Positions 1 through 64,000 of a stretch of DNA of 64,000 nt are shown here, in pieces. Made by a program: the position numbers and the translations under genes. The notes beneath the pieces are model-generated. The model worked only from the letters and a program-made list of their open reading frames with translations. It ran no database searches and was not told where the DNA came from. The stretch is from positions 1-64,000 of the forward strand of contig JAHBUL010000011.1 in assembly GCA_019638085.1 (NCBI GenBank), read 5' to 3'. Numbering within the stretch: position 1 is the stretch's first letter; every line of letters starts with the position of its first letter. This DNA is from Flavobacteriales bacterium (GTDB lineage Bacteria > Bacteroidota > Bacteroidia > Flavobacteriales_F > PHOS-HE28).

Positions 1-2
1 TC

Positions 3-284
3 ATGCCTACCAAGCCGACCCGCAAGTCCAAGAGCAAGCTCACCTTGAGCGTAGGGCCGAAATATGTGTACATGCTGAAGCGTGCCAGTGCGCGTCGCGG
101 CAGGTCGATAACTGAACTCGTTGAGGAAATGGCCGTGGAATTGGACAAGGAGGGCCAAAAGGAAGAAGAACTAAGCGACTTTGTGAAGCGGAACCGGGGG
201 GTTCTTGCAGGAAAGGTCAAGCCGGAGGAATGGGATCGGGACGATCGCATGGGCCATATTCTACGCAAGCACGTGAAGCGTTGA
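3..284 (+). CDS. DUF6364-like antitoxin of a PIN toxin pair
   Basis: This 93-residue protein is basic at the N-terminus and acidic at the C-terminus, as in DUF6364 antitoxins. A short strand (LTLSV, residues 14-18) precedes a helical stretch (residues 22-50, including RGRSITELVEEM) resembling ribbon-helix-helix DNA-binding folds. The tail after residue 50 would be the part that binds the toxin. Its stop overlaps the start of the PIN gene by one base (TGATG), so the two are translated together. By analogy the antitoxin neutralises the PIN RNase and represses its own promoter. The ATG lies at the window edge, so promoter and operator are not visible and an earlier start cannot be excluded. Confidence 0.72.
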   Translation: MPTKPTRKSKSKLTLSVGPKYVYMLKRASARRGRSITELVEEMAVELDKEGQKEEELSDFVKRNRGVLAGKVKPEEWDRDDRMGHILRKHVKR

Positions 285-706
285 TGCACGTACTGATAGA
301 TGCCAACGTACCGTTGGACATGTGGCTGGAGCCAGTGATGTCCCGACATTCCGTAGACTCAAGCACATTGGTGTTCGATGCCGTGGCAAAAGGCCGAATT
401 ACGGCCTACATCACGCCTACGATCTTCAGCAACGTATTTTTCTTCCTGCGCAAGCATCTTGGCCAAGCCAAAGCCATTCCGCTGGCCATGGACTTGTTGC
501 TCCACACGAAAATGTTGGGGCAGGATCCGGCAGTGTTCCGGAACGCATTGGAAATCGGATGGTCGGATACGGAGGATGCGGCGCAATACTTCGCTGCAAA
601 GCAACAATCCAGGATCACGCATATCTGCACCTCCAACACCAAGCACTTCAAGGCAGCGAAAGGGATCAAGGTGGTAAGCCCTGCTGCATTGTTGAAGAGC
701 TTGTAA
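284..706 (+). CDS. PIN-domain RNase toxin (PIN_3, VapC-like)
   Basis: This 140-residue single-domain protein matches the PIN_3 (PF13470) pattern: LIDANV at residues 4-9 with the first metal-binding Asp (D6), then TPTIFSNVFFFLRK (44-57), then SDTEDAAQYF (94-103) with D95 and D98, then a CTSN strand (115-118) where TRN is usual. PIN toxins are Mg-dependent RNases that cleave tRNA or other RNA. I start it at 284 because translation there begins MHVLIDANV directly at the core strand and overlaps the antitoxin stop; a longer reading from 230 would run through the antitoxin. The usual second-motif Glu is not obvious, which is common in PIN_3. RNase activity is inferred from the family. Confidence 0.82.
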   Translation: MHVLIDANVPLDMWLEPVMSRHSVDSSTLVFDAVAKGRITAYITPTIFSNVFFFLRKHLGQAKAIPLAMDLLLHTKMLGQDPAVFRNALEIGWSDTEDAAQYFAAKQQSRITHICTSNTKHFKAAKGIKVVSPAALLKSL

Positions 707-846
707 AGACGTCAACGACTTGGGGCAAGGCGGCTAAACTCCGGAAGTATAGTTCGGCCTAACTCTCCAGCCAGCGTTTTATTCAATAAGGTTGAAGGCA
801 CGGCCATCGCGGCCAAACCTGACAACGGACAACTGAGACCTGGCAA

Positions 847-2250
847 CTACTCTCCAACCAAAGCCCCAGCCAATTCCCGCATCTCCCCCATGATCCTATG
901 GGCCAAGGCATCGGCTTTTTCAGCGGTATCGCTTTCCGCGTAGATGCGCACGATGGGCTCAGTATTGCTCTTCCGCAGGTGTACCCACTCCTTTCCGAAC
1001 TCGATCCGGAGGCCGTCCACGGTACTGTGCTTTTCGGCCTTGTAACGCTCTTGCATGGAATCCACGAGGGCTTGCACATCCATGCCGGGCTTCAGTTCGA
1101 TCTTGTTCTTGCTGATGAAGTAGTCGGGGTAGGTGCGCCGTAGTTCGCTGGTCTTCATGCCCTTCTTCGCCAACAGCGTAAGGAAGAGCGCTATTCCTGC
1201 CAGCGCATCGCGACCGTAGTGCAGTTCGCTTAAGATCACGCCACCGTTGCCTTCGCCGCCTATTGGCGCATTCACTTTGCGCATCAATTCCACCACGTTC
1301 ACCTCTCCTACTGCGCTGGCGTGGCGCTTTCGGCCGTGGCGCTCGGCCACATCATCCAGTGCCCGGGTGCTGCTGAGGTTGCTTACGGTATCCCCGGGAC
1401 GGTTGGCCAGCACATGGTCCGCGCAGGCCACCAAGGTGTACTCCTCGCCGAAGAAGCTGCCATCCTCACAGACCAGCGCGAGGCGGTCCACATCGGGATC
1501 CACGGCAATACCGAGGTCGGCTTTGTGCTTCACCACCGTGTCGCTAAGGTCCTTGAGATGCTCCGGCAGAGGCTCGGGGTTATGCGGGAAATGTCCAGTA
1601 GGATCGCAATACAGCTCCACGGTCTCTGCCACGCCCAAGGCTTTGAGCAGCTCCGGCACCACCGTTCCGCCCACGGAGTTCACCGCATCCACTACTACAC
1701 GGAAGTTCCGCGCCTTGATGGCCGGGACATCCACGAGATCCAAGGCGAGGATGGCGTCGATGTGCTTCTTCGTCCAACTTGTATCGGTCCGAACACTCCC
1801 GAGCTCGTCCACGTCGGAAAACGCGAGTTCATCACTATCCGCCAGACGCAAGACCTCCGCACCCTGCTCAGCGCTGATGAACTCCCCTTTGGCATTGAGG
1901 AGTTTCAAGGCATTCCATTGCTTAGGGTTGTGGCTAGCGGTGAGGATGATGCCTGCATGGGCCTGCTCGCCCACTACGGCCATTTCAACGGTTGGCGTGG
2001 TGGCCAGGCCGAGATCGATCACCTCAAAGCCGAGACCCACCAAGGTGCCTCGCACCAGATCAGCCACCATAGGGCCACTGAGCCGGGCATCCCTACCGAT
2101 CACGGCTTTGGGCTTGTTCGTGCCGGAGGCTTTCTTCATCAACTGGCCGAAGGCAGCAGTGTATTTAACGACATCAAGGGGTGAAAGGCCTTCGCCCGGG
2201 GCACCGCCAATGGTGCCGCGGATACCGGAAATGGAACGGATCAAGGTCAT
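847..2250 (-). CDS. glmM: Phosphohexomutase, probable phosphoglucosamine mutase
   Basis: This 467-residue alpha-D-phosphohexomutase has all four domains. The phosphoserine loop TASHNP is at residues 104-109 (S106), the metal loop DPDVDR near 245, a sugar-specificity loop GEGNGG in domain 3, and the phosphate-binding loop RKSNTEPIVR near the C-terminus. In Bacteroidota this type is usually assigned as GlmM, which converts glucosamine-6-P to glucosamine-1-P for UDP-GlcNAc; phosphoglucomutase or phosphomannomutase activity is possible. I place the start at 2250 (MTLIRSISGIRG) rather than 48 bases upstream, because family alignments begin there and a promoter-like box at 2305-2313 would place the transcript start close to 2298. 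It is divergent from the TPR operon. Confidence 0.93.
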   Translation of the reverse strand: MTLIRSISGIRGTIGGAPGEGLSPLDVVKYTAAFGQLMKKASGTNKPKAVIGRDARLSGPMVADLVRGTLVGLGFEVIDLGLATTPTVEMAVVGEQAHAGIILTASHNPKQWNALKLLNAKGEFISAEQGAEVLRLADSDELAFSDVDELGSVRTDTSWTKKHIDAILALDLVDVPAIKARNFRVVVDAVNSVGGTVVPELLKALGVAETVELYCDPTGHFPHNPEPLPEHLKDLSDTVVKHKADLGIAVDPDVDRLALVCEDGSFFGEEYTLVACADHVLANRPGDTVSNLSSTRALDDVAERHGRKRHASAVGEVNVVELMRKVNAPIGGEGNGGVILSELHYGRDALAGIALFLTLLAKKGMKTSELRRTYPDYFISKNKIELKPGMDVQALVDSMQERYKAEKHSTVDGLRIEFGKEWVHLRKSNTEPIVRIYAESDTAEKADALAHRIMGEMRELAGALVGE

Positions 2251-2304
2251 TATAGAGGATCTGGTTTTCAACTGGCCGCTATCACCGGATGTGGCCAAAG
2301 GGCT

Positions 2305-2313
2305 GCAAAAGTA
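2305..2313 (-). promoter_or_regulatory. -7 promoter box for glmM
   Basis: The minus strand reads TACTTTTGC, an exact fit to the Bacteroidota -7 consensus TAnnTTTGC, 54 bases before the chosen glmM start. No convincing TTTG lies at the ideal distance, so the -33 part is weak. Confidence 0.5.
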
Positions 2314-2383
2314 CCAAGAGTACCAAGTAGTTGTCTTTCAAAAGGTACACCTTGGGCTGTTCACAACACCAAGCGTGTTCTGC

Positions 2384-2412
2384 TTGGTCACCGCGCGCTT
2401 GTCTACCTTTGG
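2384..2412 (+). promoter_or_regulatory. Promoter for the TPR-comA-rhodanese-DUF368-aroE operon
   Basis: TTG at 2384-2386, a 17-base spacer and TACCTTTGG at 2404-2412 together fit the Bacteroidota housekeeping promoter (TTG, 17-23 bases, TAnnTTTG). It lies 22 bases before the TPR gene, the first gene of the overlapping operon. Confidence 0.6.
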
Positions 2413-2434
2413 AGGATCTTACCAGACCCTGTTC

Positions 2435-3847
2435 ATGAGCGAAGCCCACCGACCCACGCCTGACCGGAATGCCGATCAAGAGCATTGCGTTCAGCGATAC
2501 GAAGCCATGGAGGCCACGCGGGGCCAGATCTTCTTCGACGTGGAAGAGCTGGAAATGATCATCGACCATTATTTGGAGCGTAACGAGCCCCGCCGGGCTG
2601 AGAAGGCCTTGAGCTTCGCAAAGCAGTTGCATCCGGTCTCCATGGATATCACCTTTTGTGAAGCCGTGGTGATGATGGCCTTGGGGCGCCTGAGCAAGGC
2701 GCTGGAATTGCTGGATGCCATTGAAAAAGTGGAGCCTTACAACGAGGAGGTGCAATTGCACAAGGCGGGGATCTTCAGCCAGCAGCGCAATCACCGCCGT
2801 TCCGTGGAGCATTACAAGCGTGCCTTGGAGCTGGCCGAGGAGGGCTTGGACGAGATCTATCTCGACCTGGCCTTCGAGCATGAGAACCTGGAGGATTATG
2901 AATCGGCCATCAGCTGCTTGAAGAGCGCCTTGGAACTCAACCCGGAGAATGAGGCCGTGCTCTATGAACTCGCTTATTGCTATGACCTGGCCGGTGCGGA
3001 TGAGGCCTGTATCACCTTCTTCCGGAACTTCACCAACGAGCAGCCTTATTCCAGCGTCTCCTGGTATAACCTCGGCAACGTGTTCGCCAAGCTGGAGCGG
3101 TACGAGGAGAGCAACCAAGCGTTGGACCTGGCCATCGCCATTGATGAGCGGTTCAGCTCGGCCTACTTCAGCAAGGCTCGCAACCTCTTGATCGCCGCCA
3201 AATACGAGGAAGCGATCGCCTGTTATGAGGAAACCTTGGTGTTCGAGGGTCCGCAAGCGATCACCTACAGCTTTATCGGGGAATGCTACGAGAAGATGGA
3301 GCGCCTTGAACAAGCCTTGATCAACTACGACCAATCCATTGCGCTGGATCCCGAGTGGGTGGATGCTTGGATCGGCCGTGGCGTGGTGAAGGACATGCAG
3401 GACAAGGTGGCCGAGGCCGTGAGCTCCTTGCAGCACGCCGTGCGGATCAGTCCCGACCATCCCGATGCGCTTTATTACTACGCCGCTGCATTGGCCCGGG
3501 CCGAACGTTACGGCGAGGCCTTCGCCGTTTATGAAAAGCTGAATTTGACGGAACCCCAGAACCTGGATGGCTGGCTGGACCATGCCGACCTATTACTGGA
3601 ACTCAAAGGTCCCGAAGCGGCATTGAGCAAATTCCATGAAGGAGCGCAGGTCCACAAATTCAACAGCACGTTCCGCTATCGCATGGTAAGTTACTTGCTG
3701 CGGGCCGGCCGAGAGCAACAGGCACTGCTGGAGCTGGAGGAGGTCTTGATGGCCGACCATGCGGGCCACATACAACTCTTGGAGCATTGGCCCGAAGCTG
3801 CCAAACTGCCCCAGATCACACATCTTCTTGAGCTATACCGTCGATGA
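2435..3847 (+). CDS. Tetratricopeptide repeat protein
   Basis: This 470-residue soluble protein has no signal peptide and consists almost entirely of TPR helices from about residue 25 on. Several units show the consensus clearly (ALELNPENEAVLYELAYCYD, SIALDPEWVDAWIGRG, AVRISPDHPDALYYYAAALA). TPR arrays are protein-binding scaffolds; the partner cannot be read from sequence. The frame is open for 1.2 kb further upstream, but that part is antisense to glmM; the ATG at 2435 follows a good promoter (2384-2412) and starts the first recognisable residues. It overlaps the next gene by four bases (ATGA), so it is the first gene of a coupled operon. The family is widespread in Bacteroidota without an assigned role. 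Confidence 0.9.
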   Translation: MSEAHRPTPDRNADQEHCVQRYEAMEATRGQIFFDVEELEMIIDHYLERNEPRRAEKALSFAKQLHPVSMDITFCEAVVMMALGRLSKALELLDAIEKVEPYNEEVQLHKAGIFSQQRNHRRSVEHYKRALELAEEGLDEIYLDLAFEHENLEDYESAISCLKSALELNPENEAVLYELAYCYDLAGADEACITFFRNFTNEQPYSSVSWYNLGNVFAKLERYEESNQALDLAIAIDERFSSAYFSKARNLLIAAKYEEAIACYEETLVFEGPQAITYSFIGECYEKMERLEQALINYDQSIALDPEWVDAWIGRGVVKDMQDKVAEAVSSLQHAVRISPDHPDALYYYAAALARAERYGEAFAVYEKLNLTEPQNLDGWLDHADLLLELKGPEAALSKFHEGAQVHKFNSTFRYRMVSYLLRAGREQQALLELEEVLMADHAGHIQLLEHWPEAAKLPQITHLLELYRR

Positions 3848-4695
3848 ATTTCAGGCTTGACCACGTTCCCGCGCGCACAGAAAAGCCCCGGGAGGAAGGG
3901 CTCACCATGGTGATGGATAAGGGCCTGAGCCTGCGCCAGGCCGAGGACCTTATCGACGGCTCCGGCCACCTTACCGATCTGGTGAAGCTCGGCTTCGGCA
4001 CCAGCTATGCCACCCCTCGCTTAAAGGAAAAGATCGCGCTCTACCAGCGTGCGAACATCAAGGTCTACCTCGGGGGCACGCTGTTCGAGGCTTTCATAGC
4101 CCGTGGCCAGTTCGAGGACTACCGGAGAGTGCTGGACGAGCTGAAGCTGGATGCGGTGGAGGTCTCCGATGGCTCCATCGATCTGGATCACGACCTGAAG
4201 TTGAAATACATCAACACCTTGGCGCGGGACCTCACCGTGCTGAGCGAGGTGGGCAGCAAGGAAACGGGGATCTTGATCAGCCCTGCCAAGTGGGTGCGGA
4301 TGATGAACTCCGAGCTGGATGCTGGGAGCTGGAAGGTGATCGCGGAGGCACGTGAGAGCGGTACCGTGGGCATCTATCGGCCCAGCGGGCATGCGCATAC
4401 CACCCTTGTGAACCGGATCATGGCCAAGGTGCCGGGCAAGGATATCATTTGGGAAGCCCCGATCAAGAACCAGCAGACGTGGTTCATCAAGCAGGTGGGA
4501 GCGAACGTGAACTTGGGCAACGTAAGTCCGGACGAAGTGATCGCATTGGAAGCGCTAAGGGTGGGACTTAGGGGAGATACCTTCTTCGAATACCTCCCCG
4601 GTGACATTGCAGAGAACCTGCGGCAGATCAAACTTGAAAAACCCAACGCGAACAAGCAGGTGGTGCCTGCGAAAGTGAAGGTGAAGGCAAAATGA
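3844..4695 (+). CDS. comA: Phosphosulfolactate synthase family (ComA-like)
   Basis: This 283-residue TIM-barrel protein matches phosphosulfolactate synthase, which adds sulfite to phosphoenolpyruvate to make (R)-2-phospho-3-sulfolactate. Family signatures are visible: TMVMDKGLSL (residues 21-30), LVKLGFGTSYA (45-55), KVYLGGTLFE, and VEVSDGSIDL (near 100-110). In methanogens this is the first step of coenzyme M synthesis; Bacteroidota do not make coenzyme M, so the product here probably feeds another sulfonate such as sulfolactate, cysteate or sulfonolipids. That is inference. The C-terminal tail (residues 265-283) is Lys/Val-rich and variable. ATGA overlaps on both sides couple it to the TPR and rhodanese genes, and a sulfur-handling neighbour fits a sulfonate role. 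Confidence 0.85.
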   Translation: MNFRLDHVPARTEKPREEGLTMVMDKGLSLRQAEDLIDGSGHLTDLVKLGFGTSYATPRLKEKIALYQRANIKVYLGGTLFEAFIARGQFEDYRRVLDELKLDAVEVSDGSIDLDHDLKLKYINTLARDLTVLSEVGSKETGILISPAKWVRMMNSELDAGSWKVIAEARESGTVGIYRPSGHAHTTLVNRIMAKVPGKDIIWEAPIKNQQTWFIKQVGANVNLGNVSPDEVIALEALRVGLRGDTFFEYLPGDIAENLRQIKLEKPNANKQVVPAKVKVKAK

Positions 4696-5009
4696 AGGAA
4701 ATTACGGCCCAAGAGCTTCGGAGAATGAAGGACTCCGGGGAGCATTTCGTGATCCTTGATGTTCGCGAGCCATACGAAGTGGAGATGTGCGGCATTGGTG
4801 GAATGTGCCTGCCGATGAGCCAGCTGATCGATCGCTTGGCGGAGATCCCCAAGGACCTACCCGTGGTGGTGCATTGCCGCAGTGGTTCACGCAGCTGCGC
4901 CGTGATCGATACACTTACGATGCGTTACGGTTTCTCCAACCTCATCAATCTGAAAGGAGGGATCCAAGCATGGCAGGAGGAAGTTGATCCTACGCTGCAT
5001 TGCGATTGA
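4692..5009 (+). CDS. Rhodanese-like single-domain protein
   Basis: At 105 residues this is one rhodanese domain. The active-site loop is HCRSGSRS with C62 as the persulfide-carrying residue, and the CH2-like DVREPYEVEMCGIGG is at residues 23-37. Single-domain rhodaneses transfer sulfane sulfur, for example from thiosulfate to cyanide or an acceptor protein, and act in the cytoplasm; no signal peptide is visible. It overlaps the phosphosulfolactate synthase gene by four bases. It could supply sulfite or reactive sulfur to that enzyme, but this is only inferred from position. Confidence 0.9.
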   Translation: MKEITAQELRRMKDSGEHFVILDVREPYEVEMCGIGGMCLPMSQLIDRLAEIPKDLPVVVHCRSGSRSCAVIDTLTMRYGFSNLINLKGGIQAWQEEVDPTLHCD

Positions 5010-5025
5010 TCGATCCATTCCGATC

Positions 5026-5991
5026 ATGAACGTACGCGAACGCTCCAAGCTTTTCTTGAAAGGCATGGCCATGGGTGCCGCCGACGTGGTACCCGGTGTT
5101 TCCGGAGGAACCATCGCGTTCATCACCGGGATCTATGAAGAACTACTGCGCTCCTTAAAAGCGTTGGGGCCCGATACCTTGCAGGTGCTGCGTAAGGAGG
5201 GCATCAAAGCGGCGTGGCAGCAGATCAATGGCGATTTCCTGGCCACCCTATTGGCCGGTATCGTGACCAGTATTCTACTACTGGTACGCCCGATTACTTG
5301 GGCCATCGCGCATCACCCCGTGCTGATCTGGAGTTTCTTTTTCGGGTTGATCGCTGCCAGCGTCTGGCTTTGCGGTCGCTTAGTGAAGCACTGGTCCATT
5401 GGCCCCTTTCTTGGACTTCTCGTGGGCACTGCGATCGCCGTGATCATCGGATTGCTTAACGCCGGCACCGGCTCGGATAGCTACCTCTTCCTCTTTTTTT
5501 CCGGGGCGCTCGCCATTTGCGCAATGATCCTTCCCGGCATCAGCGGTTCATTCATCCTTTTACTGTTGGGCATGTACCTACCGGTCATGACCGGATTGAG
5601 AAGCTTCAACGTTCCGCTGATCCTCATCTTCGCATCCGGCTGTCTTTTCGGATTGATGGCCTTTTCCCGGTTGCTGACCTGGATGTTCCAGCGCCACCAC
5701 GATCTGACGGTAGCCTCCCTGACGGGCTTTTTGCTTGGTTCGCTCACCATCATTTGGCCTTGGAAAGAGGTGGTGAGCGTTCGGATGGTGCATGAAGGAA
5801 GACCCGATGCACACTTGGAGCCCTTCATCCAACACAATGTGCTGCCCGGGAGCTATTCGACCATTACAAGCATGGATGAGTTGCTTGGCATCAGCACCAA
5901 GGACCCCCAGCTTCTCGCTGCCGTCCTGCTCATGTTGGCCGGAGTGGCGCTACTGATCGTGCTGGAACGCTTCTCCCCGGACAACAAATGA
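5026..5991 (+). CDS. DUF368 membrane protein, undecaprenyl-phosphate translocase (PopT-like)
   Basis: This 321-residue polytopic inner-membrane protein has the DUF368 signature GAADVVPGVSGGTIAFITGIY at residues 11-31, mirrored by a second copy MILPGISGSFILLLLGMY near residue 165, the internal duplication typical of the family. DUF368 proteins (PopT) have been shown to return undecaprenyl phosphate across the cytoplasmic membrane for reuse in peptidoglycan and other envelope polymers. I start it at 5026 (MNVRERSKLFLKG), 16 bases after the rhodanese stop; an earlier ATG at 4984 lies inside the rhodanese gene. It overlaps aroE by four bases. Substrate is taken from characterised relatives, not from this sequence. 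Confidence 0.9.
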   Translation: MNVRERSKLFLKGMAMGAADVVPGVSGGTIAFITGIYEELLRSLKALGPDTLQVLRKEGIKAAWQQINGDFLATLLAGIVTSILLLVRPITWAIAHHPVLIWSFFFGLIAASVWLCGRLVKHWSIGPFLGLLVGTAIAVIIGLLNAGTGSDSYLFLFFSGALAICAMILPGISGSFILLLLGMYLPVMTGLRSFNVPLILIFASGCLFGLMAFSRLLTWMFQRHHDLTVASLTGFLLGSLTIIWPWKEVVSVRMVHEGRPDAHLEPFIQHNVLPGSYSTITSMDELLGISTKDPQLLAAVLLMLAGVALLIVLERFSPDNK

Positions 5992-6746
5992 AGCGCTATG
6001 GATTGATCGGGCTAAAGCTGGGGCACAGCTTCAGCAAGGATCATTTCACCAAGGTCTTCCGCAAAGCAGGGCTGAAGGACCATCGCTACGATCTCTTCGA
6101 GTTGGCCGACATCGCGGAGTTCCCGGTCCTGCTGAAGAAGTATCCGGACCTGCGCGGCCTGAATGTCACCGTGCCATACAAGGAAGCGGTGATCCCCTTC
6201 CTCGATGAGCTGGACCCGTTGGCAGCCGCGGTGGGAGCTGTGAACACGATCGTGATCAAGGACGGCCTGACCAAAGGCTACAATACGGATGTGGCCGGCT
6301 TCCGCAAGTTGATCACACCCTTGGTGGATACGTTGCGGGACCCTGGAAGCGATATCAAGGCCCGGGCGTTGGTCCTGGGCAGCGGCGGGGCCAGCCGGGC
6401 CGTGGCCTTCGTGCTGCGCGAACTGGGGATCCGCTTTCGTATTGTCAGCCGCAGCCGCGAGCGCGGCGACCTCACTTGGGACCTTATCGACAACACCGTA
6501 TTCAGGGTCTGCAGGCTCGTGATCAATACCACGCCCATCGGCATGTATCCGAACGCGGAGGAGGCCCCGCCCCTACCCTATACCGCCCTCACCGCAAAAC
6601 ATACACTGGTCGACCTGGTGTACAACCCTAAGGAAACCGTTTTTCTGCACTATGGCGAGGACCATGGAGCAAGGACCATTGGCGGCCTCGGCATGTTGAA
6701 GGCCCAAGCCGACGAGGCCTGGAAGATCTGGCAGAACGCCGGTTGA
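5988..6746 (+). CDS. aroE: Shikimate dehydrogenase
   Basis: This 252-residue enzyme reduces 3-dehydroshikimate to shikimate with NADPH in the aromatic amino-acid pathway. The substrate loop GHSFSKDHF is at residues 12-20, catalytic Lys in NVTVPYKEAV (K65), Asp in GYNTDVAGF (D101), and the NADP Rossmann loop LGSGGASRAV near 128-137, with the arginine-rich patch SRSRER after the second strand fitting NADP. Length is typical for short AroE. It is the last gene of the five-gene overlapping operon. The next pathway enzyme, shikimate kinase, is also in this window (40393-40908) but in a different unit. Confidence 0.95.
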   Translation: MKRYGLIGLKLGHSFSKDHFTKVFRKAGLKDHRYDLFELADIAEFPVLLKKYPDLRGLNVTVPYKEAVIPFLDELDPLAAAVGAVNTIVIKDGLTKGYNTDVAGFRKLITPLVDTLRDPGSDIKARALVLGSGGASRAVAFVLRELGIRFRIVSRSRERGDLTWDLIDNTVFRVCRLVINTTPIGMYPNAEEAPPLPYTALTAKHTLVDLVYNPKETVFLHYGEDHGARTIGGLGMLKAQADEAWKIWQNAG

Positions 6747-6760
6747 TCGCGCGCCTGCAC

Positions 6761-7426
6761 TCAGATCCGTGCCATCACCGCTTCCACTAGGCGATCGCAG
6801 TGGCTATTGCCGAACTCGAAGGCCGAAGCATTCGCATGGGCGCCCCAGATGGATTCCTTCAATTGGCTCTTGGCGCGATGTAGCCGCACCTTCACGTTGG
6901 CTTCGGAGATCCCCAAACATTGGGATACTTCGGCCACGTTCATTCCTTCCACTTCGCGCAGCATGTATACGGCACGATAGGTCTCCGGGAGCTTATCAAT
7001 GGCCTGTTCCAGCAGCTTCCTGTTCTCTGTTTGGATGGTGCGTTGTTCGGGGGTCATCTGTCCGTTATCTGGTAGTTGCTGCAATTGCTCCATGCGCAAA
7101 TCGGGGTCCGAATGCACATACATCGTGCGTGACTTTCGCAGCCTCTGCAAGGCCTCGTTGATGCCGATCCGCACAAGCCAAGTGGAGAATGCCGCGTCTC
7201 CCTTGAATTGGCCGAGCTTGGCGTAGGCTTTCAAGTAAGTGTCCTGCATGGCATCCTCCACATCCTCCCGCCGGTCCAAATAACTGCGCACAGCGCGGAA
7301 GAGGGTCTGGTTATAACGCCGCATCAGGATCTCGTAAAGGCCCTTCTCACCGTTGATGACGCGTGTGATCACCTCTTCATCCTCCAAGGCTGAGCGATGC
7401 GATATGTCGGGTTGTATGGCTTCCAT
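6761..7426 (-). CDS. ECF-type RNA polymerase sigma factor
   Basis: This 221-residue protein has sigma region 2 (residues about 30-100: REDVEDAMQDTYLKAY and FSTWLVRIGINEALQRLR) and region 4 (about 145-195: LEQAIDKLPETYRAVYMLRE and a helix-turn-helix ISEANVKVRLHRA), with no region 1.1 or 3, so it is an extracytoplasmic-function type sigma-70 factor. No anti-sigma gene adjoins it. I start it at 7426 (MEAIQPDISHRS); the frame is open 75 bases further but that extension is Trp/Cys-rich and not family-like. The C-terminal tail (about 200-221) is unusual and ends MARI. It converges on aroE with only 14 bases between the genes. Confidence 0.92.
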   Translation of the reverse strand: MEAIQPDISHRSALEDEEVITRVINGEKGLYEILMRRYNQTLFRAVRSYLDRREDVEDAMQDTYLKAYAKLGQFKGDAAFSTWLVRIGINEALQRLRKSRTMYVHSDPDLRMEQLQQLPDNGQMTPEQRTIQTENRKLLEQAIDKLPETYRAVYMLREVEGMNVAEVSQCLGISEANVKVRLHRAKSQLKESIWGAHANASAFEFGNSHCDRLVEAVMARI

Positions 7427-7651
7427 GATCGTATGTAAATAGTTTGGTGTTGTCCAATTCCATTGACAGGAACATACATTGGATACCCATAGGCCCCACA
7501 AGTTACAGATCTTGTAACCCCGATGTCATTTCGGCATCCAATGGACGCATCTACCGAAGGAAGCAGGATGGAAAGCCACCGCTAAGAACAGACCACCGAC
7601 CAAATGGTTTACTATACAGTGGAAGTCATCATCAACAATTGAAACACCATC

Positions 7652-8317
7652 ATGGAGATCCCGATCACCCTATTGAAAAAGGAACAACTAACGCACGATG
7701 TGGTGCGCCTTACCCTTGAACGGCCCAAGGACTACTTCTTCACGGCCGGCCAAGCCATCGACTTCCGGCTCGATAAACCCGAAGTAAAGGACAAGGTATC
7801 GCCCTTCACCTTTACCGGCCTGAACACGGATGACCATTTGGAACTGACGATCAAATGCTATCCGAGCCACCACGGCATGACCGAGCAGGTCGCGAAGTTG
7901 CAGGCCGGTGATGAGGTGATCATCAGCGAGCCGTTCGACACCGTGGCGCTCAAGGGACCCGGGGTCTTCATCGCCGGAGGAACGGGCATGACGCCCTTCA
8001 TTGCCATTCTTCGCCAGAAGCAAGAGGAGAATGCCTTGACCGGGAACAGCCTGTTCTTCTTCAATAAGAAAAAGGAGGACGTCTTCATGGAAGATGAATT
8101 CCGTGAATTGCTTGGGAAAGGCTTCCACAGCGTACTGTCGCAGGAAGAGGCCCCGGGCCATTTGCATGCTACAGTGAACGCCGAATTCCTCAAGGCCCAT
8201 ATCACGGATTTTCACCAACCCTTTTACACCTGTGGTCCGGAAGGTTTTGTGAATGCAGTGAAGAGCGCACTCACCAGCTTGGGTGCAAGCGAGGAAATGA
8301 TCGACGTCCAATTCTAA
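7652..8317 (+). CDS. FAD-binding NAD(P) oxidoreductase (FNR-like), copy 1
   Basis: This 221-residue protein has the ferredoxin/flavodoxin reductase fold: an N-terminal FAD barrel (residues 1-95), then a nucleotide-binding domain starting GPGVFIAGGTGMTPFIAIL (about 101-119) and ending with CGPEGFVNAV (near 198-207), the usual NAD(P) nicotinamide-side motif. No 2Fe-2S domain is attached. The usual FAD motif RxYS/T is replaced by SPFTF, so flavin binding may differ. The electron acceptor is unknown. The stop overlaps the folE start (TAATG), and a clear paralogue lies on the other side of folE (9061-9771). Copy 1 ends at about residue 221, where copy 2 continues for another ten or so residues. 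Confidence 0.87.
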   Translation: MEIPITLLKKEQLTHDVVRLTLERPKDYFFTAGQAIDFRLDKPEVKDKVSPFTFTGLNTDDHLELTIKCYPSHHGMTEQVAKLQAGDEVIISEPFDTVALKGPGVFIAGGTGMTPFIAILRQKQEENALTGNSLFFFNKKKEDVFMEDEFRELLGKGFHSVLSQEEAPGHLHATVNAEFLKAHITDFHQPFYTCGPEGFVNAVKSALTSLGASEEMIDVQF

Positions 8318-8970
8318 TGGCCAGCATGCACACCCATGGCAATGCCGCTGAGGCACTTCTGGAAAACAATGTGGAGCACCATCTCCGTCCGGTACGGAAG
8401 ATGCTTTCCGATGAGGAGAAGATCGCCTCGATCAAGGAGCATTTCGGCGCGATCATGGAAACCTTGGGCCTGGACCTGACGGACGACAGCCTGCGCGACA
8501 CACCGCAGCGCGTAGCGAAGATGTTCGTGCGGGAGGTGTTCAGTGGTTTGGATGAACGGAACTCCCCGCGCATCACCACCTTCGAGAACAACTACGGCTA
8601 CTCCGAGATGCTGGTGGAAAAGGACATCACGCTCCACTCCTTCTGCGAGCACCACTTCCTGCCGATCATCGGCAAAGTGCATGTGGCCTACTTCCCTGGA
8701 AAGAAGGTGGTGGGCCTCTCAAAGCTGAACCGCTTGGTGGGCTATTATGCCAAGCGCCCCCAAGTGCAAGAGCGGCTCACCATGCAGATCGCGAACGGGC
8801 TGAAGGAAGCCTTGGGCACGGAGGACGTGGCTGTCTACATCGAGGCGGATCACCTCTGCGTGGCTGCACGCGGTGTGGAGGATACCAAGAGTTCCACGGT
8901 CACGAGCTTCTATGGAGGACGCTTTCGCCGAGTGGAGGAGCGACAGGCATTCCTTGGTTCGCTGAAGTAA
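8317..8970 (+). CDS. folE: GTP cyclohydrolase I
   Basis: This 217-residue enzyme opens GTP to 7,8-dihydroneopterin triphosphate, first step of folate and biopterin synthesis. All zinc ligands are present at family positions: C110 and H113 in SFCEHHFLP, and C181 in DHLCVAARG. The N-terminal helical part (residues 25-75) includes DTPQRVAKMF. The protein forms a decamer in characterised members. The ATG overlaps the stop of the upstream reductase by one base, so they are co-translated. The first 15 residues are not conserved, and the codon at 8326 (MHTHGN) is an alternative start. Why a flavoprotein reductase is coupled to it is unknown. Confidence 0.96.
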   Translation: MASMHTHGNAAEALLENNVEHHLRPVRKMLSDEEKIASIKEHFGAIMETLGLDLTDDSLRDTPQRVAKMFVREVFSGLDERNSPRITTFENNYGYSEMLVEKDITLHSFCEHHFLPIIGKVHVAYFPGKKVVGLSKLNRLVGYYAKRPQVQERLTMQIANGLKEALGTEDVAVYIEADHLCVAARGVEDTKSSTVTSFYGGRFRRVEERQAFLGSLK

Positions 8971-9060
8971 AACCGGAGGAATTCCATCTTGTTAACTGTT
9001 CGAACAACATGAACTTTCACTTTGGGCATCTGTTTTACTGCTGAATAAAACACCATCACA

Positions 9061-9771
9061 ATGAACCATGCAGTGAAATTGCTCAAGAAGGAAAAGCTCA
9101 CACCGGATATATTCGGGCTTACGTTGGAACGGCCGACGGGCTTTTCATTTTCACCCGGCCAATACGTGGAATTCACCATGGACCGCCGTGGTTTGCCAAG
9201 TGAAACAACACCGCTCTCGCTCGTCGGGCTCAACAGTGATCCCGAACTACACCTGGCGCTGAAATCCCACAACGATCGGAACGACATCACCACACATATC
9301 AAGTGGCTGGAGGAAGGTGATGTGGTCCACATCAGCGATCCCAAGGACGAAGTGATCTATCGCGGGCCGGGTGTGTTCATTGCGGGAGGCACCGGCATCA
9401 CCCCGTTCATGGCCATTTTCCGCCAGCTGCAGAAGGATGGCCAACTGAAGGGCAACATGTTGCTGTTCGCCAACAAGCGCGGCGACGACATCTGTTTCGA
9501 AGGGGAGCTGCACCACATGTTCGGCACCAAGGTCATCAGCATCCTTGCACTGGAGGACCGTCCGCGGAATGCCGCTGGCGAGATCGATCTGGGATTCATG
9601 CGAAAGCACGTGCAGGATCTGGATCAACCCTTCTATGTATGCGGGCCGGAACCCTTCGTGAATTCCGTCCGTGACGTGCTTGCGGAGATGGGCGTGGATG
9701 AAAGTCGGGTCTCGCTCTACTTCTGGCGCGAGTTGGCACAAACGCATGAAGGACAGGAATCTGCCAATTGA
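9061..9771 (+). CDS. FAD-binding NAD(P) oxidoreductase (FNR-like), copy 2
   Basis: This 236-residue paralogue of the 7652-8317 protein shares its framework: LLKKEKLTPDIFGLTLERP (residues 7-25), the nucleotide loop GPGVFIAGGTGITPFMAI, and YVCGPEPFVNSV near the C-terminus. As in copy 1 the FAD-site RxYS is replaced, here by TPLSL. The C-terminus extends as LYFWRELAQTHEGQESAN, so a terminal aromatic pair (YF/FW) may stack on the flavin as the C-terminal aromatic does in plant-type reductases; that is inference. It is 90 bases downstream of folE and has its own leader. Role is unassigned: flavodoxin or ferredoxin reductase is the best guess. Confidence 0.87.
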   Translation: MNHAVKLLKKEKLTPDIFGLTLERPTGFSFSPGQYVEFTMDRRGLPSETTPLSLVGLNSDPELHLALKSHNDRNDITTHIKWLEEGDVVHISDPKDEVIYRGPGVFIAGGTGITPFMAIFRQLQKDGQLKGNMLLFANKRGDDICFEGELHHMFGTKVISILALEDRPRNAAGEIDLGFMRKHVQDLDQPFYVCGPEPFVNSVRDVLAEMGVDESRVSLYFWRELAQTHEGQESAN

Positions 9772-9871
9772 TCCGGAGACCAACACCGTGCCTATGGCAT
9801 TGCACTACTTTGGTCACGCCTGCGCCATCCCCAGGAAGGCAAGCCATTAATTGTATTGTGAACGTAGATCA

Positions 9872-11326
9872 ATGGATAACGAACTTCAGGCACTTCTCGA
9901 TCAGTTGAAGGAGAAGGAAGCGCAAGGCAGCGCGCTGGACATCAATGGGCCTTATCGCAAGGAGCTGATGGGGGAAGTGCTCGCCTACACGAACGGCTTC
10001 CTGGATACGCTGGAAGAACGAAAGGCTTATGAGTCCAAGGGCTATGATCGCACCGAAGCGGACCACGGCTTCAACGTCAAGGAAGCAGGTACGGGGATCG
10101 GCGAGGTATTGGACTTCATTGGTAACCGCGTGGACCACACGGGTTTGAACCCGGCTTCGGGCGGGCACTTGGGCTATATACCGGGCGGTGGCATCCCTGC
10201 TTCCGCCCTCGGGGATTACCTCGCTGCCATCACCAATCGCTATGCGGGCAATTTCTACGCTTCACCGGGTGCGGTACGCATGGAGAATGCAATGGTCCAT
10301 TGGACCGGCAAATTGGTGGGCTATGGAAAGGGCTTTGGGGGCAACCTCACTTCCGGTGGAAGCATTGCCAACCTGATCGCCATCACCACGGCACGCACGG
10401 CCAAGCGCTTGAAAGGCAAGGACCTCGACCGTAACGTGGTATACATGACCTCCCATGGGCATCACAGCTTGGCCAAGGGCCTGAACATCGCCTGCCTTGG
10501 TGAGTGCATTACCCGGGAGATCGCGCTCGACAGCAACTACCGGATGGACGTTGCGGCACTGCGCCAGCAGGTGGCGATGGGTATTCAACAGGGCCTGAAG
10601 CCGTTCCTCTTGATCGCCAACGCAGGCAGTACCGACACCGGTGCCGTGGACCCGATCGCTGCCATGGCCGATGTGGCCGGCGCGCATGACATGTGGTTCC
10701 ATGTGGACGCAGCCTATGGCGGTTTCTTTCTGCTGACCGAGGAAGGTCGGGCACGCTTGGCCGGCATCGAGCGCGCCGATTCGGTGGTCTTGGACCCCCA
10801 CAAGGGACTGTTCCTCCCCTACGGCATCGGTATCGTACTGGTGAAACACATCGATCATTTGCTAAAGGCGAACAGCTACGAGGCCAACTACATGCAGGAC
10901 GCCAAGGAGCAGGAACTGGAGCATTCGCCAGCGGAACTCTCCCCTGAGCTGAGCAAGCATTTCCGCGGATTGCGCATGTGGCTCCCGTTGAAGCTGCACG
11001 GCATTGCTCCGTTCCGGGCATGCTTGGAGGAGAAACTTCTGCTGGCCCGTTACTTCCGCTACCAAGCGAAGGCCTTGGGCTTCGAGGTGGGTCCCGAGCC
11101 GGATCTTTCCGTGGTCATCTTCCGCTATGTACCGCCCCAAGGGGATGCGGATGCATTCAACCGCGCCCTCGCCCATGCGATCCAGCAGGACGGCCGGGTC
11201 TTCATCTCCACTACCGTGCTGGATGGCGTGTTCGTGCTCCGCTTCGCCGTGCTCTCCTTCCGCACGCACCGCAAGGAGACGGATGTATTGCTGGAGCAGA
11301 TGCGGGAGTTTGTTCGGAAGAACTGA
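9872..11326 (+). CDS. PLP-dependent group II decarboxylase
   Basis: This 484-residue protein is a fold-type I pyridoxal-phosphate decarboxylase related to aromatic-L-amino-acid, glutamate and diaminobutyrate decarboxylases. Key motifs: GGSIANLIAI (PLP phosphate region), HGHHSLAKG with the His that stacks on PLP, FHVDAAYGG (PLP-pyridine Asp), and the Schiff-base Lys in LDPHKGLFLP (K311). The N-terminal part (1-60) is helical, as in the dimer swap of this group. Substrate is not predictable; an aromatic or acidic amino acid is likely. I choose the ATG at 9872 (MDNELQALL) over a TTG 21 bases earlier. No transporter or partner gene lies alongside. Confidence 0.9.
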   Translation: MDNELQALLDQLKEKEAQGSALDINGPYRKELMGEVLAYTNGFLDTLEERKAYESKGYDRTEADHGFNVKEAGTGIGEVLDFIGNRVDHTGLNPASGGHLGYIPGGGIPASALGDYLAAITNRYAGNFYASPGAVRMENAMVHWTGKLVGYGKGFGGNLTSGGSIANLIAITTARTAKRLKGKDLDRNVVYMTSHGHHSLAKGLNIACLGECITREIALDSNYRMDVAALRQQVAMGIQQGLKPFLLIANAGSTDTGAVDPIAAMADVAGAHDMWFHVDAAYGGFFLLTEEGRARLAGIERADSVVLDPHKGLFLPYGIGIVLVKHIDHLLKANSYEANYMQDAKEQELEHSPAELSPELSKHFRGLRMWLPLKLHGIAPFRACLEEKLLLARYFRYQAKALGFEVGPEPDLSVVIFRYVPPQGDADAFNRALAHAIQQDGRVFISTTVLDGVFVLRFAVLSFRTHRKETDVLLEQMREFVRKN

Positions 11327-11386
11327 CGACATTGCTTTGGCGCTGCCCTTCGACTCGCTCAAGGAAGCCAAGCACGGACCGGCTTA
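11326..11386. repeat. Left imperfect direct repeat around the low-GC TPR gene
   Basis: About 60 bases from the end of the decarboxylase gene match 12386-12445 in the same orientation. The best shared core is GCCAAGCrCGGACCGGCT, with aligned ATTGCT.TrGCGCT and TCGACnnnCTCA upstream. The two copies differ at roughly a quarter of positions by eye. Confidence 0.5.
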
Positions 11387-11449
11387 GTGCGGCTGATGTG
11401 GGTCATTCGAATACCCACCACGGCAACCGTGCTGCTTGAGATACAGGTA

Positions 11450-12322
11450 CTACTTCTGCCCCACCGTGCTAAAGCCGGATACGATCAGCGGGGCCTCATA
11501 GTCGTACATCGAGATATAAAGAATGGCTTTCTTCTCTTTGCCCTTTTTATCCAAATAGGTGATCTCATATTTGTCCAATAGCGCCATCCCGAATAGTGCA
11601 TTGTCAGATGCGTAGGCACAGCAACTCCCAAGTCTATTGTATGCTATTGATCGGCCTTGGGCATCACGAAGCAAATTCAAATATGCGCGCTGGTTTGCAG
11701 GCCCACCGTCCGGCCCAAGACCTGCCTTTATAGGCAGGTCAGCGGTATAGCCGTATTTCCTATTGTCCGCTGACTCCGTGAGCCGGAGGATCGGATGGAC
11801 CACTTGATCACTTTTCGTTGTGTCGTTGCAATTGTCAACTTTCCGTTGAGCGCCCTCCAAGCCGAGCTCCAATGCTCTGGTAAAGTCAAGACAAGCCGAA
11901 TCATTCTTGCTGAGCATCTCCAACACCAGCCCCCTGTTGTAAAAAGCGTCAGCATATTCCGGTTCAAGCGTGATCGCGTATGAATAATCAGAAATTGCGC
12001 CCTCGTAGTCCGTCAATCTCTTTTTCGTAGTTCCTCGATTCAAATACCCTTTTGCATAGTACGGAGCAAGTTTAATGGTCTGTTCAAAATCAAGGAGCGC
12101 ACCACGGTTCAGTCCAAGCATATTTTGAGTGATACCTCTGTTGAACCACGCATAATGGTCATCAGGCTCCAGCTCAATGGATCGGCTAAAAAGGACCATT
12201 GCTTCATCCAATTCCCCAGCCTCTGCCTTTTCAATGCCTTCCTCTTGAAGCTGCTTTGCATCCTGACCGAATGCTGCAGTATAGATCACCCAGCAGATCA
12301 TCATGAAGATCACCTTTTTCAT
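11450..12322 (-). CDS. Secreted TPR protein in a low-GC island
   Basis: This 290-residue protein has a Sec signal peptide (hydrophobic residues 4-18, likely cut after AAFGQ at 20) and four to five TPR units from about 22 to 165 (for example SIELEPDDHYAWFNRGITQN and AITLEPEYADAFYNRGLVLE). The last 120 residues are unlike TPR and unrecognised. Its base composition is visibly more AT-rich than its neighbours, and it sits between two imperfect 60-base direct repeats, which suggests acquisition. It is the only gene between the decarboxylase and mnmE. TPR lipoprotein-like proteins in the periplasm of Bacteroidota usually scaffold envelope complexes, but no partner is visible. Confidence 0.83.
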   Translation of the reverse strand: MKKVIFMMICWVIYTAAFGQDAKQLQEEGIEKAEAGELDEAMVLFSRSIELEPDDHYAWFNRGITQNMLGLNRGALLDFEQTIKLAPYYAKGYLNRGTTKKRLTDYEGAISDYSYAITLEPEYADAFYNRGLVLEMLSKNDSACLDFTRALELGLEGAQRKVDNCNDTTKSDQVVHPILRLTESADNRKYGYTADLPIKAGLGPDGGPANQRAYLNLLRDAQGRSIAYNRLGSCCAYASDNALFGMALLDKYEITYLDKKGKEKKAILYISMYDYEAPLIVSGFSTVGQK

Positions 12323-12385
12323 CGCTCGCTTTTTTAGCCCTTTGGATCAATAACCGATCACCAAATGGCAATATTGCTGTCTAAA

Positions 12386-12445
12386 GATATTGCTGTAGCG
12401 CTACTCATCGACGGACTCAGGGGAGCCAAGCGCGGACCGGCTCAC
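12386..12445. repeat. Right imperfect direct repeat around the low-GC TPR gene
   Basis: Partner of 11326-11386. The repeat ends eight bases before the stop codon of mnmE. Alignment was made by eye. Confidence 0.5.
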
Positions 12446-12452
12446 ACGCTTC

Positions 12453-13814
12453 TCACTTCCCAATGCAGAACCGCGAAAAAATACTGCCCAGCAAGTCCTC
12501 CACGGTGATCTGGCCGGTGATCGCCCCGAGGTGATATTGGGCCTGCCTAAGGTCGGTGGCCAGCAGCTCTCCGCTGATGGCATTCTCCACCCCTTGCTTC
12601 GCCGAGAGCAGGGCTTGGCGTGCCTTGGTCAGCGCCTCCACGTGCCGGGCATTGGTTACCACGATATCGCTTTCGCCGGTGTTCAGCGCGCGCACGTGGT
12701 CCACGAAGAAGGCCTTCAGCTCAGCGAGACCCTCTCCTTTTTTCGCTGATATGTGCATCATCCCTTTGGCAGCCTTCTTCGCGGGGTCCGGAACAAGGTC
12801 GCTCTTGTTCAGCACAGGCAGGATCACCGGCCCTTCACCGATCCGCTTGCGCAGCACATCGGATCGGGTGCGGAAGGCACCTTCGCTCAGGGCACCTGCA
12901 TCGCCGAGCAACACCACGATGCTGGCCTCGGCCGCCTTCTTGTAGCTGCGCTCAATGCCGAGCTTCTCCACGGTGTCCTGTGTCTGCCGGATGCCCGCCG
13001 TATCGATAAAGCGGAACAGCACTCCATCCAGGCTGATGATCTCCTCCACCGTATCCCGCGTGGTCCCCGGGATATCGCTCACGATGGCGCGGTCCTCTTG
13101 CAAGAGGGCATTCAACAGCGTGCTCTTGCCGCTATTGGGTGCCCCGATGATGGCCACGGGCACACCCTGCTTCACGGCATTGCCGTAGCGGAAACTACTG
13201 ATCAACCGGTCGCACACCTCCACGATGCCGTTCAGCAATTTGATCAGTTCGCCACGGTCAGCGAATTCCACATCCTCTTCCCCGAAGTCCAGTTCCAGCT
13301 CCACCAAGGCACTGAGGCTGATAAGCTGATCGCGCAAGCCTTCGATCTGTTGGCTGTACCCCCCACGCAACTGCTGCAAGGCCAGCCTGTGGGAAGCCCG
13401 GCTACCGCTGGCGATCAGGTCGGCAACCGCCTCGGCTTGGCTCAGATCCAGCTTCTTGTTCAGAAAAGCGCGCTGTGTGAACTCCCCGGGCAATGCCAAT
13501 CGCGCCCCTGCAGCCACCAGCGCCTCCAGCATGCGTTGTTGGATGTAGGGTGATCCATGTACACTGATCTCGGCCACATCCTCGCCGGTATAGCTGTGCG
13601 GACCTGGGAAGAAAGTGAGCAGGCCCTCGTCCACTGCGCCCTCCGCATCGCGCAGCCGTACGAACACTGCTTCGCGCGGCTCCGGCGTCAGGAGCATTGC
13701 GGGTGCCACGGCATGCATCACCGCCTGCGTATCCGGGCCGCTGATGCGCAACACGGCGATGGCACCCGTGCCCGGCGCGGTGCTCAATGCGGCGATGGTA
13801 TCCGGATCGTACAT
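12453..13814 (-). CDS. mnmE: tRNA modification GTPase MnmE
   Basis: This 453-residue protein is the GTPase partner of MnmG that makes 5-carboxymethylaminomethyluridine at the wobble base of several tRNAs. The N-terminal folate-binding domain (residues 1-120) starts DTIAALSTAPGTGAIAVLR. The GTPase domain, inserted in a helical domain, has P-loop GAPNSGKSTLLN, switch II DTAGIR and NKSD. The C-terminus ends RFCIGK, carrying the invariant C(I/L)GK cysteine. Length is typical. It is divergent from the type II NADH dehydrogenase gene; on the minus strand CACCTTTGC just upstream may be a degenerate promoter box. Confidence 0.97.
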   Translation of the reverse strand: MYDPDTIAALSTAPGTGAIAVLRISGPDTQAVMHAVAPAMLLTPEPREAVFVRLRDAEGAVDEGLLTFFPGPHSYTGEDVAEISVHGSPYIQQRMLEALVAAGARLALPGEFTQRAFLNKKLDLSQAEAVADLIASGSRASHRLALQQLRGGYSQQIEGLRDQLISLSALVELELDFGEEDVEFADRGELIKLLNGIVEVCDRLISSFRYGNAVKQGVPVAIIGAPNSGKSTLLNALLQEDRAIVSDIPGTTRDTVEEIISLDGVLFRFIDTAGIRQTQDTVEKLGIERSYKKAAEASIVVLLGDAGALSEGAFRTRSDVLRKRIGEGPVILPVLNKSDLVPDPAKKAAKGMMHISAKKGEGLAELKAFFVDHVRALNTGESDIVVTNARHVEALTKARQALLSAKQGVENAISGELLATDLRQAQYHLGAITGQITVEDLLGSIFSRFCIGK

Positions 13815-13888
13815 GCCGCAAAGGTGCGCACGGCTTATGCAACCTGACGAACCTCATGGCGACTTCCGTGTTCAATGAAGACATTTGC

Positions 13889-15223
13889 ATGAACATGTCC
13901 ACACCCGACCGCGCCGCCTTCGATGCTCTGGACCATCCCACAGTAGTTGTGGTCGGAGGCGGGTTCGCAGGCTTGGAGATGGTCCATCGCTTGGCGGGCA
14001 AACCTTACAAGGTAATCCTGTTGGACAAGAACAATTACCACTGTTTCCAGCCGCTGCTGTACCAAGTGGCCACCGGCAGTTTGGGTGCGGACAGCATCGC
14101 GCACCCGTTCCGCCGTACCGTGGGCCCGATGCACAACGTGATCTACCGCATGGGCGAAGTGCTCCGGGTCCGCCCGGAGGAGAATTGTGTGGACACCGAT
14201 CACGGGTGCGTGGAGTATGACCACTTGGTGCTGGCCACGGGCACGGTTACGAACTTCTTCGGCAATCGACAGGTGGCGGAGCAGGCCATGCAATTGAAGA
14301 GCATCAACCAGGCACTGGACATCCGGAGCGACTTCCTCCAGGATTTCGAGGCCGCGCTCTACCTCGATGATGAGAAGGAGCAGCGCCAACGGCTCAACTT
14401 CGTGATCGTGGGCGGTGGTCCTTCCGGCGTGGAACTGGCGGGTGCCTTGGCCGAGATCCGCAAAACGATCGTGAAGCATGAGTACCGGGAGATGCACAAC
14501 GAGCGGATGCAGATCCACCTGGTGGACACCAACCACGCCGTGCTGGCCAACTTCTCACCGAAGGCGCAACGTCTGGCCCTGAAATACCTGAAACAGCTGG
14601 GTGTGAACGTTGCCTTCGGACAGCAGGTCACCGATTTCGATGGGGCCACGCTCACCTTCAAGGACGGCAGCACGATGGACACCAACACGGTGATCTGGAC
14701 CGCTGGCGTGAAAGGACGGCCCATTCCCGGCATCGAGAGCGCCGTGGAAGAACGTTCCGGCCGCTACAAGGTGGATGCGTTCAACCAGGTGTTGGGCACC
14801 AGAAACATCTACGCACTGGGCGATATCGCGCAGACCACCGCCGACCCCGAATGGCCGCGTGGGCACCCACAGGTCGCTCCCGTGGCCATCCAGCAGGCGA
14901 AGAACCTGGCCAAGAACCTGATCCGGGGAAATGTGCAGAACTGGAAACCCTTTGTGTACCGCGACAAGGGCTCCATGGCCACCATCGGGCGGTACAAGGC
15001 CGTGGTGGACATCGGGAAACTGCACTTCGGTGGGCCGGTCGCTTGGTTCATGTGGTTGTTCGTTCACCTGATGAGCATCGTGGGCTTCCGCAGCCGAGTA
15101 ATGGTGCTCACCAATTGGGCGTGGAAATACCTGAGCTGGAAGAATACCATCCGCTTGATCATCCGTCCGTATGTACGGAAGCCGGCGATGACCGGTGAAC
15201 CGGTGGAGGGTGAGAGCGTGTGA
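13889..15223 (+). CDS. Type II NADH dehydrogenase / FAD-dependent oxidoreductase
   Basis: This 444-residue flavoprotein resembles NDH-2, which passes electrons from NADH to quinone without pumping protons. Two Rossmann motifs are visible: VVVVGGGFAGLEMV near the N-terminus for FAD and FVIVGGGPSGVELAGALAE near 175 for NADH; a third FAD site motif IYALGDIAQ lies near 310. The C-terminal 90 residues include a hydrophobic stretch (VAWFMWLFVHLMSIVG) and a basic tail, as in membrane-bound NDH-2. The start is uncertain: ATG codons at 13856, 13889 and 13895 are in frame; I choose 13889 since GACATTTGC, a weak promoter-like box, ends directly before it. Confidence 0.9.
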   Translation: MNMSTPDRAAFDALDHPTVVVVGGGFAGLEMVHRLAGKPYKVILLDKNNYHCFQPLLYQVATGSLGADSIAHPFRRTVGPMHNVIYRMGEVLRVRPEENCVDTDHGCVEYDHLVLATGTVTNFFGNRQVAEQAMQLKSINQALDIRSDFLQDFEAALYLDDEKEQRQRLNFVIVGGGPSGVELAGALAEIRKTIVKHEYREMHNERMQIHLVDTNHAVLANFSPKAQRLALKYLKQLGVNVAFGQQVTDFDGATLTFKDGSTMDTNTVIWTAGVKGRPIPGIESAVEERSGRYKVDAFNQVLGTRNIYALGDIAQTTADPEWPRGHPQVAPVAIQQAKNLAKNLIRGNVQNWKPFVYRDKGSMATIGRYKAVVDIGKLHFGGPVAWFMWLFVHLMSIVGFRSRVMVLTNWAWKYLSWKNTIRLIIRPYVRKPAMTGEPVEGESV

Positions 15224-15313
15224 GGGTGCACCTTCCCGCACCGTTGCACCCTCGCACTCCAGCACCATTTCGCCCCCGCGGAATGCGCGATAAATTCGCG
15301 CCCCTTTTGCTCC

Positions 15314-16495
15314 ATGGATCGCAAGCTCTACATCCTTTACCTCACGGTCTTCATCGACCTGCTGGGTTTCGGCATCGTGATCCCCATCCTGCCGATCTAT
15401 GCTACGGAGCTGGGTGCCTCCTCGTTCATGGTCGGCTTGATCATGGCGGTGTACGCGCTGATGAACTTCGTCTTCTCGCCGTTCTGGGGCAGCCTTAGCG
15501 ATAAGCATGGGCGCAGGCCGGTGATCGCGGGCACGGTGCTCATCACCGCGCTGTCCTTCCTGCTGCTGGCCCATGCCGACACCATCGCCTTGCTGCTGCT
15601 GGCCCGTGCTTTGGCGGGTGTGGGCTCGGCGAATATCGCCACTTCGCAGGCATACATCACCGATGTCACGGAGCGTGAAGCACGGGCCAAGGCCTTGGGG
15701 AAGATCGGCGCCGCCTTCGGGCTCGGCTTCATCTTCGGTCCTCCCGTGGGCGGCTTCCTCAAGCAGCACTATGGGATGGACGCCGTAGGCTACGCGGCCA
15801 TGGGCCTCAGCCTGTTCAATCTGGTGCTGGTGTGGCTTTACCTCCCGGAATCGCACCACGAGCGCGACAGCACGCGCAGGGTGCAGATGAAACCGGTGAC
15901 CCAGACCATTCGGGCATTGGGCAATGCGCGCTACCGGGACCTCTTCCTCACCACCTTCATCTACATCACGGCCTTCAGCATGATGACCATCTCGGCCGCC
16001 CTGCTCTGGGAGCAGCACTATGGCGTGGACGAAGCACAGATCGGCTACATGTTCGCTTTCATCGGCTTGACCTCGGCCATCATGCAAGGGCTGCTCGTAG
16101 GGCCCCTGGCTCGGAAATTCGGTGAAGCCAAGCTGATGGTGTACGGCTGCATCCTGATGGCCGTGGGCTTGATCGGCATCCCCATGGTGCCGGTGGGGCA
16201 TTTCCTTCCGTGGGAATTCCTTCCCTTGGTGATACTGGCCGGTGCCAACGGCCTGATGATGCCTAGCCTCACCTCCATCCTGAGCAACTTGGCCAGTGGC
16301 AAGGAGCAGGGCCAGATCCTGGGGGTGAACCAGAGCTTCGGTTCGCTCGCACGGATCGCAGGACCCCTCCTGGGGGGATCGCTCTACGGCATGCACTATG
16401 CCGCACCCTATGTGGGCGGGGCATTCCTGATGGTGGGCGCCTTGCTTTTCGTGCTCGCCTACCAGCGCGCTGGTCGCGGCCAAGTGGTCGCCTGA
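15314..16495 (+). CDS. MFS transporter, drug:H+ antiporter family (TetA/TCR-like)
   Basis: This 393-residue protein has 12 predicted transmembrane segments. Motif A of the 12-TM drug antiporters is present ([14 protein letters not shown], near 58-71), with an Arg in TM4 ([11 protein letters not shown]) and motif C-like [10 protein letters not shown] (near 138-147). Relatives export tetracycline or other small molecules, but sequence alone does not give the substrate. It starts at the first ATG after GCCCCTTTTGCTCC, a CTTTTGC box that may serve as -7 element with an almost leaderless transcript. No regulator gene adjoins it. Confidence 0.92.
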
Positions 16496-16530
16496 AGAAA
16501 CACTCATTACGGAGGTCGGCTTCGCTGGCC

Positions 16531-16539
16531 TAATTTCGC
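16531..16539 (+). promoter_or_regulatory. -7 promoter box for sucD
   Basis: TAATTTCGC is a one-mismatch fit to TAnnTTTGC and lies 29 bases before the sucD ATG. No clear -33 TTG was found at 17-23 bases upstream. Confidence 0.35.
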
Positions 16540-16568
16540 CGCCCTACCCTATCAACCAGAAAATAGAA

Positions 16569-17438
16569 ATGAGCGTACTCGTCAACAAGCAGAGCAAGGT
16601 GATCGTCCAAGGATTTACAGGCAGTGAGGGCACCTTCCACGCCACGCAGATGATCGAGTACGGCACGAACGTGGTAGGTGGTGTTACCCCTGGAAAAGGT
16701 GGGCAGCAGCATTTGGAGCGCCCCGTGTTCGAAACGGTAAGCGAGGCCGTTAAGCAGACCAAGGCCGATGTGAGCATCATTTTCGTACCGCCCCCTTTCG
16801 CAGCGGATGCCATCATGGAGGCCGCAGAAGCAGGCATCAAGGTGATCGTCTGCATCACCGAGGGTATCCCGGTGATGGACATGGTAATGGCCCGCGAATA
16901 CATCAAGGGCAAGGACTGCACGCTGATCGGCCCCAACTGCCCCGGCGTGATCACCGCCGACGAATGCAAAGTGGGCATCATGCCGGGCTTCGTCTTCAAG
17001 AAAGGCAAGATCGGCATCGTCTCGAAGAGCGGCACATTGACCTATGAGGCCGCCGACCAAGTGGTGAAGGCCGGCCTAGGCATCAGCACCGCCATCGGCA
17101 TCGGTGGCGACCCGATCATCGGCACCACCACTCTGGAGGCCGTACAGCTCTTCGCCAACGACAAGGACACCGAGGCCATCGTAATGATCGGCGAGATCGG
17201 CGGCGACCTCGAGATCCGCGCTGCACACTGGATCAAGGAGCATTGCAAGAAGCCCGTCGTCGGCTTCATCGCCGGGGAGACCGCTCCCGCAGGCCGTACC
17301 ATGGGCCACGCCGGCGCCATCGTAAGCGGCGCCGACGAAAGCGCCGCTGCCAAGAAGAAGGTGATGCGCGAATGTGGGATCCACGTGGTGGACAGTCCCG
17401 CCTCGATCGGTGCGAAGATGAAGGAGGTACTGGGGTGA
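16569..17438 (+). CDS. sucD: Succinate-CoA ligase, alpha subunit
   Basis: This 289-residue protein is the alpha subunit of succinyl-CoA synthetase in the TCA cycle, which makes succinate and ATP or GTP from succinyl-CoA. The CoA-binding N-terminal domain begins [20 protein letters not shown]; the phosphohistidine is H247 in [19 protein letters not shown] and GPNCPG are family motifs. The beta subunit sucC, which must be present elsewhere, is not next to it, as often in Bacteroidota. No frame damage. Length is typical (286-290). Confidence 0.97.
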
Positions 17439-17686
17439 GTTAGTTGTCAGTTGTCAGCTTGCCCCGGACTTGAGCGGGGTTATCCGGCGTTGCCGAGTCG
17501 CACCGCGCGCCTTCCTCGCACGTCATTGCTTCGGCCGAGCACTGGTATCAGCCAAGCGCATTCCAACTTTCTTGCACGAGGGTCCATGAACGCTGATCCA
17601 ACAGGTTCAGGTTCAATAATTTCCTGACCAGGGTGTGGCGCCATGGCCTGTTCGCGAGACCTTGTCTCAACCCAAAACCGTGAAAC

Positions 17687-18130
17687 ATGCGCGACCTGAG
17701 CAACGTGAACCAGTATCAGCAGTTGATCCTCTCCGCCTTGGCCTTGGTACACGAGGAGGATATCGTGGCCATCTTCAGGGCACTCCGGGCGGAACCGGAA
17801 CGGAACGAATGCATCGACCTGATGAACGATGAACTGGATCGGGGCCGCAGCCTGATGGAGGCCTTCGGCGAATCCAGTGCCCTGTATGCCTTCTTCGAGG
17901 ACGGTTTTCCTGATTTCAACGTGACGGTGGTCACGAACAAGATCATCGAGTTGGAGTTCGGCACCAATGCTTCGCGCGGTGCCATCCAGCGATGGGGCGC
18001 CACCATGGCCAGCACGGGCGTGGTGGAAAAGCTGGAACTCGTATTCTCCTCCTGCGAGGATGGCTATACGGGTGCAGGCGAACTGCACATCACAATCTAC
18101 CCGCTGGATGCCGATTTCAGCTTGAATTGA
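17687..18130 (+). CDS. Uncharacterised 147-residue protein
   Basis: I do not recognise a family. It is a soluble acidic protein with helical first half (residues 8-75, with ALALVHEEDIVAIFRAL and ECIDLMNDELDRGRSLMEAF) and a strand-rich second half (84-147, FPDFNVTVVTNKIIELEFGT and GELHITIYPLDADFSL). No signal peptide, transmembrane segment or metal motif is visible. Codon use agrees with neighbours, so it is likely a real gene. It stands alone, 248 bases after sucD. The intervening stretch holds no gene that I can support, only a short tandem GTTGTCAG repeat near 17445-17460. Confidence 0.65.
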   Translation: MRDLSNVNQYQQLILSALALVHEEDIVAIFRALRAEPERNECIDLMNDELDRGRSLMEAFGESSALYAFFEDGFPDFNVTVVTNKIIELEFGTNASRGAIQRWGATMASTGVVEKLELVFSSCEDGYTGAGELHITIYPLDADFSLN

Positions 18131-18224
18131 ACCTTGCCGGGAAGATGGAAAGCTCAGTCGGCCTTGCGTTGATCCAGGACGATGAGATGCCCCACGACCG
18201 CCGCAGCTTGAGGAAATGGGCTCG

Positions 18225-18345
18225 TCCTACTTCACCACCTGCACTGTGAAACTTCCCCTGGGGGAATAATAGCGAGGAGGTAACTACCGGATGGCAAGTT
18301 TTCAGTTATATCAATGACTTGTTGATGCTCGCCTGAGGCAAGGTG
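18225..18345 (-). pseudogene. Degenerate T9SS C-terminal tail (copy A)
   Basis: The minus strand at this position matches, base for base over long runs, the end of the 19944-20517 pseudogene (19942-20062). Intact, it would read LPSGSYL(L/I)AI..P.G.FTVQVVK, a type A T9SS sorting tail. Here one base is missing near the CCCCCAGGGG stretch, so the last residues go out of frame and end early. No coding body precedes it within the region, so only the tail remains. The rest of 18131-18442 shows nothing I can support. Confidence 0.7.
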
Positions 18346-18442
18346 ACAAGTCCTGCCAGGCGTTGACGGGGCCATTGATCTGCTCATACTGGATCGCTGG
18401 CCACACTCCGCTACAGTCTTCCGCCGTCCCTTCCACGATGTA

Positions 18443-19783
18443 TCAATGTCGCGGTGGGCCCATCAACTTCCGGTCCTCTTCAGTCACGTGGTCGTTTAGG
18501 TAGATCGCACGGTAATAGGTGAAGTTCATCCGGTCGTAGTGAAGGACACCATTGTTGTATTGCTTTATCTGGAAGAGGTTGACGGCCAATAGATAGATGC
18601 ACAGGGGAATGAAAATGTATTTCCCGCGAGAGGCCAAGGCCCGTTCCACGACCACGGCAAAGGGTAGAGCGAGTACCGGGTAGCTCTGTACCAGCGCCCG
18701 GGTGGAATAACTGCCGCCGTAATGCCAATCATGCCAAGCGATCACGATCCAGATGTTCAGCAGCGTGAACGTTAGCACACTTTTTCGCCAAAGCCGACCG
18801 CGCATCAGGAAGAGCCCAGTGATGAAGAAGATGGTGATGGGTGTGTAGATGAACCAACCCTTCTCTCCCCCGAGCAGGACGCGGAAGTGTGGCCATAGAA
18901 AGTCCCACTTGCTACCCACATCAAAGACCCAAGTGTCCGTAACGAGCTTCCAGTAGACCAATTGAGGCAGGATCATCATGAACGCCGCCCCCACGGCCCA
19001 AGGGATGTGCCGCCAGCATGCGCGCACCTGCGCCCACTTCTGCTTGGCTTCCAGTTTGGAACCCGTATTCCACAGCAGGGGGATGAATAACATGATCGCT
19101 TCGGTAGGTCGTGCGACCGTGGCCAGGCCGATCGTGGCACCGATCAGCATGGCGTAGCGGATGCGGGGTCGTTCGTGCCATTTGATGGTGGCCCACAGGA
19201 TCAGCACATACAGTGCGAACAGGTAACCATGGGTCTGGGCATTGTCCACACTGATATACTGGATGGCATTCGTGGCCAGAACGAGCAGGATGAGTGTGAG
19301 CGCGACAGCGAGGTCGTTGAAGTAGCGAAGAAGGACGACCCGCAGAAGGAAAAGCGCCAGGATGCAGTAGAACAACGGGCTGAACGCAATGGCCCATTGA
19401 TAAGGTGCGGAGAAGCCGTCCTGCGGATAACCCCACACAGCTGCGGCAACATGTCCGAGTGCGAAGAACGGGATTTGCAAGATGGCCACGCCGCACAAAT
19501 ATTTCGTTGAGCGGTTCCCGTTCTCCAGCTCGGTCACTTGGTAGATCCCGGATGTGCCGGCCACTTGGTAGATACTATCGATGGGCTCCAGCCAGTCCTG
19601 CCGCTTGATGTCATGATAAATGAAGACCGCCGGGAGGTATTGGTAATAGCCCAGCGCGTCCCACTGCGTGGCCTTCATCGGCGACCAGCCCCGGAGTTCC
19701 GAATAATCCAACCGGGTCCAGAGGAGTACGATCGAGATTAGGATAACCGCAAAGAGGGAGGTCCTTTGGCGCATGGTGCCCAA
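18443..19783 (-). CDS. Multi-spanning membrane protein, GT-C glycosyltransferase-like
   Basis: This 446-residue protein has about ten to eleven predicted transmembrane segments. The first periplasmic loop contains WDALGYYQYLP near residues 41-51, with an acidic residue where GT-C transferases (GT39 and relatives) use Asp or Glu to act on lipid-linked sugars. The body is Trp/Tyr-rich, with ATVARPTEAIM and FGHWDWHYGGS-like stretches. GT-C enzymes transfer a sugar from polyprenyl phosphate to protein or glycan; the substrate is not known here. It is preceded and followed by two copies of a T9SS tail sequence in the same orientation. ATG codons at 19783 and 19774 are both possible. Confidence 0.78.
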   Translation of the reverse strand: MGTMRQRTSLFAVILISIVLLWTRLDYSELRGWSPMKATQWDALGYYQYLPAVFIYHDIKRQDWLEPIDSIYQVAGTSGIYQVTELENGNRSTKYLCGVAILQIPFFALGHVAAAVWGYPQDGFSAPYQWAIAFSPLFYCILALFLLRVVLLRYFNDLAVALTLILLVLATNAIQYISVDNAQTHGYLFALYVLILWATIKWHERPRIRYAMLIGATIGLATVARPTEAIMLFIPLLWNTGSKLEAKQKWAQVRACWRHIPWAVGAAFMMILPQLVYWKLVTDTWVFDVGSKWDFLWPHFRVLLGGEKGWFIYTPITIFFITGLFLMRGRLWRKSVLTFTLLNIWIVIAWHDWHYGGSYSTRALVQSYPVLALPFAVVVERALASRGKYIFIPLCIYLLAVNLFQIKQYNNGVLHYDRMNFTYYRAIYLNDHVTEEDRKLMGPPRH

Positions 19784-19943
19784 GTGTACGCATGGTCATG
19801 CTGAATTCCCTTCGACCGATCCCGGCGCGGCTGGTTGCCGAATGCCAGATCGACTTCGGCCACCGGCCATCAACTACCTTTTTCGTGATCAGCTTTCAGA
19901 ATGAAGTGCTGGAAACCGCAGAAGGTGGTGCGCCTGCGCCCCC

Positions 19944-20517
19944 CTACTTCACCACCTGCACTGTAAACCTGCCCTTGGGAGAAGAAATAGCGATGAGGTA
20001 ACTACCCGATGGCAAAGCTTCACTGAGGATAATGGCTTGTTGATGCTCCCCTGCTGCCTGCCTCTGCCCCTCAACGAAAGTCTGTACGGCCTTTCCTTGC
20101 ATATCGAGCAGCTGAATGGTGATGGTCTCGGCGGTCTGCAACGTGTACTCCAGAGTTGCGTGTTCCTGGATCGGGTTCGGATAGATGAGCGGTGTATTGT
20201 TGGTGAGTGAGAACTCGATCACACCTACGTTCAGGCCGGAGAGGTAACGGGCCACCGCGAAATCAGCATCGTCGCCGAAGCCCGAGAATCCGGCCACCAC
20301 GATCCTTCCATTTGGCTGGATCGCGACTGCGTACGCGTGGTTATGGCCCGTCCCAAAGTCAGTGGTTATTTTCCGTTTCCGTCAAAGCTTAGCCGTCCCC
20401 ATCAAAGTCGCTATCAAGACTACCAGATTGTGCGAACATTGTGGTACAGATTGTGGGAAATAGGCCGGTGAGAGCCTGCATATGGTGTTTCAGGGTGTGC
20501 TTTTCGATAAGGACCAT
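19944..20517 (-). pseudogene. Decayed delta-60-repeat, T9SS-exported protein
   Basis: Two adjoining frames on the minus strand make a recognisable protein when joined. From the ATG at 20517 a signal peptide (hydrophobic, ending TTMFAQ) leads into SGSLDSDFDGDG, the usual start of a mature delta-60 repeat protein, and meets TAA at 20389-20391. In the next frame, FDGNGKITTDFGTG, AVAIQPNGRIVVAGFSG and ADFAVARYLSG follow: one delta-60 repeat. It ends with IYPNPIQEHATLEYTL to FTVQVVK, a type A T9SS sorting tail. The span is 574 bases, three times 191 plus one, so one frame break separates the halves. The two DFDGDG/FDGNG motifs at the break suggest recombination between repeat units. Relatives usually have seven or more repeats. 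Confidence 0.78.
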
Positions 20518-20609
20518 GATGATGCTCGTAAGGTAGAAAGAGCAATGGGCCACTCCCGCAGTGCCACTCGAAGAGACCTTACCGAATCGCGACCTGGCCG
20601 TGTAATAGC

Positions 20610-21095
20610 TTAACCAGTTCTGCGAGCCAACCGCTTTCTTGCCGCCGCAACTTTCCTCGGGCGGTGTTCATCCGAACCCTCGAACCAAACCTCCGCCGCC
20701 CGGACATTCTTCGTTGTCCCGATCCCCCAATAGAAGCACCGACCGACCTCATACGCAGCTTGCGGATCCCCCCTTCGTGCAGCTTTCATATACAGGGTGA
20801 ACGCCTCGGCCTTATCCTTTGGGACACCTGCCCCTTTTTCGTAGCATACCGCCAGATCGAATGCCGCATTCGCCCAGCCCCGTGCAGCAGCTCGCTGTAA
20901 ATGTTCCACAGCCGTGCGGAAGTTCTTGCGCACATGTTTCCCGAAAAGATACCACGTCCCGATTGCATAAGCAGCTTCGGCATTACCGAGTTCGTCGGCC
21001 TTTTTCAGCAAGGCGAGAACCTCATCGGGATCATGGTCCTTGGTCTTGGCCAAGGCAAGTGCCCGTTTGAGATGTGTATTTCCAGTGTTGGCCAT
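20610..21095 (-). CDS. Sel1-repeat protein
   Basis: This protein of about 161 residues consists of Sel1-type repeats of about 36 residues, a TPR relative, from about residue 20 on: ADELGNAEAAYAIGTWYLFG, RAAARGWANAAFDLAVCYEK and KAARRGDPQAAYEVGRCFYW. Such repeats bind other proteins. No signal peptide is visible, so it is probably cytoplasmic. The start is uncertain: ATG codons at 21161, 21113 and 21095 are in frame; I choose 21095 because the repeats begin soon after and earlier residues are Met-rich and unlikely. It is convergent with no gene and divergent from fabG. Function is not known. Confidence 0.78.
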   Translation of the reverse strand: MANTGNTHLKRALALAKTKDHDPDEVLALLKKADELGNAEAAYAIGTWYLFGKHVRKNFRTAVEHLQRAAARGWANAAFDLAVCYEKGAGVPKDKAEAFTLYMKAARRGDPQAAYEVGRCFYWGIGTTKNVRAAEVWFEGSDEHRPRKVAAARKRLARRTG

Positions 21096-21344
21096 CAAGG
21101 CAAAGTTAGGCATCATGGCCATGGTCCTTTCCATTGCGCAGGACGCTTTCGAGGTGGCCATCGCCGGAGATCAGCTTGTTCACCGCCCGCATCATTCCGT
21201 TTTCGGGCCACGCCTTTTTCGTGCTTGGCGCGCGTGCTTGGCCGCTTTCCTTTCTTATGTGGTGTCGGTGACATCCGTGCCAAAGATGCTCGATCATCTT
21301 CATCACCTTGCTGTTTTCGCTGGAATAAGGATCCCCTCCTCCGC

Positions 21345-21353
21345 TATCTTCGC
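21345..21353 (+). promoter_or_regulatory. -7 promoter box abutting fabG
   Basis: TATCTTCGC, one mismatch from TAnnTTTGC, ends three bases before the fabG ATG at 21357. Transcription would begin at about the start codon, giving a leaderless mRNA. Confidence 0.45.
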
Positions 21354-21356
21354 CCC

Positions 21357-22103
21357 ATGGCACTATTACAAGGCAAGGCAGCCCTGGTTACCGGCGGTAC
21401 GCGGGGCATTGGCAGAGGCATCGTGGAGCGCTTTCTGGAGGAAGGCGCGGATGTGGCGTTCACCTACGTAAGCAGCCCGGAAAAGGCGAACGCCTTGGCG
21501 GCGGAGCTGAGCAAGGGCGGCCGCAGGGTGCTCGCCCTCCAGAGCAATGCGGGCGATTTCAACGCGGCACAGGCCACGGTGGACCAGGTGGTGGAGGCCT
21601 TTGGCAAGCTGGATATCCTGGTAAACAACGCCGGGATCACCAAGGACCAGTTGCTGATGCGGATGAGCGAGGCCGATTTCGATGCGGTGATCGCCACCAA
21701 CCTGAAGAGCGTGTTCAACATGACCAAGGCGGTGATGCGCACCATGCTGAAGCAGCGCAGTGGCAGCATCATCAACTTGAGCAGCGTGGTGGGTGTGAAG
21801 GGCAATGCCGGCCAGTCGAACTACGCGGCCAGCAAGGCAGGCGTGATCGGCTTCACCAAGAGCGTGGCCTTGGAGCTGGGCAGCCGCAACATCCGCAGCA
21901 ATGCGGTGGCGCCGGGCTTCATCGAAACGGAAATGACCGGTGCCTTGGACGAGAAGACCGTGCAGGGCTGGCGCGATAGCATTCCGCTGAAGCGCGGCGG
22001 AACCCCGACGGACGTGGCCAATACCTGCGTGTTCCTTGGCAGCGACCTCAGCAGCTACATCACCGGGCAAACGCTGCATGTCTGTGGCGGTATGCTGACG
22101 TGA
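21357..22103 (+). CDS. fabG: 3-oxoacyl-ACP reductase
   Basis: This 248-residue short-chain dehydrogenase shows the NADPH loop TGGTRGIGRG (residues 12-21), NNAGIT (about 89-94), the catalytic Ser in IINLSSVVGVKGN, and YAASKAG with catalytic Tyr and Lys. The sequence around NQSNYAASKAGVIGF matches FabG, which reduces 3-oxoacyl-ACP in fatty-acid elongation. Length is the family norm (about 245). The frame is open for 450 bases further upstream, but that part overlaps the Sel1 gene in antisense; the ATG at 21357 begins the fold exactly. No other fab genes are adjacent. Confidence 0.95.
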   Translation: MALLQGKAALVTGGTRGIGRGIVERFLEEGADVAFTYVSSPEKANALAAELSKGGRRVLALQSNAGDFNAAQATVDQVVEAFGKLDILVNNAGITKDQLLMRMSEADFDAVIATNLKSVFNMTKAVMRTMLKQRSGSIINLSSVVGVKGNAGQSNYAASKAGVIGFTKSVALELGSRNIRSNAVAPGFIETEMTGALDEKTVQGWRDSIPLKRGGTPTDVANTCVFLGSDLSSYITGQTLHVCGGMLT

Positions 22104-22144
22104 TCGGCGGATGAAACCGTAGGAAACCACGGAAAGGGGCAAAC

Positions 22145-22171
22145 CGCCGATTACGCAGATTACGCAGATTT
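22145..22171. repeat. Short intergenic repeat ATTACGCAG
   Basis: GATTACGCAGATTACGCAG is a tandem of a 9-base unit, followed by ATTT. Similar TCTGCGTCATCTGCG lies near 41063-41077. Such short GCAGAT-containing repeats are common between genes of environmental Bacteroidota. No function can be read from it. Confidence 0.4.
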
Positions 22172-22323
22172 AATTGCGACCCTCCATCCGTGTTTATCCG
22201 TGTCCTCCGATACATATCGGAGCGTGGTTCCTTCTTTGAGCGCCACCGCGCCGCAAGGCGCGGTAGCTTGCCATCATTTCCAAGATCTACAGCGTTCCCC
22301 TGAATAGCGCGAACTTCGCACCC

Positions 22324-24408
22324 GTGACACTCACCACTGCTTATTCCCTTTGGCTGGCGCCGCTGTGCGTGTTGCTTGGCGTGCTGTGCGCTTGGCTGCT
22401 GTATCGCGGCACGCGGGAGCGCAACGGCTGGAGCCCGGTATTGCAGTGGACCATGGGTACGTTCCGTGCCCTGGTGATCGCCATGCTGGCCTTTTTCCTG
22501 CTGGAGCCGATGGTCCGCATTCTCTTGCGGGAAGTGCGCAAACCGGTGGTGGTGCTGGCGCACGATGGTTCTTCTTCCCTCCTGGCCACGGGTGATACCG
22601 TCGCCTTCCGCAACGCCTACGCCAAAGCGCTGGAAGACCTATCGAACACCTTGGGCGACCGCTACGAGGTGCGGGCCTTTACCTACGGCAGCAATGTGAG
22701 CGAGGGTCTACAATTCACCCAACAGGAAGGCCAGACCGATATTGACCAGCTCTTCCGGGCGGTGTACGATCGTTTTGCCGGCCCGGACCTGGGTGCCGTG
22801 GTTATCGATGGCGATGGCATCTACAACCGGGGGCGCGATCCGCGCTTGGCCGCCGAGCGTTTGGGCGTGCCGGTATTCCCCATCATGCTGGGCGATACCA
22901 CCATCCGGCCCGACCTGGTGTTGCGCGATGTGGAGCACAACCGCATCACGTACCTCGGCAATGAATTTCCGCTGCTCGTGCGCATGAAGGCGGATCACTT
23001 GCGCGGCAAGACCACCCGGCTCAGCGTGATGCACAACGGCAAGGAAGTGGCCAGCAAGGACATCGCCATCGGCGCCGATCCCATGCTCGCTGAAGTGCCG
23101 CTGATGGTGAAGGCCGAACTGGCCGGGCTCCAGCGGTACACCGTGTCCTTGCGCAAGGTGGAAGGCGAAGTGACCACGGCCAACAACGTGCAGGACATTT
23201 TCGTGGACGTGTTGGACGACCGCCGTAAGATCCTGATCCTGGAGCGCGCCCCGCATCCGGACGTGGCCGCGATCCGCTTGGCCATGGGCAGTCTGGAAGG
23301 CTATACGGTGGAACACGAGCTGGCATCCAAATTCACCGGCAATGTGGAGGAGTACGACCTGGTGATCCTGCACCAGCTCCCCTCCCCTGACCAAGGCCTG
23401 CAAGCACTGCTCCAGCGGATCGAGAAAAAGGAGATCCCCACTTGGACCATCGTGGGGCAAAGGAGCGATCTGCGGCAGGTGAGCCTGCTCGGCAGCGGCG
23501 TGGACATCCAAGGCGGCCGGGGCAGCTTTACGGATGTACAAGCCGCCGTGGTGCCGGAATTCTCCCTCTTCACCATGGATCCCGAGGACCTGCGCGCCAT
23601 CGAGCGCTTCCCGCCGCTCCAAGTACCGTTCGCACAGTATGCCTTGGGCCGCTCCGCCACGGCACTCCTCACGCAGCGCATCGGCTCCGTGCGCACCGGC
23701 TACCCCTTGTTCACCTTCCAGGCGCAGACCGCCCGCCGCACGGCCATCACCTGCGGTGAAGGGCTGTGGCGCTGGCGTTTGGCGGACATGCAGCAGAACA
23801 ACACGAATGCGCACTTCGATAAGCTGGTGCAGAAGACGGTGCAGCTCTTGGCGCTGAAGCAGGACAAGAGCCGCTTCCGGGTACGCAGCGAACGGGAGTT
23901 CCAGCAGAACGAGAAAGTGACGCTGGATGCAGAGCTGTACAATGCGAGCTTCGAGCCGGTGAACACGGCGGAAGCCACCATCAACCTGACGAACGAGGAC
24001 GGCCGCGAGCTGGCCTATACGTTCAGCCGCTCCGGCACTGGATACCGCTTGGATGCCGGGGTCCTTCCCGCAGGGCGCTACACCTGGGTAGCTGCCGTCA
24101 GCTTGGACGGGGAGCGCCTGACCGCCAAGGGCGAGTTCCTGGTAAAACCGCTGGTGGCTGAAATGATGAACACCGTGGCCGACCATGATCTTTGGGAGAA
24201 CATTGCCGCACGCACCGGCGGGATCGCCAGTACCCCAGCGGATATGGACCGCATCGCCGAGGCGCTGAAGGACCGCCCTGAGCTAAAGGCACGTTCATAC
24301 TCCCACGCCAGCTTCAGTGATCTGATCGGGCTCCGCTGGCTCTTCTTCCCCTTGCTGCTGCTGCTCACCTTGGAGTGGGTGCTGCGCCGCAGAAGCGGAG
24401 CCTATTGA
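22324..24408 (+). CDS. Membrane protein with VWA-like and GATase-like domains
   Basis: This 694-residue protein has two N-terminal transmembrane segments (about 7-25 and 40-60) and one near the C-terminus (about 672-688). Between them lie a VWA-like section (about 75-200, VVVLAHDGSSS and AVVIDGDGIYNR), beta-rich segments, and a stretch RRKILILERAPHPDVAAI to IPTWTIVGQ (about 300-380) shaped like a class I glutamine amidotransferase domain whose catalytic Cys is absent. This architecture belongs to large BatA-related membrane proteins of unknown role in Bacteroidota. The start is GTG, directly after GAACTTCGC, a degenerate promoter box, so it may be leaderless. It runs six bases before the next gene, probably one operon. 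Confidence 0.82.
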   Translation: MTLTTAYSLWLAPLCVLLGVLCAWLLYRGTRERNGWSPVLQWTMGTFRALVIAMLAFFLLEPMVRILLREVRKPVVVLAHDGSSSLLATGDTVAFRNAYAKALEDLSNTLGDRYEVRAFTYGSNVSEGLQFTQQEGQTDIDQLFRAVYDRFAGPDLGAVVIDGDGIYNRGRDPRLAAERLGVPVFPIMLGDTTIRPDLVLRDVEHNRITYLGNEFPLLVRMKADHLRGKTTRLSVMHNGKEVASKDIAIGADPMLAEVPLMVKAELAGLQRYTVSLRKVEGEVTTANNVQDIFVDVLDDRRKILILERAPHPDVAAIRLAMGSLEGYTVEHELASKFTGNVEEYDLVILHQLPSPDQGLQALLQRIEKKEIPTWTIVGQRSDLRQVSLLGSGVDIQGGRGSFTDVQAAVVPEFSLFTMDPEDLRAIERFPPLQVPFAQYALGRSATALLTQRIGSVRTGYPLFTFQAQTARRTAITCGEGLWRWRLADMQQNNTNAHFDKLVQKTVQLLALKQDKSRFRVRSEREFQQNEKVTLDAELYNASFEPVNTAEATINLTNEDGRELAYTFSRSGTGYRLDAGVLPAGRYTWVAAVSLDGERLTAKGEFLVKPLVAEMMNTVADHDLWENIAARTGGIASTPADMDRIAEALKDRPELKARSYSHASFSDLIGLRWLFFPLLLLLTLEWVLRRRSGAY

Positions 24409-24414
24409 ACGCAG

Positions 24415-25068
24415 ATGACGGAGTATGTTTTAGCTGAAAAGCATCCTTCCGGGCGAAGCTTGGTAAAGCCGCTGCTCTTCATAGCGATGGTTGTGCTGCT
24501 GCTCATCGGCTGGTCCAACCGAACAGCTTTTCTTATCGGCTTGGGGAACCACCTGATCACCGAAGACCCCGTGACCCGAGTGGACGCCGTGTTCGTGCTG
24601 GGCGGCTCCGTGAAGGATCGCGGCGTGGAGGCCGCGCGTATTTACGAGCAGGGCCTGAGTGATCGGTTCGTGTTCACCGGTGCGCCGGTACCCAGCGCAT
24701 TGGAAGCCTTGGGCATCGATAGCACCGAGGCCGAATGCACGCGTAATTCGGCCGTGGTCGCCGGAATGCCCATGGAGGTCACCACGACCCTGAACAAGGG
24801 AACGAGCACCTTCGAGGAAGCCGAAGCACTCTTGGAATTCGCCATCGCGGAGCAACTGGATACGGTGATGGTCATCTCCAGCCGCTTCCACCTGCGGCGG
24901 ATCGGTTTCGTATTCCGGAAGCGCTTCCACAAGGCGGGCATCACCGTATTGCTCCACGGAGCACCCTCATCCCTATTCGATGAGCAGAGCTGGTGGACCT
25001 CCGAGGAGGGCCTGATCATGCTGAACAACGAATACGTGAAGCTTGCCTACTACCGGCTGAAGTACTGA
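24415..25068 (+). CDS. YdcF/SanA-family membrane protein (DUF218)
   Basis: This 217-residue protein has one N-terminal transmembrane segment (residues 19-36) and a DUF218 domain facing the periplasm. Family landmarks: AVFVLGGSVKDRGVEAARIY (near 58-77), FVFTGAP, and VISSRFHLRR (near 161-170), where most relatives have TSxxHxxR. Related proteins (ElyC, SanA) affect envelope integrity and peptidoglycan lipid use, but no enzyme activity is agreed on. It starts six bases after the VWA-like gene and probably shares its transcript. Confidence 0.87.
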   Translation: MTEYVLAEKHPSGRSLVKPLLFIAMVVLLLIGWSNRTAFLIGLGNHLITEDPVTRVDAVFVLGGSVKDRGVEAARIYEQGLSDRFVFTGAPVPSALEALGIDSTEAECTRNSAVVAGMPMEVTTTLNKGTSTFEEAEALLEFAIAEQLDTVMVISSRFHLRRIGFVFRKRFHKAGITVLLHGAPSSLFDEQSWWTSEEGLIMLNNEYVKLAYYRLKY

Positions 25069-25110
25069 CGGCACCGCGCCCAGCACGACCAGTCCGATCG
25101 GGAGTGTGCC

Positions 25111-27336
25111 TTACCGCTGGATCATGATCCGTTGCACGGATCGCTGCGCTCCATCCTCCGCCACCAGGAGATAGGTGCCTCCAGCCAGCTGTGCAAGATC
25201 CATATCAACACGACCCTGTCCTGCCGTGGTTGCCCCGGTCCATACAATACGTCCCAAGGCATCCTGTACGCGCAACTGCTGCGGGCCAACGCCTTCCTGG
25301 AGGAACGCCGTGAACCGGCCGTTGCTCGGGTTGGGTGCCACGTGCAGGATACGGCCAGCGGACTCACTGATCCCTACCCAGTTCACGCAGAAATCATCAC
25401 TTACGGAATACTCAAAAGTGCCATTGCCTTCCAGCAAGGACACCCCGAGGGTATCGAAGATCCGGAAATCACCTTCGCCATAGTCGCAGCACATGCCGTC
25501 GCCCACATCATCGAAAACGGTGAAGATGTAGCACGAGTGGGCCAAGCAGACCTCCTCGTTCACGGTATAGCCGTTGGGGCTGTTGGTGTATGGCCCGCCG
25601 CTGTACACGAGAAAACCTTCCGGCGTTGTGATCTCCCAACTCGTCTCAGTACCGTAGCGGTCCAGGTCCAGTTGCACCACACCTGTTATCCCCGGGCTGT
25701 TCACCATGAAGAGCAGGCTGTCGGTATCATTCAGCGGGTTGGTATCGCCCTCGTTGTTGGGGTCGGATACCGAGATACGCAGTTCATGCAGGCCGCTGCT
25801 GAGGTGTATCACCGGCAACGACACGTTCACCGTTTGCACCGGCTGAATGGCCCCGTACCAAGGCAAGGTGCCGAGCAACACCCCGTCCACTTGGTAATGG
25901 ATATTGGCGAAGGTGATCGGACCTTCCCCGTTGTTCTTCAAGGTGATGATGGGCCTAATGCTATCGCTATCGCAGATCACATGCGGCACACCGGCGATGC
26001 TGGTGATGGCGGCATCCAAGGGGATGGGGACATAGGCTTCGGGGTCGAAGCCGTTGAGGGTATCGCCACAATCGCCCAGCCATTGCTCGATATGCGGATA
26101 GGTAAGGTTGAAGCGGCCATAGAAGTCGTTCACGTTGTTGGAGCAGGAAGCTTGGCCGCCGAAGAGCTGGCCGATGATGCGGTGGTCCTGGTTCCAAAGG
26201 GCGCTTCCACTGCTCCCAGGCTCGGTGGTACCGGCATGCCACTGGGTGACCTGCCAGCAGTCCGCTCCGCTCATCGTGCCTTCGATGATCGGTCCGTGGG
26301 AGTTGCAGATCTTCTTGATATCACCGGCGGGATGGTGGATGCCCACCACGCTATCAGGTGCGGTACCGCTCTTGTCCCAACCGCTGTAGTAGGGGTGGAA
26401 ATCCACGGGCGGAATGCTGCTGAGGAGTAAGAACGAGGCGTCCGTGCCGGGAAATTCCAAGAGCTTATCGCAGCCGGTGATGCTATGGTCCATCGGGGCG
26501 TTCTCCGTGGGATCGCACACGGGGCTTTCCCAGTTGAAGATGAAGACCCAGGAGGCGTTGGAGGTGTTGCCCTCGGTACAATGGTTGGCGGTGAGGAAAT
26601 AGGGCGTGCTATCGTTGGCGCAGTTGTTCACCAAGGTGCCTGTGCACACGCCGCCTCCGAGCACGATATGCGCCACCGAGCGGATCTCATCGCGCCAGAG
26701 GTCGCCTTCCGGGCAGATGGTGTTCACGTTGCAGGGGCCGCTATCCCCGAAGCCCCGGTCCGGACCACCACCCAGCAGCCGATATCCATGGATCACGGCG
26801 CTGATGGTGAGCTGGCCTTGGCCGGCGAGTGATGCCGGTTCGATGTATTCCACCGTGATCCGATCCCCCGAAAGCGGCGATGTACCAAAGGCGGTATGTC
26901 CCGGATTGCTTTGTGCCGTATAGGATCCACGCACCTCCCCTGCTTCGTTGTAGAGGAACATCCGCGCTCCTTCCGGGATCACGTAATTGCTGAATTGCAG
27001 GTTGATGCTCAGCGCCTCCGGGCAATGCAGCATCAATCTCCAAACGCGGTCGCCATTGGGCATGGTGAACCAAGCACCGCTGTTCTGCAAGTTCAGGTCC
27101 GTTTCATGGGTGAAGCCGAAGCGGAGCGGTCCCTTGATCCCCTGTGCGGCCCGATCCGCATCCTCGTTCAACAGGGTGGCCACATCCACTTCTGGCATAT
27201 GGATCACCGTGGCCGCTGGCATCCCGCGCTTTTCGGCCTTGTCGCCGTACGGATGTCCGCCAAAAGCGATCTGCGCGGAAAGGGGTGCAACCAGTAATAG
27301 GGAAGCGAGGAAGAGCAACGTATGGATCCTGGGCAT
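25111..27336 (-). CDS. T9SS-exported trypsin-like serine protease (lysyl-endopeptidase-like)
   Basis: This 741-residue secreted protein has a signal peptide (residues 1-21, cut after PLSAQ), a propeptide-like N-terminal part (about 25-200), a chymotrypsin-fold domain with catalytic His in LTANHC (H252), Asp in DASFLLL (D299) and Ser in GSSGSALWN (S376, with Ser in the usual Asp position before it), a further beta-domain with DDVGDGMCCDYGEG, a Cys/Asp-rich loop, and a type A T9SS tail from about 665 (VAPNPSNGRF to QRIMIQR). The Cys-rich core resembles lysyl endopeptidase. The start is at 27336 because earlier residues are outside the signal peptide. It would be secreted or surface-bound after tail removal. 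Confidence 0.9.
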   Translation of the reverse strand: MPRIHTLLFLASLLLVAPLSAQIAFGGHPYGDKAEKRGMPAATVIHMPEVDVATLLNEDADRAAQGIKGPLRFGFTHETDLNLQNSGAWFTMPNGDRVWRLMLHCPEALSINLQFSNYVIPEGARMFLYNEAGEVRGSYTAQSNPGHTAFGTSPLSGDRITVEYIEPASLAGQGQLTISAVIHGYRLLGGGPDRGFGDSGPCNVNTICPEGDLWRDEIRSVAHIVLGGGVCTGTLVNNCANDSTPYFLTANHCTEGNTSNASWVFIFNWESPVCDPTENAPMDHSITGCDKLLEFPGTDASFLLLSSIPPVDFHPYYSGWDKSGTAPDSVVGIHHPAGDIKKICNSHGPIIEGTMSGADCWQVTQWHAGTTEPGSSGSALWNQDHRIIGQLFGGQASCSNNVNDFYGRFNLTYPHIEQWLGDCGDTLNGFDPEAYVPIPLDAAITSIAGVPHVICDSDSIRPIITLKNNGEGPITFANIHYQVDGVLLGTLPWYGAIQPVQTVNVSLPVIHLSSGLHELRISVSDPNNEGDTNPLNDTDSLLFMVNSPGITGVVQLDLDRYGTETSWEITTPEGFLVYSGGPYTNSPNGYTVNEEVCLAHSCYIFTVFDDVGDGMCCDYGEGDFRIFDTLGVSLLEGNGTFEYSVSDDFCVNWVGISESAGRILHVAPNPSNGRFTAFLQEGVGPQQLRVQDALGRIVWTGATTAGQGRVDMDLAQLAGGTYLLVAEDGAQRSVQRIMIQR

Positions 27337-27441
27337 GGGAAGAGCGTTCAAGCAGGCGGGCGGGATACGCAAATGACGCGGAAGCCACCGGAATGGTTGC
27401 AGCGAAAATAGGACACGGTGCCCAGTACCTCCCGCACGCCT

Positions 27442-29487
27442 TCAACCCACCTTGGATGGCTTCGCCTTTTCGTCGATGAGCTTGCGAATGGCAAAGAGCT
27501 CATCACGCAGCTCGGCGGCCGTAATGAAATCGAGTTCCTTGGCGGATTTTTTCATCCGTGTTTCCAACAGGGCCGCATTCTTCTCCAGATCCTCCACGGG
27601 CATTGATCGCATCACCGGATCAGCGGCGAGGCTCATTCCTTCGGGTTCCACGTAGGCCTTTTTGCTGCTGCCATCCCCGGTATCCATCACAGCGGTTTGC
27701 TGCATGATGGAGGTCCGGTCACGCTTGATCTGCGTGGGCGTGATGCCGTGCTTTTCATTGTAAGCCATCTGCTTCTCGCGCCGTCGGTCGGTCTCCTCCA
27801 TGGTTCGCCGCATGCTCTCGGTGATCTTGTCCGCATAGAAGATCACCATGCCGTTGAGGTTCCGTGCGGCACGTCCGGCCGTTTGCGTGAGTGAGCGGTT
27901 ACTGCGGAGAAAGCCTTCCTTGTCCGCGTCCAGCACGGCCACCAAGGAGACCTCCGGCAGGTCCAGGCCTTCCCGGAGCAGGTTAACGCCAACGAGCACG
28001 TCGAACATGCCGAGGCGCAACTGACGCAGGATCTCGATGCGGTCCAAGGTCTCCACGTCGCTGTGGATGTATTTGCACTTCACGCCGTTCTTCCCTAGGA
28101 ATTCCGCCAGCTCTTCGGCCATCCGCTTGGTGAGGGTGGTCACCAGCACCCGCTCATCCTTCGCGCTGCGTTCACGGATCTCGTACAGCAGGTCGTCGAT
28201 CTGGTCCTTGCTGGGGCGCACGTCGATCGGCGGATCCAGCAGACCAGTGGGGCGCACCACTTGCTCCACGATGATGCCCTCACTGCGTTCCAGCTCGAAG
28301 TCCGCCGGGGTAGCGCTCACGAAGACGGTTTGCCCGATCATGGCATCGAACTCCTCGAACTTCAGTGGACGGTTGTCCATGGCGCTGGGCAGCCGGAAGC
28401 CATACTCAACGAGGTTTTTCTTGCGACTGCGGTCGCCGCCGTACATGGCACCGATCTGGCTCACCGTTACGTGGCTCTCGTCGATCACCATTAAAAAGTC
28501 CTCCGGGAAATAGTCCAGCAGGCAGAAAGGGCGCTGGCCTTGCTCGCGCCGGTCGAAGTAGCGGCTGTAGTTCTCGATGCCGCTGCAGTAGCCCAGTTCA
28601 CGCATCATCTCCAGGTCGTAGTTCACGCGCTCCTCCAAGCGTTTCGCTTCGAGGTGCTTGCCGATCTCGTTGAAGAAGTCCACCTGCTTCACCATGTCCT
28701 CCTGGATGGAGTGGATCGCAGCGTTCAGCGTTTCCTTACTGGTGACGAAGATGTTGGCCGGGTAGATCGGTGTCTCGTCCAGGACCTCCAAGGTCTTTCC
28801 GTTCTCTATGGCGAAGCGTTCGATCTTCTCGATCTCATCACCCCAGAAGTGGATCCGCATGCCCTCATCCGCATAGGCGAGATAGACCTCCACCACATCG
28901 CCGCGCACACGGAAGTTACCCCTTGTCGGGTCGATATCCTGGCGGCTGTATAGCGAGGAGACGAATTGGTGCAACAGTGCGTTGCGCGAGATCTTCTGGC
29001 CCTTCTTCACATGTACCACGCTTTTGTGGAACTCCGCCGGGTTGCCGATGCCGTAGATGCAGCTCACGCTTGCCACCACGATCACGTTCCTTCTGCCGCT
29101 CAATAGCGCGCTGGTAGTAGCCAAGCGCAGCTTCTCGATCTCCGAGTTGATGGAGAGGTCCTTCTCGATGTAGGTGTTGGATACCGGCAAATAGGCTTCC
29201 GGCTGGTAGTAATCGTAGTAGCTCACGAAGTACTCCACGCGGTCGTTCGGGAAGAAGTGCTTGAACTCACCGTAGAGCTGTGCGGCCAAGGTCTTGTTGT
29301 GGCTCAGGATCAGCGTGGGCCGGTCCAGCTGCGCGATCATGTTCGCAATGGTGAAGGTCTTGCCGGAGCCAGTGACACCCAGCAACGTTTGATACTGCAC
29401 ACCATCGCGGGCACTTTCCACCAGTTGGCGGATCGCCTCGGGTTGGTCGCCGGTGGGCGTGAATTCAGAGATAAGTTCGAAGGCCAT
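27442..29487 (-). CDS. uvrB: Excinuclease ABC subunit B
   Basis: This 681-residue protein is the damage-verifying helicase-like subunit of nucleotide excision repair. Walker A GVTGSGKT lies at residues 37-44; the beta-hairpin Tyr-rich YYDYYQPEAYLP (about 92-103) inserts between DNA strands; DESHVT is the Walker B box; the helicase motifs LREGLDLPEV and QTAGRAARN follow; and the C-terminal UVR domain (about 635-672) that binds UvrC is intact. Length is in the normal range (660-690). UvrA and UvrC are not in the window. A promoter box is at 29500-29508. Confidence 0.97.
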   Translation of the reverse strand: MAFELISEFTPTGDQPEAIRQLVESARDGVQYQTLLGVTGSGKTFTIANMIAQLDRPTLILSHNKTLAAQLYGEFKHFFPNDRVEYFVSYYDYYQPEAYLPVSNTYIEKDLSINSEIEKLRLATTSALLSGRRNVIVVASVSCIYGIGNPAEFHKSVVHVKKGQKISRNALLHQFVSSLYSRQDIDPTRGNFRVRGDVVEVYLAYADEGMRIHFWGDEIEKIERFAIENGKTLEVLDETPIYPANIFVTSKETLNAAIHSIQEDMVKQVDFFNEIGKHLEAKRLEERVNYDLEMMRELGYCSGIENYSRYFDRREQGQRPFCLLDYFPEDFLMVIDESHVTVSQIGAMYGGDRSRKKNLVEYGFRLPSAMDNRPLKFEEFDAMIGQTVFVSATPADFELERSEGIIVEQVVRPTGLLDPPIDVRPSKDQIDDLLYEIRERSAKDERVLVTTLTKRMAEELAEFLGKNGVKCKYIHSDVETLDRIEILRQLRLGMFDVLVGVNLLREGLDLPEVSLVAVLDADKEGFLRSNRSLTQTAGRAARNLNGMVIFYADKITESMRRTMEETDRRREKQMAYNEKHGITPTQIKRDRTSIMQQTAVMDTGDGSSKKAYVEPEGMSLAADPVMRSMPVEDLEKNAALLETRMKKSAKELDFITAAELRDELFAIRKLIDEKAKPSKVG

Positions 29488-29499
29488 GAGTAAGGGGGT

Positions 29500-29508
29500 G
29501 CAAATTTA
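29500..29508 (-). promoter_or_regulatory. -7 promoter box for uvrB
   Basis: The minus strand reads TAAATTTGC, matching TAnnTTTGC, 13 bases before the uvrB ATG. A clear -33 element is not seen. Confidence 0.45.
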
Positions 29509-29626
29509 ACCCTTACCTGATCGCCGGAATCCGGAACGGGGACCGAAGCCCGTTCATGTGAAGTCCCGTTATGCCACTTCGCAATAGAAGGTCGTCCAAA
29601 GATGCGCCGCTATTTTTTCGCAGGAC

Positions 29627-29646
29627 GCCCCGCAACGTTGCGGGGC
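29627..29646. repeat. Perfect 20-base palindrome (hairpin 1 of a pair)
   Basis: GCCCCGCAACGTTGCGGGGC is a perfect palindrome. It is followed at once by a second, longer inverted repeat. Either could form a hairpin in RNA or a cruciform in DNA. There is no T-tract after it, so it is not a textbook terminator. The 140 bases between uvrB and this point show no gene. Confidence 0.7.
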
Positions 29647-29647
29647 A

Positions 29648-29687
29648 AGGAGGTTGTCCCGTAGCCATGGCTACGGGGCAACCTCCT
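29648..29687. repeat. 40-base inverted repeat (hairpin 2 of a pair)
   Basis: AGGAGGTTGTCCCGTAGCCA and its complement TGGCTACGGGGCAACCTCCT face each other around CCATGG, with one T-G wobble. The pair of hairpins resembles REP/BIME-like intergenic elements, but no second copy is seen in the window. It lies 16 bases before an unassigned frame at 29702. Confidence 0.7.
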
Positions 29688-29701
29688 GGAAGTATGGGGG
29701 A

Positions 29702-29983
29702 GTGCTAGCATTGGTCGCACTCGCGGCATCGGGCCGGTACAGAGCGACAGTGCAAGAGGATAAGGCGCAGCGCTACGACTTACCGATCGCCAACCTTTCG
29801 GACACCGCCTATCCGGACCACCCGGACATTGGCTGCCGGGCGGAAGGCTACGCTTGGAAGTACTTCAGCACGGTATCGATCCACCAGCAGGACAGCGCAT
29901 TCGCGATCCCCTTCCAGGGTTTGAACGGGGACAGCACGACCATCACGCCCCCTCAGCCGGATCCTGTGGTCCCGGCATCATAG
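29702..29983 (+). CDS. Possible 93-residue hypothetical protein, start uncertain
   Basis: A frame open from the hairpin region to 29983 gives, from a GTG at 29702, a hydrophobic start (LALVALAASG) that could be a signal peptide and then an unrecognised sequence (YDLPIANLSDTAYP, AEGYAWKYFSTVSI). No ATG is in frame and the frame runs back into the 40-base inverted repeat, so the real 5' end may have been replaced by that repeat. It could be a truncated gene or a chance frame; codon use looks plausible but support is weak. Confidence 0.3.
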   Translation: MLALVALAASGRYRATVQEDKAQRYDLPIANLSDTAYPDHPDIGCRAEGYAWKYFSTVSIHQQDSAFAIPFQGLNGDSTTITPPQPDPVVPAS

Positions 29984-29988
29984 CCTTC

Positions 29989-29997
29989 TATCTTCGC
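29989..29997 (+). promoter_or_regulatory. -7 promoter box abutting the DUF6728-like gene
   Basis: TATCTTCGC ends three bases before the ATG at 30001, the same spacing as at fabG and the phosphoribosyltransferase gene. Confidence 0.4.
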
Positions 29998-30000
29998 CCT

Positions 30001-30162
30001 ATGTTCTGGAAGCGCATCCTCTACTACTTGAACCCGGCCACGCTGTTCTCCAAAACGGACCACAACCTCAACCTGCGGTTCATGCACGGGATCAACCGGA
30101 TCAGCATCTTCGTATTCCTGGCATGCATGGTGGTGATGGTGATGAGGGCTTGCCTGCGGTAA
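30001..30162 (+). CDS. DUF6728-like small membrane protein
   Basis: This 53-residue protein has a basic, aromatic N-terminus (MFWKRILYYLNPATLFSK), then NLRFMHGINRISI (residues 26-38), then a transmembrane segment to near the end (FVFLACMVVMVM). Small Bacteroidota proteins of the DUF6728 type share the pattern of an amphipathic start, a LRxMHxINxISIxxFL signature and a single C-terminal membrane segment; function is not known. The ATG follows a promoter-like box at three bases. Confidence 0.68.
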   Translation: MFWKRILYYLNPATLFSKTDHNLNLRFMHGINRISIFVFLACMVVMVMRACLR

Positions 30163-30218
30163 AGAGCACGTGGTCAATTTTGGACGCGGAGGCGTAGCGA
30201 ATACAACGGTATTTGTTC

Positions 30219-30272
30219 ATGGTACGGAGTACATCGCCGTATAGGGCATCAGGTACTCGGTACCGTGTACCG
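30219..30272. repeat. GTAC-rich intergenic repeat (copy 1)
   Basis: Five GTAC tetramers occur in about 54 bases, including ACTCGGTACCGTGTACC. A denser relative lies at 40939-41009 and a short one at 2311-2347 near the glmM promoter. See finding on GTAC repeats. Confidence 0.5.
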
Positions 30273-30315
30273 ATCTGCGTCCCTCAGCGCCTCTGGGCCT
30301 CTGCGTGCTAGATCT

Positions 30316-31026
30316 TCAGGGGCACTTCTGCAGCTCCTTCACCCGCTCCAACCGCTCGATGTAGAGGTATTCCTCCGTGTCATCCCCTTCCATGGCCGGC
30401 CCCACACGCAACGTGGCTGTCACTTCCACGAACAAGGGATCCGGTGGTGTTTTGATCCGGTTGCTGTACGCGCGCTCGAGTTCCAGACCTGCCCCTTCCA
30501 CACCGGCTTCATCCATGGCCACGGGAATTATGAACTTGCTTCCGCACGGCGTGAAGCTGTGCGAGTCGGCGTAGTAGACATAAGCACCGGAGAGGTGCAT
30601 GGGCAATGAACCGAAATTGGCCACCCGTCCGATGGAGTTGGGCAAGGTGGTCTCCACTGGCCCACCGTCCGCATATCTGCGCACCAGCCTATCCCCTTCC
30701 AGTTTCCATCGGATCGGCACATCCGCAGTGTTCAGTGTGAGCATATCCCCTGAAACGGTCCACTGGCCGATGGTTCCGTACGGGATGCTGTCGCGTTCGA
30801 GGTAGCGGTCGCGCATCACATAGGTGCTGTCCGCACGCAGGTCCAGTTGTGTCAGAATGCCGGGACAGTCCGCACAGGGAAGTGTATCGGCATAGAGCCC
30901 GACCCATTGCGTTGCTCCCGTTGTTTCCTCGGTCTCAACACCCTCCGGTGTTTTTTCATCTTGTGGACTGCCTTGGCACGAGGCCAGCAAAACAAGAACT
31001 ACAGGGAGTGCATGGATCAACTTCAT
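30316..31026 (-). CDS. NlpE-like lipoprotein
   Basis: This 236-residue lipoprotein has a lipobox (LLASC, C17 as lipid-bearing Cys). The N-terminal domain matches copper-resistance lipoprotein NlpE: GLYADTLPCADCPGILTQL (residues 43-61) with the CxxC pair C51/C54, followed by a lipocalin-like set of strands (VMRDRYLERDSIPYGTIGQW). NlpE relays outer-membrane stress to the Cpx system in E. coli; Bacteroidota usually lack Cpx, so the role here may be envelope metal sensing or another duty. The second half (135-236) has two Cys (near 160 and 235) and is less conserved. Ends 140 bases after the DUF6728-like gene on the opposite strand. Confidence 0.82.
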   Translation of the reverse strand: MKLIHALPVVLVLLASCQGSPQDEKTPEGVETEETTGATQWVGLYADTLPCADCPGILTQLDLRADSTYVMRDRYLERDSIPYGTIGQWTVSGDMLTLNTADVPIRWKLEGDRLVRRYADGGPVETTLPNSIGRVANFGSLPMHLSGAYVYYADSHSFTPCGSKFIIPVAMDEAGVEGAGLELERAYSNRIKTPPDPLFVEVTATLRVGPAMEGDDTEEYLYIERLERVKELQKCP

Positions 31027-31083
31027 GTGGCGAATCTATTGGGGGTTTAAGGAACAACGCAAAGACGTTCATCTTTGTGCGCC

Positions 31084-31704
31084 ATGGTGCGCACTCCACT
31101 TCTTTCGGCGTTCTATTTCGGCAGTGTGGAGCACTATGCGTTGATGGCCCGCAGCGAGCGGATCGTCATTGATGTAGGGGAGCACTACGAGCGCCAGAGC
31201 TACCGCACCCGCACCTCCATCATCGGCCCGAACGGGAAGCAGGACCTGGTGGTGACCATCGCCCGCAGAAGCGGTGAGAAGATGCCGATGCGATCCGTGG
31301 GCCTCAGCTACGTGGAACCTTGGCATCTGCAGCATATCCAAGCGGTCCGCAGTGCCTACGGGCAAACTCCGTGGTTCATCCACTACATGCCCGACATCGA
31401 GGCGCTCCTGCTGAAGCGCTACGACAAGCTGATCGAACTGGACCTGGCCACCTTGCACTTGGCCCTGAAGTGGCTGGGGCTGACGTGTGAGGTGGAGATT
31501 CGGGAGGCCTTCGTGGAAGACCTGAAAGACCTAACGGATCACCGCGGTGACCTTCACCCCAAAAAGGCAGTGCCATCCGGGGTCGGAACTGTGCCTCCTT
31601 ATACGCAGGTCTTTGCGGACCGCCACGGCTTTGTGGGCCGACTGAGCATCATCGACCTGGTGATGAATGCCGGGCCGCAGGCGAGGAGGCTTTTGGAAAG
31701 GTGA
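31084..31704 (+). CDS. WbqC-like family protein
   Basis: This 206-residue soluble protein belongs to the WbqC family: LLSAFYFGSVEHYALMARSE near the N-terminus, ERQSYRTRTSIIGPNGKQDL (residues about 34-53), and HLQHIQAVRSAYGQTPWF (about 79-96). WbqC-like proteins are linked to O-antigen or polysaccharide synthesis gene sets, but the reaction is unknown. The ATG at 31084 directly follows CTTTGTGCGCC, a degenerate promoter box; 31075 is an alternative start. Divergent from the NlpE-like gene. Confidence 0.85.
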   Translation: MVRTPLLSAFYFGSVEHYALMARSERIVIDVGEHYERQSYRTRTSIIGPNGKQDLVVTIARRSGEKMPMRSVGLSYVEPWHLQHIQAVRSAYGQTPWFIHYMPDIEALLLKRYDKLIELDLATLHLALKWLGLTCEVEIREAFVEDLKDLTDHRGDLHPKKAVPSGVGTVPPYTQVFADRHGFVGRLSIIDLVMNAGPQARRLLER

Positions 31705-31722
31705 TAGTGGAAAAGCACCTTC

Positions 31723-33897
31723 TCACTCCGTGCTGAACTCCGAGTCCGGGATGCCTTTGTTCACGCTGATCTCCGTTGCCGTGAGGACCATGTCCATGCC
31801 TCCGCGCTGCGTGAGCGTGTGCGGGAAGAGCACACCTCCTTCAGGTGAATAGGCGCTGTAGTCGGTGATCACTTGGATCCATCCTCCGCCTTCTTGCATC
31901 TGGTTTTCCCTGCGACGCAGCTTCAGGCCGGTTTCCACATCGTAGTACTCGTCGATCTTTCCGCCTGACAGGGTCTCCACGCTCACGCGGTAGGTCTTTT
32001 GTCCATCGATGGTGATCACACCGAGCAAGCGAGCCACTTGTTCCATTTCCGGGTAGTGTAGTTCGGGGAAGGCGTAGGCATTACCGAGCACTTCTTCCAG
32101 CTCCTGATCCTCCAGCTCCTTCTCCCCCATGATGCTCGTCAACTTCCCTTTTTGCCCATCGTAGTTGATCCGCTGAAGGACCATCTCCCCCATGCGCATC
32201 TCCATGGCGTATTTGTTCGGCGCCTTGTTGTACTCGGTCAAGGTGGCGGGCATGCCTTGCACGTTGGTGGTATACACCTTCTTCACGTCCCTCACCTTCT
32301 CCACGGCATCCTTACCACCAATGGCCTTGATGTAGGCATCCAGCACATCCTGGGCTTTCATCCCTTCCGGCGCGGGCGTCGCCCCTTCGGTCGGGTCTAA
32401 GCGAACGATGTCACCATTGATGTCATAGTCCAATACACGGCCGCTTCCGCTCAGCGGCTCCAGACTTTTGGCCACCTGTTCCTTGTCGCCCACCACGAGC
32501 ACCGTGCAGCTATCCGGATGCAGCAAGCGTTCGGCCGCCTGCTTCACATCAGTAATGGTCACGGCATCCAGCCGCTTGAGGTAGGTCTCGTAGTGGTCTT
32601 CGGGCAGATCGTTCAAGTAGGTGTTCAGTGCGAAACGTGCCACCGTACGCGGATCCTCCAACGCCCGGGCGAAGCTGCCTGCCATATAGCTTTTGGCCAA
32701 TGCGAGCTCATCGGTCTTCACGGGTGCGTTCCGGATGTCGGTGATCTCCTTCATGATCTGCGTCACCGCACTGTCGGTCACATCGTTCCGGACGCTACAG
32801 CCCGCGCTGAACGAGCCGCACCAGCGGTCCGCATCGAGGCTGGAGTACGCACCATAGGTATAGCCCTTGTCCTCGCGCAGGTTCTGCATCAGGCGTGCAT
32901 TGAAAACCCCGCCGCCGAGAATGGTATTGAGCACCTGCGCCTGCAGGGCCATAGGGTCATTCGGCTTCAGTTGCACCGGGAATACCACTTTGATCACGCT
33001 TTGCGCACTTCCTGGTCGATCCACGAAGGCCATGCGAACATCCGCAGGTCGCCGAGGGTCCTTGCCTGCGGGAATGATCGGTCCCAGGTCCTTCACCACA
33101 TCATGCCCCTGCTCATCCTTGGTCACGGGCACTTCCGCACCTTTCCACGTGCCGAAGTATTTCCTGGCCATCGCCTCCCCTTCTGCGGCGGTGATGTCAC
33201 CGACCAATACCAAGTAACCCTGCTTGGGTTGAAAGAAGTAGCGGTAGTACTGGTACACGTCGTCGCGGCTTGCCTTGCCCAAGGAAGCTTCCGTGGTGAC
33301 CTCACCGTAAGGGTAGTTCTTGCCATAAGTGAGCGCGCGGCCCACTACATCCGCGATCTGGTCAGGATCATCTGCTCGCGCCTGAACTTGTGACATCGCC
33401 CGCGTCTTGGCCTTCTCGAATTCCTCACTCGGGAAATTGGCACTGGCGACCACTTCGTACAACAGGTCCATCACCTGCGGGAAGTTCTTCTTCAGGCTGG
33501 ATGCATAAAGCCCGTCGTTGCTCCCGTTTAGGCGTGCTCCCAGACCGTCCACCAATTCATCGATCTGCTCCTTGGTATGGCGCGGCGTTCCGCTGGTGAG
33601 CAACTCCCCCACCAGGTCCTGGTAGCCTGTCACATCCCCCTGTAGAATGGGAGGTATATCGAACTTCACCTGGGCGCTTACGATGGGGATCTTGTGGTTC
33701 TCCACAATGATCACCCGCATGCCATTTTCCAAGGTGAGGCTTTTATGCTCTCCCAAATGAACTTCGGGTGCTGGCCCTGGCAAGGGCGCCTTCGTACGGT
33801 CCACTTGTGCGATCATTGAGGCCGGTATAAGTAGGGTTGCGGCCAGCGTAAGGGTAGGAAGCAAAGTGCTTTTCATGGTCTTCCGTTGGCGGTTCAT
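31723..33897 (-). CDS. M16 peptidase homologue lacking the zinc motif
   Basis: This 724-residue exported protein (signal peptide about 1-31, cut after SMIAQ) has two M16 domains (about 45-255 and 285-480). The zinc-binding HxxEH of the active partner is replaced by GYQDLVGEL (near 91-99), so it cannot bind zinc this way. It keeps the RxxxxY-type substrate-binding region (GYTYGAYSSLD, near 350-360). Residues about 510-724 form an extra domain, beta-rich, resembling outer-membrane lipoprotein carrier folds. Such partners pair with an active M16 subunit, like alpha and beta of mitochondrial processing peptidase. It overlaps the active gene by four bases (ATGA). Confidence 0.9.
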   Translation of the reverse strand: MNRQRKTMKSTLLPTLTLAATLLIPASMIAQVDRTKAPLPGPAPEVHLGEHKSLTLENGMRVIIVENHKIPIVSAQVKFDIPPILQGDVTGYQDLVGELLTSGTPRHTKEQIDELVDGLGARLNGSNDGLYASSLKKNFPQVMDLLYEVVASANFPSEEFEKAKTRAMSQVQARADDPDQIADVVGRALTYGKNYPYGEVTTEASLGKASRDDVYQYYRYFFQPKQGYLVLVGDITAAEGEAMARKYFGTWKGAEVPVTKDEQGHDVVKDLGPIIPAGKDPRRPADVRMAFVDRPGSAQSVIKVVFPVQLKPNDPMALQAQVLNTILGGGVFNARLMQNLREDKGYTYGAYSSLDADRWCGSFSAGCSVRNDVTDSAVTQIMKEITDIRNAPVKTDELALAKSYMAGSFARALEDPRTVARFALNTYLNDLPEDHYETYLKRLDAVTITDVKQAAERLLHPDSCTVLVVGDKEQVAKSLEPLSGSGRVLDYDINGDIVRLDPTEGATPAPEGMKAQDVLDAYIKAIGGKDAVEKVRDVKKVYTTNVQGMPATLTEYNKAPNKYAMEMRMGEMVLQRINYDGQKGKLTSIMGEKELEDQELEEVLGNAYAFPELHYPEMEQVARLLGVITIDGQKTYRVSVETLSGGKIDEYYDVETGLKLRRRENQMQEGGGWIQVITDYSAYSPEGGVLFPHTLTQRGGMDMVLTATEISVNKGIPDSEFSTE

Positions 33898-35213
33898 TTC
33901 TTTTGGTTCATCGGCAGGTAGTACAGTACCACCCTGTTTGCAGGTACGAAATACTGGCGGGCCACGCGCTGTAGGTCCTCGGCAGTAACGGCGAGGTACT
34001 GTTGCACCTCGGTGTTCACCTTATCAGCACCGCCGAGGAAGGTGTAGGCATTCGCCAGGTTATTCGCGATCCCTGACATGCGGCCGTTCTCCATCGCATG
34101 TTCGGTCTCTATCTGGACCTTCAGCTTTTCCAGTTCGGCTGGCGCTATTGGTTCATTCCTGACCAGCTCGAACTGCCGGTCCATGCTGGCCTCCAAGCTA
34201 TCCGGGGGCACACCCATGTTGGCCACGGCAAAGGCGATGGCCAATCCGGGATCCTCGAACGGCAGGCTGAAGGAGCCAACGAATACCGCCTTCTGCTCGG
34301 CATCCTTCACATTCTTCACCAAGCGGCTGCTGTTGCCATTGCTCATCAGGCGGTTCAGCATGTCCACCGCATAGAAATCAGGCGTACCCAGTGCAGGAAT
34401 GCGATAGGCCTGTACCACGGCGGGCAGTTGGATCTTATCATAGACCGTGTCCCGTATTTCCCCTTTCATGGGCGGCTCCACCACCTTGTTCCGTGGGATG
34501 GTCCCGCCTTTCGGAATAGGTCCGAAATATTTCGTCAGGTCGGCGGTGGCCTTCTCACTATTGAAATCCCCGGCCAGCACCAGCACCGCGTTGTTCGGCA
34601 CGTAGAAGGTCTTGTAGAACTTCTTGAAGTCCTTCTCGGAAGCAGCGTTGAGGTCCTCCATGTAGCCGATGGTGGGCCACTGGTAGGGATGCTCGGTGTA
34701 CGCGCGTTTGAGCACTTCGGGCAGGATGCTGCCATAAGGCTGGTTCTCATAGCGCTGGCGCCGCTCCTCCTTCACCACTTCACGCTGTGTCTCAATACCT
34801 TTTTTCTCCACCTTGGCGTGCATCATCCGCTCGCTCTCCAACCAAAGGCCAAGGTCCAGCTGGTTGCTCGGCAACACCTCGTAGTAATAGGTACGGTCGC
34901 CAGTGGTATTGGCATTGAGCACGCCGCCGGCCTTCTCCACGTACTTCGCGAATTCGCCCCTATCGATGTTGTCCGACCCCTCGAACAACAGGTGCTCGAA
35001 GAAGTGCGCGAAGCCGCGCCGGTCGCGGGCCTCGTCCTTGCTCCCCACGTGATACATCACGCCCACGGCCACAATGGGCGTGGTGTGGTCTTCGTGTAGG
35101 ATCACATGCAGACCGTTGGGCAGGTCGAACTCGCTGAACTTGATCTCGCGGGTCTGGGCCACGGCTGTGATCGATGCCATAGTACAGGCGGTTAAAGTGA
35201 TGATGTTTCTCAT
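33894..35213 (-). CDS. M16 zinc peptidase, active subunit
   Basis: This 439-residue exported protein has a signal peptide (about 1-20, MRNIITLTACTMASITAVAQ). The zinc motif HFFEH is intact at residues 70-74, with the downstream Glu ligand in VVKEERRQR (E149 or E150). M16 peptidases form a clam-shell of two such domains that trap unfolded peptides; here it is likely periplasmic. The start at 35213 fits the signal peptide; an earlier ATG 69 bases upstream would prefix it with an unlikely Cys/Pro stretch. The downstream gene encodes the zinc-less partner, and the stop overlaps its start, so the two are made together. Confidence 0.92.
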   Translation of the reverse strand: MRNIITLTACTMASITAVAQTREIKFSEFDLPNGLHVILHEDHTTPIVAVGVMYHVGSKDEARDRRGFAHFFEHLLFEGSDNIDRGEFAKYVEKAGGVLNANTTGDRTYYYEVLPSNQLDLGLWLESERMMHAKVEKKGIETQREVVKEERRQRYENQPYGSILPEVLKRAYTEHPYQWPTIGYMEDLNAASEKDFKKFYKTFYVPNNAVLVLAGDFNSEKATADLTKYFGPIPKGGTIPRNKVVEPPMKGEIRDTVYDKIQLPAVVQAYRIPALGTPDFYAVDMLNRLMSNGNSSRLVKNVKDAEQKAVFVGSFSLPFEDPGLAIAFAVANMGVPPDSLEASMDRQFELVRNEPIAPAELEKLKVQIETEHAMENGRMSGIANNLANAYTFLGGADKVNTEVQQYLAVTAEDLQRVARQYFVPANRVVLYYLPMNQKK

Positions 35214-35426
35214 GCGGTTGTCCCCTTGTGGGCATGGAAGGGCTGCGAATGTAAGAACCTGCACCCGGGTGGAACTTCCCAAGGGATCAACGGTGCTTTA
35301 CGGTGGTGAACGGCACAGCCGGCCTTGTACGAAAGACCTATGCTGGTTCCTCGGCATTCCCGAACTTCGCTCCCTCGCTGTTGAACCCTGCCCGAAAGGC
35401 TGCGTACAACGGGCCGCTCGTGATCC

Positions 35427-36968
35427 ATGTTGAATACGCTTTCACCCATAAGAACGGACCGATTGCTATCTCCTGCCGTATTGGAGCTGGTGAAGGACCT
35501 GCATGACCATTTCGGTGAACGTCGCTTGGCAGTGCTGGATTTGCGTGAGGCACGCCGGACAGCACTGCGGAACGGGGAGGTCGATCCGTTACCTGAAACC
35601 GCGGAGATCCGCACAGGGGACTGGCTGGTTTCGCCTGTTCCTGCTGAATTATTGGAGCGCCGGGTGGAATTGATCGGGGGCTGCAGCCGCAAGGAACTGA
35701 TCGAGGGCCTGAATGCTGGAGCGAAAAGCTATGTGGCCGATCTATGGAGCATGACACCGAATGAACCCGGTTGCATCCTTCGGGCCCATAAGAACATCGA
35801 ACGTGCCACCGATTTCCGGCTGGCCTATGTTGGTGCCGATGGTGATCGGGTGCGGATCAACCCCAAGAGCATCACACGGCTCATGATCGTTCCACGGCCA
35901 CTGCGTGCTCTGGATCACACACTTTCAGGACCGAATGATCCTTCGCCCGCAGCATTCCTGGACCTGGCCATCCATGCGCACTTCAATGCGGCCAAACTTC
36001 TCTTGCGGCAAGGTGGTGTATACCTCTATCTGCGTGGCCTGAGCGGTCATGTGGAGGCGCGGTTGTGGAAGGATATGTTCATGTTCTTGGAGAAGCGCTT
36101 CAGCTTACCCCGCGGAACCTATCGCGCCACGGTGATGATGGACAATCTGGCCGCGCTTTTGGAGGCCGATGAGATCCTTCACGAACTGAAGTACCACAGC
36201 GCAGGACTCTCCTTGGATCCCCAAGCCTATGCCGCCGACCATGTGACCTTGTTCAGTGCTCCCGACCGGCCGGTACTTCCCGATCGGCAGCATATCGGCC
36301 TGGATGCAAAATTCCTGCGCAGCGTCAGCTTGAGGACCATCAGCATCTGCCATCGTCGGCAAGCCCACGCCATGGGTGCGCCGGCCTTCATCCTGCCGCC
36401 GAATGACCAAGGTGTGATGAAACCCGGATACTTGGAAATGATCGCCGATAAGGAACGCGAGGCCGTGGACGGCCATGATGGCACCTTGGTAGGCCATCCC
36501 GGCCTGGTGAATCCGGCCATGACCGAGTTCAACAAGAGCATGGCCCGCGCCCACCAGATGTACTACCAGCGCGCCGACCACACCACCTCCGCCGATCTTG
36601 TGGAGAGTCCGCAAGGAGCACTTACCACGGAAGGCATGCAGCAGTGCATCCGGACCGTGATCCGCGCATTGGTCAGCTATACCGATAGCCAAGGCTTGAT
36701 CACCCAAGGAGGGAAACTGCATGATCGCTCCTCGATCCGCCTCTCCACCCTGCTGATCTGGCATTGGACGCAGAGCAAGGTCTGCTTCATCACCGATACA
36801 GGTCTGGAGATCCATGCCGATGTCGTCAAATACCTCATCCGTAAGGAAGGTGAAAAAATGTTCGACCGACATGCACCCGAAAAGAGGGAACGAGCCAAGC
36901 TTGCCGTGGCACGTTTGACGGAGGTCGTGCTTTCCCCCGAAATACCTCCGGACCTATTGGAGGAGTGA
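35427..36968 (+). CDS. Malate-synthase-like protein with lost catalytic motifs
   Basis: This 513-residue protein aligns along its whole length with malate synthase A (AceB). The C-terminal HDGTLVGHPGL (350-360) and the pattern ADKEREAVDGHDGT are conserved, as are HRRQAHAMGAPAFILP and VLPDRQ. However, the glyoxylate-binding region VRxRGLHL of AceB reads IVPRPLRAL (154-162), the metal/substrate motif IETLPAxF reads MDNLAALLE (238-246), the magnesium site GLNCGRWDYIFS reads GLSLDPQAYAAD (260-271), and FEDSLAP reads LWSMTPN (106-112). D433 of the C-terminal catalytic loop is still present. It probably does not make malate in the usual way. No isocitrate lyase gene is nearby. The next gene encodes a DUF551 protein. 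Confidence 0.8.
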   Translation: MLNTLSPIRTDRLLSPAVLELVKDLHDHFGERRLAVLDLREARRTALRNGEVDPLPETAEIRTGDWLVSPVPAELLERRVELIGGCSRKELIEGLNAGAKSYVADLWSMTPNEPGCILRAHKNIERATDFRLAYVGADGDRVRINPKSITRLMIVPRPLRALDHTLSGPNDPSPAAFLDLAIHAHFNAAKLLLRQGGVYLYLRGLSGHVEARLWKDMFMFLEKRFSLPRGTYRATVMMDNLAALLEADEILHELKYHSAGLSLDPQAYAADHVTLFSAPDRPVLPDRQHIGLDAKFLRSVSLRTISICHRRQAHAMGAPAFILPPNDQGVMKPGYLEMIADKEREAVDGHDGTLVGHPGLVNPAMTEFNKSMARAHQMYYQRADHTTSADLVESPQGALTTEGMQQCIRTVIRALVSYTDSQGLITQGGKLHDRSSIRLSTLLIWHWTQSKVCFITDTGLEIHADVVKYLIRKEGEKMFDRHAPEKRERAKLAVARLTEVVLSPEIPPDLLEE

Positions 36969-36984
36969 ACTTGCCTCGAGCCCT

Positions 36985-37272
36985 ATGCCCGACCTTGTGA
37001 GAATGGAATGGATCTCCTGCTCAGAACAATTGCCCGCTGACGGCCAACGTGTACTCTGTTGGCTGCCGGAAAATAGCGTACACCTCGCGGGTTTGGCGGA
37101 GAAGGAAATGCGCAACGTGGTGATCCTGCGTTTTGCCGAGGATTGGTTCATCAAGAACCCCAGCAAGACCGGAAGAAAAACGCACCGGCATTTCTGGCTG
37201 GGTGAAGGGAGCAGCAATTGCTTCTTCGAGCAGGTGAGCCATTGGATGGCGTTGCCGACGGGGCCAGCATAG
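36985..37272 (+). CDS. DUF551 protein
   Basis: This 95-residue protein has the DUF551 pattern: EWISCSEQLPADGQRVLCWL at residues 7-26 and HWMALP at 86-91. DUF551 is a small phage- and bacteria-shared domain of unknown function. No signal peptide. It follows the malate-synthase-like gene by 16 bases, so the two may be co-transcribed. ATG codons at 36985 and 37003 (just before EWIS) are both possible. The operon ends at the hairpin 37303-37339. Confidence 0.78.
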   Translation: MPDLVRMEWISCSEQLPADGQRVLCWLPENSVHLAGLAEKEMRNVVILRFAEDWFIKNPSKTGRKTHRHFWLGEGSSNCFFEQVSHWMALPTGPA

Positions 37273-37302
37273 GTCGTTCAAGTATCCAAAAGAAAGGATA
37301 AA

Positions 37303-37339
37303 ACACAAGAGGCCCGGAGAACCTCCGGGCCTCTTGTGT
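37303..37339. terminator. Bidirectional terminator, 17-bp stem
   Basis: ACACAAGAGGCCCGGAG (37303-37319), a 3-base loop AAC, then CTCCGGGCCTCTTGTGT (37323-37339) form a perfect 17-bp stem between the convergent DUF551 and FKBP genes. An A-rich run lies on the left and there is no long T-tract on the right. Position and strength suit a shared terminator. Confidence 0.8.
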
Positions 37340-37360
37340 AGAGGGGATTTCCCCCGTAGA

Positions 37361-38083
37361 TCACTTCACGATATCCAACAGCTCCACCTCGAAGATCAGT
37401 GTGCTGTTGCCGGGGATATCAGCACCGGCACCGTGCTCTCCGTAGGCCAGTTCGCTCGGGATGTACAGCTTCCAGCGGGAACCCACCGGCATCAACTGCA
37501 GCGCTTCGGTCCATCCGGGGATCACGGCATTCACGGGGAATTCCGCAGGCTGGCCACGGTCGTAGGAGCTATCGAATTGCTTTCCATTGATCAAGGTGCC
37601 CTTGTAGTTCACCTTCACCGTTTGCTCTGCGGTAGGCTTGGGGCCCTTACCCATCTGCAGCACCTCATACTGCAGGCCGCTGGCCGTGGTGTTCACGCCG
37701 GTTTTTTTGGCGTTCTCAGCCAGAAAGGCCGCGCCTTCCTGCCGGACCACATCGGCTTCCGCCTGCTGCTTGGCCATCATGGTCTTCTGGGCTTCCATCA
37801 TATAGGCTTGCACTACCTCCTTCACCTTCTCGGAGCTGATGCGCTCCGTGCTGTCCATGGCATCGCGCATGCCAGCGAAGAGCGCGTCAAGGTTCAAGGA
37901 ATCGAGGCCGGCCTGCTGAAGGTTCATCTGCAGGTTATGGCCAACGTCCGAACCAACACCATAGCTCACTGAATCCAGTGTGGTCGCCAGTTTTACGTTG
38001 CGCTCCTTTTGGCCGGTGGCCTGGTTGGTGCATGCGCTGAGCAAGACGGCGAGCACGGTGATGAGGGACAGTTTGATGTTCAT
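37361..38083 (-). CDS. FKBP-type peptidyl-prolyl isomerase lipoprotein (Mip-like)
   Basis: This 240-residue lipoprotein has a lipobox (LLSAC, C18). A helical N-terminal part (about 40-130), as in the dimerisation arm of Mip/FkpA, precedes an FKBP domain (about 150-240): VKVNYKGTLINGKQFDSSYD, AVIPGWTEALQLMPVG, ELAYGEHG and STLIFEVELLDI, with the full set of prolyl-isomerase pocket residues (Y, F, W, Y). It assists folding of periplasmic proteins. The minus-strand box TAACTTCGCC at 38101-38110 probably is its promoter. Converges on the DUF551 gene through a shared hairpin. Confidence 0.94.
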   Translation of the reverse strand: MNIKLSLITVLAVLLSACTNQATGQKERNVKLATTLDSVSYGVGSDVGHNLQMNLQQAGLDSLNLDALFAGMRDAMDSTERISSEKVKEVVQAYMMEAQKTMMAKQQAEADVVRQEGAAFLAENAKKTGVNTTASGLQYEVLQMGKGPKPTAEQTVKVNYKGTLINGKQFDSSYDRGQPAEFPVNAVIPGWTEALQLMPVGSRWKLYIPSELAYGEHGAGADIPGNSTLIFEVELLDIVK

Positions 38084-38100
38084 GTTCCAAATTATGGGGC

Positions 38101-38110
38101 GGCGAAGTTA
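38101..38110 (-). promoter_or_regulatory. -7 promoter box for the FKBP lipoprotein
   Basis: The minus strand reads TAACTTCGCC, one mismatch from TAnnTTTGC, 18 bases before the start at 38083. Confidence 0.35.
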
Positions 38111-38152
38111 CATGGAGGGAACGGATTCCTCCGCGCTTTAAGATCCTTAACG

Positions 38153-38968
38153 TCACTTTGTCCGCATCGCCAGGATCGCTCGAAGTTTCCGCCGGAACCG
38201 CGCATATCCGGCCAGGTCGCTGTGGTAGCCCTTGGCAAAGGTGATCAGCTCGCGGTGCACCTCCACCGGGATCGCGGCATAGAGCCGAAGCGCACTGCTG
38301 TACGGCACAAGCGGATCGCGCTTGCCATGGAAGATGAATACCGGGCATTTCACTTTACTGATGACCTCGTCGCTGCGGAAGCGGTATTTCAACAGCCAGC
38401 GGTACGGAAGTATGGCCAGGTAGTGCTTCGCCACATCCAACAGATTGGCAAAAGGCGATTCCAGGATCAGGGTGCGCGGCGAACGCGTCGCCGCGATCGG
38501 CACGGCCATCCCGGACCCGAGGGAACGCCCGTAGATCACCACGTTCTCCTCTCCGTATTGTTCCGCCAAGCGGTCGAACCAGGCCAAGGCATCTGCATGC
38601 AGCGCGGCCTCCGAGAGCTTACCCGTGCTTTTCCCGTACCCGCGGTAGTCCGGCATCAGCACAGCGTGGCGCAAGGTGGTGAAGCGAGGTGCCCGTTTCC
38701 CCCAGCGGCGCAGGCTTCCCGTGTTGCCATGCAGGTAGAGTACCGCCCCCTCCGGCTTGGGTACGGTGAAGTGCAATGCGTGCAGTTGCGCACCGTCCGG
38801 TCGCTGCATCATTTCCTCCTCGAAGGGCTGCGGAAAACTGAACTGGTAGCGGTCCGGCAAAGGGAATCGCACGAAGATGAACTTCTCCTGGAAGACCCAA
38901 TAGAACAGGCAGACACCCAGATAGACCAGCGTGAGCAGGCCCAGTGTGGAGAGGATGAAGAGGGTCAC
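38153..38968 (-). CDS. Alpha/beta hydrolase, BEM46-like, membrane-anchored
   Basis: This 271-residue protein has an N-terminal transmembrane segment (residues 4-24) and an alpha/beta-hydrolase domain. The nucleophile elbow is YGRSLGSGMAV with Ser in GRSLG, VLYLHGNTGSLRRWG is the oxyanion region (near 78-92), and the last His lies in the FAKGYHSDL loop near 250. BEM46-type proteins are widespread and lack an agreed substrate. The start at 38968 is 13 bases after a strong promoter at 38973-39004 in minus orientation. Confidence 0.88.
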   Translation of the reverse strand: MTLFILSTLGLLTLVYLGVCLFYWVFQEKFIFVRFPLPDRYQFSFPQPFEEEMMQRPDGAQLHALHFTVPKPEGAVLYLHGNTGSLRRWGKRAPRFTTLRHAVLMPDYRGYGKSTGKLSEAALHADALAWFDRLAEQYGEENVVIYGRSLGSGMAVPIAATRSPRTLILESPFANLLDVAKHYLAILPYRWLLKYRFRSDEVISKVKCPVFIFHGKRDPLVPYSSALRLYAAIPVEVHRELITFAKGYHSDLAGYARFRRKLRAILAMRTK

Positions 38969-38972
38969 GGCG

Positions 38973-39004
38973 CAAAATTACCTAACCATGGATGGGCGCA
39001 CCAA
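38973..39004 (-). promoter_or_regulatory. Promoter for the alpha/beta hydrolase
   Basis: On the minus strand TTG (39004-39002), a 20-base spacer and TAATTTTGC (38981-38973) fit the Bacteroidota promoter, 5 bases before the ATG at 38968. Confidence 0.6.
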
Positions 39005-39007
39005 GGC

Positions 39008-39766
39008 TCATCGCACAAAAAGCCATTCATCCCCGGTGCTCCCTTGCGGCTCGAAACGATAGCCGTCGCCATCATACTGTTTGATCTGCTCCACCTCCGT
39101 CAGCCGGTGCTGGATGATCCACCTGGTCAATGCTCCGCGCTGGTGCTTGGCATACACCATTATCATCCGGAGGCCTTTGGCGCTCTGTTCCTTGAATACC
39201 GGAGTGATCACGCGCGCATCAAGCTGTTCGGCATGGACGCTCCGGAAGTACTCTGCCGAAGCGAGGTTCACCAGCACCTGGCTTTCGTTCTTTCGGAGAT
39301 CCGCATTCAATTGTTCCGTGATCCGATCACCCCAGAACTTGTAGAGGTCGGGTTTTCCACGGCCCATTGAAAGCTTGGTGCCCATCTCCAGCCGATGCGG
39401 TGCGATCAGGTCCAACGGGCGTAGCACACCGTACAAGCCACTGAGGATGCGCAGATGACGCTGAGCGAATCGAAGATCATCACGTTGGAGCGTACCGGCA
39501 TCCAGCCCGCGGTAGGCTTCGCCATCGAACATCAACGCGGCTGGTTTCAACACCGGCGAAGTGGCCCAGCCTTGGTAGCGCTCATGGTTCAGGTTCGCCA
39601 GCTCCGGACTGATGTCCATAAGCTTCCTCAATCTCGCCGGCGAAAGCTTCTCCAATTTTTCCACCAGTTCGGTGCTCTCCTTCCGGAAAACAGGTTGAGT
39701 GGCCGAGCGCATGGCCTTCATGGGAGTTTCATCGAGGCTTTTGGCGGGGGAAAGAACAATGAGCAT
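39008..39766 (-). CDS. yaaA: Peroxide stress protein YaaA
   Basis: This 252-residue protein belongs to the YaaA/DUF328 family: MLIVLSPAKSLDETPM at the start, and FDGEAYRGLDAGTLQRDDL (near 79-97) and LSGLYGVLRPLDLIAPHRLE (near 109-128). In E. coli YaaA lowers free iron and limits DNA damage during peroxide stress; it binds DNA in a helix-hairpin-helix-like fold. Length and motif order are normal. It is divergent from the phosphoribosyltransferase gene. Confidence 0.94.
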   Translation of the reverse strand: MLIVLSPAKSLDETPMKAMRSATQPVFRKESTELVEKLEKLSPARLRKLMDISPELANLNHERYQGWATSPVLKPAALMFDGEAYRGLDAGTLQRDDLRFAQRHLRILSGLYGVLRPLDLIAPHRLEMGTKLSMGRGKPDLYKFWGDRITEQLNADLRKNESQVLVNLASAEYFRSVHAEQLDARVITPVFKEQSAKGLRMIMVYAKHQRGALTRWIIQHRLTEVEQIKQYDGDGYRFEPQGSTGDEWLFVR

Positions 39767-39889
39767 GTGGATGTGGGATCGTGAAGAAGAAGGTACAAAG
39801 GTCCTATCCAGCAGGGAACCACGGCATATCTCTTTTTACCCATGATGAAGGATCCACTCGGTTCCGGTCCCACTTCCCTTCCGCACCGT

Positions 39890-39898
39890 TACTTTCGG
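39890..39898 (+). promoter_or_regulatory. -7 promoter box abutting the phosphoribosyltransferase gene
   Basis: TACTTTCGG, close to TAnnTTTGC, ends three bases before the ATG at 39902. Confidence 0.45.
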
Positions 39899-39901
39899 CC
39901 C

Positions 39902-40405
39902 ATGGCCGCCGAACGCACCGTGGTATTGGAACACGACCGGATCCAGCGCAAACTGCGCCGGATCGCATTCCGCATTTACGAGGACAACGTCCACGAGACC
40001 AGCTTGGTCCTGGTGGGCGTGGCCCCGCGTGGTGCCAAGTTGGCCGCGCGCCTCAAAGTGCACCTGGAGGAGATCTCCCCCTTGAAGATCGAGCTGCATG
40101 AGCTCGTGCTGGACAAGGATGCTCCGGTAAAGGCCCCGGCCAAACTGGGGAAAGGCGATGTGGACCTCGACGGCCGTGTTGTGATCCTGGTGGACGACGT
40201 GCTGATGAGCGGCCGCACCCTGATGTACGCTGCAGCGCACCTGATCGGTTCACCCCTGAAAAGGCTGACCACCGTAGCACTGGTGGACCGCTTGCACAGG
40301 ACGTTCCCGATCCGTGCCGACATCGTGGGCCTCACGCTGAGCACTACACTGCAAGAGCATATCAGTGTGGAACTGGGTAAGAAGGACACGGTCTACTTGT
40401 CCTGA
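39902..40405 (+). CDS. Phosphoribosyltransferase family protein (PyrR-like)
   Basis: This 167-residue protein has the type I PRTase fold. The PRPP-binding loop VVILVDDVLMSGRTLMYA lies near residues 96-113, with the Asp-Asp pair typical of hypoxanthine/uracil transferases. The rest (LVGVAPRGAKLAARL, LVDRLHRTFPI) resembles PyrR, the uracil phosphoribosyltransferase that regulates pyrimidine genes in some bacteria. The start at 39902 (MAAERTV) is used since the fold begins there. Its 3' end overlaps the convergent aroK gene by 13 bases, an unusual arrangement. Confidence 0.88.
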   Translation: MAAERTVVLEHDRIQRKLRRIAFRIYEDNVHETSLVLVGVAPRGAKLAARLKVHLEEISPLKIELHELVLDKDAPVKAPAKLGKGDVDLDGRVVILVDDVLMSGRTLMYAAAHLIGSPLKRLTTVALVDRLHRTFPIRADIVGLTLSTTLQEHISVELGKKDTVYLS

Positions 40406-40908
40406 AATCCAAGCATTTCCGCCATGAGCGTGGCGGTTTCCCGAGGGGTGCCCCCGCCGGCCACATGCATCGGAGCGCGCCGATAGACCGGTTCCCTCAC
40501 GCGCATGAGCTCGCCGATCCGATCCGTTAAAGCATCACCTTTCAGGCCGAAAAGCAAGGGCCTGTCCCCTCCCGAGCGCCGGGCCCGTTCCACGAGGATA
40601 TCGTGCGGAACATCCAAGTAGACCACGCGGCCCGCATCGAGCATACGATCCATATTGTCCGCAGCCATGGGGGTGCCCCCGCCACAGGCCACCAATACGT
40701 CCTCCGCTTCCAGCAAGTCGGCGAGCACCTCACTTTCCACCTCACGGAACTTGGCCTCTCCATGGAGCTTCATCCAAGGAAGGATGGGGCCGATGCGCTG
40801 CTCGATCACCCGGTCGATATCCACGAACCGGCGGCCCGTTAGTGTGGCCAGTTCGCGTCCCACGATGCTCTTGCCACTGCACATGAAGCCGATGATGAAG
40901 ACGCGCAT
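40393..40908 (-). CDS. aroK: Shikimate kinase
   Basis: This 171-residue kinase phosphorylates shikimate at the 3-hydroxyl with ATP. Walker A GFMCSGKS is at residues 7-14, the substrate-binding Asp in DIDRVIE near 30-32, GGGTP near 80-84, and the lid region with R residues (RSGGDRPLLFG) near 115. Length is family-typical. The start is at 40908 (MRVFIIGFMCSGKS); upstream residues derive from GTAC repeat DNA and are not protein-like. It overlaps the convergent phosphoribosyltransferase gene by 13 bases. Confidence 0.95.
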   Translation of the reverse strand: MRVFIIGFMCSGKSIVGRELATLTGRRFVDIDRVIEQRIGPILPWMKLHGEAKFREVESEVLADLLEAEDVLVACGGGTPMAADNMDRMLDAGRVVYLDVPHDILVERARRSGGDRPLLFGLKGDALTDRIGELMRVREPVYRRAPMHVAGGGTPRETATLMAEMLGFQDK

Positions 40909-40938
40909 GGTGACAAGGTAGGAATGGATCCGCTTTCT

Positions 40939-41009
40939 GGGTACAGGGTACCGGGCATTGAGTACCGGGTACCTGACCCGCCGTACTCGGTACTTGGTAC
41001 TCTGTACCA
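40939..41009. repeat. GTAC-rich intergenic repeat (copy 2)
   Basis: Eight GTAC tetramers in about 70 bases (such as GGGTACCGGG and ACTCGGTACTTGGTACTC) lie just upstream of aroK. Because GTAC is its own complement, the region can fold in many ways. A looser copy is at 30219-30272. Confidence 0.6.
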
Positions 41010-41100
41010 ACTTCGAAACTGCGTCCCATTCCTCATTTCCGATCCGCGCAGATCTTAACGATCTGCGTCATCTGCGTTCCCAATCCCGACCTTCGCCCCG

Positions 41101-41217
41101 ATGAAGATCATGGAGGCCACAGAAGGAACGGCACTTTACCGCTGGATGCCTTTGCCTTGGGGGATCCACGCCGATGAAAAAAGCGGAATGTTCCGCTTGA
41201 AAAGCGAACGAGCATGA
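41101..41217 (+). pseudogene. 5' fragment duplicate of the 41739 gene
   Basis: The 38-codon frame begins MKIMEATEGTALYRWMPLPW, closely matching the start of the protein at 41739-42929 (MKIIEASEGKPLHDWMRVPW). The upstream bases match too: GACCTTCGC ends four bases before both ATG codons. After about 26 residues the similarity ends and the frame runs into TGA at 41215-41217, which overlaps the start of the thioredoxin-like gene (ATGATG). So the start of the gene, with its promoter-like box, seems to have been copied and truncated. It could act as a translated leader for the thioredoxin gene, which is inferred only. Confidence 0.72.
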
Positions 41218-41699
41218 TGCGAGGTGGCACGGTACCAGAACTGCGCGTGGCCCGCTGGGTGGATGGCGAAGGAAACCCCACGGAACCGCAGACCTTCGCC
41301 CAGCGTTCGGGGCTTTTCAAAGTCGTGTTCTGCTTCCAGGCGTGGTGCCAAGGCTGCCACAGCATGGGGTTTCCGACGCTGAAAAAACTGGTGGAGGCTT
41401 TTCGGGGAGATGACCGGGTCTCCTTCCTCGCCATTCAAACGGTCTTCGAAGGCCTTCACGAAAACACCTGGGAAGCCATGCTGAAGAACCAGCAGGAATA
41501 TGGACTGGGAATTCCATTCGGACACGATACGGCTGAGGAAGGCGAGTTTCCCCGCACCATGGTCGACTTTAGCACCGGCGGTACGCCTTGGTTCCTGCTG
41601 ATCGACCAACGGGACCGGCTTCTTTTTGGCAATTTCCATTTGGACACGGACAAGGCCATCGCCTTCATCCGCGGAACTTTGGGAGAACCTGAAGCCTGA
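41214..41699 (+). CDS. Thioredoxin-like protein (TlpA/AhpC fold)
   Basis: This 161-residue protein has a thioredoxin fold with redox pair in AWCQGCHS (C45/C48; the spacing CxxC is normal though QG is uncommon between). GTPWFLLIDQRDRL (near 121-134) includes the cis-Pro loop (TPW). There is no signal peptide, so it is cytoplasmic, unlike most TlpA. It reduces disulfides of unknown partners. Translation appears coupled to the truncated upstream frame (stop/start overlap) and it runs 39 bases before the GNAT-like gene. Confidence 0.85.
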   Translation: MMRGGTVPELRVARWVDGEGNPTEPQTFAQRSGLFKVVFCFQAWCQGCHSMGFPTLKKLVEAFRGDDRVSFLAIQTVFEGLHENTWEAMLKNQQEYGLGIPFGHDTAEEGEFPRTMVDFSTGGTPWFLLIDQRDRLLFGNFHLDTDKAIAFIRGTLGEPEA

Positions 41700-41738
41700 A
41701 CTGCACAAATGCCCGTGCGAACACCGACCTTCGCGCTA

Positions 41739-42929
41739 ATGAAGATCATTGAGGCCAGCGAAGGAAAACCATTGCACGACTGGATGCGCGTGCCGTGGCG
41801 GATCTATGCCAACGACCCGAACTGGGTGCCCCACCTGAAGCAGGATGTGGAGAAGGTCTTCGACCCCGGAAAGAACAAATTGTTACAGGCCCGCAAAGAC
41901 CGGAAGGCCGGGGCGATCAAGCGCTGGGTGCTATATGATGATGCGGGGCAAGCTGCCGGAAGGATCGCCGCCTTCATCGACCCCAAAACGGCCTGGACCG
42001 ATAAGCAACAGCCAACCGGAGGGTGCGGCTTCTTTGAATGTATCGAGGACCAAAGAGCGGCCGATCTGCTCTTCGACACGGCACGGGACTGGCTGAAGGC
42101 CCAAGGGCTTGAAGCGATGGACGGACCGGTGAACCTGGGCGAACGCAACATGTTCTGGGGCCTGCTGATCGAGAATTTCAAGGATCTGCCGATCTACGGC
42201 ACGAACTACAATCCGCCGTACTACGTGGAGCTTTTCGAGGCCTATGGCTTCCAGATCTACTTCAAGCAGCTCTTCTTCAAACGCTCCGCGATCACTCCGG
42301 TGCAGCCCATCTTCCACCGCAAGTACAAGCAGTTCCAGGATGACCCGGACATTTCGGTCCGCGATGTGCGCGGCATGAGCTCCGAACAACTGGCAGAGGA
42401 CTTCCGCACCGTGCTCAATGCCGCTTGGGTGGACCACGAGAACTTCAAGCCCATGCCCAAGGAGGTGGCGCTGAAGACGATCAAGCAGATGAAGCCGGTG
42501 ATGGATCCGCGGATCGTGGTTTTCGTTTACCACAAGGAGAAGCCCATCGCCTTCTTCGTGAACCTGCCGGAGCTGAACGAGATCTTCCGGTTCGTGAACG
42601 GCAACCTCAACTGGCTGGGCAAGCTCAAGTTCCTGTGGCACAAGTGGAAGGGCACATCGAAAACGATGACCGGAATTGTGTTCGGCGTGGTGAAGGAGTG
42701 GCAGGGCAAAGGCGTGGAGGGCGTGATGATCGTCCATACCAGCAAATGGCTGATGGAAACGGGTCGTTATAACGACACGGTGCTGACCTGGATCGGCGAT
42801 TTCAACCCGAAGATGTTGCGGGTCTGCGAAAGCCTCGGGGCCACCAACTACCGCACTTTGGCCACCTATCGCTATCTATTCGACCGGAGCAAACCCTTTG
42901 AGCGGTTGCCGTTGATCGCGAAGAATTGA
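41739..42929 (+). CDS. GNAT-like acyltransferase family protein
   Basis: This 396-residue cytoplasmic protein belongs to an uncharacterised Bacteroidota/actinobacterial family with a GNAT-type fold. The N-terminal part (1-60) has HDWMRVPWRIYANDPNWVP; the middle has MDGPVNLGERNMFWG; the C-terminal half shows GVVKEWQGKGVEGVMI (near 315-330), similar to the acyl-CoA-binding R/QxxGxG/A loop of GNAT enzymes. Many relatives are said to be N-acyl transferases, but substrate is unknown. The ATG at 41739 follows the same CGACCTTCGC box as the truncated copy at 41101; the ATG at 41709 lies upstream of this box and is unlikely. Confidence 0.82.
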   Translation: MKIIEASEGKPLHDWMRVPWRIYANDPNWVPHLKQDVEKVFDPGKNKLLQARKDRKAGAIKRWVLYDDAGQAAGRIAAFIDPKTAWTDKQQPTGGCGFFECIEDQRAADLLFDTARDWLKAQGLEAMDGPVNLGERNMFWGLLIENFKDLPIYGTNYNPPYYVELFEAYGFQIYFKQLFFKRSAITPVQPIFHRKYKQFQDDPDISVRDVRGMSSEQLAEDFRTVLNAAWVDHENFKPMPKEVALKTIKQMKPVMDPRIVVFVYHKEKPIAFFVNLPELNEIFRFVNGNLNWLGKLKFLWHKWKGTSKTMTGIVFGVVKEWQGKGVEGVMIVHTSKWLMETGRYNDTVLTWIGDFNPKMLRVCESLGATNYRTLATYRYLFDRSKPFERLPLIAKN

Positions 42930-43006
42930 ACAATTGCTTGCTGAAGTGGGTTGGATGTTTACCTTCGCGCCCTCAAAACGCAGAACACGGTTGTGCAACG
43001 CATTTT

Positions 43007-43079
43007 GATCCTGTAGCTCAGCTGGTAGAGCAATACACTTTTAATGTATGGGCCCTGGGTTCGAATCCCAGCGGGATCA
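43007..43079 (+). tRNA. tRNA-Lys (anticodon TTT)
   Basis: The 73 bases fold as a full cloverleaf: acceptor GATCCTG/CGGGATC, D-arm with AGCTGGTAGAGC, anticodon stem ATACA/TGTAT around loop CTTTTAA with anticodon TTT at 43040-43042, and T-arm GGGTTCGAATCCC. The discriminator is A; the CCA end is not encoded. One lysine codon family (AAA/AAG) is read. Confidence 0.98.
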
Positions 43080-43080
43080 C

Positions 43081-43108
43081 AAAGACCTCGGCGAAAGCCG
43101 GGGTCTTT
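43081..43108 (+). terminator. Hairpin after tRNA-Lys
   Basis: AAAGACCTCGGC and GCCGGGGTCTTT flank a GAAA loop with one mismatch, directly after the tRNA. A long T-tract is missing. It likely ends the tRNA transcript. Confidence 0.65.
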
Positions 43109-43224
43109 GTCGTTAAAATACGCCGACGGCAAGTGCCGCGAAGCGGAACCATTGAACTTCTTCCTCAACACGTGGAGGGTTCGATCCAAGTGACATTTAT
43201 CACTTTCAGCAGTGGGCATCCACA

Positions 43225-43233
43225 TACCTTTGC
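43225..43233 (+). promoter_or_regulatory. -7 promoter box directly on the His-rich gene start
   Basis: TACCTTTGC fits TAnnTTTGC exactly and ends immediately before ATG at 43234. Transcription would start within or at the start codon, so the mRNA is likely leaderless. Confidence 0.55.
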
Positions 43234-43626
43234 ATGAGCACCAAGCGCATGCGACGTTCAATCGCCATATTCCTTTTGGGGATCTTCCTCTCCAGCACCA
43301 CGGAGGCACATCAGTTGTTGAAGTTGCCTGCGTTGTTCGAGCATTTATCCGAGCACCAGGAGGATGGCCCCATGAGCTGGATGGAATTCATGTCGGAGCA
43401 TTATCTCCATGCGGGGGATCACGCTGACCGGGACCATCATCACCACAACCTCCCCTTCCATTCCGACAATCATAACGGAACCCAAACCATTCAGGCGCGA
43501 CTTCCCGAAACATCTTCATTGAGCTTCGCTATCCTGAACGGATTGGACGTTGAGTTGATCTCGATGGATGAGCGCATGCCGATCCGGAACGGATTGGATG
43601 ACGTCTGGCAGCCGCCACGCATGTAG
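43234..43626 (+). CDS. His-rich secreted protein at the head of the metal-efflux operon
   Basis: This 130-residue protein has a signal peptide (residues 8-24, IAIFLLGIFLSSTTEA) and a His/Asp-rich middle (HLSEH, HYLHAGDHADRDHHHH at residues 56-71, HSDNHNG), which would bind divalent metals. Proteins like it precede czcA in other Bacteroidota, but the family is unnamed. It probably scavenges or senses zinc, cobalt or cadmium in the periplasm. It starts right on a promoter box and lies 154 bases before the fused pump gene; a 32-base inverted repeat lies between. Confidence 0.78.
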   Translation: MSTKRMRRSIAIFLLGIFLSSTTEAHQLLKLPALFEHLSEHQEDGPMSWMEFMSEHYLHAGDHADRDHHHHNLPFHSDNHNGTQTIQARLPETSSLSFAILNGLDVELISMDERMPIRNGLDDVWQPPRM

Positions 43627-43688
43627 ATCCGGTGCTTCGGCACCCCGCACGATGAGGCTTTGCCCCGTGCATATTCCCTAATTCATCG

Positions 43689-43720
43689 GTAGTACAGTCG
43701 ACCCATTGGGTCGACACTAC
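43689..43720. promoter_or_regulatory. 32-base inverted repeat between the His-rich gene and czcA
   Basis: Outer arms GTAGT/ACTAC and inner arms GTCGACCCA/TGGGTCGAC around a single T, with a 3-base bulge on the left. It could be an operator for a metal-responsive repressor, an attenuator, or a terminator ending the first gene. No regulator gene is in the operon. Call is based on symmetry alone. Confidence 0.4.
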
Positions 43721-43780
43721 AGATGCAACAAACGGATCTAGTGCCCCTTTTCCATCTCGATAATTCCTGATCGCGTTCCC

Positions 43781-46700
43781 ATGATCGATCGCATCATCAC
43801 ATTCAGTGTTCGCAACAAGCTGATCACCGGCTTGCTGCTCCTGGCCTTCATCGGCTGGGGTGCTTGGTCCGTCACCCAGTTGCCCATCGACGCGCTGCCG
43901 GACGTCACCAACAACCAGGTGCTGGTGAACACCATTGCTCCCAACCTCGCCACGCAGGAGGTGGAACAGTTCATCACGTTTCCGCTGGAGCAGGCTTTCA
44001 AGAACCTGCCCGATGTGGTGGAATTGCGCAGCGTATCGCGCAGCGGCCTGTCCGTGATCACGATCGTGTTCAAGGACGAGGTGCCGCTCTACCTCACACG
44101 CCAGCTGGTGGCAGAGCGCATCACGCAGGTGCAGGAGCAGATCCCGCCGGGTTATGGCACACCCGAGATCGCTCCACCCACCACCGGAACCGGCGAGATC
44201 TACCAATACACCCTTGCCGTGGACAGCGCCCACAAAGGCAAATATGACCTCTTGGAACTGCGCACGTTGCAGGACTGGGTGGTGCGCAAACACTTGCTGG
44301 GCGTGCCCGGAGTGATCGACGTGAGCAGCTTCGGGGGCTATTTGAAACAGTATGAGGTGAGCGTGGATGCACGGCGGTTGGCAGGTGCCGGTCTTTCGCT
44401 GATCGACGTCTTCAACGCGTTGGAGAGCAACAACGCCAACACCGGCGGGAGCTACATCGAGAAGGGGCCGAACATGTACTTCATCCGGGGTGAAGGCGTG
44501 ATCAACTCCCTGAAGGACATCGAGGAGGTGGTGATCGATGCGCGTGGTGGCAGTCCGGTGCGGGTGCGGGATGTGGCCGAGGTGCGCTTCGGGCACGCCA
44601 TCCGCTACGGCGCCATGACGCGCAACGGCGAAGGAGAGACGGTGGGTGGCGTGGTGCTCATGCTGAAAGGCGCGAATGCCCTGGCTACCGTCACTGCCGT
44701 GAAGGAACGGGTGAAGGAGGTGGAGCACAGCCTACCTGAAGGCGTGTACATCGATGCCTTCGTGGACCGATCCAAGCTGGTGGACAAGACCATTGGCACG
44801 GTAGAGCACAACTTGCTGATGGGTGCCCTGATCGTGATCGTAGTGCTCGTGTTCCTATTGGGCAACTGGCGCGCTGGCCTCATCGTGGCCAGTGTGATCC
44901 CGCTCGCCTTGCTCTTCGCCATCGGCTGCATGGTGGTGGCCGGGCAAAGCGCCAACCTGATGAGCATGGGCGCATTGGACTTCGGCCTGATCGTGGATGG
45001 CGCGGTGATCGTTACGGAAGGCATGCTCTTCGCACTGCACCAACGCTTCGCAGGGCAGCGGCTGAGTGCGGCCCAACTGGATTCGGAGACCATCCGTGGC
45101 GCGGGGGGTATCATGAAGAGCGCCGTGTTCGGCCAAGTGATCATCCTCATCGTTTATGTTCCCATTTTCGCACTGATCGGCGTGGAGGGGAAGATGTTCC
45201 GTCCCATGGCCTTCACCGTGAGCTTCGCGATCATCGGCGCCCTGATCATGAGCCTTACCTACGTGCCATGGGCGGTATCCATCTTCATGAACAAGGACGT
45301 GCCCAAAGGCGAAAGCTGGAGCGAGCGCATGATCCACCGCTTGCAGAACTGGTATGCGCCGAAGCTGCGTGCCTCCTTACGGCATCGCCGGGCGGTGCTT
45401 GTGGGTGCACTGGCATTGCTGGTGATCGCTCTTTGGACCTTCGATAGGCTGGGCGGCGAATTCATCCCGGAATTGGATGAAGGCGATTTCGCCACCAGCG
45501 TCACCATCCGGCAAGGCAGCAACCTGAGCCAGAGCATCGCGGTAAGCGACCAGTTAGCCCGCATCCTGATGGCGGAATTCCCCGAAGTGAAGGAGGTGGT
45601 GGGCAAGATCGGGAGCAGCGAGATCCCTACCGACCCCATGCCGGTGGAAGCCCAGGATTTGATCATCGTGATGAAGGACCGAAAGGATTGGAAGACGACG
45701 CAGGACAGGGAGCAGATGGCCGAATTGATGAATGAGAAGATGAGCGTGATCCCGGGGATGCACCTCAGCTTCGAGCAACCGATCCAGATGCGCTTCAATG
45801 AACTGATCGCCGGGGTGAAGAGCGACATCGCCGTGAAGATCTACGGGGACGACCTCGATGAGCTTTTCACGACCGCCAATGCAGCTGCGGCGTTGATCGC
45901 CACCGTGCCCGGCGCCACGGACATCAAGGTGGAGCAGGTGACCGGCATGCCGCAGTTGGTGGTGAAATACGACCGCTCGCGCATGGCCCAGTACGGGCTG
46001 AACATCGCCGACCTGAACCGCGTGCTGAACACCGCACTGGCCGGCGGGAACGCAGGCGTGGTCTATGAAGCGGAGCGTCGCTTCGACCTCGTGGTGCGGA
46101 TGGCCGACATGCGGGATGCCGACCCGGAGAAAATGAAGAACCTCCTCATCCCGTTACCCAACGGTTCGCAGATGCCCTTGGGCCAACTCGCTCACATCAG
46201 CTTCCAGAACGGTGCCGCGCAAGTGAGCCGGGAGAACGGTGCACGCAGGATCGTGGTGGAGACCAACGTGCGCGGCCGCGACATTCAGAGCACCGCAAAA
46301 GACATCCAGGCCTTGGTCGAGCACAAGCTCATACTGCCCACTGGTTATTTCGTCGGCTATGGAGGCACCTTCAAGAACTTGCAACAGGCCAGCGCGCGCC
46401 TTCTTCTTACCGTCCCCTTGGCTCTGGCGCTGATCTTCGTGCTTCTCTTCTTCGCGTTCAAGTCCTTCAAAGAGGCACTGATCATCTTCAGCGCAGTGCC
46501 CATGGCAGCTGTGGGTGGCGTGTTCGCCCTGTGGCTGCGCGGCTTGGATTTCAGCATCAGCGCGGGCGTGGGCTTTATTGCGCTCTTCGGCGTGGCGGTG
46601 CTCAATGGCATTGTGCTCATCAGCTATTTCAACCAGCTGAAGAAGGAGGGCGTGGAGGATGTCACCGAGCGCGTGGTTCGCGGAACGTTGGCCCGTTTAC

Positions 46701-48211
46701 GGCCCGTATTGGCCACAGCGGCCGTGGCCTCGCTCGGTTTTCTGCCCATGGCGATAAGCACCAGTCCAGGCAGTGAAGTGCAACGCCCCTTGGCCACGGT
46801 GGTGATCGGCGGGCTCATCACTGCCACCTTGCTCACACTGGCTGTGCTGCCGGTACTTTATCACTTGGTGTTCTTCCGCAAGCGAAAGGAAGATGGTAAG
46901 GGAGGTGCTGGAGGTGCTGGAGGTGATGGAGGTGCTGGAGGTGCTGGAGGTGATGGAGGTGCTGGAGGTGATGGAGGTGATGGAGGTGAGGGAGGCGAAG
47001 GACGCGAAGGAGGTAAGGGAGGGCTTGGAATCGCGACGGCATCCGTGATCGCCTTGCTCTTCCTCGGAAACCCTGCGTACGCACAGGCTCCTCTGCTCTC
47101 GCTGGATAGGGCGGTCACACGGGCGCTGCGCATGCATCCGGCCATTTCCGCGTCGGAATTGGAGGTCCGGCAACAGGAAGCGCTACGAAAAACAGCGTTC
47201 CAACTTCAACCGCTCGGCGCACAACTCAAGGGCGGGCAGATCAACAGTTCCATCCAGGACATCGAACTGCAGGCCACTACCGGCATCCCCTTCCCCACTG
47301 CTATCGCCCAACGCAGCCGCTACCTGCGCGAAAGTGTGCGCTTGGCAGAGGCCGATCGCACGCGGATCCAGGCTGCCGTGAAGGAAAGTGCGGCCAGCGC
47401 ATACATACAGTGGGCCATGGGTGTGGAGCAAGCCCGACTGTTGCAGCGCGCCGATAGCTCCTTTGCCATGCTTGCGTCCGTCGCTGCGCGCAAATTCGAG
47501 GCGGGACAAAGTGGCCGCTTGGAAATGATCAGTGCACGCAGCAGCGCCGACCAAGCTCATGTGCAGTGGCGTAGGGCCGTCGGCGACATCGCCATTCATG
47601 CAGCGGAGCTGGAACAATGGATCGGCCCTTTGGAGGGCGCGGTTCCGGACACATCCTCGCTAGCCGCCACTGCCCTCCTCCCTGCTCCCGACAGCGGTAC
47701 CGATCCGCAGCTCGCCACGGAAGAACAGCGGGCCAAGCTCGCTGAGGAGGAATGGAAAATGGAACGCAGCCAATGGGCACCCAGTATCCAAGGCGGGGCC
47801 TTCTACCAAACGATCGATGGTACAGCACCTTATACGGGCTATCTCATCGGCACCTCCATCCCCTTGCCAGGAAGTGGGCAAGGTGCTCGCACGAAGGCCG
47901 CACGGTTACGTAGTGAGATCGCGCTGCAGCAATTGGATGAACTCCGCCGAAGCCGTACTACTGAATTGGCAAGGACCCGTTCCCGGCTGGAGCAACTGCG
48001 TGAAAGCTTGGCCTATTATGAAGGCTCTGGAACAGCAATGGCAAATGCACTCCGCAATGATGCCGAACGCGCGTACCGCAACGGCGATGCCGGCTATCTG
48101 GAATTCATTCAAGGCATCGAGCAAGCGCGGCTCATAGAAGTCGAGCATCTGCGCATCCGCTACGAACTCGCACTCACCATGATCCACCTCAACGCCCTGA
48201 TGGGGCAGTAA
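43781..48211 (+). CDS. czcA: CzcA-type RND metal pump fused to a TolC-family channel
   Basis: This 1476-residue polypeptide starts with a 12-segment RND pump (about 1-1035). The TM4 motif DFGLIVDG (D400, D406) belongs to the HME1/HME2 class that moves Zn, Co, Cd or Ni rather than monovalent Cu/Ag. Next comes a repeat of 14 GGX triplets (1041-1082) and a signal-peptide-like stretch: REGGKGGLG, hydrophobic 1084-1096, then NPAYA-QA with a type I signal-peptidase site after A1101. Residues 1102-1476 form a TolC/CzcC outer-membrane factor (LLSLDRAVTRALRMHP at the start). Fusions of this kind occur in Bacteroidota. Processing at 1101 is inferred. It is followed by the periplasmic adaptor gene. Confidence 0.93.
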   Translation: MIDRIITFSVRNKLITGLLLLAFIGWGAWSVTQLPIDALPDVTNNQVLVNTIAPNLATQEVEQFITFPLEQAFKNLPDVVELRSVSRSGLSVITIVFKDEVPLYLTRQLVAERITQVQEQIPPGYGTPEIAPPTTGTGEIYQYTLAVDSAHKGKYDLLELRTLQDWVVRKHLLGVPGVIDVSSFGGYLKQYEVSVDARRLAGAGLSLIDVFNALESNNANTGGSYIEKGPNMYFIRGEGVINSLKDIEEVVIDARGGSPVRVRDVAEVRFGHAIRYGAMTRNGEGETVGGVVLMLKGANALATVTAVKERVKEVEHSLPEGVYIDAFVDRSKLVDKTIGTVEHNLLMGALIVIVVLVFLLGNWRAGLIVASVIPLALLFAIGCMVVAGQSANLMSMGALDFGLIVDGAVIVTEGMLFALHQRFAGQRLSAAQLDSETIRGAGGIMKSAVFGQVIILIVYVPIFALIGVEGKMFRPMAFTVSFAIIGALIMSLTYVPWAVSIFMNKDVPKGESWSERMIHRLQNWYAPKLRASLRHRRAVLVGALALLVIALWTFDRLGGEFIPELDEGDFATSVTIRQGSNLSQSIAVSDQLARILMAEFPEVKEVVGKIGSSEIPTDPMPVEAQDLIIVMKDRKDWKTTQDREQMAELMNEKMSVIPGMHLSFEQPIQMRFNELIAGVKSDIAVKIYGDDLDELFTTANAAAALIATVPGATDIKVEQVTGMPQLVVKYDRSRMAQYGLNIADLNRVLNTALAGGNAGVVYEAERRFDLVVRMADMRDADPEKMKNLLIPLPNGSQMPLGQLAHISFQNGAAQVSRENGARRIVVETNVRGRDIQSTAKDIQALVEHKLILPTGYFVGYGGTFKNLQQASARLLLTVPLALALIFVLLFFAFKSFKEALIIFSAVPMAAVGGVFALWLRGLDFSISAGVGFIALFGVAVLNGIVLISYFNQLKKEGVEDVTERVVRGTLARLRPVLATAAVASLGFLPMAISTSPGSEVQRPLATVVIGGLITATLLTLAVLPVLYHLVFFRKRKEDGKGGAGGAGGDGGAGGAGGDGGAGGDGGDGGEGGEGREGGKGGLGIATASVIALLFLGNPAYAQAPLLSLDRAVTRALRMHPAISASELEVRQQEALRKTAFQLQPLGAQLKGGQINSSIQDIELQATTGIPFPTAIAQRSRYLRESVRLAEADRTRIQAAVKESAASAYIQWAMGVEQARLLQRADSSFAMLASVAARKFEAGQSGRLEMISARSSADQAHVQWRRAVGDIAIHAAELEQWIGPLEGAVPDTSSLAATALLPAPDSGTDPQLATEEQRAKLAEEEWKMERSQWAPSIQGGAFYQTIDGTAPYTGYLIGTSIPLPGSGQGARTKAARLRSEIALQQLDELRRSRTTELARTRSRLEQLRESLAYYEGSGTAMANALRNDAERAYRNGDAGYLEFIQGIEQARLIEVEHLRIRYELALTMIHLNALMGQ
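46901..47026 (+). repeat. 9-base minisatellite encoding GGX triplets
   Basis: Fourteen units of GGAGGTGnT-type, the first ten near perfect (GGAGGTGCT or GGAGGTGAT) and the last four diverged. Each unit is three codons, so copy-number change keeps the frame. It encodes the linker of the CzcA-channel fusion. Confidence 0.95.
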
Positions 48212-48241
48212 GGGCGCGAAGCCCGGTCAGAACGCGAACGC

Positions 48242-48266
48242 CAGTAAGGGCGCGAGATCTCGCGCC
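48242..48266. repeat. Repeat and palindrome between czcA and czcB genes
   Basis: CAGTAAGGGCGCGA occurs at 48206-48219 across the czcA stop codon and again at 48242-48255. The second copy runs into a perfect 18-base palindrome GGCGCGAGATCTCGCGCC at 48249-48266. No T-tract follows, so it may stabilise or process the mRNA between the two genes. Confidence 0.5.
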
Positions 48267-48282
48267 AAAACTCCGAATCAAA

Positions 48283-49443
48283 ATGAAAAAGCACTTCCTT
48301 CCTCTTCTTCTCGCCACAGCATTGCTCACCGCATGCGGCGGTGTGGCTGATCCTACCGGCACCCCCGATGACCACGCGAACGGATCCGCTGTAAACGGAG
48401 AGGTCCACCTCACCACCGAGCAGATCGCAGCGATCGGGCTGGTAACCGGCCAGATGGAAAAGCGGGGATTGTCCACTGCGCTGAAGGCCAACGGCCGCCT
48501 CGTGCTTCCACCGGACAAGAGTGCGCAAGTGAGCGTGCTGTTCGGTGGCCTTGTGCGTGGGATCCCCGTGCAGGAAGGACAAGCCATAACGAAAGGCCAA
48601 GTACTCGCCACCATGGAGAACATGGAATTCCTGCAACTCCAGCAGGATTATCTGGAGGCGAAAGCCAACCAGCTCGCGCTCAGTGCGGACCTGAAACGCC
48701 AACAGGACCTGCATGATGAGCGCATCAACGCCACCAAGACGTTGGAACGTGCACAAGCGGATCAGGCCATCACCCAAGCCAAGCTGGCGGGTATGGCCGC
48801 GAAGCTTCGTCTCTTCGGCATCGACCCTGCCCGGCTTTCCGCAGAGAACATCAGCTCCACCTATGCGGTGCGATCGCCGATCGCGGGCAACCTGCAGCAG
48901 ATCGCGGTGACCTTGGGCCAGTTCGCCGAGCCGAACAAGCCGCTTTTCCACATTGTGGATAACAGCGGCCTACACATCGACCTCAGCATCTTCGAGCAGG
49001 ATGTGGCTCGGGTCCACAAAGGCCAGAAGGTGGTCTTCGGCCATGCCGGAGAACCGGTAGGCCAGCACACGGCCACGGTATACGCGGTGAACAAGGCCTT
49101 CGAAAGTGATCGACAGGCCATACTTGTTCACGCCAAGCTGGATGACGACGGTGAGGAGCTTATGCCGGGCATGTACATCGAGGCGTTGATCATGACCGAC
49201 AGCACCCGTGCATGGAGCCTACCCAGCGATGCCATCGTAAGCAATGGCGACGAACACTACATCTTTGTGGAGGCTTCACCGCGCAGCTACAAACAGATGA
49301 GCGTACGCACCGGAGCCAACGAATTGGGTTATACCGAAGTGATCCCGCTACAACCCCTTGCGCCGGAAGCAAATGTGGTAGTGAAGGGCGCATATTACCT
49401 GCTCAGCGAACTGACCAAAGGCACCGGAGAGGACGATCATTGA
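48283..49443 (+). CDS. czcB: Periplasmic adaptor (membrane fusion) protein of the metal pump
   Basis: This 386-residue lipoprotein (lipobox LLTAC, C18) is the adaptor linking the RND pump and the outer-membrane channel. A barrel-sandwich lipoyl part has LVRGIPVQEGQAITKGQVLATME (near 87-110), then a short coiled coil (about 112-165, LQLQQDYLEAKANQLALSADLKR-like), then YAVRSPIAGNLQQIAV and further barrel domains. No C-terminal metal-chaperone domain is seen, and His/Met-rich segments are limited to DDHANG. It is 71 bases after the pump gene. Adaptor, pump and channel would form the tripartite complex. Confidence 0.92.
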   Translation: MKKHFLPLLLATALLTACGGVADPTGTPDDHANGSAVNGEVHLTTEQIAAIGLVTGQMEKRGLSTALKANGRLVLPPDKSAQVSVLFGGLVRGIPVQEGQAITKGQVLATMENMEFLQLQQDYLEAKANQLALSADLKRQQDLHDERINATKTLERAQADQAITQAKLAGMAAKLRLFGIDPARLSAENISSTYAVRSPIAGNLQQIAVTLGQFAEPNKPLFHIVDNSGLHIDLSIFEQDVARVHKGQKVVFGHAGEPVGQHTATVYAVNKAFESDRQAILVHAKLDDDGEELMPGMYIEALIMTDSTRAWSLPSDAIVSNGDEHYIFVEASPRSYKQMSVRTGANELGYTEVIPLQPLAPEANVVVKGAYYLLSELTKGTGEDDH

Positions 49444-49448
49444 GGAAC

Positions 49449-49841
49449 ATGGCACCACACTGGAACATGCCGGCGAGGCTTCGCCCGTACTACGAAGCGG
49501 AACTGCTCGCATCCCGCCAACTCGAACTGGACCGGGATCATCGCGCCTCCTGGCGACACTTGGAACGGGCGCACATCCTTGGCCAACAATGGCCTCGCCC
49601 TCACACAGCAGTTCATTGGAAGATGTTGGGCTTCGGCATCCGCCTGAAGAACTGGCGTGAGATCCTGGGGCAGCTACCACGACTGCTCACCGGTGGGGTA
49701 AAATCCTTTATTGGTCATATCCCCGTAGGGAATACAGGGGGCGCGGATGTGCCGCCCTTGCGGCCGATGGAGATACCGGAAGATCTGCAATTGATCCTCG
49801 CCCTTCATGGACGCAGGAAGCACGGATCACCAACCGAATAA
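49449..49841 (+). CDS. DUF3703 protein
   Basis: This 130-residue protein matches DUF3703: YYEAELLASRQLELDRDHRASW, HLERAHILGQQWPRPHTAVHW (about 37-57), and a second half HIPVGNTGGADVPPLRPMEIP (about 86-106). DUF3703 genes are found in heavy-metal resistance clusters, and their function is not known. The conserved His/Arg/Trp pattern suggests a metal or anionic ligand site. No signal peptide is visible. It starts five bases after the adaptor stop and 12 bases before the ATPase. I chose the first ATG after the stop; residue 7 (MPARLR) is an alternative. Confidence 0.85.
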   Translation: MAPHWNMPARLRPYYEAELLASRQLELDRDHRASWRHLERAHILGQQWPRPHTAVHWKMLGFGIRLKNWREILGQLPRLLTGGVKSFIGHIPVGNTGGADVPPLRPMEIPEDLQLILALHGRRKHGSPTE

Positions 49842-49853
49842 CGATCTTCGCAT

Positions 49854-51773
49854 ATGGGTCACAGCCATGAGCACGCTCCATCTGGAGGCCACAGCGTTTG
49901 GCAGGACCGCAAATTCCTCTTCCTGTTCGTGGCCGTGGTGGTGGTCGTGGTTTTCGAGACCTTCTCATTGCTTGGCGTAGATCTGCCCATGCCATGGGCC
50001 CCGATCTTCTTCGGGGCGTTCATCCTTGTCGTGGGCTGGGAGGTGCTTTGGGAAGGCTTGAAAGCTTTGTTCAAACTGCGCTTCAGCAGCATCAACTTGT
50101 TGATGTTGATCGCCGTCGTGGGAGCCTTCCACCTGCACCAATTTCCCGAGGCAGCTGTGGTGATCACCCTCTATGCGCTGGGCGAAAAGCTGGAGGACAT
50201 CGGTATTTCGCGGAGCAAAAGCGCGCTTGATGATCTGGTCAGCAGCATGCCCAAGGTGGTCACACTGAAGGATGGCTCCACACTTCCCATCGAACAGGTA
50301 TCCATCGGTAGTACGGTGCTGGTAAAACCGGGCGAGATGATCCCCTTGGACGGGGTGGTGACGGCCGGGCGCAGCGCGGTGGACGAGGCCACCATCACCG
50401 GTGAACCCTTACCGAAGGACAAGCGCGTGGATGATGTTGTCTACGGTGGAACGCTGAACCGCCTAGGCGTACTGGAGGTGCGTACAACGCGCTCCAACAT
50501 GGACACCACGTTGGCGCGTATCGTGCAGCTCACGTTCGCGGCGCGCTCGAACCGCAGCCATGCGCAGCGCTTCATTGAGCGCTTCGCACGCATCTACACC
50601 CCTTCGGTATTGGTGATGGCCATCATGCTGGTGGTGATCCCCGTGGTCCTGATGGGCCAACCCTTTGACCCTTGGTTCCGGCAGGCGATCACCATCCTTG
50701 TGATCGCTTGTCCATGCGCCTTGGTGATCAGCACGCCAGTGGCCATATACAGTGCCATCGGCAATGCCGGGGCGAAAGGAGCCGTGATCAAGGGCGGCAA
50801 ATACCTCGAAGCATTGGCCGGGTTGAAAGTGATCAGCCTGGACAAAACGCGCACGCTCACCCATGGCCAGCCCGTGGTGGAGGATGTGATCACCTTCGGC
50901 CAAACCACGGAAGCCGAATTATTGGGTTGTGCCGCCGGAGCAGAACTCTTCAGCGAGCACCCTTTGGCCGAGGCCATTGTGGCGCGTTCGCGAGCGGATG
51001 GCCATGACCCGCATGCCGTGGAGAACTTCATTAGCACCATGGGCAAAGGGGTCCACGCGGATTGCTTGGTGTGCGACCACGATGCCATCATGGTGGGCAA
51101 ACTGGATTTCATCACCGAGGACAGGAAAGCCCAGCCCGAAGCAGAGAAGGCCGTACTGGACCTACAAGCGCAAGGCAAAACCGCCATTGTAGTGAGCTTC
51201 GCTTCCGAAGTGGCCGGGGTCTTCGGCCTCACCGATCGCTTGCGGGAGGACAGCAAGCAGGCCGTAGCGGAGATCAAGGCCATTGGCCTGTTGCCCGTAA
51301 TGCTCACTGGCGATAACCAGAAGGCGGCGGATGAGATCGCCAAACAGGTGGATATCCAACAGGCCTATGGTGCGCTGCTCCCGGAGGGTAAGTCCGCGCG
51401 CATCGCAGCGCTTCAGGAAACCATTGGTCCTACAGCGCATGTGGGCGATGGCGTGAACGATGCACCTGCTTTGGCCACTTCCAGCGTGGGCATCGCCATG
51501 GGAGCATTGGGCAGCGATACCGCCATCGAGGTTGCCGATGTTGCGTTGATGAACGATGATCTGCGCTTGATCCCCTACCTCGTGCTGTTGTCAAGGGCCA
51601 CGTTGCGCCGGATCCGCTTCAATACGGCACTGGCCGTGGTGGTGAAGTTCCTTTTCCTGCTGCTGGCCGTAATGGGCAAGAGCCATCTGGTGCTGGCCAT
51701 CGCCGCCGATGTGGGTGTCACCTTGGTGGTGATCCTCACCAGCCTGCAGTTGATGCGCTGGAAACCGGCGTGA
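49854..51773 (+). CDS. P1B-type heavy-metal ATPase, Zn/Cd class
   Basis: This 639-residue ATPase pumps divalent metal from cytoplasm to periplasm. It has no ferredoxin-like metal domain; instead the N-terminus is His-rich (MGHSHEHAPSGGHS). Eight membrane segments, TGEPLPK actuator motif, CPC in TM6 (residues 286-288), SEHPLAEAI and GDGVNDAPAL are present. TM7 (NTALAVVVK) and TM8 (AADVGVTL) carry the Asn/Lys and DxG pattern of the Zn/Cd/Pb class (P1B-2). The phosphorylation motif reads DKTRTLT with D330; the usual Gly is Arg333. This may be lineage-normal or a change with effect. It is the last gene of the metal operon. Confidence 0.93.
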   Translation: MGHSHEHAPSGGHSVWQDRKFLFLFVAVVVVVVFETFSLLGVDLPMPWAPIFFGAFILVVGWEVLWEGLKALFKLRFSSINLLMLIAVVGAFHLHQFPEAAVVITLYALGEKLEDIGISRSKSALDDLVSSMPKVVTLKDGSTLPIEQVSIGSTVLVKPGEMIPLDGVVTAGRSAVDEATITGEPLPKDKRVDDVVYGGTLNRLGVLEVRTTRSNMDTTLARIVQLTFAARSNRSHAQRFIERFARIYTPSVLVMAIMLVVIPVVLMGQPFDPWFRQAITILVIACPCALVISTPVAIYSAIGNAGAKGAVIKGGKYLEALAGLKVISLDKTRTLTHGQPVVEDVITFGQTTEAELLGCAAGAELFSEHPLAEAIVARSRADGHDPHAVENFISTMGKGVHADCLVCDHDAIMVGKLDFITEDRKAQPEAEKAVLDLQAQGKTAIVVSFASEVAGVFGLTDRLREDSKQAVAEIKAIGLLPVMLTGDNQKAADEIAKQVDIQQAYGALLPEGKSARIAALQETIGPTAHVGDGVNDAPALATSSVGIAMGALGSDTAIEVADVALMNDDLRLIPYLVLLSRATLRRIRFNTALAVVVKFLFLLLAVMGKSHLVLAIAADVGVTLVVILTSLQLMRWKPA

Positions 51774-52059
51774 GGCTTGGGCTAGGTCCGCTCACTACTC
51801 TTCAACCCTCTTGCTGAATGAACGTTATTAAGTGCATGCTACTAAACATTATTGATTAGACCGATCTCCGAGGGGCGATCGCGGGGCTATCGACAATGAT
51901 GAGCCGACCGCCTCACCTTACAGCCCTTCTACGACGCATGGTTCAATTTTCGGTGAGGACTTGCGCAGGTCGTGTAAGCCCCCATAGTCCTGTGGCTTCC
52001 GAAGGAAAGTATCGCATTCAAAAGCCCAAGCCTACATTCAGCCCCCGAAAAACAACCAC

Positions 52060-52986
52060 ATGGCCGACCAGAAGGAACTCGACGCGCACTATACCACCAT
52101 GGACAAGATCTTCCGGCTCAGCTTGGGAGAGAAAGGCGGATACAGCGGCGCACGCTTCGATGGCGACTTCAGTTTGACGCTTGAGCAGGCCCAAGAGAAA
52201 AAACACCAGTTCATCTGGGATAACCTCAACATCAAGAAGGGCGATAAGGTGCTGGACATCGGCTGTGGCTGGGGTGCCTTCGTGGACTTCTTGGATCAGA
52301 AGGGAGCTGACGCATACGGCGTGGTCCTCGCGCAAGGACAAGCGGATGCCTGCAAGAAGAACGGCCTGAACGTTCATCAGATGAACTCGAAGGACATCAC
52401 GCCGGAGACCTTTGGGAAGTTCGATGCGGTGGCCGCGATGGGTAGTCCGGAGCATCTCTGCTCCATCGAGGAATACAAGGCTGGCAAACAGGAAGAGATC
52501 TACCGGACCTATTTCAAACAGATCAGTGACCTGCTCCCGGTTGGCGGACGGTTCTACTGCCAGACCATGGTCTTCGGCCCTAACATGGTGAACTTCGAGG
52601 ACATCAAGTTCGGGGAGACCAACGTGTACAAGAAGAAGCACGACTACAGCAATGAGGAATTGATGGACCTCGTGTGCGACGTGTTCCCCGGCTCCTGGAT
52701 CCCGTACGGAAGCGAAGGGATGACCGAACCGGCCAAGGAACACTTCAAGCTGATCTCCATCGACAGTGGCCGCTTGGACTACATCGAGACCATCGACCGG
52801 TGGACCAAGGCCTTCAATAAGTTCCAGTTGGAGAAATACTTGCTGTACGGAACCCTATTGCCCAAGCTCTTCAACAGCGACTTCCGTAAATGGGTGCGTC
52901 GCTACCGGATCCAGCCCAACCTGCAAGTATTCCAGCGCGAGGTGTTCGAGCATTACCGCATGGTGTTCGAGAAGGTGAAGGACTGA
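52060..52986 (+). CDS. Cyclopropane-fatty-acid-synthase-like methyltransferase
   Basis: This 308-residue enzyme has a class I SAM-methyltransferase fold with motif I VLDIGCGWGAFVDFL (near 65-79), and cyclopropane synthase-like parts AAMGSPEHLCSIEEY (near 128-142) and GRFYCQTM. The bicarbonate/lipid pocket of true CFA synthase (Glu-His-Tyr-Cys) is only partly recognisable, so it may methylate another lipid or small molecule. No N-terminal lipid-binding domain. The ATG follows a 286-base gap holding nothing I can call except AT-rich runs near 51830-51865. Confidence 0.85.
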   Translation: MADQKELDAHYTTMDKIFRLSLGEKGGYSGARFDGDFSLTLEQAQEKKHQFIWDNLNIKKGDKVLDIGCGWGAFVDFLDQKGADAYGVVLAQGQADACKKNGLNVHQMNSKDITPETFGKFDAVAAMGSPEHLCSIEEYKAGKQEEIYRTYFKQISDLLPVGGRFYCQTMVFGPNMVNFEDIKFGETNVYKKKHDYSNEELMDLVCDVFPGSWIPYGSEGMTEPAKEHFKLISIDSGRLDYIETIDRWTKAFNKFQLEKYLLYGTLLPKLFNSDFRKWVRRYRIQPNLQVFQREVFEHYRMVFEKVKD

Positions 52987-53020
52987 TCAGCTTGCATTCC
53001 ACTGTATAAAAGCTACAGCG

Positions 53021-53527
53021 ATGTTCGACGACGATGATGATGACGATCTCGATTTCGGTGCCATGGATGATGGTCCGGATGTGAGTGAAACGGCCATCTA
53101 TCAGAAAGCTCATGAGATCCAGACCTTGGCGATCGCCATCGTGGAGGCAGCTCCGGATGAGATAAATACCGGCAGCGAACGTGATCGCTTCGAGAACAGG
53201 ATGTTGGAAGGCACCAAGGACGAGATGATGGGACATGCCTATACGATCACCGCCAAGCTGGCTGGAGCGTATCGGCTGAACATGTACGATCTCCAAATGG
53301 AGAATGCCTGCTTGATACGCAGGTCCTGCCGGGAATTGGTGACTTGCCTGCGCGGATTGGAGATCGCAGGGCACTTGGAAGAAGATCATTTCAACTTGCT
53401 CCGCCAAGCAGTGAAGGAATTCCAGCCCTTGTTCGTCGAGTGGGTGGCCACCTTCAAGGATTCCGACTACTTCTGGGATGACTGGGGCTTGTTCAACCCG
53501 CCGGGGGCTGTGCCGGATGTGGATTGA
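53021..53527 (+). CDS. Uncharacterised acidic helical protein
   Basis: This 168-residue protein starts with a run of Asp (residues 3-9) and is mostly alpha-helical; a central part (residues 26-125) has heptad-like leucines (HEIQTLAIAIVEAAPDEI, MENACLIRRSCRELVTCLR). Trp and Asp residues cluster near the end (DYFWDDWGLFNPPG). No signal peptide or known domain. It follows the methyltransferase gene by 34 bases and may be in its operon. Small acidic helical proteins of this sort are common in Bacteroidota as hypothetical proteins. Confidence 0.72.
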   Translation: MFDDDDDDDLDFGAMDDGPDVSETAIYQKAHEIQTLAIAIVEAAPDEINTGSERDRFENRMLEGTKDEMMGHAYTITAKLAGAYRLNMYDLQMENACLIRRSCRELVTCLRGLEIAGHLEEDHFNLLRQAVKEFQPLFVEWVATFKDSDYFWDDWGLFNPPGAVPDVD

Positions 53528-53551
53528 GCGGAATACGTCCGTACGGGTGTA

Positions 53552-54325
53552 TCAATCCAGCGTCTGCTCCCCGCCCCCGTTCACAAAAAGCACCTGCCCG
53601 CTGACCCATGCTGAGATGGGCGCCGCGAAATAGAGCACGGCACCAGCTATATCCTCCGGCTCTCCTAAGCGCTTTAGAGGTGTGTGAGCCAGCATGCGCT
53701 TCTCGATCTTCGGGGTCAGCACCGTGGATAGTGCATGCGTACGTACAGCTCCAGGTCCAATGGCATTCACCCGAATTCCCGGTCCATAGTCGAAGGCGAG
53801 GTTCCGCGTCATGTGGTTGATGGCGGCTTTGGAGGAAGCGTATGCGCTGATGGCCGGGCTGGTATTCACCGATGCCATGGAGGACATGTTGATGATGCTG
53901 CCGTAGCCACCCTTGTTCATGTGCGGGGCCACCAATTGGCAAAGGCGCCACATGCTGAAGACGTTCAGCTCAAAGACACGAATGAACCGGGCCAGCTCGA
54001 TCTTGGATGGATCTTCCTTTCCGGCTCCACCGCCACCCACATTGTTCACCAGGATATCGATGCGGCCATATTCCTGCAGGGTGCGTGTCACCAGATGCAC
54101 GAGGTCATCATCCTTGGTCACATCACAGGCGACCGCAAGCGCAGCACCTCCCTCATTCCGGATCTCCTCAGCGGCCAAGTGGGCCACATCCGGCTCCCGA
54201 TCAGCAACCACCACGCTGGCACCGAACGCGGCCAACATCCTGCAGCTGGCCAGGCCAATACCCATGGCACCACCGGTCACCACCGCCACTTTCCCTTTCA
54301 GATCGAATAATGCTGTCGTGTCCAT
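53552..54325 (-). CDS. Short-chain dehydrogenase/reductase
   Basis: This 257-residue SDR has the TGGAMGIG loop (residues 17-24), NNVGG (near 92-96), the catalytic Ser in IINMSSMASV, and YASSKAA with Tyr and Lys. The overall pattern resembles 7-alpha-hydroxysteroid or glucose 1-dehydrogenase-like classical SDRs, NAD(P)-dependent oxidation of an alcohol group. Substrate is unknown. The start at 54325 (MDTTALF) is used because the dinucleotide fold starts directly after; the earlier frame is not family-like. Confidence 0.92.
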   Translation of the reverse strand: MDTTALFDLKGKVAVVTGGAMGIGLASCRMLAAFGASVVVADREPDVAHLAAEEIRNEGGAALAVACDVTKDDDLVHLVTRTLQEYGRIDILVNNVGGGGAGKEDPSKIELARFIRVFELNVFSMWRLCQLVAPHMNKGGYGSIINMSSMASVNTSPAISAYASSKAAINHMTRNLAFDYGPGIRVNAIGPGAVRTHALSTVLTPKIEKRMLAHTPLKRLGEPEDIAGAVLYFAAPISAWVSGQVLFVNGGGEQTLD

Positions 54326-54531
54326 CGGTCGGTTTGGAGAACAACGTGAAAGTTCCCGTTGGGTTCGAATGAACGTATCATGTTCTCTGATCAAGATCGA
54401 TCAATCAACCCTTCCCAGCATTCCGATCCTCCGCCGATCATGGCCGCACTTATCGTCGATTCTCCGCTGAACCCGACTTGCAGCAGCGAACTTTGAGGCC
54501 TCGGAAAAAAACCGCAACCCAAAGCCCAACC

Positions 54532-55917
54532 ATGCTGCAACGTGTACTCCTCCTTTCCTCCCTCCTGATCCTGTTCACCGGTTCCGTCTTCGCCCAGCCC
54601 AGTACCCAGTGGTCCGCCAACGCGAACACAGCATGGTACAACAGTACCGACACGGAGTTCGCGATCACTACGTCCGAGCAGATCGCAGGCCTTTCGGTAC
54701 TGGTGGCCGGTGGGAATGATTTCTCCGGGAAGACGATAAACATCATGAACGACCTAGATCTCGCCGCACATCTATGGACACCGATCGGACCGGACTACAC
54801 CCTGCCTTTCTCGGGAACCGTGGACGGGAATGACCATGTGATCAGCAACCTTTTCATTGTGATCCCCGGCGTCGATTGGACCGGTCTCTTCGGCATGTGC
54901 ACCAACAGCACCATTAGCAACATCCGGCTGGATAACGTGTACCTCCGCGCTGCAGGTACTGCAGGTGCCCTGATGGGCAATTGCGCTACCAACAGCACCA
55001 TCACCGACTGCCACGCGACCGGCGTGGACATCGTAGGTACTTCATTCAACGTGGGCGGCCTGGTCGGCAGCATGATGACCAACTCCAACATGCTCCGCTG
55101 CTCCTCCACGGGATCCGTTACCGGCGAGAGTCAGGTCGGTGGCTTAGTGGGTTCCCCTTGGGACCTTACGAGTATCACTGAGTGTTGGTCTGGCGGAACG
55201 GTGAGCGCCCAACATCTTGCCGGAGGGCTTGTCGGTTATTGCACCATCGCCTTTCTCCCGGATCGCAATAACACCTTGAACAATTGCTACTCCCGGGCCA
55301 ATGTCACTGTGGTGAACGGCAGGGCCGGCGGTTTGTACGGAGGGGCCGACGGCAACCTGATCGCAGCCAATTGTTACTCCACGGGTACCGCCACGGGTGC
55401 CGAACTGATCGGCGGCTTCATCGGTGCCGTAGGGGGAATGAACACCACCAATTCGTACTGGGACATGGAAACCTCGGGACTGGCAAACGGCATCGGTGGC
55501 TGGCTCGGTGCCGAATCGCCCCAGGAAATTACGGGTAAGACAACGGCTGAAATGAAAACCACGACCATGGTGGACCTGCTCAACGGAACACAAACTTCCG
55601 CCCCTTGGACGATCGATCCATCCATTAACGATGGCTATCCAATATTGGCCAGCATGTCGGTTGGCATTGCGCCCTTTGCTGCGAGCCCGGTGGAACTCTC
55701 CGTGTATCCCATTCCATTTAACGCCACGGTACAACTGGGATCCAGGGCTGACCTCCTCTCCTATTCCATTTACAGCACCACAGGGAATTTGATCCGATCA
55801 GCTGAACTGACCGGAAACTCCTCCTCGCTCGACCTCCGCGATCTGGCCTCCGGTGCTTATGTGCTTTCGGTCCTTACGAGCAAGGGTATCGCAACCGAGC
55901 GGATCATCAAGCAGTAG
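54532..55917 (+). CDS. T9SS-exported surface protein with GLUG-like repeats
   Basis: This 461-residue secreted protein has a signal peptide (about 1-22, VLLLSSLLILFTGSVFA). Residues 60-330 hold a series of GLUG-like beta-helix repeats with G(G/A)LxG at about 30-residue spacing (TAGALMGNC, VGGLVGSMM, VGGLVGSP, AGGLVGYC, AGGLYGGA, IGGFIGAV). Such repeats form right-handed beta-solenoids in adhesins. The last 75 residues (SVYPIPFNATVQLG to ATERIIKQ) form a type A T9SS sorting tail, removed on export. Unlike classic YPNP the motif here reads YPIP. Function beyond surface display is unknown. Confidence 0.88.
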   Translation: MLQRVLLLSSLLILFTGSVFAQPSTQWSANANTAWYNSTDTEFAITTSEQIAGLSVLVAGGNDFSGKTINIMNDLDLAAHLWTPIGPDYTLPFSGTVDGNDHVISNLFIVIPGVDWTGLFGMCTNSTISNIRLDNVYLRAAGTAGALMGNCATNSTITDCHATGVDIVGTSFNVGGLVGSMMTNSNMLRCSSTGSVTGESQVGGLVGSPWDLTSITECWSGGTVSAQHLAGGLVGYCTIAFLPDRNNTLNNCYSRANVTVVNGRAGGLYGGADGNLIAANCYSTGTATGAELIGGFIGAVGGMNTTNSYWDMETSGLANGIGGWLGAESPQEITGKTTAEMKTTTMVDLLNGTQTSAPWTIDPSINDGYPILASMSVGIAPFAASPVELSVYPIPFNATVQLGSRADLLSYSIYSTTGNLIRSAELTGNSSSLDLRDLASGAYVLSVLTSKGIATERIIKQ

Positions 55918-55938
55918 GCTGGGACCAGTCCGGCGCGA

Positions 55939-56823
55939 TCAGTACGCCTTTGCGGCTTCAACAGCTGATTGAGGAAGCACGGTGATGGCATACAGCACCG
56001 GTGTCCAAGGTGGCACGATGTGAGACGACGAACCCTTGGGACCGAATGCCAATGCAGATGGAATAACGAAACGACCGCTGCCGCCCTTTGCCGGAAGGAG
56101 ATGTGCGGCCACTTCCAAGCCTTTGATCACTTGGTCCGGATCGCCCAGTCGGAATGTGAGACCGCCTTCCTCCGCAGTTTGCTCGTCGAAGAGCTTACCG
56201 TTGTCCAGGAAGGACGCGACATAGGCCATGGTCACCAGTTGGCCGCTTTGCACACGTGGACCATTCACGGCCGGGGTATCCAACACGTACCAGATTCCCA
56301 TGGACTTCTGCCATGGCAGTTCAGATGTCTTCAGAAAATCAGCCAGGATGCGGTCTTCATCGGCTTCCGTGCGGGCCATCAAAGCTGCCTGGGCCAATTC
56401 CCGGGATTCCTGCAAGGAGCGGATCTCCCGGATGGAAAGCTCCATCTGTACCCAGTTGGTATCATTTAGCATCGGTGGCACGGTAGCGCCCAATTCGGCC
56501 CATGGTGCTTTGGATGAACGGAGCAGTACCGTGGCGCTATCACCTTGTCGCATCCGTCCGAAGTAGGAGCTGGTTGCCCTGCCTTCTCCCATGGGGTACC
56601 ATTGCTCCGTGCTATACCACGAACCCGGGGCTGCGTCCGGTGCAGCCATCCGCACCCGTACGTACACACTGTCGCTATCCGTAGGTGTGCGTTCGCCGTC
56701 GCCCAACATGTTCAATCGCCAGTACACATCATCAGCCAAACGACTGCCCCCATGCAAGGGAGAATCATTACAAGCCCCCACGATGAGGGCCAGCATGATC
56801 ACTCCAACATACCCCGGTCTCAT
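55939..56823 (-). CDS. FKBP-type lipoprotein with long N-terminal part
   Basis: This 294-residue lipoprotein (lipobox VGAC, C18) has an unrecognised first 165 residues, then an FKBP domain (170-290): VNGPRVQSGQLVTMAYVASF, DPDQVIKGLEVAAHLLPAKGG, ALAFGPKGSS and VLYAITVLP. The pocket residue pattern (VIKGL rather than VIxGW, AFG instead of AYG) has lost some aromatic residues, so isomerase activity could be reduced. It overlaps the stop of the next upstream gene by four bases and is third in the operon nrnA, FKBP, FKBP. Confidence 0.85.
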   Translation of the reverse strand: MRPGYVGVIMLALIVGACNDSPLHGGSRLADDVYWRLNMLGDGERTPTDSDSVYVRVRMAAPDAAPGSWYSTEQWYPMGEGRATSSYFGRMRQGDSATVLLRSSKAPWAELGATVPPMLNDTNWVQMELSIREIRSLQESRELAQAALMARTEADEDRILADFLKTSELPWQKSMGIWYVLDTPAVNGPRVQSGQLVTMAYVASFLDNGKLFDEQTAEEGGLTFRLGDPDQVIKGLEVAAHLLPAKGGSGRFVIPSALAFGPKGSSSHIVPPWTPVLYAITVLPQSAVEAAKAY

Positions 56824-57344
56824 TTCTCCAAGGCCACCAAGCCGATATGATAGATCACTGTACTGCGCATGGGGATCTTATCCCGATCACCGAGCAGGCC
56901 GAATGCCAAGGCACTGGGGATCACCAGTACGGCGCTGTCCCCTACTGAAAGATGCTGCACTCCTTCCTGCAGACCACTTTCCACATCGGCATGCTCGATC
57001 CGGAAGGAGGCCGGGCTGCCGGGTTCCGAGGCATAGCACGTATCTCCGTTGAGCAGGAAGACGGCATAGTTCAGCGTGGCCAGTTGACCGGGACGGGCCG
57101 GATCACCGGGGACATCGCGTACCAGTTTATAGCGGAGACCGGTCCCCGTGGCTTCCATGGTTGTGCCCTGGCGTTCGATCCAGTCCTGGATGCTACGCTC
57201 CTCAAGTTCTGCCATCCGTCGGTTCTCATCCATAAGCCGTGTGTCGGGTGGTGCAGTGCGGCTTCCTACTTGCGCAGGAGGAGGTGTTCGGCCTTCTCCA
57301 CAAGCGAACAGAAGTAGGAGGATGACGACCACGACAGGCTTCAT
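56820..57344 (-). CDS. FKBP-type lipoprotein, possible GldI counterpart
   Basis: This 174-residue lipoprotein (lipobox LLFAC, C15) has an FKBP domain (about 70-172): YKLVRDVPGDPARPGQLATL, FRIEHADVESGLQEGVQHLS and ALAFGLLGDRDKIP. The usual FDxS, VIxGW and AYG residues are replaced (CYASE, VESGL, AFG), so catalysis is doubtful. In Flavobacterium a short FKBP lipoprotein, GldI, needed for gliding and T9SS function, is likewise found next to an NrnA-type gene. With several T9SS cargo genes in the window, a GldI role is likely but inferred from context. ATGA overlaps with both neighbours. Confidence 0.78.
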   Translation of the reverse strand: MKPVVVVILLLLFACGEGRTPPPAQVGSRTAPPDTRLMDENRRMAELEERSIQDWIERQGTTMEATGTGLRYKLVRDVPGDPARPGQLATLNYAVFLLNGDTCYASEPGSPASFRIEHADVESGLQEGVQHLSVGDSAVLVIPSALAFGLLGDRDKIPMRSTVIYHIGLVALEK

Positions 57345-58366
57345 ACTGGATGTTTGGCCAAGAATATCGGTAGTTCCTTCACTAGCTTATCCACCGTTTC
57401 TTGCAACGTTGCAAGCGAGCGCCCCCCGGCAGCGTTGGCATGTCCCCCTCCTTCAAAATGCTCGGCAAGAAATTCATTCACCGGCACTTTGCCCTTGGAA
57501 CGCAGGCTGATCTTAACAACATTCTTTTGCTCCGCCAAAAACGCCGACAAACGGATCCCGCGGACCCCGAGCCCATAATTCACCAGTCCTTCCGTGTCGC
57601 CGGGCACATAATTGAAGCGTTCCAGATCCGCCTTGGATAATGCGATGATGGTGCCCTCACCACCTTCCAACACCTGTAATCGCTCGCTTAGGGCGAAGCC
57701 CGTAAGGCGCAACCGATCGATGGTGTTGTCCTCCATGATGGCTTCATGGATCAAATGGGGTGTCGCTCCATGCTCAAGTAGCTCGGCAGCAACGCGCAGC
57801 GTGTGAGGTGTGGTGGTGGGGAAGCGAAAGGAGCCCGAATCGGTCATGATCCCGGAATACAGACAGATGGCCGCATTTACATCGATCAGTTCTCCCTTCC
57901 CCGATGCCATGATCACATCGTACACCATTTGGCAGGTAGAAGATGCCCTGATATCACTGAACACCACATTGAAGATGTCCTCTGGGTCCCGGTGATGATC
58001 GATCAGCACTTTCAGCGGAAACTGCCGGACGAAGGACTCCAGGTCATGCACCCGGTCGGCGCGGTTGTAATCCAAGCAGAACAGTAATTCCGCATCGGCG
58101 AACGCTTTCTCACTGGCCTCCTTGGCCGTGCTGTGATCGACCACTGTCTGATGGCCGGGCATCCAGCGCAGGTTTCCGGGAGCTGGGTTCGGCAGCACCA
58201 CTTGCACAGCATGCCCCATGGCTTCCAATACGAAGGCCAGACCGAGGCTGCTCCCCATGGCATCGCCATCCGGATTGAAATGAGTGGTGATCACAATGCG
58301 CTTTGGCGCGGCTAGCAAAGGGAGCAATGCGGCCACCGCAGCAGGAGAAGCTGAAGGATATGACAT
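57341..58366 (-). CDS. nrnA: DHH/DHHA1 phosphoesterase, NrnA-type
   Basis: This 341-residue protein has the DHH motifs of nanoRNase/pAp phosphatase: THFNPDGDAMGS (residues 28-39, metal ligands H29, D33 and D35), the Asp in LLFCLDYNRAD (near 95-105), DHHRDPED (123-130), and the DHHA1 loop EGGGHANAAGG near the C-terminus. It degrades short RNA oligonucleotides and 3'-phosphoadenosine 5'-phosphate. The start at 58366 (MSYPSASPA) is favoured because a promoter box TATTTTTGCC lies at 58371-58380, overlapping the earlier in-frame ATG. First gene of an operon of three with four-base overlaps. Confidence 0.93.
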   Translation of the reverse strand: MSYPSASPAAVAALLPLLAAPKRIVITTHFNPDGDAMGSSLGLAFVLEAMGHAVQVVLPNPAPGNLRWMPGHQTVVDHSTAKEASEKAFADAELLFCLDYNRADRVHDLESFVRQFPLKVLIDHHRDPEDIFNVVFSDIRASSTCQMVYDVIMASGKGELIDVNAAICLYSGIMTDSGSFRFPTTTPHTLRVAAELLEHGATPHLIHEAIMEDNTIDRLRLTGFALSERLQVLEGGEGTIIALSKADLERFNYVPGDTEGLVNYGLGVRGIRLSAFLAEQKNVVKISLRSKGKVPVNEFLAEHFEGGGHANAAGGRSLATLQETVDKLVKELPIFLAKHPV

Positions 58367-58372
58367 GGGCGG

Positions 58373-58380
58373 CAAAAATA
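58373..58380 (-). promoter_or_regulatory. -7 promoter box for the nrnA operon
   Basis: The minus strand reads TATTTTTG (with CC next), fitting TAnnTTTG and ending six bases before the nrnA ATG at 58366, so the transcript starts on or just before the start codon. Confidence 0.5.
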
Positions 58381-58423
58381 GGCCCGCCGTCCTGGTACGC
58401 TAGGCGACTCCCGAATGGCTCGC

Positions 58424-58972
58424 TCAGAATCCGACCACCGGTGTAGGCATGTGCTCAATGAGGATCCCCACACAGCCTATATCGCTGGGGGTACGGCCCC
58501 GCTTTGCATCCTTGGGGTTCTCCGGCACACCAGGAGCGGTCACTTCAATGGCGATCCGCTTGGTGGAAGTGGCGGTGAATTCCACGGCGTCGGCCATTTC
58601 ATGATCCTGATTGTCCCAGATCACCTTCTTGATATCCTCGTATGTCGGCTTCTCTCCTTGCACCTTCACGTTGCCTGAGGCCGGTTTCATGGGGCCACGC
58701 ACTTTCTCAATGATGCGCGCCACAACATGATCCCCGATGATCTTCTCGTCGTAAACGAAGGAGATCCGGTAGTCCTGTCCTTTGTAGATGATGATATTGA
58801 GTTCGGTGGGCACACCTACCTGGACGCTGGCACCTTTACTCTGGCCGTTCACACTGAAACGGGTATCGCTGGCCCGTGGAGCCGATTTCCAATAGTCGGT
58901 ACACTCGCTCTGTGCCATGGCCATTATGGCCAGGGAAAGGGCAATGGAGGTGAGAAGTGATCGTAGCTGCAT
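58424..58972 (-). CDS. Uncharacterised exported protein
   Basis: This 182-residue protein has a signal peptide (residues 1-21, LTSIALSLAIMAMAQS). The mature part is beta-rich with a Cys near residue 24 and one near 166, and includes YKGQDYRISFVYDEKIIGD (residues 64-82). No known domain; relatives without function are frequent in Bacteroidota. It lies ten bases after the lipoprotein gene 58982-59884 on the same strand and may share its transcript. Confidence 0.72.
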   Translation of the reverse strand: MQLRSLLTSIALSLAIMAMAQSECTDYWKSAPRASDTRFSVNGQSKGASVQVGVPTELNIIIYKGQDYRISFVYDEKIIGDHVVARIIEKVRGPMKPASGNVKVQGEKPTYEDIKKVIWDNQDHEMADAVEFTATSTKRIAIEVTAPGVPENPKDAKRGRTPSDIGCVGILIEHMPTPVVGF

Positions 58973-58981
58973 GGGATGGGG

Positions 58982-59884
58982 TCAGATTTTCGAAGGTTCA
59001 ATGATATCCTCCGGTCGAATGATGTCTTCGCGCATGGTCTCCAGCGCGTCCACGAGGTCCTTGAAACCTTCCGGGGTGACGATCACCGTCACGTCCTCGC
59101 CCAAGATCATACGCCCACTGGGCGAGGCACCTTGGTGTTCACTGCGGATCACAGGAAAGGTATCGTAGATATCGCGCAACTTGAGCAGTTTATCGCGGAT
59201 CTCCGAAACCGCAGGATCTGCTTTGTACTGTTCCATCATGTCGATCAAATGGTCGAGGCTGGTCTTTTGTTCAGCCACGCGCATCACCAAGGGATCCTCC
59301 GCATCAAAGTGGAGCACTTGGCGGCTTACCAAATGCATGCTTTCAACCCATCCGCCGGCAAGCACCAAGGCCAACGTGGACCCCATCCGCTCATCCTGCA
59401 TGCGGCGGTACGCCCGATCATAGGCTTCGTTGCTGATCACATCCAGGGAATCCCCCCTCGTGAGGTTGCGCTCCAGCCTAGCGAAATCCTTATCGCTGAA
59501 TGATCCTCCCAGCCCGAGTTCATCGCCGAGCTTCTTGCAGGTGAGGTAATAACGCACCACCTCGCTGGTGATCTTGTACGTGCTGGCATACACCAGGTCC
59601 GTGGCATACACACCGAAATTCAACGCCTTTTTCTGGGTGGTGGCATAGCGCTCCACGTTCTTGGCAGGGCTCATCATCCGCTTCTGCCCTTCACCGGACA
59701 TGGTCCTAACGATCTGGAAGAGTTCGTTGGGTGTGGGCATTTGGTAGAGGTTCTCGGTCTGTTCCGAGGCATCGTCGCCACCGATCACGAGCGTTTCGGC
59801 CTTGGCATCCTTTTCCCCGGCTGGCGAGCCGCAGGAAACAAGGAAGGCTACAAGGGCAAGGAGAGCATATTTATGGTGCATCAT
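58982..59884 (-). CDS. Uncharacterised lipoprotein
   Basis: This 300-residue lipoprotein has a lipobox (FLVSC, C18). The mature part is mostly helical (DLVYASTYKITSEVVRYYLT, FARLERNLTRGDSLDVISNE, SLDHLIDMMEQYKADPAVSE). No domain name is known to me. The start at 59884 (MMHHKYALLAL) begins the signal sequence; earlier ATG codons lie in non-family-like sequence. It is divergent from ndk with about 120 bases between. The role may be a periplasmic or outer-membrane scaffold. Confidence 0.75.
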   Translation of the reverse strand: MMHHKYALLALVAFLVSCGSPAGEKDAKAETLVIGGDDASEQTENLYQMPTPNELFQIVRTMSGEGQKRMMSPAKNVERYATTQKKALNFGVYATDLVYASTYKITSEVVRYYLTCKKLGDELGLGGSFSDKDFARLERNLTRGDSLDVISNEAYDRAYRRMQDERMGSTLALVLAGGWVESMHLVSRQVLHFDAEDPLVMRVAEQKTSLDHLIDMMEQYKADPAVSEIRDKLLKLRDIYDTFPVIRSEHQGASPSGRMILGEDVTVIVTPEGFKDLVDALETMREDIIRPEDIIEPSKI

Positions 59885-59973
59885 TCGGGCTGGTGTCACG
59901 CCTACGGCAAGGTTCGCCATAGGGTTTCGCGAAGAAAACATGGGAATGGGGTGTGAAGCACGGGGAACGCGGC

Positions 59974-59982
59974 TACTTTTGC
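59974..59982 (+). promoter_or_regulatory. -7 promoter box for ndk
   Basis: TACTTTTGC matches TAnnTTTGC exactly, 22 bases before the ndk ATG at 60005. Confidence 0.55.
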
Positions 59983-60004
59983 GGCCGTTTTTCAACATTC
60001 TACG

Positions 60005-60424
60005 ATGGCAAGCAACAGAACGTTCACTATGATCAAGCCCGAAGCCATGGCGGCGGGCCATGCCGGCAAGATCCTGGACATGATCCTTTCACGCGGTTTC
60101 CGTTTGGTCTCCATGAAATACACCCGGCTCTCCGAGCAGGAAGCGGGTAAATTTTATGAGGTCCACAAGGAACGTCCATTCTACGGGGAACTGGTAAGTT
60201 ACATGGCCAGTGGGCCAGTGCTGGCGGCCATCCTGGAGAAGGACAATGCGGTACAGGATTTCCGCGACCTGATCGGGGCCACCGACCCGGCCGATGCTGC
60301 TGAAGGCACCTTGCGCAAGCGATTTGCCGAAAGCAAGGCGAAGAATGCCGTACATGGCAGCGACAGTGATGAGAACGCCGCTATCGAGAGCGCATTCTTC
60401 TTCACCACGCGCGAGCAGTACTAG
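60005..60424 (+). CDS. ndk: Nucleoside diphosphate kinase
   Basis: This 139-residue kinase transfers the gamma-phosphate between NTPs and NDPs. The phosphohistidine is H117 in NAVHGSDS, and [10 protein letters not shown] (5-14) with K11, RPFY and GATDP are family motifs. Length is normal (about 140). Its product supplies dNTPs and GTP. Converges on dciA and recF. Confidence 0.97.
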
Positions 60425-60452
60425 TACAAGGAGATCGCGTCAGGGAGAAGGT

Positions 60453-60743
60453 TCAGTCCAACTGGATCTTCTCCACCACCACCCGACCGATCCTTTCGTT
60501 GATGGTCTTGATCAGGCCCTCACGCATGTAGGTGAGTTCCTGCCGAAGCGGGGCACTATCCACTTTGATGTAAAGCTTGCCGCGCCGCAGCTTTATGGCC
60601 ACGGTGTGGCGCGCCACCATGCCACCGGCCAGATCATCCCACAGGCTGGCCACGGCCTGTTCGTCCAGCTTTTCACGCAGGCCATAGGCATCCACTAAGC
60701 GGTCCATGGCCTCCTTAAGGGTCAGGTCGTTCTTGCGCTTCAT
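60453..60743 (-). CDS. dciA: DUF721/DciA-type protein
   Basis: This 96-residue protein matches DUF721, whose longer members (DciA) load the replicative helicase DnaB in bacteria lacking DnaC. The core pattern LWDDLAGGMVARHT and RRGKLYIKVDSAPLRQEL is here. It is much shorter than gammaproteobacterial DciA, but the small form is usual in Bacteroidota. It overlaps recF by four bases, a pairing common in this phylum, and is likely co-translated with it. Confidence 0.88.
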   Translation of the reverse strand: MKRKNDLTLKEAMDRLVDAYGLREKLDEQAVASLWDDLAGGMVARHTVAIKLRRGKLYIKVDSAPLRQELTYMREGLIKTINERIGRVVVEKIQLD

Positions 60744-61870
60744 GCGTTCTGTACGGCTTGGCGCGGGCTGTCCGCAGTGACCCCTTGGTGGTCCAAGTGG
60801 AAGAAGCGGGTGTCCAAGCCCAGCCCATCAAGGGCCTTGTGCATACGTTGCGCATCGGTGTCGGTAATGATCACCTGTCCGAAGCGTCCATCCCCCAGTA
60901 GCGCCAACAAGTGACGCATGCGTTGCGGATCGATCTTGTCGAAAATATCGTCCAACAGGAGCAATGGCTTGATCTCTGAACGCTCGGCGGTCAGGTCGAA
61001 TTGGGCCAGCTTCAAGGAGATCAAAAACGTCTTCTGTTGCCCTTGGCTCCCGAACTTCTTCAAGGGGCGATCATCGATGGTGAAGAGCAGGTCATCCTTG
61101 TGCGTGCCCCCCGTCGTGTACTGCGCCATCCGGTCCCGCTGCCACTGCCTGTCCAGGACCTCGCGCATGTCCGCTTCATCCAGTTCGCTGCGATAGGTCA
61201 ACCCCACTTCTTCCGGCCCGCTGGTGATGCCTTGGTAGTGGCGGACCAGTAATGGGGACATCACCGCCATGAAATCAGTACGCACGGCATGCACCGCCTC
61301 CGCGTGGTTGATCAGTTGTTCATCCCAAGGTTCCACTACACTTCGTGAAACCGTGCCATGCTGCTGTTTCAACAAGAGATTCCTTTGGGCCAATGCCCGG
61401 TTGTACCGCATCAAATGATCCAAGTAGGCCCGGTCGAACTGGGCGATCAGCCCATCGAGGAAGCGGCGCCGTACCTCACTCCCCTCCAGCACCAGTTGGC
61501 CATCGTACGGGGTGATCATCACCGCAGGAAAGCGGCCCACATGATCCGCAAGCCGATCATACTCCTTGTGGTTGCGGGTGAAGACCTTGCGATGGCCCTT
61601 CCGAACAGAACAGGAAAGTTCATCACCACCGTTCGGGGTCTCCATGGTTCCTTTCACCATGAACCACTCCTCCCCGTGCAGCACATTGTGCATGTCCTGC
61701 GCCTCGAAGTAGCTCTTGCACATGGATAGGTAATGCACGGCATCCAACAGGTTGGTCTTGCCGGTACCATTGGGCCCGGTGAAACAATTCACCTGCTTTC
61801 CCAACTCCAGTTCGGCCTCGCGGTGATTGCGGAACTGAAGGACGGAAAGGCGACGAAGCAGCACGTTCAT
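60740..61870 (-). CDS. recF: DNA replication/repair protein RecF
   Basis: This 376-residue SMC-like ATPase has Walker A GPNGTGKT (residues 32-39), a signature segment near 275-290 and Walker B LLLLDDIFDKID. With RecO and RecR it loads RecA at single-stranded gaps. The start is at 61870 (MNVLLRRLSVLQF), which starts the conserved fold; the ORF extends further but those residues are not conserved. Its neighbours dnaA and dnaN are not near, so the usual dnaA-dnaN-recF order is broken, as in other Bacteroidota. Confidence 0.95.
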   Translation of the reverse strand: MNVLLRRLSVLQFRNHREAELELGKQVNCFTGPNGTGKTNLLDAVHYLSMCKSYFEAQDMHNVLHGEEWFMVKGTMETPNGGDELSCSVRKGHRKVFTRNHKEYDRLADHVGRFPAVMITPYDGQLVLEGSEVRRRFLDGLIAQFDRAYLDHLMRYNRALAQRNLLLKQQHGTVSRSVVEPWDEQLINHAEAVHAVRTDFMAVMSPLLVRHYQGITSGPEEVGLTYRSELDEADMREVLDRQWQRDRMAQYTTGGTHKDDLLFTIDDRPLKKFGSQGQQKTFLISLKLAQFDLTAERSEIKPLLLLDDIFDKIDPQRMRHLLALLGDGRFGQVIITDTDAQRMHKALDGLGLDTRFFHLDHQGVTADSPRQAVQNA

Positions 61871-61963
61871 GTGGAAGTGGACAAAGATACAGCCGCTGTC
61901 TTCGCAACTTTGGAGCATGAAGATCGGCCCGCAGGGAGCGAAAATCGGCCTCTGAAGAAGCGC

Positions 61964-61998
61964 TTTGATGCGTGTTCGTTACGAACGCCTACTTTTGC
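61964..61998 (+). promoter_or_regulatory. Promoter for the TPR-ribH operon
   Basis: TTTG at 61964-61967, a 22-base spacer and TACTTTTGC at 61990-61998 fit a Bacteroidota promoter, 26 bases before the ATG at 62025. Confidence 0.6.
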
Positions 61999-62024
61999 GC
62001 TCCACAAAAATCGGCGGAGACACC

Positions 62025-62714
62025 ATGTCGACGAAATCAAACGAAGGTAAGGACCTGGATATCGGTGAGATCTACACCAAGAGTGAATTGTTCCTTGAAA
62101 AGAACAAAACACCGGTCACCATTGCCGTGGTGGCAGTGCTGGTGATCGTCGGCGGCTTGCTGGGGTACAAGAAGTTCGTTTCTGAACCCCGCGCACAAGA
62201 GGCGCAGGAAATGATCTGGAAGGCCCAGTATTATTTCGAGATCGACTCGTTGGACAAGGCGATGAACGGCGACGGCAACTACTTGGGCTTTGCGCAGGTA
62301 GCCGACGATTACGGCTCCACTACCACGGGCAACCTGGCCAAATTCTACATGGCTGTGATCTTCCACCAGAAAGGAGATTACGAGAACGCCTTACAGTACT
62401 ACAAGGAAGCGGACTTGGACGACAACGTGCTGCGGGTGATGGCCACGGGCAACCAAGGCGATGTGCTGGTGGAACTGCAACGGCCTGCTGAGGCCGCCAC
62501 GCAATTCATGAAGGCAGCCGACATGGTCAAGAGCGATTACACCACGCCGATGTTCCTGATGAAGGCGGGCATCGTATACCAGCAGCAGAATGACTGGAAG
62601 AACGCGGCAAAGTGCTTTGGGCGCGTTGCATCCGACTATCCGGGCTCACCCGATGCCAACACGGCGAAAAAGTACGCGGCCCGTGCGAAGACGATGGCCG
62701 GCCAGCCTTCGTAA
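62025..62714 (+). CDS. Membrane-anchored TPR protein (YfgM-like)
   Basis: This 229-residue protein has a single transmembrane segment near the N-terminus (about 30-48, VTIAVVAVLVIVGGLLG) and then TPR helices (65-225, ALQYYKEADLDDNVLRVMAT, AAKCFGRVASDYPGSPDANT). It resembles YfgM and the tetratricopeptide subunits of the BAM or Sec-associated network. The start at 62025 follows a promoter box at 61990. Its stop overlaps the ribH start (TAATG). Confidence 0.88.
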   Translation: MSTKSNEGKDLDIGEIYTKSELFLEKNKTPVTIAVVAVLVIVGGLLGYKKFVSEPRAQEAQEMIWKAQYYFEIDSLDKAMNGDGNYLGFAQVADDYGSTTTGNLAKFYMAVIFHQKGDYENALQYYKEADLDDNVLRVMATGNQGDVLVELQRPAEAATQFMKAADMVKSDYTTPMFLMKAGIVYQQQNDWKNAAKCFGRVASDYPGSPDANTAKKYAARAKTMAGQPS

Positions 62715-63202
62715 TGGCCACCACCGACCTTTCGAATTATGATGCAGCCGGTGTCCCAAAGGGCACCGGTCTGCGTTTGGGGCTGGTGGTAAGTGCTTGG
62801 AACCCGGAGATCACCGGGGCCATGCGCGATGGCGCGGTGGAGACCCTGCTCAAGCACGGTGTAGCCTTGAAGGACATTATTGAAGAGCAGGTACCCGGGA
62901 GCTACGAACTGGCCCTTGGTGCTCAGCTCTTGCTGGATCATCGCCCGCTGGATGGCGTGATCTGCATTGGCAGCGTGGTACGCGGGGAAACCCCGCATTT
63001 TGACTTTGTCTGCCAAGCCACGGCACAAGGCATCATGGATGTGGGCCTGAAAACTGGCAAACCGGCAATTTTCTGTGTGCTCACGGACGACAACATCGAG
63101 CAAGCCCGGGCCCGCAGTGGTGGCATACACGGCAATAAGGGCGTGGAGGCAGCTGTGGCACTGCTCCGCATGGCGACGATGCGCCGGAGGCTTACAGATT
63201 AG
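62714..63202 (+). CDS. ribH: 6,7-dimethyl-8-ribityllumazine synthase
   Basis: This 162-residue enzyme joins the dioxobutyl phosphate unit to the pyrimidine in riboflavin synthesis. Motifs: VVSAWNPEITGAMRDGA (residues about 23-39), VPGSYELALGAQLL (near 61-74), and VVRGETPHFDFVCQATAQGI with active-site His (near 96-115). The stop of the TPR gene overlaps its start (TAATG). The other rib genes are not in the window. Its riboflavin and folE's pterin both start from GTP, but that is only a metabolic link. Confidence 0.96.
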   Translation: MATTDLSNYDAAGVPKGTGLRLGLVVSAWNPEITGAMRDGAVETLLKHGVALKDIIEEQVPGSYELALGAQLLLDHRPLDGVICIGSVVRGETPHFDFVCQATAQGIMDVGLKTGKPAIFCVLTDDNIEQARARSGGIHGNKGVEAAVALLRMATMRRRLTD

Positions 63203-63359
63203 GCCACAGTTGTCAGCTATCTCCTTCCACTCCTGCTGGTTACGGTTGTTGCCTCCTTCAACCTTGTGCCGGATCAGCGTTATCAGGTTTGGTCAAGAAC
63301 CTTTGTAACCAATTGGTTCCAGCTTCCGGATTTCCTGAGCGGTGGTCTCACTAACATTT

Positions 63360-63387
63360 GGCCCGGTGCTTCGTGAAGCACCGGGCC
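63360..63387. terminator. Perfect 28-base hairpin, convergent terminator
   Basis: GGCCCGGTGCTTC and GAAGCACCGGGCC around a two-base GT centre form a perfect hairpin between ribH and the convergent partial gene at the right edge. It lies 30 bases from that gene's stop codon. Preceded by an AT-rich stretch. Confidence 0.75.
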
Positions 63388-63417
63388 GAACTTAGGTGGT
63401 TAGCAACTACGGCCAGC

Positions 63418-64000
63418 TCACTTAAAGCTGATCAAGCCAAAGCGATAATCCTTCTTTCTGCTTGCGTAAATGAACATCGTTTCATCCTTCAGCTGCACAC
63501 AGTCCTGGGGGCGAAGGATCACATCGCGGCGATCTGGAGTGAACAAGGCCTCGCGGGACACATTTCCAGCCTCATCGATGGTCGCCAGGATCACCAAGGC
63601 ATCCTTACCTTTCAACTCGAACTGCTTGATCTTATCGCCGGGCTTCAGGAAGAGATTCTCTCCTGTATCATTGAAAACGAGATAGATCCTGTTGTCCTTT
63701 ACCTCCACGGCGCAACCGCTGAAAACTCCGTTATCGTTGACACTATGTTGGCGCTTGGGCACTTTGGTAGCCCAATCGATATCCCCTTGTGGATCGATGT
63801 TCACCACCACCACATCGTTGTAATAATAATGGTAAGTGGTCGTGGTGACGGTTCCACCGTTCGGAGTGGAGCTGGTGGTGGTGACTACCCGCATGAAGTA
63901 CTGCTCCGCTATGAGAACTGCACCGCCGTCATCCCGATGAATGATATCGTGCAATACGAATTCAGGTAATTCCAACTCTTCGTCCTTCTTCTCTGCTTTC
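63418..64000 (-). CDS. Uncharacterised protein, cut off by the right edge
   Basis: The last 194 residues of a larger protein are visible; the frame is open to the end of the window (KAEKKDEELELPEFVLHD is the first readable part). It is beta-strand-rich with an unusual Thr/Tyr run (TVTTTTYHYYYND, near the upstream third) and DVVVVNIDPQGDIDWATKVP; later YLVFNDTGENL, and it ends YRFGLISFK. No signal peptide or domain can be judged from this part. I do not recognise the family. Confidence 0.6.
   Translation of the reverse strand, partial: KAEKKDEELELPEFVLHDIIHRDDGGAVLIAEQYFMRVVTTTSSTPNGGTVTTTTYHYYYNDVVVVNIDPQGDIDWATKVPKRQHSVNDNGVFSGCAVEVKDNRIYLVFNDTGENLFLKPGDKIKQFELKGKDALVILATIDEAGNVSREALFTPDRRDVILRPQDCVQLKDETMFIYASRKKDYRFGLISFK

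Follow-up and report, generated by a model that had tools for sequence, protein, structure and literature searches.

A small thioredoxin-like gene in the window (the 64,000-nt stretch analysed here, positions 1 to 64,000 of contig JAHBUL010000011.1 from a Flavobacteriales bacterium) was probably inserted into the spacer between aroK and a conserved 396-aa gene in the ancestor that this species (G000) shares with its sister (G024), in an event that also duplicated part of the start of the 396-aa gene and may have let the newcomer capture a host promoter. Both genomes carry a truncated copy of that start directly before the thioredoxin-like gene, and two different reading-frame connections join the copied ATG to it: an overlap of stop and start codons in G000 and an in-frame fusion in G024.

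Duplication of a gene start

The locus comprises the following features:
40396..40908, minus strand: aroK (shikimate kinase; Pfam SKI, 6.2e-33), divergent neighbour, ancestrally beside the 396-aa gene
40934..41086, no strand assigned: spacer of dispersed repeats, GGTACC-rich at 40934-41015 and CAGATC/GATCTGCG at 41026-41086
41088..41096, plus strand: copied -7-type box GACCTTCGC, found by direct reading; by F. johnsoniae numbering, predicted start at 41100 with a 1-nt leader
41101..41217, plus strand: partial copy of the 396-aa gene limited to its first codons, a 38-aa ORF whose TGA overlaps the next ATG
41181..41198, no strand assigned: perfect short palindrome AAGCGGAATGTTCCGCTT in the fragment tail, terminator-like on the minus strand only
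41214..41699, plus strand: thioredoxin-like gene (TlpA/redoxin type, WCQGC; thioredoxin-fold model), 161 aa, a lineage-specific acquisition found in 2 of 45 genus genomes
41726..41734, plus strand: -7-type box GACCTTCGC of the intact gene, predicted transcription start 41738
41739..42929, plus strand: the conserved 396-aa gene from which the fragment was copied, itself intact and weakly acetyltransferase-like, found in 41 of 45 genus genomes

A repeat search and direct reading agree on a direct repeat that pairs 41086-41177 with 41724-41815 (75% identity over 92 nt, spacing 638) and contains the -7-type box, the ATG, and the opening 26-28 codons or more of the 396-aa gene. The preliminary description had pointed to closely matching starts at 41101 and 41739, each with the box four bases upstream, and to a fragment stop that overlaps the start of the thioredoxin-like gene; both observations are real, as GACCTTCGC precedes each ATG with a four-base gap and the TGA at 41215-41217 overlaps the ATG at 41214 in the string ATGATG. 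Searched against the whole 3.99-Mb genome, a 128-nt fragment matched only itself and the start of the intact gene (E 3.9e-11), and GACCTTCGCNNNNATG, which combines the box, the four bases, and the ATG, occurs six times in the genome versus once for the reversed control, with two of the six at this locus. Since nothing else in the genome matches the fragment and this string is rare relative to its control, we take the repeat to reflect common descent, with the fragment a homologue of the start of the intact host gene. Homology is clear for codons 1 to ~28 and marginal for codons 29-38, which match in register at 13/30 nt (shuffle p ~0.04); with the tail match this marginal, the proposal that the G000 reading frame is the ancestral one was withdrawn. 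Terminator-like sites are not enriched (3 found versus 2.9 expected), and RNA folding across the fragment and junction is not unusual (z -0.55).

The mechanically called ORF of the 396-aa gene starts at ATG 41709, and relatives place the start at 41739. The protein matches no family in Pfam or NCBIfam, and with a profile of 14 sequences the PDB yielded acetyltransferases only as weak matches (E 0.07-0.08), which makes this label tentative. Within this gene, positions 41865-42274 are nearly identical between G000 and G024, with 2 differences in 410 nt; third-position identity reaches 0.99 over codons 43-178, compared with 0.71 and 0.68 in the flanks and with 0.54-0.60 versus five other relatives. 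This tract may reflect recent recombination between the species or an assembly chimera.

The thioredoxin-like gene is a newcomer

The protein encoded at 41214..41699 has a confident thioredoxin-fold model (mean pLDDT 91) and carries a C45-x-G47-C48 motif that is invariant in 8 sequences, placing it among the CxxC proteins of the Thioredoxin-like/TlpA redoxin type. Its closest solved relatives, by profile and by fold, are 3eyt and 3lor, the former being the top PDB match (E 1.3e-12, TM 0.83-0.85); Pfam matches fall below cut-offs only. Relatives are distributed patchily: a class-level search found one in 5 of 395 genomes (E <= 1e-15, own genome included), a scan of public genomes found a single relative, 55% identical, in a Saprospiraceae metagenome-assembled genome (MAG), and 202 of 72,556 plasmid records encode one, all at <60% identity. 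To judge from their sequences and surroundings, the relatives fit a mobile redox-stress gene family or cluster. One plasmid copy has a UPF0061 gene on one side and an OsmC gene on the other, with msrA nearby. By reading of translations, the relative in L037 continues as an open frame into an MsrB-like domain, and the Saprospiraceae MAG has a UPF0061-like ORF near its copy. Taken together, the relatives in L037 and L056 show the run into an MsrB-like domain and the proximity to msrA, UPF0061, and OsmC genes on plasmids.

The comparison set comprised 45 genomes of one genus, and an order-level search returned the same 45 as the family search. The 396-aa gene is present in 41 of them (E <= 1e-30), the other four (G007, G011, G035, and G036) being 72-82% complete, and the thioredoxin-like gene is confined to G000 and G024 (E <= 1e-5). 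Two full-length copies of the 396-aa gene were found in none of the 45; each genome that has the gene gives one match, except G042, in which two complementary halves lie on separate contigs.

Thirty loci, from 30 of the 41 genomes that have the 396-aa gene, were compared. In 25 of these, aroK adjoins the 396-aa gene across a spacer of ~40-180 nt, and the fragment, which lies next to aroK in G000 and G024, thus occupies the ancestral aroK-adjacent position; in these two genomes the fragment and the thioredoxin-like gene fill intervals of ~830 and 771 nt, respectively. The gene behind the copied start is therefore new at this site. When the regions upstream of the 396-aa gene (33 loci, 30 genomes) were searched at word size 7 for a duplicated start, the fragments of G000 (76% over 86 nt) and G024 (70% over 76 nt) were recovered, as well as a 19-nt match in G033 that we take as chance-level. 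In G033, G018, and G023, aroK was absent from the stretch first compared around the 396-aa gene, and longer stretches revealed none near it in G018 and G023 either; in G033 the two genes are separated by a 3.4-kb spacer (L044 7228-10605) whose ORFs are unrelated, which shows that other genes have entered this interval as well. Read by translation, the G033 ORFs are transporter-like and gamma-glutamyltransferase-like.

Upstream, the locus is flanked by pyrR and the divergent aroK. The dispersed repeats between aroK and the copied box have matches in their own genome (E <= 1, query included), 30 for the GGTACC-rich part and 10 for the CAGATC/GATCTGCG part, and the latter is mostly missing in G024. 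The aroK of G024 is closer to that of G020 (80% aa) than to that of its sister G000 (71%), although G000 and G024 group together for pyrR, yaaA, the 396-aa gene, and cusA, the last of these compared with G033 alone and along most of its length; a replacement of aroK in G024 is possible. Farther downstream, a 1476-aa ORF (43781-48211) runs, by reading of its translation, from a CusA/CzcA-like efflux pump through a GGxGG-rich linker into a TolC-like outer-membrane-factor part and has homologues of similar length in G024 and G033.

Two connections to the copied start

The sister species has the same gene order. Its copied ATG lies 111 nt from the thioredoxin ATG versus 113 nt in G000, a difference that places the fragment in frame with the thioredoxin-like gene and creates a 198-aa fusion ORF that begins at the copied ATG; we considered and rejected a reading of this difference as a frameshift in a non-conserved ORF, since the altered frame joins that of thioredoxin. 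The fragment and the intact gene share the box GACCTTCGC in G000 and have GACCTTAGC and GAACTTCGC, respectively, in G024, where the fragment box is altered to TTAG at the consensus TTTG. On an 84-nt tree the two fragments cluster (bootstrap 95), consistent with a single event before the species split; their place among intact starts is poorly supported (17-41), and the G024 fragment is slightly nearer to the G020 start (55/84) than to that of its own gene (51/84).

With a dS of 0.82, the thioredoxin-like gene has diverged at synonymous sites about as much as pyrR (0.84) and cusA (0.87), and its gain therefore most likely predates the G000/G024 split. By the Nei-Gojobori method, with G000 compared to G024, its dN/dS is 0.12, which indicates that the gene is maintained under purifying selection. 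The corresponding estimate for the fragment, a rough one because it rests on codons 1-28 only, is 0.64 (dN 0.40, dS 0.63), suggesting that its amino acids are barely constrained; the same 28 codons of the intact gene give 0.11. In a neutral simulation both frames stayed open in 20% to 14% of runs at branch lengths of 0.2-0.3, and with a neutral probability of ~0.14-0.20 the stop-free frame in both species is not evidence of selection.

Promoter and translation signals

Bacteroidota primary-sigma promoters consist of a -33 TTTG and a -7 TAnnTTTG element. GACCTTCG differs from the latter at two of six fixed positions, and yet a box of this type is kept at 26/30 orthologous starts; given that a -7-type box is found 12-20 nt upstream of the aligned start of the 396-aa gene in these 26 loci, we regard it as a conserved element of the source gene. 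The -7 element of F. johnsoniae spans T-12 to G-5, according to PMC6847099; counted in this way, the predicted transcription starts are 41100 and 41738, each a single base ahead of its ATG. Weighing against such a reading, leaderless mRNAs are a minority in the flavobacteria studied: the same source gives 87% of predicted leaders as longer than 10 nt, and PMC9723704 puts leaderless mRNAs at 5.5% in F. psychrophilum. Nor do other genes of the window show an excess of the leaderless box spacing, which 3 of 54 long ORFs have, with 0-4 in shifted controls; a looser count gave 16 versus 8 in a reversed control.

The recognisable repeat begins at the -7 box, and the 36 nt upstream of its two copies have nothing recognisably in common; a -33 element at the copied start would thus need another source. 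Stop and start codons overlap as translational coupling would require in G000, and the two frames are fused instead in G024. Overlap coupling is described in PMC6728339 as common in prokaryotes, with Bacteroidetes not relying on Shine-Dalgarno sequences for it.

Discussion

We posit that, in the common ancestor of G000 and G024, a small thioredoxin-like gene from a horizontally mobile family settled between aroK and the 396-aa gene, and that a partial duplication placed a host -7 box, an ATG, and ~28-38 codons directly before it, while the full 396-aa gene would have retained its own box downstream. In G000, RNA polymerase would start at ~41100, one base before ATG 41101, and ribosomes would translate the 38-codon remnant, terminate at the TGA ending at 41217, and start again at ATG 41214/41217, which overlaps it; in G024, the same start would read directly into the thioredoxin-like gene to yield the 198-aa fusion. 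One conceivable route is a tandem duplication by which the host start came to lie in front of an acquired gene that had been silent, the extra copy being lost afterwards; an insertion with flanking duplication through single-crossover or illegitimate recombination would serve equally well. More tentatively, the two sisters might keep one captured start wired in two ways, as a leaderless 38-codon remnant with an overlap in one and as an in-frame chimeric thioredoxin in the other.

The preliminary description had proposed that a promoter and start were copied by partial gene duplication and now drive another gene. The arrangement itself stands, with a copied box and start and another gene directly behind them, and capture by the copied box is plausible; weaker is the claim that the promoter as a whole was copied, since its upstream half is not recognisably duplicated and the G024 box is altered, and the comparison of first codons suggested at the time, 0.64 for the fragment versus 0.11 for the intact gene, lends little support to capture. 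The history also reads differently: the newcomer is the thioredoxin-like gene, and the fragment rather than the intact gene adjoins aroK, so insertion combined with duplication is the better reading. A full-length second copy in relatives, which the same description named as evidence for a simple local deletion, appears in none of the 45 genomes.

That finding bears on a scenario in which the 396-aa gene once had a complete tandem copy, the body of which was lost by deletion or gave way to the thioredoxin-like gene. We hold this improbable: G042 offers only complementary halves on separate contigs, and the 25 nt that separate the thioredoxin stop from the second box show, on reading by eye, no recognisable trace of the 3' end of the 396-aa gene, even if a deletion would leave the same remnant and the ancestral copy could have been transient. 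More serious, though in our view still rather unlikely, is that the fragment is inert, a footprint of insertion or duplication, and that the thioredoxin-like gene is transcribed from elsewhere, by a promoter of its own or within the repeat-rich spacer, and initiates at its own ATG. This ATG can be native, as homologues begin at about the same position, and the weak constraint on the fragment, the altered G024 box, and the unduplicated upstream half of the promoter all speak for a scar. Yet the fragments of the two species differ by only one indel-bearing change, whereas the adjacent upstream spacer has several large ones; both species retain a path from the copied ATG to thioredoxin, by overlap or fusion; and no sigma-70-type promoter-like site was found in 40380-43120 by a scan that does not cover Bacteroidota promoters. 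Finally, the 38-codon ORF could be a regulatory leader peptide or uORF for the thioredoxin-like gene, being open and overlapping in G000 and having a short palindrome in its tail; its fusion in G024, where it is not kept as a separate ORF, its barely constrained amino acids, and its unremarkable folding make this very improbable.

Insertion with partial start duplication, the reading that we prefer, has several known counterparts. In promoter capture by tandem duplication, for which PMC11111574 cites Anderson and Roth 1978 (his genes, Salmonella), Blount et al. 2012 (citT, E. coli), and Li and Bock 2019, and which by the same account can activate horizontally acquired genes, a promoter of the host, together with the first part of a host gene, likewise comes to stand before a previously unlinked or silent gene. 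The present case differs in that it is fossilised between two species and known from sequence, that, of the promoter, just the -7 half can be recognised in the copy, and that the expected first copy of the acquired gene is absent. The chimeric ORF of G024 resembles the deletion-born bacterial fusion genes described in PMC12803068, in which the start of an unrelated gene is joined to a second gene; here, unlike in those fusions, the source gene is intact, and the junction was therefore made by duplication with insertion, not by deletion. The overlap in G000 resembles the ATGA/TGATG termination-reinitiation pairs of PMC6728339, except that the upstream ORF is a decaying gene remnant.

The type of event is thus already known, and this locus adds another case. 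If the copied box does not drive thioredoxin, the arrangement is an ordinary insertion scar. If it does, the locus would be a natural and comparatively datable case of an acquired gene expressed via a duplicated piece of its neighbour, a mode of activation otherwise known mainly from laboratory evolution, and the frame change in the sister would have turned a coupled pair into a chimeric gene. Were the two-way wiring true, the sister species would preserve a natural record of how an acquired gene gained a host promoter and, after that, a host reading frame, within a phylum without Shine-Dalgarno initiation.

Follow-up and report, generated by a model that had tools for sequence, protein, structure and literature searches.

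Results

The window analyzed here, a 64,000-nucleotide stretch of contig JAHBUL010000011.1 from a Flavobacteriales bacterium, contains at 43781..48211 (plus strand) one frame that is open over 1476 codons without a stop. This fused CzcA-TolC gene, whose counterparts of 1437-1537 codons are found across the phylum, encodes in order a CzcA-type RND pump (residues 1-1038), a linker, an internal signal-peptide-like segment, and a TolC-fold channel (residues 1102-1476). The original prediction had read the single frame in this way, and Pfam, NCBIfam, and AlphaFold all confirm it. The AlphaFold model, which covers residues 1002-1476 and was built with 109 homologous rows, shows the last transmembrane helix of the pump (TM12). 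The linker behind it is disordered (pLDDT<50), residues 1083-1094 form a helix of 12 residues, and the TolC fold sets in at about residue 1102, with pLDDT>90.

The neighboring protein-coding genes lie on the same strand. Downstream are a CzcB-type periplasmic adaptor whose N-terminus resembles that of a lipoprotein (LLTAC; 48283..49443; TIGR01730, TIGR00999, HlyD_D23) and, in the same cluster, a Zn/Cd-type heavy-metal P-type ATPase (49854..51773; TIGR01525, TIGR01512). Fused pump, adaptor, and ATPase of the P type follow one another in this order on the Runella plasmid pRUNSL02 as well, where a hypothetical gene separates the adaptor from the ATPase. Upstream of the pump, at 43234..43626, is a gene for a His-rich, secreted-looking protein of 130 aa with a signal-like N-terminus. 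It has no Pfam or NCBIfam match. Its position is conserved, with relatives immediately preceding the fused gene in about 18 of the 80 named-species loci (tblastn, E<0.01), and it may bind metal in the periplasm or serve the operon as a sensor. Between this gene and the pump, a near-perfect palindrome around GTCGACCCATTGGGTCGAC occupies 43692-43720, and a few similar copies occur elsewhere in the genome. Farther upstream lies a tRNA-Lys (TTT) at 43007-43080, and the ORF that overlaps it (42926-43237) is probably not a gene.

The pump half (43781..46894) belongs to the CzcA/CusA-type heavy-metal RND family, matching TIGR00914 at full length (residues 1-1038) with 1164.5 bits against a curated cut-off of 701.45, and Pfam ACR_tran spans residues 5-1030 (E 1e-281). 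Its nearest solved structures are ZneA (4k0e, over residues 1-1037) and CusA (3k07, over 1-1035), and 12 transmembrane helices and a cytoplasmic C-terminus are therefore assigned by homology. TM12 itself (residues about 1006-1034; 46796..46882), placed by AlphaFold helix H5-33 and by homology to CusA and ZneA, leads into the cytoplasm and is followed by basic residues. Export of divalent metals by the pump would be consistent with its neighbors, the adaptor and the Zn/Cd ATPase.

The channel half (predicted mature residues 1102-1476, 375 aa; 47084..48208) carries a C-terminal Pfam OEP domain (81 bits, E 1e-22). Although a plain phmmer search with the channel sequence gave no convincing solved relative, a profile built from 109 fusions matched SilC, OprM, and CusC. 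In the model, the channel forms an entire TolC protomer, with four strands and two helices of 69 residues each (pLDDT above 90), and VIA-align superposed it on TolC (1ek9, Z 27.1) and CusC (3pik, Z 27.0) over 364-367 residues. Domain and fold together identify it as an outer membrane factor, which, to judge from the modeled fold, is presumably trimeric in the outer membrane. Further, model residue 105 (residue 1106 of the fusion) sits on residue 1 of mature Escherichia coli TolC; thus, the folded channel starts where the predicted cut between A1101 and Q1102 would leave it.

Between the two halves, the linker was present as the original prediction had described it, a GGX stretch of 42 residues, and proved to play no conserved part. 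Its core (46901..46999) is an in-frame minisatellite with the 9-nt unit GGAGGTGMT, for which TRF reports 13.6 copies over 46901-47022, and arrays of the 9-nt unit (GGAGGTGNN) also occur at C3:127211-127406, C1:471004-471100, and C8:3810-3915 of the same genome. The first of these sits just past the stop codon of another gene, whereas the array in the pump-channel gene enlarges the protein linker in frame. In L012, the closest homologue (75% identity across the aligned region), the linker is plain and 16 residues long, and near relatives in general carry unrelated, mostly shorter basic linkers; among the junctions read, that of L015 has a comparable repeat with another unit (GEE). Because the minisatellite is found elsewhere in the genome and is absent from near relatives, we regard the GGX linker as incidental and reject it as a functional module. 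Linker length among the fusions ranges from 4 to 56 residues with the frame open in all of them; the slot tolerates in-frame expansion, and the linker itself needs no function.

Behind the linker, a basic stretch, a hydrophobic core, and an NPAYA-Q motif are located where they had been predicted. The core (IATASVIALLFL, residues 1084-1095; 47030..47065) is evident in the sequence and in the 12-residue AlphaFold helix, and the predicted signal peptidase I site, A1099-Y1100-A1101/Q1102 (47075..47086), places A1101 at position -1 and Q1102 at +1. The n-region of this protein is weak near the core (K1079 and R1075, with E1073 and E1076 close by), which counts against a signal peptide. In Bacteroidetes, Gln is the residue exposed by signal peptidase I in a mean of 71% of its substrates, a pattern termed the Q-rule (PMC5837995), and the exposed Gln is cyclized to pyroglutamate by an inner-membrane cyclase (PMC5837995, PMC10653852). 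With small residues at -3 and -1 and Gln at +1 behind a hydrophobic core, A-Y-A/Q has the form of a Q-rule substrate.

This site is conserved in >200 homologous Bacteroidota genes, mostly from different species. A basic stretch and a hydrophobic core occur at the matching place in all 131 unique junctions, followed, with few exceptions, by small-x-small and Gln. In an alignment of 109 fusions (A1; mean column identity, 31%), the column of Q1102 holds Gln in 104 rows and is the fourth most conserved outside the pump; the -1 column holds A in 93 rows and A, S, or G in 107, the -3 column is mostly A/V/S/L/T/G, and -2 is unconstrained. Conservation reaches 0.95 at Q1102, versus means of 0.06 for the linker and 0.39 for the channel. 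A single motif rule for small-x-small plus Gln was satisfied by 91% of the 131 junctions and by 95% of 75 separately drawn named-species junctions, versus 3% of 869 transmembrane segments of CzcA pumps under the identical rule. A caller blind to Gln nevertheless placed Gln at +1 in 85% and 77% of these two junction sets, respectively, and shuffling the 21 residues behind the core left on average 37 of the 131 junctions with the motif (50 at most in 1000 trials), against 119 observed. A lack of the AxA site in homologous fusions had been named at the outset as a possible refutation; with a small -1 residue and a +1 Gln in nearly every aligned row, the claim stands. The decisive evidence, in our reading of the sequences, is the residue after the predicted cut: the conservation of Gln exactly here, in an otherwise little-constrained stretch, is most readily understood if the residue becomes a free N-terminus.

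The genome carries two signal peptidase I genes, which is in line with processing. Against it, a search of this genome for a plant-type glutaminyl cyclase found none, and the M28-family members present are cyclase candidates only. Lipidation of the channel, as in CusC and OprM, was rejected, as no lipobox-like motif occurs in the 131 junctions. In one fusion (junction at L102 889-2271), Cys replaces Gln at +1 (SAEA/C), possibly as part of an internal lipoprotein-type signal.

The fused arrangement is not peculiar to this locus and is the commonest form of the pump family in Bacteroidota. That fusions occur in the phylum had been anticipated; they turn out to be its usual form, with 129 fused and 18 split pumps in the deduplicated tree set. 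The same genome holds a second fusion on contig 23 (1440 aa), with the signal ...LLLFAASSAMA/QD and without a GGX linker, and most of the genus relatives with a match carry one or two. Among the CzcA matches listed for 296 genomes across the phylum, most frames have 1437-1537 codons and a minority 1031-1082. Of the 80 named-species loci that were drawn separately (Flavobacterium, Hymenobacter, Chitinophaga, Pedobacter, Sphingobacterium, Chryseobacterium, Prevotella, others, and one Melioribacteraceae), 75 are fusions. In RefSeq, WP_013931245.1 (Runella slithyformis, 1446 aa) is the same fused gene; its name, "CusA/CzcA family heavy metal efflux RND transporter," covers the pump only, and the record leaves the channel and the cut site without annotation.

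Where the pump is split, the channel is the adjacent gene in 13 of the 18 cases, and these adjacent channels have their own Met and a signal peptide at the place matching the internal signal, with Gln at +1 in 12 of the 13. The most similar pair, at 83% identity, consists of the split channel L047 (MKTSISTIFLLLISSFSLA/QNAQTLTLEQA) and the fused channel L056 (...KKMSKPIVTVIILLFSTFSFA/QNKQTVTLEQA). At the level of sequence, the internal signal is thus equivalent to the N-terminal signal peptides of the split homologues. A FastTree phylogeny of pump fragments (338 columns) required 12 state changes, of which supported branches force 8 or more. Under either root state, 10-11 of the changes run from fused to split, although the root and the direction of change are no more secure than parsimony on this tree allows. 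With about ten changes in that direction, the two halves have been repeatedly separated in evolution, and the fused form looks ancestral within the sample. Just ahead of the internal signal, 34 of the 131 junctions (L041, L053, L069, and others) have an in-frame ATG, in many cases with Lys or Ser as the next residue; it is probably a relic of the start codon that the channel had as a gene of its own.

Discussion

We consider it highly likely, from the comparison of homologous sequences, that this gene encodes a two-product envelope polyprotein, in which an internal Sec signal is cut by signal peptidase I and the channel is thereby freed to reach the outer membrane. Hence, the exporter is very probably synthesized in Bacteroidota as a single chain that is then cleaved into two. 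Under this model, the 12-helix CzcA pump would insert into the inner membrane with its C-terminus in the cytoplasm, and the basic linker of variable length would carry a second, internal Sec signal peptide that re-enters the translocon in an N-in/C-out orientation. Signal peptidase I would cut after A1101, and the exposed Gln1102 would be expected to cyclize to pyroglutamate, the usual outcome in Bacteroidota. Once released, the channel of 375 residues would move to the outer membrane, trimerize, and rejoin the trimeric pump via the CzcB adaptor encoded next door, such that one mRNA would yield pump and channel at 1:1. The originally predicted mechanism of an internal signal at which signal peptidase frees the channel thus finds support in two kinds of comparative evidence, the conservation of the site and the split homologues.

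A different fate of the internal segment would be to stay uncleaved as a thirteenth transmembrane anchor, leaving pump and channel as one covalent chain in the inner membrane. Being hydrophobic and preceded by positive charges, the segment could insert N-in/C-out; however, the modeled helix has just 12 residues, the strict conservation of A and Q would have no role in an anchor, and in the split homologues the channel is encoded as a free protein. The barrel of the channel in known tripartite pumps lies in the other membrane, across the periplasm. Here, about 10 residues (under about 40 Å) separate the end of the hydrophobic core from the folded channel, which does not span the periplasm, and a membrane-anchored channel therefore could not reach the outer membrane, if the architecture of tripartite pumps is a guide. 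We thus judge an uncleaved anchor to be quite improbable.

Alternatively, translation could start a second time inside the fused frame and produce the channel by itself, in which case the apparent polyprotein would be two overlapping gene products. An in-frame ATG does lie between TM12 and the core in 34 of the 131 fusions, but the other 97 have no such ATG, and internal initiation is therefore not general; 76 of the 131 have no ATG, GTG, or TTG there. In the 1476-codon protein, the only in-frame start-like codons are TTG1029 and GTG1030, within TM12, and GTG1089 and TTG1092, within the core. The frame, moreover, stays open across linkers of 4-56 residues in every fusion, and we consider separate translation very improbable. 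An artefact of assembly or annotation, in which a sequencing error fused two genes, is scarcely conceivable: nothing was found in favor of it, and it is refuted by homologues, with the same fusion in 129 sampled pumps, 75 further named-species loci, RefSeq records, and a second copy in the genome.

Returning to the cleaved polyprotein, we think it likely that the gene represents a phylum-wide class of tripartite efflux system, made from a polyprotein with a Q-rule signal cut by signal peptidase I, in which the fused form appears ancestral within the sample and split about ten times. Once cut, the pump would in this reading retain a cytoplasmic loop together with what is left of the signal peptide; this additional membrane segment at its C-terminus may be trimmed or have a part in assembly. 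If so, a large share of Bacteroidota metal exporters is incompletely annotated, with the channel unnamed inside "CzcA," and the stoichiometry of pump to channel would be fixed at translation. The pairs of fused and split genes then offer a natural set for testing why pump and channel levels must match, and the near-invariant Gln makes the processing directly testable by N-terminal proteomics.

In the literature searched, we found no description of the processing of an RND-outer membrane factor fusion and no report of two separate fragments for any of these fusions, although bioRxiv preprints and most papers of subscription journals lay outside its scope, which makes this weak evidence of novelty. 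Processing of such fusions is likewise not mentioned in the passages found of a review of tripartite efflux (PMC8277102) and of a survey of outer membrane pores (PMC4827864). A bacterial polyprotein that is processed by signal peptidase and sends one product to each membrane was not found in the literature searched.

The components themselves are those of CzcCBA and CusCFBA, with a CzcA-type pump, a CzcB-type adaptor, a channel of TolC/CusC fold, and a Zn/Cd P-type ATPase nearby. In those systems, however, the channel comes from a gene of its own and has an N-terminal signal (CusC and OprM are lipoproteins), whereas the channel described here follows the pump in one chain, behind an internal, putative signal peptidase I site. 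The predicted cut, small-x-small before Gln, resembles that of Q-rule substrates of signal peptidase I (PMC5837995, PMC10653852). In those substrates, however, the signal is N-terminal, while here it lies >1000 residues inside the protein, past 12 transmembrane helices.

Signal peptidase-processed polyproteins are rare in bacteria. The nearest precedent is FbcH of Bradyrhizobium japonicum, reportedly a cytochrome b/c1 polyprotein in which a polytopic part is followed by an internal signal and signal peptidase yields two subunits. The gene described here has the same architecture, a single ORF in which an internal signal sequence behind a polytopic membrane protein separates two subunits of one complex. 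FbcH, however, serves a respiratory complex, keeps both products in the inner membrane, and belongs to one bacterial group, whereas the fusion reported here belongs to an efflux pump, is predicted to send its second product to the outer membrane, and extends across a phylum.
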